A DNA stretch of 12,247 nt, taken from contig RBNI01005692.1 in assembly GCA_003990745.1 (NCBI GenBank), positions 1 through 12,247 on the forward strand, in the 5' to 3' direction. Positions 1-12,247 of the stretch are shown here, one piece after another; position 1 is the first letter of the stretch, and each line of letters begins with the position of its first letter. Below the pieces are notes generated by a model. It worked only from the letters and a program-made list of their open reading frames with translations. It was not told the origin of the DNA and searched no databases. The DNA is from Jimgerdemannia flammicorona. Lineage: Eukaryota > Mucoromycota > Endogonomycetes > Endogonales > Endogonaceae. The position numbers and the translations under genes were made by a program.

Positions 1-1030
1 TACACTATCCCCAATATCAAACTCAGCAAGTGGAACTCCCTCTAGAAGTAGATGGTCCTATCTTCACATAGCTGGGCCCCATACCACCTCCCCCTCATTA
101 CCACACCAGTGCAGGTCAATCTGGTGCACTCCATCGACCACTCTCCACCAGAAGCCCTTATACCATAGCCATCGGCTCCCATTTAGATCCACCAAAGAGA
201 GTAGATCCCCCGAGGACCCCCAGGGGGAGACTCTCATCTCCCACATCTTCTGCATCAGTAGTACCCAACCTCCACCCTGTAGCTCAACAGTCCTTCTCAA
301 CCACCAAGCTCACAGACAGTATAATCACTTAGGGAAATCAACAAGGCCCAGGCCTCCCCTAAGCACTGGCTCGACAAGGGTATCCCAACTGATCTGGGCC
401 CTTTTACCTGCCCAAATCCAATCCCTAGCCAATTTCATCAGTCTCTTCATCATCCAAGCTGGAAAGTCTAAGTGATATGCCACATACTACAGCTTGGGGA
501 ACCAGTATACATTCAGAATCGCCACCCACCCCACCAGGGAGATGTGACGACCCCCCCAACCTTTTAGAGCCTCCCCCCAAATGTCCACCCTCCTCTCCCA
601 CCATATCTATGGCAGGACTGATTCATATATAGAGAGGAAGATACTGAGATACCGCACCACCTCCTGTGGGGACAATTGTTCCAATGACATCCCCTCCCAC
701 TAGCCCATTCCCCAACACCATTGTCTCACACTTATGCCAGTTGAGCTTTGCTCCAGAGTGTGCCTCATACCACTCCACTGTTTCCTGAAGAGTCTCTACA
801 TCCGCTACTGATCCAAGTCCAACTACTATATCATCTGCAAAGGCCCCCACCTTCTACTCCACACTATACACAGAGAGCCCAGCCACCCTCCTACGGATCC
901 TATCCAGCAAAGGTTCCAAGGAGAGTGCATAAAGGATAGGGGACAGTGGATCCCCTAGTTCAAACTCCTCTGATTTCAAAAGTCTCATGAATGAGTAGTT
1001 ACTAGTGCTATATCCTATAGAGAATGGTCC
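1..1030 (-). pseudogene. 5'-truncated LINE (non-LTR) reverse transcriptase and C-terminal region, broken
   Basis: The minus strand encodes the late part of a LINE polymerase, which copies element RNA at a nicked target. Visible motifs are GDPLSP near 950-933 (the usual RQGDPLSP box, here preceded by EL) and the catalytic box FADD at 841-830, with both Asp present. SGAKLNWHK follows shortly after. A frameshift near 660 moves the frame; after it come YLSIFLS, GRHISLVGW and a tryptophan-rich thumb and C-terminal stretch that continues to the left edge. Stops include TAG at a likely Trp codon shortly before FADD, another TAG near 487, and TGA at 66-64. The 5' part of the element (ORF1, endonuclease, early RT) is missing. 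The general look resembles fungal Tad-like LINEs, but the clade is a guess. The LINE assignment is firm; the right boundary (about 1000-1060) is not. Confidence 0.8.
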
Positions 1031-1115
1031 AGACAGATTGCCTGCTGGTCATGGAACATACTGTTATAATTTGTGGACTAGAACCTCATGGGTAGTCATC
1101 ACATTTTGCCTCTCT
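1030..1115. other. Junction between LINE and end of Ty3 pol
   Basis: The stretch lies between the last Ty3 integrase residues (KYYEP, stop TAA at 1117-1115 on the minus strand) and the first clear LINE RT residues. On the minus strand the same frame continues past the TAA to a second TAA near 1063, so pol may originally have ended there if the first stop was once CAA. No LTR, poly-purine tract or target duplication could be recognised. It fits a 5'-truncated LINE inserted just downstream of Ty3 pol, but a deletion joint would look the same. Confidence 0.4.
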
Positions 1116-2150
1116 TATATAGGTTCATAGTACTTCTTGAGTCTGTTCCTATATACTATAGTAGACAGTATGGTCTCTGAGAGTTTTCTAAGCCAGAAGG
1201 TAGTTCTCTTGATATTTTGCACATAGAAGGGTCCTTTCTATTTAGGCTCCAGTTTTTACAACTATGAGGCTTCTACTATATTTTGATATAGTAGAATCTT
1301 TTCTCTGATTTGGACAGGTTCTAGGGTCTTGTGATTCTTTTTGCATTCTTTCTTATCAGCACTTGTGACTTGATGATATAATCTTCAGCCTTCTTTCTGA
1401 TTTGGTATAGTCTCTGGATTTCTGAATTAACCCATCTCTAAGTTAGGTCTAGATTTATAGCTGAGGTTCCATTGGAATCTTCTTCTCTGAAGAGCAGTTC
1501 TCTTGGGGTAAAGTGTGTACTCTGTGACCATATGTCTTGTAGAACAGAGAGGGCAGTTGGGAGGTAGTTATCCCAATTCTCATATATATCTGAGATCTTC
1601 ACCAGGATGTTCTTGAGGGTTTTATTGGTTCTCTCTGTCTGTCCATTTCCTTGAGGGTGGTACATAGTGGTCTTGATGTGCTGAATCTTATATTTCTGAT
1701 ATATTATCTCATAGAATCTATTGATAAATTCTATGCCATGGTCTGTGGTGATTTGCTTTTGTATCTTATAGCAGCAGATGATTTCTCAATACAGGAAGTC
1801 AGCTATAGAGAGGGCATTGACTTCTTGTAATACTTCTGCTTCTATCCATTTGGTAAAGAGATCTACAATAACTATAATATAGCAGTTTCCTGATAGTGTT
1901 ACTGGTAGTGGCCCAATGATATCTATTGCAATGTGGTGGAAGGGGATAGGCTCAATTCTTAATGACCTGGGTGCCTGGTCTTGTGGATCTTGTTTCTGTT
2001 TTTGGCACTTGTCACACCCTTTGACAAATTGGTGTAGATCTTCTTCCATCTTGGGCCACCACATAGTTCTTCTTACCTTATCATATGTGTTGGTTCCTCC
2101 TAAGTGTTCTTGTTCATGTACTTCCTTCATTACTTGATACTTCTTGTATT
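1115..2150 (-). pseudogene. Ty3/gypsy integrase, broken
   Basis: This is the integrase part of pol, which inserts element cDNA into the genome. The N-terminal HHCC zinc finger is intact: HEQEH near 2118-2104 and CDKC near 2014-2003. The catalytic triad is also intact, with Asp at 1923-1921 (IAIDIIGPLP), Asp at 1743-1741 (TTDHGIEF) and Glu at 1635-1633 (GQTERTN). The last two have 35 residues between them, the DD35E spacing. Stops fall at 1788-1786 and 1440-1438. A frameshift then leads to the C-terminal GPY-type module, with KLEPK, a TAG at the usual Trp, KGPF, and finally NRLKKYYEP before TAA at 1117-1115. There is no chromodomain. The frame follows RNase H directly, as expected for a Ty3 polyprotein. 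Confidence 0.9.
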
Positions 2151-2590
2151 CAGGTATTATAAGCTTTCCTCCTTTTCTGAGTGTAGTGTTGTCTAGTTTA
2201 AACTGTTTCTAAGTCTGGTTGATGATAGTGATTGTCCAGAGTTTGAGGTGGTTGGGCTTCTTTCACTACCCAAGATAGCTGATTAATCTATAGTATAACT
2301 CTTTATTCATGTTGAATAGCCTTGATGGGAGTGTTTTGGGGTATCCTTGAGAGTATATCAGCATTGACATTAGTTCTTCCTGAGCAGTGCTTGACAGTAT
2401 AGTCATACTCTTGCAGCCTGTAGATCCATCTGATATATATATATTCCTTTGGAGTTCAGAGTATAGAATAGTCAGGCAAGAGTGGAATGGTCTGTTTAAA
2501 TAGTGAAGTATTTCCTAACTAGGTAGTAATAGAACTTTTCTACTGCCCAAACTACTACTAAGCATTTGAGCTTGTATGACTTATAGTTCT
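2150..2590 (-). pseudogene. Ty3/gypsy RNase H, C-terminal half, and RNase H-integrase linker, broken
   Basis: This half continues the RNase H that is cut by the copia insertion. If the copia and one copy of the 5-bp duplication are ignored, the reading frame passes across the site without a shift. Visible motifs are VVVWAV, then TDH about 30 residues later, then NADILSR, the Ty3 ADALSR box that ends RNase H. The catalytic Glu expected before the VWA motif is Lys (AAA at 2567-2565), and the Glu two residues earlier in the usual motif also reads Lys. Both are G-to-A changes at former CpG sites. There are further stops at usual Gln and Trp codons, and a frameshift near 2415. The stretch 2150-2330 before the integrase finger is a weakly conserved linker with several stops. 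Confidence 0.8.
2586..2590. repeat. Target site duplication, left copy (GTTCT)
   Basis: GTTCT directly precedes the left copia LTR and is matched by GTTCT at 7599-7603 directly after the right LTR. Five bases is the usual copia duplication length. GTTCT occurs twice in tandem on the right (7599-7608), but only the first copy abuts the LTR. Confidence 0.85.
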
Positions 2591-2747
2591 TATTGAAATA
2601 TGTAGGTTACAACTCGATATATATGGTGGCGCAGCCTTCCTTAACTATGTCATCATGTAAATGTCACTAATGGTGATGTGTAAAAGCGCGTAAGAATTAG
2701 CAATAAACACTTTGTTTTTCTCTCTCCAAAGTCCACATTCCACAACA
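2591..2747 (+). repeat. Copia 5' LTR
   Basis: This copy matches 7442-7598 at 149 of 157 positions without gaps. It starts TATTGAAATATG and ends CCACAACA. The terminal five bases would form a perfect inverted repeat (TGTTG/CAACA) if the second base were G, so the canonical TG end appears changed to TA. A TATA-like TATATAT lies at 2618-2624 and an AATAAA at 2702-2707, consistent with promoter and poly(A) signals in one short LTR. The eight differences from the 3' LTR are all transitions. Confidence 0.93.
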
Positions 2748-2770
2748 GGTTATGAGCCCCGGTTAGCGGC
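2748..2770 (+). promoter_or_regulatory. Primer binding site for an internal initiator tRNA-Met (half-tRNA type)
   Basis: GGTTATGAGCCCC begins at the base after the LTR. Its reverse complement, GGGGCTCATAACC, has the hallmark of the initiator tRNA-Met anticodon arm: a GGG stem strand followed by the CTCATAA loop with anticodon CAT. The next bases (GGTTAGCGGC) could pair further towards the D arm. Drosophila copia and yeast Ty5 are known to prime from this part of initiator tRNA-Met rather than from the CCA end. No TGG-initiated site for a tRNA 3' end is present here. Confidence 0.8.
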
Positions 2771-2810
2771 TATACACCCCTCTTACACATATGCTATACT
2801 ATGCTATATA

Positions 2811-3695
2811 ATGGCTACTAGTTCAAGCAGTGCTAGCAGCGCACCGCCAAGTTCTGGTAACATGAACACAAACACAGCCGGAACAGGTTTCGCTTCCATG
2901 ACGATGAATATTCCAGCAGTGGCACCAACGTCAATGGTAAAGAGGACAATTCCTGTCTTTGATGATAAGGACTACGCCATATAGGTGTATCATATGAAGA
3001 ATCTCCTTGAAGAATGCAGTTTGGAGGACTACTGGAAGCCACAGGCACAAGTAACGACATACGACGCCGCGAAAGATCACAAAGCACTAAGGGAGATTAC
3101 ATTCACCCTTTCGAACGCGCAAATGAAGCTGGTAATCAATGCTATGACAGCGAATGAAGCCTGGGAGATTTTATGCAATCACCATCAACAGGCATCCATG
3201 TCAAACAGATTCCACTTAAAGGCACAACTATTCAATCTTCAAATTAAGTCCAAGGAGAGCATCCAGGACTACGCCAATCAAGTTGATGAGCTGGCGAATC
3301 AAGTGAATTCCCTTACATCTATGTTGGCAGACACCATCAAGGATAAAGACAAGGTCCTGGCTCTTATACGAGGCCTTCCCGAAGCGTACAACATGGTTGT
3401 CGCTGCTATGAGGGAATCCGGCAGATTATCAGATTATAAGTACATTGTCACAAGCCTTTTAAACAAGGAAACAAGGCTAGGCAGCAACAATGCCAATGAG
3501 GAATATGACGCGAAAGCATTCTACGATGGAGCACGTGGATGAGGCAAAGGCAAGCCGAACAAAGGTCGAGGCCAGCAATGCGAGAAATTCGATGGTAAAT
3601 GCTTTTACTATAATAAGTGTGGACATCGTGAGCAGGACTGCAACTGCAAGAAGAAGGAAAAGGGTGACCAACAGCAAGGACAACGGCAGGCAAAC
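2811..3695 (+). pseudogene. Copia gag: capsid region and zinc knuckle
   Basis: Gag forms the virus-like particle and binds element RNA. The N-terminus is low-complexity Ser/Ala/Asn/Thr-rich. It is followed by the copia gag core starting near VFDDKDYA (2955 onward), where the usual Trp is a TAG at 2982. A typical gag helical stretch with the box LIRGLPEAYN lies near 3360-3390. The CCHC zinc knuckle is at 3600-3641 (about residues 264-277), with ligands Cys264, His272 and Cys277. The second Cys is Tyr267 (TAT at 3609-3611), a G-to-A change that should break zinc binding. A TGA at 3540 precedes the knuckle. Confidence 0.88.
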
Positions 3696-3929
3696 ATGGT
3701 GGATGCCAACAATGAAAACAGTGGTGGCAGAGGTCTATTCTTTGCAGAAGCAGTGATCTATCCATATGCAGAAACCATTGAAATAGGAGGAAATTTGGAA
3801 CCAACCACCAGTTCCACCAGTTCGACATCTACAAATCCTGGTCAACAAAACACTTTTCAGATAGCGAAAAATGGTGACATCAATATCGGTGCTAGCGCAA
3901 ATATAAGCTATATGCTGAACAGCGCTTAT

Positions 3930-4200
3930 GCATGCAGCGAAGAGGTCTGGCTCATGGATTTGGGTGCAACATAGCATATGATGGCTCACCGGGAGTGGTT
4001 CTCTACATATGAGAAGTTCGAGCATCCCATACCTATCAAGCTAGGTGATAATAATGTTATTTACACTTAAGAGAAAGGCAATGTAGGTATACATCTACAT
4101 GGAAATGTTGATGAACCTTCAGGCACCTTCATGGACATACTATACATTCCAGATATAGGCAAGAACCTCTTCTCGATAGGCCAGATGATGGCTCGCAGGG
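3930..4200 (+). pseudogene. Copia aspartic protease domain
   Basis: The protease cuts the polyprotein. The active-site region reads WLMDLGAT, then a TAG at 3972-3974, then HM. Copia proteases normally have D-S-G-A-T-x-H-M, so the catalytic Asp (GAT at 3957-3959, residue 383) remains, while the next residue is Leu (TTG) where Ser (TCG) is usual, a CpG transition. The stop replaces the residue before HM. A further TAA is at 4068-4070. The downstream part with ILYIPDIGKNLFSIGQ (4137-4184) matches the conserved protease C-terminal segment found before the integrase. Confidence 0.85.
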
Positions 4201-4349
4201 ACAGAGGAGTAAATATATGCCTGAACGGTGTAACGATAATCAATCTGAAGAACAATAATAAGTTAATGTACACATCGAAAAAGGGGAATCTATACGCAAT
4301 CAATGGCATGCCGAGTGGCGCTACATCCGCATATTCTGCAACTACAACA

Positions 4350-5260
4350 GGAGAGGATTTCTGGCATATAATGCATGAATGCTTAGAACATATCGGTAAA
4401 ATGAGTCTCAAACGGATAGTAAGGAGCAAGTCCGTGTACGGTTTACTAGACTATATGTCACCGGATTTCTTTTGCAATGGATGCGCAGCAAACAAGGCTT
4501 CCCGGCAACCTTTTCAGGAACGAATGAAGCAAGTGGCTAGCATTCTCGATTTGATTCATACAGATATTTGTGGCCCCATGTGAATGGCATCACACTCCGG
4601 GAAGAAGTATTTTATTACATTCATTGATGATTATACATGCAAAGTCCACATATATCTCATTGTGGGAAAAGACGAGGCATTCGACAAATTCCAGGAATTC
4701 AAGGCAGCCATGGAGAACAAGACGGGACGTAGAATACAAACCCTACACTCAGATAATGGCAAAGAATACATCAACAAAGGTTTCAGACACTTCTTGAAGA
4801 AGAACGGTATACAGCACTCTACAACAGCTCCTTATACACCTCAGCAAAATAGCATGGTGGAACAATTCAATTGAACGGTAGTGGAAATGGCTAGAATGAT
4901 GATGAATACGGCTGGCTTACCGAAGTCCTTTTGGGTGGAAGCAGTGAATACGGCGGCATATGTTCGAAATCATTGTTTCTCTTGAGCTCTAAGCAAGAAT
5001 CCTGGCAAGCAATCCAGGAACGACAGCAATCTTACTCCTGAGGAATTATGGAATAGATCCAAGCCTGACATTTCACACTTACGCATATTCGGAAGTGAGG
5101 CATATGTTCTGGACAAAGGTGGCAACCAAGGCAAGTTCGAACCTAAGGCAGATAAACATATATTCCTTGGATACGATAGAGCAGGATACAGACTTTGGAA
5201 CCCGCAGAAACGACGTATGATCATTTCACATGACATACAGTTCAAAGAGACTAAGCAGGA
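4350..5260 (+). pseudogene. Copia integrase with GAG-pre-integrase zinc finger
   Basis: The N-terminal finger has His522 and His527 (4374 and 4389), then Cys555 and Cys558 (CNGC, 4473-4484). Within the H-x4-H segment the usual R-L-G reads C-L-E, two transition changes, but the ligands survive. The catalytic DDE core is complete: Asp585 (4563, HTDICGP), Asp648 (4752, LHSDNGKEY) and Glu684 (4860, MVEQFN), with 35 residues between the last two. Stops are TGA at 4581, 4872 and 4983. The C-terminal region carries PDISHLRIFGSEAYV and IFLGYDRAGYRLWNP, conserved after the copia integrase core. A low-complexity acidic linker (about 5280-5500) leads to RT. Confidence 0.9.
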
Positions 5261-5639
5261 AATTTACATGGAAATTCCTATCTCAAATCCGACAGTGAAT
5301 TCGACGGTACAGCCAGCGACATCTACACCAACTGCAAAGGCTAGCGGAACAACATCCTTGAGACCTACGCCAGCGAAACCGCAACCCATTCAAATGGAAA
5401 TGAAGTTGCAAGAACTAAGGATAACGGAAATTACAGATGAAGATGATGAAGAGGATATCTTTCCAAAGGGTAAGCAGAAGCGCAAATCTGGGATGGATAA
5501 TGAAATCCAAGCAGATCTGGGAAATTACTGGAACCCACCCAAGTCATCTCATCACAAACAACATCATGTGAACTATGCCTGCGAATGCACTTACATAGCA
5601 ACGACTAGTGAGCCAGTACACTACAATGAAACCATTCAT

Positions 5640-6560
5640 TCGAATGATAAAAAGGAGTGGAAAAAGGCTATGGATGAGGAGTATAACTCACTCATCAAGA
5701 ATGACACATGGGACTTGGTCCCTCTTCCGGCAAATCGACAAGCCATAGGATCCCGATGGGTGTATAAAATTAAACACGATAGCAATGGCAATGTAGAATG
5801 GTATAAGGCTCGATTTGTAGCAAAGGGGTACTCGTAAGACTATGGCGTAGACTACGATGAGATATTTTCCCTGGTATTTAAGTTGACTTCGCTTAGAATA
5901 CTTCTTGCGATCGGAGCCAAGTATGACTATGAGATACATCAAATAGACATTAAGACAGCCTTCCTAAATGGAGACGTGGATACCGAACTATATGTTCTTC
6001 AACCACAAGGATATGAACTATACGACAATGACAGAAATGAGCTTGTATGTAAATTACACAAAGGGCTCTATGGAATCAAGCAAGCGGCAAGGTTGTGGAA
6101 TCGAAAGATCAATGGATATCTCCTAGACAATAGATTCAAGTGTTGTGAAGCTGATCCATATATATATATCTAACCTACATCCTCAGGAATGGTATACCTG
6201 GGAATTTGGGTTGACGATATTATTTTAGTCGGAATGGCAAGTGAAATCAACGACGTAAAGGCTATACTATACCAGGAATTCAAAATGACGGACTTAGGCG
6301 AAGCGTCCTATCTCCTTGGAATATCGATTACACATAACAGACACGAGCGCACTATACATCTAATGCAAGCCACATACATTCGAAATATTCTCGAGCGATT
6401 CGGGATGAGTGAATGCAAACCAGTTGGGATACCTATAGAAACATTCGTGAAACTAAAGAAGTCTGACACTACGCCCGAGGGAAATGACATCCCCTATCGA
6501 CAAGCCATGGGATCCCTCATGTATCTTATGCAAGGGATGAGACCTGATATCTCTTTTGCA
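5640..6560 (+). pseudogene. Copia reverse transcriptase domain
   Basis: Reverse transcriptase copies the element RNA into DNA. The domain begins near EWKKAMDEEYNSL (5658 onward), includes NDTWDLVPLP, then RWVYKIK, and reaches catalytic Asp1046 (5946, IDIKTAFLNG). The YVDD-type box is WVDD, with Asp1135 and Asp1136 at 6213-6218; Trp in place of Tyr is unusual. Other family blocks are KLHKGLYGIKQA, LGEASYLLGI and YRQAMGSLMYL. Stops are TAA at 5835 (in the KGYS-x-DYGVDYDE block) and TAA at 6171 just before the WVDD region. A Leu stands where Pro is usual in the SPVF-type block (CTG, a transition). Confidence 0.92.
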
Positions 6561-6689
6561 GTAAACAAAGTGGCACAGTATTCTTCATGCTACGACAATA
6601 GCCATTGGACGGCAATCAAGCGAATTTTCAGATATATCAAAGGAACCGTGGACTATACGCTCAGTTTGGGCAGTGATAATGGGCAAAGC

Positions 6690-7184
6690 GGGAGTACTAT
6701 ATGTCTATTCAGTTCTTGTGACGCCGATTGGGCTGGCAACTTAGATGACAGAAGGTCTACAACTGGATACATCTTTAAAGTAAACAATAGAGCCATTTCG
6801 TGGCAAACGCATAAGCAACCTTCAGTGGCAATATCCTCTATGCAAGTGGAATATCAAGTGTTGTCAACAGCAACAAAGGAGGCTATCTGACTTTGAGAAC
6901 TGTTAAAGGAGCTGGGATATGAGCAATAGCACTCTACACTACTCCAGCAAGATAACCAATCAACGATTGCTTTGGCAAAGAACTCTATACATCATGCCAG
7001 AACGAAACACATTGATATATAGCATCATTTCATACGTGAATATGTGGAAAACGGCACTATACACCTTGAATACACCCCAACAGAATATATGACAGCGGAT
7101 TCATTGACTAAAGTCCTTCCAAAGGCAAAGTTTGACTTATGCGTGCAAGGAATGGGTATTACAGGACTCTATGCTGGTAATTAA
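6690..7184 (+). pseudogene. Copia RNase H domain and pol C-terminus
   Basis: RNase H removes the RNA strand during cDNA synthesis. Catalytic residues are present: Asp1304/Asp1306 in CDADWAG (6720-6728), Glu1347 (6849) and Asp1381 (6951, QDNQSTIALAKN). The motif RSTTGYIF is intact. The SSMQVEYQVLS block (6834-6866) contains Met and Val where the family has Thr and Ala; all three are ACG/GCG-type CpG transitions. TGA at 6888 and 6894 sits in the KEAI-x-L-x-ELLKELG block, at positions normally Trp and Arg. TAG codons occur at 6927 and 7020. The end, HHFIREYVENG to ADSLTK, is the usual copia C-terminus, with the natural TAA at 7182-7184. Confidence 0.9.
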
Positions 7185-7432
7185 GGACAATTCGGGATGA
7201 GATAGAATAATAGAATGACAGCAAGCTTCTTTAACATTGATCGCTACATTGCAGATTTCTACCAACATTGCTCATCTACGAATGTTCATATCTCTACTTT
7301 TCAACCTATTTTTCGAGCTTTAAGCAGGCAATTTGAATGTTTTTCGGTTTCTAGATAGCAGTCTGAACATTACAGCGAGATTTGCAGTGGTTATAGCTTA
7401 GTATTGCAGTTTGGGAATTTGCATATCTCATT
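7185..7432 (+). other. Copia 3' untranslated region
   Basis: About 250 bases lie between the end of pol and the purine tract. I see no open frame of note, no strong hairpin and no repeat in it. It is part of the copia element. Confidence 0.6.
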
Positions 7433-7441
7433 GAGTGAGAG
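7433..7441 (+). promoter_or_regulatory. Probable polypurine tract of copia
   Basis: GAGTGAGAG lies immediately before the 3' LTR, where plus-strand DNA synthesis starts. It is purine except for one T, so it is a weak or mutated tract. Position is the main support. Confidence 0.5.
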
Positions 7442-7598
7442 TATTGAAATATGTAGGTTACAACTTGATATATATAGTGGCGCAGCCTTCCTTGACTATG
7501 TCATCATGTAAACATCACTAATGGTAATGCGTAAAAGCACGTAAGAATTAGCAATAAACACTTTGTTTTTCTCTCTCCAAAGTCCACATTCCACAACA
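7442..7598 (+). repeat. Copia 3' LTR
   Basis: This is the partner of 2591-2747, of identical length with 8 substitutions and no gaps. It shares the TA...CA ends, TATATAT (7469-7475) and AATAAA (7553-7558). Of the eight differences, at least three involve a CpG in one copy and TpG or CpA in the other. About 5 percent divergence points to an insertion that is not recent, although hypermutation would inflate any age estimate. Confidence 0.93.
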
Positions 7599-7603
7599 GT
7601 TCT
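7599..7603. repeat. Target site duplication, right copy (GTTCT)
   Basis: It matches the left copy at 2586-2590. The Ty3 RNase H frame continues across this point into 2590 once one copy is discounted. Confidence 0.85.
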
Positions 7604-7805
7604 GTTCTACTCTATGGGTATCTCAGCTTATATAGGAGATAATATATTCATGTCCATCTTTCTTCTGAGCTAAGACTGCTCTAAGTTCTATAGCACTTAT
7701 ATCTATCTGCAGGATGAACTCTAGGTTTCAATCTGGTCTTCTGAGAATGGATGCTTAGGTCAACTTGATCTTGAGTTTATTGAAGATTTCTTAGTATTCT
7801 TTAGT
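7599..7805 (-). pseudogene. Ty3/gypsy RNase H, N-terminal half, broken
   Basis: The stretch follows RT on the minus strand and is cut at 7599 by the copia insertion; the other half is at 2150-2590. The catalytic Asp in LQIDIS (7703-7701) is retained, while the preceding Thr of the usual TDAS motif is Ile. AVLAQKKDG and YIISYIS match the family. Stops occur at about 7808-7806 (usual Trp), in TKEY-x-EIF, at 7730-7728 and after YIS; TGG and CAA are the likely sources. Confidence 0.82.
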
Positions 7806-8640
7806 CTATTCAAATTTAGTCTCCTTCTTCAGTAGCTCATAGATAGGTACTGCAATGTTGGAGTATCCTTTGATGAATCTTCTGTAGTAAGAGGCCAGTC
7901 TAAGGAAGGTATGGACTTTTGTGATTGTTCTGAGTCTTAGGTAGGCTGCAACAGCTTTAATCTTCATAGAGTTTATGTGGATTCCAGTCTGGTTGATGAG
8001 GTGTCCTAGGTAGACAATTTCCTGAGCTGCAAACTTGCACTTCTTAGGCTTGATGTAGAGGCCATGCTCTTTGAGCTTCTTGAGGACTAGCTGTATATGG
8101 TTGACATATTCCCATGCAGTATTGCTGAAGATGATCACATCATCAATATAAATAAAGAGCCATTTTCCAATCTCATTGCTGAAGACTCTGTTTATCATTT
8201 ACTGAAAACTTGCTGGGGCATTGTACATTCCAAATGGTATTTGCAAGTAGATATAGGTGGTATCAGATATAATAAAGGCTGATTTCTCACTGGCATCTTG
8301 AGTGAGACCAATCTGATAGAAGCCTGAGAATAGATCAGTATTTGGCTTCACTTCCAAGAGTGGTAAGGATTTCTTGAATATTTGGAAGAGCTGTCTATCC
8401 TTCTTAGTGATTGTATTGAGCTTCCTATAGTCAATACAGAGTCTTGGGGCAAACTCTTCAGGCTTGCTTCCTTTCTTTGAGGCAAGGACAATGAGTGAAG
8501 CCCAGGGACTGATAGCTTGCTTGATAATTCTAGCTTCTTCCATTTCCTTGAGTTCTGCTCACAGCCATTCTCTATAGGCAGGTAGTATAGATCTGGCTTT
8601 CTGGTAGATGGGCTTAGTATTGCTGGTGTCAACTTTAGTA
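7806..8640 (-). pseudogene. Ty3/gypsy reverse transcriptase, broken
   Basis: The domain enters at about 8636 with KVDTSNTKPIYQKAR, the normal start of a Ty3 RT. A TGA near 8565 lies upstream of EEARIIKQAISPWAS (8540 onward), then CIDYRKLN. The first catalytic Asp is at 8336-8334 (TDLFSGFYQI), and FGMYNAPASFQ is intact. A TAA at 8201-8199 separates this from the YIDD box, whose two Asp are at 8144-8139. KPKKCKFA, YLGHLI and RRFIKGYS follow. All conserved Arg codons are AGA or AGG. With only a few stops, this is the best preserved part of the element. It lies between the dUTPase and RNase H. Confidence 0.92.
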
Positions 8641-9195
8641 GTACTTGGGTTCTTGATTGTAGATATCTCTGAAGTCTGTAGCAAGTACTTCTTTATTCTG
8701 ATACAGGATCTTGAGAGGTTGTTCTTCTAGAGGAAAGTTTTCTCTAATGATATATATATGCTTGTTCTGATCCTTGTCTTTCTTATACTCAAGTTCAGTA
8801 ATCTTAGTGGCAGCATAGGCTCCTCTTCCAGTGGATCCAAAGCCTTGTTCTCCTCTCTTGGTCTTGATGAGTTTGATGGCTTCTGTGATCTTGGGCTTCT
8901 TGATTTCATAGATCAGCATCTGGCCAATCCTGTCATACTTCTTGACTTCAAATGGGGTGGTGGAGTTGTGATTCCTGACTATGAGGAAGATCTCACCAGT
9001 ATAATCAGGTCAATTACTCCTCCTTTAACTGAGATTTCACTTTTGGCCAGACTGCTCCTGATCTTGATAATTCTGGCATGGTTCTCTGGCAACTTGACTC
9101 CAATTCTGGTACCAAGTAGAGTGGTGGTCTGTAGTTCAAGGGTAGCATCTTAATTGCTGATAAGGTCCATTTCTATGACTCCTTCAGTCTTATAT
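8641..9195 (-). pseudogene. dUTPase domain within Ty3 pol, broken by a frameshift
   Basis: Trimeric dUTPases hydrolyse dUTP to dUMP and so keep uracil out of new DNA. Four of the five family motifs are clear. Motif 2 is RSSLAK (about 9058-9041). Motif 3 is GGVID followed, after a one-base shift near 9008, by DYTGEI. Motif 4 reads KKYDRIGQML (KKGDRIAQ is usual). Motif 5 is RGEQGFGSTG (8855-8826). A degenerate motif 1 (MDL, with its Asp) is near 9166. GVKLPENHA precedes motif 2 as in the family. The core is about 115 residues. A 90-residue tail (AATKITELEYKK and onward to about 8641) links it to RT, with another one-base shift at its end. A TAA lies after motif 1. The assignment rests on several independent motifs in order, so I am confident of the family. 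Confidence 0.88.
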
Positions 9196-9239
9196 TCTGG
9201 GATCTTAGCTTTGGGGTAAAACTTCTTGACCTTGAGGGT

Positions 9240-9600
9240 GATGTCTGGTTCTTATTCCTCCTCACCATTACTATCAGCTTGAAGCTCTGGGGGCTGGTCA
9301 TCTTCTTTGGCTTTCTTTTTGCTTCAGCAGCTTCTTACTCATGCTTCTGTTGATGGATTTTCCTGACTTCACTGATATAAGACCAGCAGTTATTCAGATG
9401 TTCAGAGTAGTACATTCTAGTACCATGGGGCATCTTCCTTGAGGGGTATAGCCATTGATGATCTTGTTGTACCACTGCTCATCTGTGAGCTTGAGTGTCT
9501 TGTTCTTGTTTTTGTTCACTGAGTATATGAAGACTTCTGTGTCCTCTTCATCTCCTTCCTCCATGTCTAGTAGAACTCCTTTATAGACATTGATAGAGAC
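9240..9600 (-). pseudogene. Unrecognised pol segment between protease and dUTPase, with possible zinc ligands
   Basis: The minus strand reads an acidic stretch (LLDMEEGDEEDTE), then a Lys/Asn-rich stretch, then DEQWYNKIINGYTPQGRCP. After a one-base shift at a run of C (9430-9427) comes RMYYSEHLNNCW, then KIHQQKHE and a stop, ending in a charged Lys/Glu linker. The order of Cys and His residues (a Cys at 9432-9430, SEH, then NNC) could form a small zinc site. I do not recognise the domain. Coding character is supported by the coherent composition on both sides of the shift and by its place between two pol domains. Confidence 0.5.
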
Positions 9601-9960
9601 TTATACCTTTTTTCCTCTATAGTTGATCTGAATCTTCTGGGCATTGAGGTCAATGATGGCCTTGGCCTTGTGAAGCCATTAGTTGCCAATGAGGATGTCA
9701 TAGTTAGTGGTGCTCATAACAATCACATCTACTGGGATAGTAGCTTCTTCTAACTTCTCAGATTTTGCTAAGGAGGGTAGCTTATGTACCATCTGCTGGG
9801 ACATAGACTATCTTGGTGGACTCTTCAATGTCCCAGCCTAGGCAGTCAATTGCTTTATTGCTTATGAGGCATCCTCCAGCACTGGTATCAATGATGGTAT
9901 TGAAGATACAATCTTTGATCTGATATGGAGTATAGGCTGATATTTTGTACTAGTCTTCAG
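9600..9960 (-). pseudogene. Ty3/gypsy aspartic protease, broken
   Basis: The active site is IIDTSAGGCLIS (Asp at 9889-9887), equivalent to the retroviral D-T/S-G/S-A box. It is followed by AIDCLGWDIEESTK. After a frameshift near 9775 the C-terminal part reads IPVDVIV, then NYDILIGN, a TAA, WLHKAKAIID and KIQINYRGKKV. ILIG-x-x-WL is the second hallmark of the clan. The last TAA at 9603-9601 may be a mutated codon, because an open acidic stretch continues beyond it. Confidence 0.82.
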
Positions 9961-10430
9961 ATTCTTTACCTGAGTCTTCTTGATCATCTTCTTGTGTGTT
10001 GTGAGCTTCTATGATCTTGTATTCTTGGTTTTTGACAGTGGTTGTAAGTTCTAATCTCAACTACTATCTGAAGGCAGAGACTTTGGCTAGTTGTCCAAAA
10101 GTAGCATTGACTTCTGTTCCTTGAGGTTCTTGTAGATATCATACTGGTGGATCTTGGTCTTATACAACTTCTGTTCCTTCTTGCTTTCACTTTCTCCTGA
10201 AACTGGAGTAGCACCTTTAATGATTTGGTAGGCAGTTTTATCTAACTCCATATCTTGATCAATCTCCTTGGGTTGGGTCTTACTTTGGATAGTAATAGCT
10301 GGGGTCTTCTTCAGTCTTCCAACTGGCTTACTGTTGCTCTTCTTGTCATAAGGTTCTGGTACCTTCAGTAATAGGGTAGAATTTGGACTCCTCATAGTAT
10401 TCTTCATTATCAGTGTCACCAATCTCCTTG
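9961..10430 (-). pseudogene. Ty3 linker between zinc knuckle and protease
   Basis: A basic, Lys-rich segment is open from 10422 to 10087 and contains EPYDKKSNSKPVGRLKK and MELDKTAYQIIKGATP. Frameshifts near 10370 and 10110 connect it with the flanking frame that holds the zinc knuckle and the protease. Downstream the text becomes acidic (TQEDDQEDSGKESED) just before the protease. It has no recognisable enzymatic motif. It probably represents the C-terminal part of gag and the start of pol. Confidence 0.6.
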
Positions 10431-10504
10431 ATGACTACTGCATTGGTTTGTTTTCTAGTTCTGGTAGCATTACTTAATTGGACTTTGTACCTTATTTTGC
10501 TCAT

Positions 10505-10546
10505 ACAACTCTTTGCATAGTAGTCTTCTTCTCTACATCTGCAGTA
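10505..10546 (-). pseudogene. Ty3 nucleocapsid zinc knuckle with lost ligands
   Basis: The 14-residue CCHC knuckle position reads Y-C-R-C-R-E-E-D-Y-Y-A-K-S-C. The first Cys is Tyr (TAC at 10546-10544) and the His is Tyr (TAC at 10522-10520); the second and last Cys remain, and the Gly after the second Cys is Arg. Each change is a single G-to-A or C-to-T step from the expected codon. It lies in the same frame as the protease active site and follows a usual linker (EELTK, RFATTIEEYN). Confidence 0.72.
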
Positions 10547-11400
10547 TATAATATTGTATTCTTCTATAGTAGTTGCAAATCTCTATACTGGTCTCCTGTT
10601 GGCACTTCAGACTTCTCTAACAATATCACCAAGGTGTGTAGTTATCTTGGCAAACTACTTAGTGAGTTCCTCCACTGGATCAGCTTTGGTTGCCTTGGGG
10701 GTAGGTGGGAATAGTTATCTGTTTACAACTATAGTGAGTATGATACTAGTTGGCTTTGATGGCTCTATTTTGATGCTAGTTATTTTCTCCATTGAGTGTT
10801 CAATAAAGATCTGGTAGTCCAATATCTCTATACAAAGACCACTTTCTGATCCAGGGTCAGTGTAGCTGGGGTAGACTGGATTGCTAGAGCAATTTCAGAG
10901 TAAACTTCTTTGAGGAAGGTTGAATCCACTATTTGTTCCTTGAGGCAGTCATCATAGCCAGTCCAGACAATCTGATGGCAGATTTTGGTATAGAATGAGT
11001 TGGGATCTTCACTGAGTCTCTGGTAGATAGTATTGAGTTGATCTTTGAGAGCTTGCTTGATCTCTTTGGTATAGTATATAGTTCTGAGGAAGGTCTTCAT
11101 ATTGGCAAGTCTGGCTGTACCAGCATCAGTAATGGTGGCTGCATTGAACTTGTCTCTGGCAGATCCTCTGAGGCTGACTGATAGAAGGGCCAATTGTGCA
11201 TCTACATTGAGGGCTTGTACAGCAGTAAATTGTTCAAAGTCTTCAATAAAGGTCAAGATTGACTCTTCAGTAGTATATCTATAGAATGTGGGGGGATATG
11301 TACATTTCTATCTTGTTTTGAATTCTTGCAGAGATGACTCTTGTAGTCAGGGTAGTTATTATGGTAGTTGTTTATTTTTCAGCTTGAAAGTGAGAGATTC
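10547..11400 (-). pseudogene. Ty3/gypsy gag capsid region, broken
   Basis: The longest open piece (11256-10828) starts at FIEDFEQF and contains LLSVSLRGSARDKFNA, FLRTIYYTKEIKQALKDQLN and DPNSFYTKICHQIVW, the helical pattern of a retrotransposon capsid that packs element RNA. Upstream the frame continues with PPTFYRYTTEES to a TAG near 11311. Downstream there are stops at usual Gln or Trp positions before the zinc knuckle (10850-10547). The true start is not clear. Confidence 0.7.
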
Positions 11401-11612
11401 ATCTTGAATCACCAGCCAATGGACACTAAGTTATCATGTAGTAATTACTGAGTCCTTCAAATATATCAGATTCTCTTCAAGGTGTATCTCTTAGACTAAC
11501 TCAAGTTTGTTATAAGTAAGTTCTTATTGGAGTACCTTCCCAAGGTCTTATAGTCCTCAAAATTCTTATCTTTAAACTGTCTTATTATCTCTTTAGATTG
11601 CTTGCAAGGAAT
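11401..11612 (-). other. Ty3 5' leader or decayed start of gag
   Basis: Short coding-like pieces on the minus strand (KEIIRQFKDKNFEDYKTLG near 11590-11535; ELTYNKLELV near 11520-11490; ENLIYLKDSVITT near 11472-11434) lie in different frames and are interrupted by TAA and TAG. They look like the remains of a charged helical N-terminus of gag, but a non-coding leader cannot be excluded. I did not find a convincing primer binding site. Confidence 0.35.
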
Positions 11613-11666
11613 TGTATATATTGTACTGAGAGGAACTGACTTTATTTTAAAGAAAATAAGAGAGGT

Positions 11667-11675
11667 ATTTATATA
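11667..11675 (-). promoter_or_regulatory. Candidate TATA box of the Ty3 LTR
   Basis: TATATAAAT on the minus strand, upstream of AATAAA at 11646-11641. The position fits an LTR promoter driving the minus-strand gag. The region is AT-rich, so a chance match is possible. Confidence 0.4.
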
Positions 11676-11793
11676 AAATATAATTCAATAGTTACTAAGA
11701 TATAAAGCTAAATATAAATTCCAATAACTAAATAAAATACTGAAACATAGAAAACTACAGTTGTCAGTACAGATTCCAGTATTGATACAGATG

Positions 11794-11931
11794 GTTATAC
11801 AAGTTCAGGGTACTGGTAGAATTCAGTGGTACAGGAAAAGGATGCTGGAAGAATTCTAAGTTACACAGGATCAGAATGCCAGTGGAAGGATTAACTGTTA
11901 CATAGGAAAAGAATGCTGGCAGAATTCAGTA
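11794..11931. repeat. Four degenerate tandem units of about 35 bp
   Basis: Units on the plus strand begin at 11794, 11829, 11860 and 11897 (35, 31, 37 and 35 bp). Each starts GTTACA or GTACA-like, contains AGGAAAAGAATGCTGG or a variant, and ends near AGAATTC. Units 2 and 4 are the most alike (GGAAAAG-ATGCTGG-AGAATTC). They lie in the probable U3 of the Ty3 LTR, where repeats often carry promoter or enhancer sites. Confidence 0.65.
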
Positions 11932-12069
11932 TCACTAAGAACTTTAAAGCAGAATATTCAGGACAATAGGGGCTTCATCCTCATCATCACTGAAGGAGAT
12001 GAGATCTGTGAATGTTTTGTTTGTCTTATTGTATAGGTTGCACATTTTGTATATGTCATATGAGATGAT

Positions 12070-12105
12070 ATCATTGCTGATGACACCATCATTACTGATG
12101 ATGTC
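12070..12105. repeat. Two adjacent 18-bp repeats with TGATGTCA-type sites
   Basis: ATCATTGCTGATGACACC (12070-12087) is followed directly by ATCATTACTGATGATGTC (12088-12105). The second, with its next base, gives TGATGTCA, a CRE/AP-1-like half-palindrome, and TGATGACA occurs in the first. They are near the outer edge of the probable Ty3 LTR. Confidence 0.45.
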
Positions 12106-12115
12106 ATTATGTTCA

Positions 12116-12247
12116 GTAGTGGTAGGAGCTCTCCAATCAAAGTTGGGAGTGTCGGTGCCTGACCCTGAGGAGGGTGGGCGGTGGGTGGCACTGCAGTCGA
12201 GGTTGGTGGGGGGGGTGGGGAATGAGTGGCTGACAGTGGGTTGGGCC
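12116..12247. other. GC-rich flank, unassigned
   Basis: Composition changes abruptly to G-rich on the plus strand, and CpG reappears at 12153. G-runs at 12172-12188 and 12203-12220 could form a quadruplex. On the minus strand the stretch is an open Pro/Thr/Ser-rich frame from the right edge that runs on to a TAA at 11946-11944, but most of that frame lies in the probable LTR and its repeats. No protein family is recognised. Confidence 0.4.

Follow-up and report, generated by a model that had tools for sequence, protein, structure and literature searches.

RIP, known from Neurospora and other Pezizomycotina, converts C to T on both strands of repeated DNA with a high transition bias. CpG-biased RIP-like changes with loss of CpG are recounted for Basidiomycota transposons in an excerpt of PMC4014442, and in the rust Austropuccinia psidii transposons have lost CpG, the older copies being poorer in it, which the available part of the report (PMC8063080) attributes to deamination of 5-methylcytosine (5mC). 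In Zymoseptoria tritici, repeat-targeted mitotic C-to-T mutation takes place outside meiosis and depends on Dim2 (PMC8016269, as excerpted). The locus described here, from Jimgerdemannia flammicorona, resembles RIP in all the features named above, but CpG is affected before CpA, and the loss is graded, grows with transversions and lies outside the Ascomycota. It shares CpG loss with the rust and basidiomycete cases, but belongs to the Mucoromycota, has no CpG over kilobases in this copy and has CpA and CpC mutated as well. Repeat targeting and a link to DIM-2 are shared with Z. tritici, whereas mutation there is CpA-specific with dim2 dependence shown, and here it is CpG-first with an association with a DIM-2/DNMT1-type gene. 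CpG erasure of transposons is already known in other fungi; a literature search found no report of it, or of RIP-like mutation, for the Endogonales. Mucoromycota are reviewed mainly for adenine methylation in the portion of PMC13297926 at hand. A 2025 screen was limited to scaffolds of more than 50 kb and based its score on k-mers that are enriched in repeats; since CpG is lost here into TG and CA, which are already common, and the genome consists mostly of small contigs, the pattern could escape such a screen.

The window, the whole analysed stretch of 12,247 bp (contig RBNI01005692.1), contains the following features.

1–955, minus strand: LINE-like repeat fragment, CpG-poor (blastn matches to L015, L022 and L024 end at 874, 955 and 955; LINE name and strand from the look of the translation)
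896–2590, no strand: CpG-free stretch 1 (CG count)
956–2590, minus strand: Ty3 retrotransposon, integrase side, within the DNA that is CpG-free from 896 on (homology to L026:6811–8440 starts at base 956; Integrase_H2C2 in 1786–2205)
2586–2590, no strand: target-site duplication GTTCT, left copy (sequence; the L026 copy without copia has one GTTCT fewer)
2591–7598, plus strand: copia retrotransposon nested in Ty3, 157 CG, observed/expected ratio (O/E) 0.71 (LTR pair; domains; empty site in L026)
2591–2747, plus strand: copia 5′ LTR (LTR-pair search, reported as 2591–2748)
7442–7598, plus strand: copia 3′ LTR (LTR-pair search, reported as 7442–7599)
7599–7603, no strand: target-site duplication GTTCT, right copy (sequence; empty-site comparison with L026)
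7599–12138, minus strand: CpG-free Ty3 retrotransposon portion with the reverse transcriptase and the dUTPase, the presumed gag side and the right-end LTR (RVT_1 in 7806–8198; dUTPase in 8635–9009)
7599–12152, no strand: CpG-free stretch 2 (CG count)

The Ty3 element extends from about 956, where blastn places the switch from the LINE-like fragment (955/956), to a probable right end at 12138; nine of 43 aligned rows stop at 12138 and 22 at 12089–12092, and only the window itself runs past 12138. An LTR-pair search, which could miss strongly diverged LTRs, found no LTR pair for Ty3 and no second LTR copy at its left end. The presumed gag frame (10828–11307) matched no Pfam family, and no Rfam family matched the window at its gathering score. 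In copia, RVT_2 and SH3_retrovirus matched above the Pfam cut-off and gag_pre-integrs and Pol_BBD below it; its two LTRs differ at eight positions, all of them transitions and five of CpG type.

On recount, the two stretches for which a complete absence of CpG had been claimed indeed contain none: 0 of 61.6 expected from the C and G counts in the 1,695 bp of 896–2590 and 0 of 171.1 in the 4,554 bp of 7599–12152 (log10 P for zero CG under a Poisson null, −26.8 and −74.3). Together these 6,249 bp should hold about 233 CG, close to the roughly 250 of the original prediction. The nearest flanking CGs lie at 894 and 2615 for the first stretch and at 7540 and 12153 for the second, the last being where CpG had been said to return. 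The CpG edges, proposed as element boundaries, are so only roughly, as 896 lies 60 bp inside the LINE-like fragment (nine CG in 1–895, O/E 0.18) and 12152 lies 14 bp past the probable Ty3 end. The copia insert had been described as keeping many CpGs; it does hold 157, including four within the first 150 bases, but it has also lost part of its family complement, with 40 of 79 family sites left in the kilobase that was compared.

Eight other Ty3 copies were fetched by similarity to the query, a choice that leans towards the least diverged; they carry 0–3 CG per 1.2 kb (O/E 0–0.054), so that copies with normal CpG content, which would have contradicted the original prediction, were not seen. Variation among the nine copies comprises 114 CT and 186 AG columns, with any transversion in 24, and the transition:transversion ratio over all 36 pairs is 16, not 94. 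Among 28 former CpG sites in the 1.2 kb, 21 show both TG and CA, five show CG, TG and CA, and two retain CG but not both derivatives. Counted by former-CpG cells of the nine copies, CG survives in 12 of 261. That TG and CA both occur among the copies at one site indicates loss copy by copy and suggests that an ancestral CG was mutated in each copy separately.

For copia, 22 copies, likewise chosen by similarity to the query, were compared over one kilobase containing 79 family CpG sites, of which 35–68 are retained. Copies 94–98% identical to L039 keep a graded 35–62 sites, L039 itself 68. The variable columns are 246 pure transitions and eight involving a transversion, the overall transition:transversion ratio is 50, and the 104 singletons comprise 91 C-to-T or G-to-A changes (45 and 46, respectively), six in the reverse direction and seven transversions. 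Outside CpG, C-to-T singletons fall on 31 of 102 CpA, 24 of 106 CpC and 10 of 106 CpT sites, with five reverse transitions. In these samples the order of contexts is CpG first, then CpA, CpC and, rarely, CpT. A division into affected and unaffected copies, which seemed likely with seven copies, was not evident with 22. Neither strand runs of loss (permutation p = 0.62, for states common to at most six copies) nor patchiness (p = 0.25), either of which could be the trace of a processive burst, was found in the copia copies. The copia element is about half way through CpG loss and was inserted later than Ty3.

The wider genome was sampled as 20 stretches of 10 kb (200 kb) from longer contigs (C1 to C5500 of 7,754). 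CpG O/E is bimodal, lying below 0.3 in 201 of 400 bins of 500 bp and at 0.6 or above in 171. CpG-free runs of at least 1 kb number 25 (52 kb in total and up to 4.7 kb each, with runs truncated by stretch ends counted at their truncated length), which indicates that erasure is not peculiar to this Ty3. Conversely, five of the 20 stretches (L017, L020, L023, L025 and L028) have an O/E of 1.00–1.12 throughout, so the surrounding genome is not uniformly CpG-free. Two CpG-free 1 kb blocks matched all 40 scored candidates (of 1,063 and 1,078 first-look candidates), and a CpG-rich block had a single candidate, itself. Repeat-covered bins reach an O/E of 0.6 in 7 of 111 cases, and of 256 bins with no repeat seen inside the sample 87 fall below 0.3. 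In this small sample, C-to-T loss is largely confined to repeats and gene-like DNA keeps its CpG.

The paired LTRs of 12 insertions differ by 91 transitions (63 of CpG type and 28 others) and five transversions; as the two LTRs belong to one insertion, these changes place the loss after insertion. With transversions as a clock, older copies are poorer in CpG, and loss grows with transversions. The CpG-loss hazard per transversion rate is 1,090 in the old Ty3 and 828 in the young copia, and the hazard ratio of the two families (6.7) is near their transversion ratio (5.1), as predicted for a steady process. The LTR pairs give a CpG:transversion ratio of about 195 for all 12 and 402 for the ten with a duplication, assuming ten CpG sites per LTR. 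CpG is thus lost at roughly 195–1,090 times the per-site transversion rate.

A PF00145 profile search of 134.8 Mb, of the ∼240 Mb reported for the species, scored four candidates and yielded two cytosine-5 methyltransferase loci, each of the DIM-2/DNMT1 type; this query, general rather than RID-specific, revealed no RID gene among the four. These loci are connected with the mutation process by association.

We assign a probability of roughly 0.65 to a gradual, repeat-confined and probably methyltransferase-linked C-to-T process, a figure that covers both unrepaired spontaneous and enzyme-aided deamination. What the samples show is a bias towards repeats, a spectrum of almost pure transitions, an order of contexts, losses that are independent from copy to copy, and loss that follows insertion. 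Cytosine-specific mutation would be continuing, largely in repeated DNA, at CpG first, at CpA and CpC next and at CpT rarely; DIM-2/DNMT1-type enzymes would mark the repeats, and marked cytosines would become thymine over many generations, by either chemical route. The old Ty3 would have been subject to the process for long enough to lose all its CpG, with the later-arriving copia about half way. Counted against this are the lower CpG:transversion ratio of the LTR pairs, which do not reject a ratio of 100 (P = 0.077), the transition:transversion ratio of 16 over the Ty3 pairs, the similarity-based choice of copies, the sampling of longer contigs, and the repeat-covered bins with high and the other bins with low O/E; PMC12695648 also holds that 5mC has no substantial effect on base composition across eukaryotes at large. 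The purely passive route, in which CpG methylation of transposons is followed by spontaneous deamination of 5mC, T:G repair being weak or absent and no active mutator taking part, lies inside the figure above, and we put it at rather less than even odds. The graded loss that increases with transversions, the decay of CpG to TpG and CpA in both families, the greater CpG poverty of older copies and the encoded methyltransferases agree with it, as do partial accounts of methylation that is higher at CG than at non-CG sites in Phycomyces (PMC7862722), of 5mC confined to transposons in early-branching fungi (PMC12695648) and of the Austropuccinia loss as its authors read it. Non-CpG C-to-T change is also raised, however, and the speed is high. 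At a ratio of 30, which is the order of magnitude for methylated mammalian CpG, 32 transversions would be expected in the LTR pairs, against the five seen (P = 2.7 × 10−9), though a ratio of 100 passes (P = 0.077); ratios as high as the 195–1,090 estimated here could still be reached in a slowly dividing fungus without repair. Alternatively, an active mitotic RIP-like mutator outside Dikarya, with repeat recognition by DIM-2-type methyltransferases driving CpG-first C-to-T change far above spontaneous deamination, may be at work, a possibility that we regard as doubtful.

Classical RIP, a premeiotic, homology-sensing, RID-dependent burst in which every similar copy is mutated in the course of one or a few sexual cycles, would explain the almost exclusive C:G-to-T:A change on both strands in Ty3, copia and the LTR pairs, its confinement to repeats in the small sample and the involvement of non-CpG cytosines. 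It is nonetheless unlikely given the graded copia retention without an obvious two-class split, strand runs or patchiness, the growth of loss with transversions, the preference for CpG with CpA second (CpA is preferred in Neurospora) and the lack of a RID gene among the four candidates that the general PF00145 search scored in 134.8 Mb. Editing of retroelement cDNA during reverse transcription by an APOBEC-like cytidine deaminase fits a transition-rich spectrum in retroelements, but is very improbable: the copia singletons divide almost equally by strand, the two LTRs of one insertion have come to differ after integration, and all former-CpG cells together lean towards sense-strand C-to-T (401 TG against 231 CA), the opposite of what minus-strand editing gives. 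That the Ty3 family was already CpG-free when it spread, with nothing lost in place, would suit nine nearly CpG-free copies, yet is scarcely credible with TG and CA both present at 26 of 28 former sites. Of the two explanations originally offered, a CpG-avoiding family is disfavoured, and a very efficient C-to-T process is supported by divergence that is mainly transitional and by former CpG sites that read TG or CA depending on the copy; as a whole, that interpretation is partly supported.

The gradual repeat-confined process brings a strong transition-only signature into the Mucoromycota, and two families of different age together with paired LTRs make its speed and context measurable against transversions. 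In this genome, transposon ages estimated from transitions would come out too high. If an active mitotic mutator is indeed involved, repeat-directed mutagenesis would have a greater age or a wider distribution than its present record, confined to ascomycetes, suggests.

The two stretches that the original prediction had named as devoid of CG dinucleotides are exactly so: 896–2590 contains 0 CG in 1695 bp, against 61.6 predicted from base counts, and 7599–12152 contains 0 CG in 4554 bp, against 171.1 predicted on the same basis. The nested copia element is, as had been proposed, richer in CpG than its Ty3 surroundings, with 157 CG and an observed/expected ratio (O/E) of 0.71. The leftmost 895 bp contain nine CG (O/E 0.18). 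The window is organized as follows.

1–955, LINE-like repeat fragment, named from a reading of its translation; three sampled copies, with matches ending at 874, 955 and 955
956 to probably 12138, (−) strand, Ty3 retrotransposon with integrase, reverse transcriptase and dUTPase domains
2591–7598, (+) strand, copia element inside Ty3; LTRs of 157 bp, flanked by a 5-bp GTTCT duplication

The dUTPase domain (PF00692, E = 1.1e-9; 8635–9009, minus strand) lies within the Ty3 polyprotein, adjoining the reverse transcriptase; the domain search gave no family match for the presumed gag frame. Among the matches listed in a search with 11700–12247, 12138 is the endpoint of nine of 43 rows, 22 rows end at 12089–12092 and only the window itself continues beyond 12138, which is thus the probable right end of Ty3 on sequence grounds. 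The left end appears truncated, since no second Ty3 LTR was reported in the LTR-pair search of the window. The CpG-free stretch extends 60 bp past Ty3 on its left side and 14 bp past it on the right; its edges, proposed to mark the element boundary, therefore do so roughly and not exactly. Another locus of the genome, L026, has the same Ty3 site without the copia insert.

The sequence searched comprises 134.8 Mb in 7754 contigs; published values for the species are a genome of ∼240 Mb (PMC7928374) and a repeat content of >77% (PMC10386755). CpG O/E was calculated in 400 windows of 500 bp from the first 10 kb of each of 20 contigs (range C1–C5500; shorter contigs were left out). The genome is not uniformly CpG-free: O/E was below 0.3 in 201 windows (below 0.05 in 97 of these), at least 0.6 in 171 and intermediate in 28. 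Repeats seen within the sample cover at least half of 111 windows, of which 90 had O/E below 0.3 and seven at least 0.6; 87 of the 256 windows without such a repeat were also below 0.3. Two low-CpG blocks of the latter kind both proved to be repeated, with 40 of 40 scored candidates matching each (of 1063 and 1078 first-look candidates), and the single candidate for one CpG-rich block was the block itself. In this small test, CpG loss was largely confined to repeats. Contig C278 carries two clusters with, in all, six partial matches resembling 5.8S rRNA, which fall short of the gathering score (loci L046 and L047, O/E 0.76 and 1.05).

No Ty3 copy with normal CpG content was found among the best eight of at least 39 other copies (1726 first-look candidates), each of which has 0–3 CG in 1.2 kb. 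Together with the window copy, these give 300 biallelic transition columns (114 CT and 186 AG), 14 biallelic transversion columns and ten columns with at least three letters; the transition:transversion ratio is 16 across all 36 pairs and, for the window against each copy with former CpGs excluded, ranges from 86:7 to 94:1. Of 28 former CpG sites, five show CG, TG and CA, 21 show TG and CA, and two show CG without both. Because TG and CA both occur among copies at 26 of these sites, the losses were largely independent.

For copia, 1 kb was aligned from the window copy and 21 others (six and 15 from two lists, each scoring only 40 candidates). The 22 copies retain 35–68 of 79 CpG sites with no clear gap in the spread, and have 246 pure-transition columns and eight with a transversion. 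C>T or G>A changes make up 91 of the 104 singletons, the remainder being six reverse transitions and seven transversions. CpG is the first target and not the sole one, as the other contexts also show C>T: non-CpG singletons fall at 31/102 CpA, 24/106 CpC and 10/106 CpT sites, and C/T-variable sites in the first seven copies amount, on the two strands, to 73/56% of CpG, 40/30% of CpA, 14/7% of CpC and 0/5% of CpT. CpG decay also leans towards the sense strand, both in copia (5700–6700, 22 copies: TG 401 versus CA 231 cells; 44 versus 23 by site, sign test p = 0.014) and in Ty3 in its own sense (TG 128 versus CA 69). This lean is possibly transcription-linked; the copia singletons lack it (C>T 45, G>A 46), so it may be partly inherited.

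For changes after insertion, the two LTRs of each of 12 copia copies were compared (one in the window, one in L026 and ten fetched); the pairs differ by 63 CpG-type transitions, 28 other transitions and five transversions. Matching 5-bp duplications (eight exact, two differing by one transition) flank ten of the pairs, which account for 52, 18 and two of these changes, respectively; the two pairs without one account for 11, ten and three. The copia of L026 (1124–6208) is a second one of the same family, adjoining the same Ty3 family, with duplication copies one transition apart. A single G/A difference occurs in two of the ten duplications (L065/L066 and L026), so that the process may touch bases flanking the insert.

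The ratio of CpG-loss hazard to per-site transversions is ∼1090 for Ty3, 828 for copia and 622 for copies compared with L039, a copia copy. Assuming ten CpG sites per LTR, the LTR pairs give ∼195 overall and 402 when restricted to pairs flanked by a duplication. The LTR-pair data reject a value of 30 (P = 2.7e-9) but not one of 100 (P = 0.077). Relative to copia, Ty3 has 6.7 times the CpG loss and 5.1 times the transversions, and the two quantities correlate within copia (Spearman 0.58, p = 0.005; the copies are non-independent). These similar factors and the correlation fit a steady process rather than a single burst.

A cytosine-specific process, acting in repeats in the order CpG, CpA, CpC, CpT, is the common cause. 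Classical premeiotic repeat-induced point mutation (RIP) is less likely, because the loss is graded among copies and CpG is preferred; neither strand runs nor patchiness of CpG loss was seen among the copia copies. We favour gradual methyltransferase-linked mutagenesis acting on the cytosines of repeats, for which passive decay of 5-methylcytosine would be one of two possible routes; the older Ty3 has already reached zero CpG and the younger copia has not.

A Pfam PF00145 search of the 134.8 Mb gave four candidates and, from these, two loci. In a search restricted to proteins of limited length, the best named relatives of the first, spliced by hand, are from Basidiobolus (hypothetical), Acaulospora and Apophysomyces (named Dim-2), and several relatives from metagenomes carry the name DNA (cytosine-5)-methyltransferase 1. 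Its top solved-structure matches, 9baq and 9bap, are entered as DNA (cytosine-5-)-methyltransferase and are presumably fungal DIM-2; DNMT1 follows. The second locus is a relative (36% identity), and by sequence similarity both are DIM-2/DNMT1-type. No RID was seen among the four candidates of this general, not RID-specific, query in 134.8 Mb of the ∼240 Mb reported. Loss of RID and DNMT5 is described in PMC8298701 for those clades of Mucoromycota that are sister to the arbuscular mycorrhizal fungi.

CpG loss in transposons is known in rusts (PMC8063080) and CpG-biased RIP-like change in basidiomycetes (PMC4014442), and Zymoseptoria has a Dim2-dependent mitotic version (PMC8016269), which acts at CpA, whereas CpG comes first in Jimgerdemannia. 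A kingdom-wide screen places RIP-like signatures in ascomycetes only (PMC12543289), and RIP signatures are stated as undetected in Mucoromycotina species (PMC8647823). Our literature search, outside which the original genome paper lay, found no report for Endogonales. Within the literature searched, the CpG-loss process is thus known in fungal transposons and its occurrence in Endogonales apparently unreported; the bold, unproven reading is that an active mutator would operate outside Dikarya.
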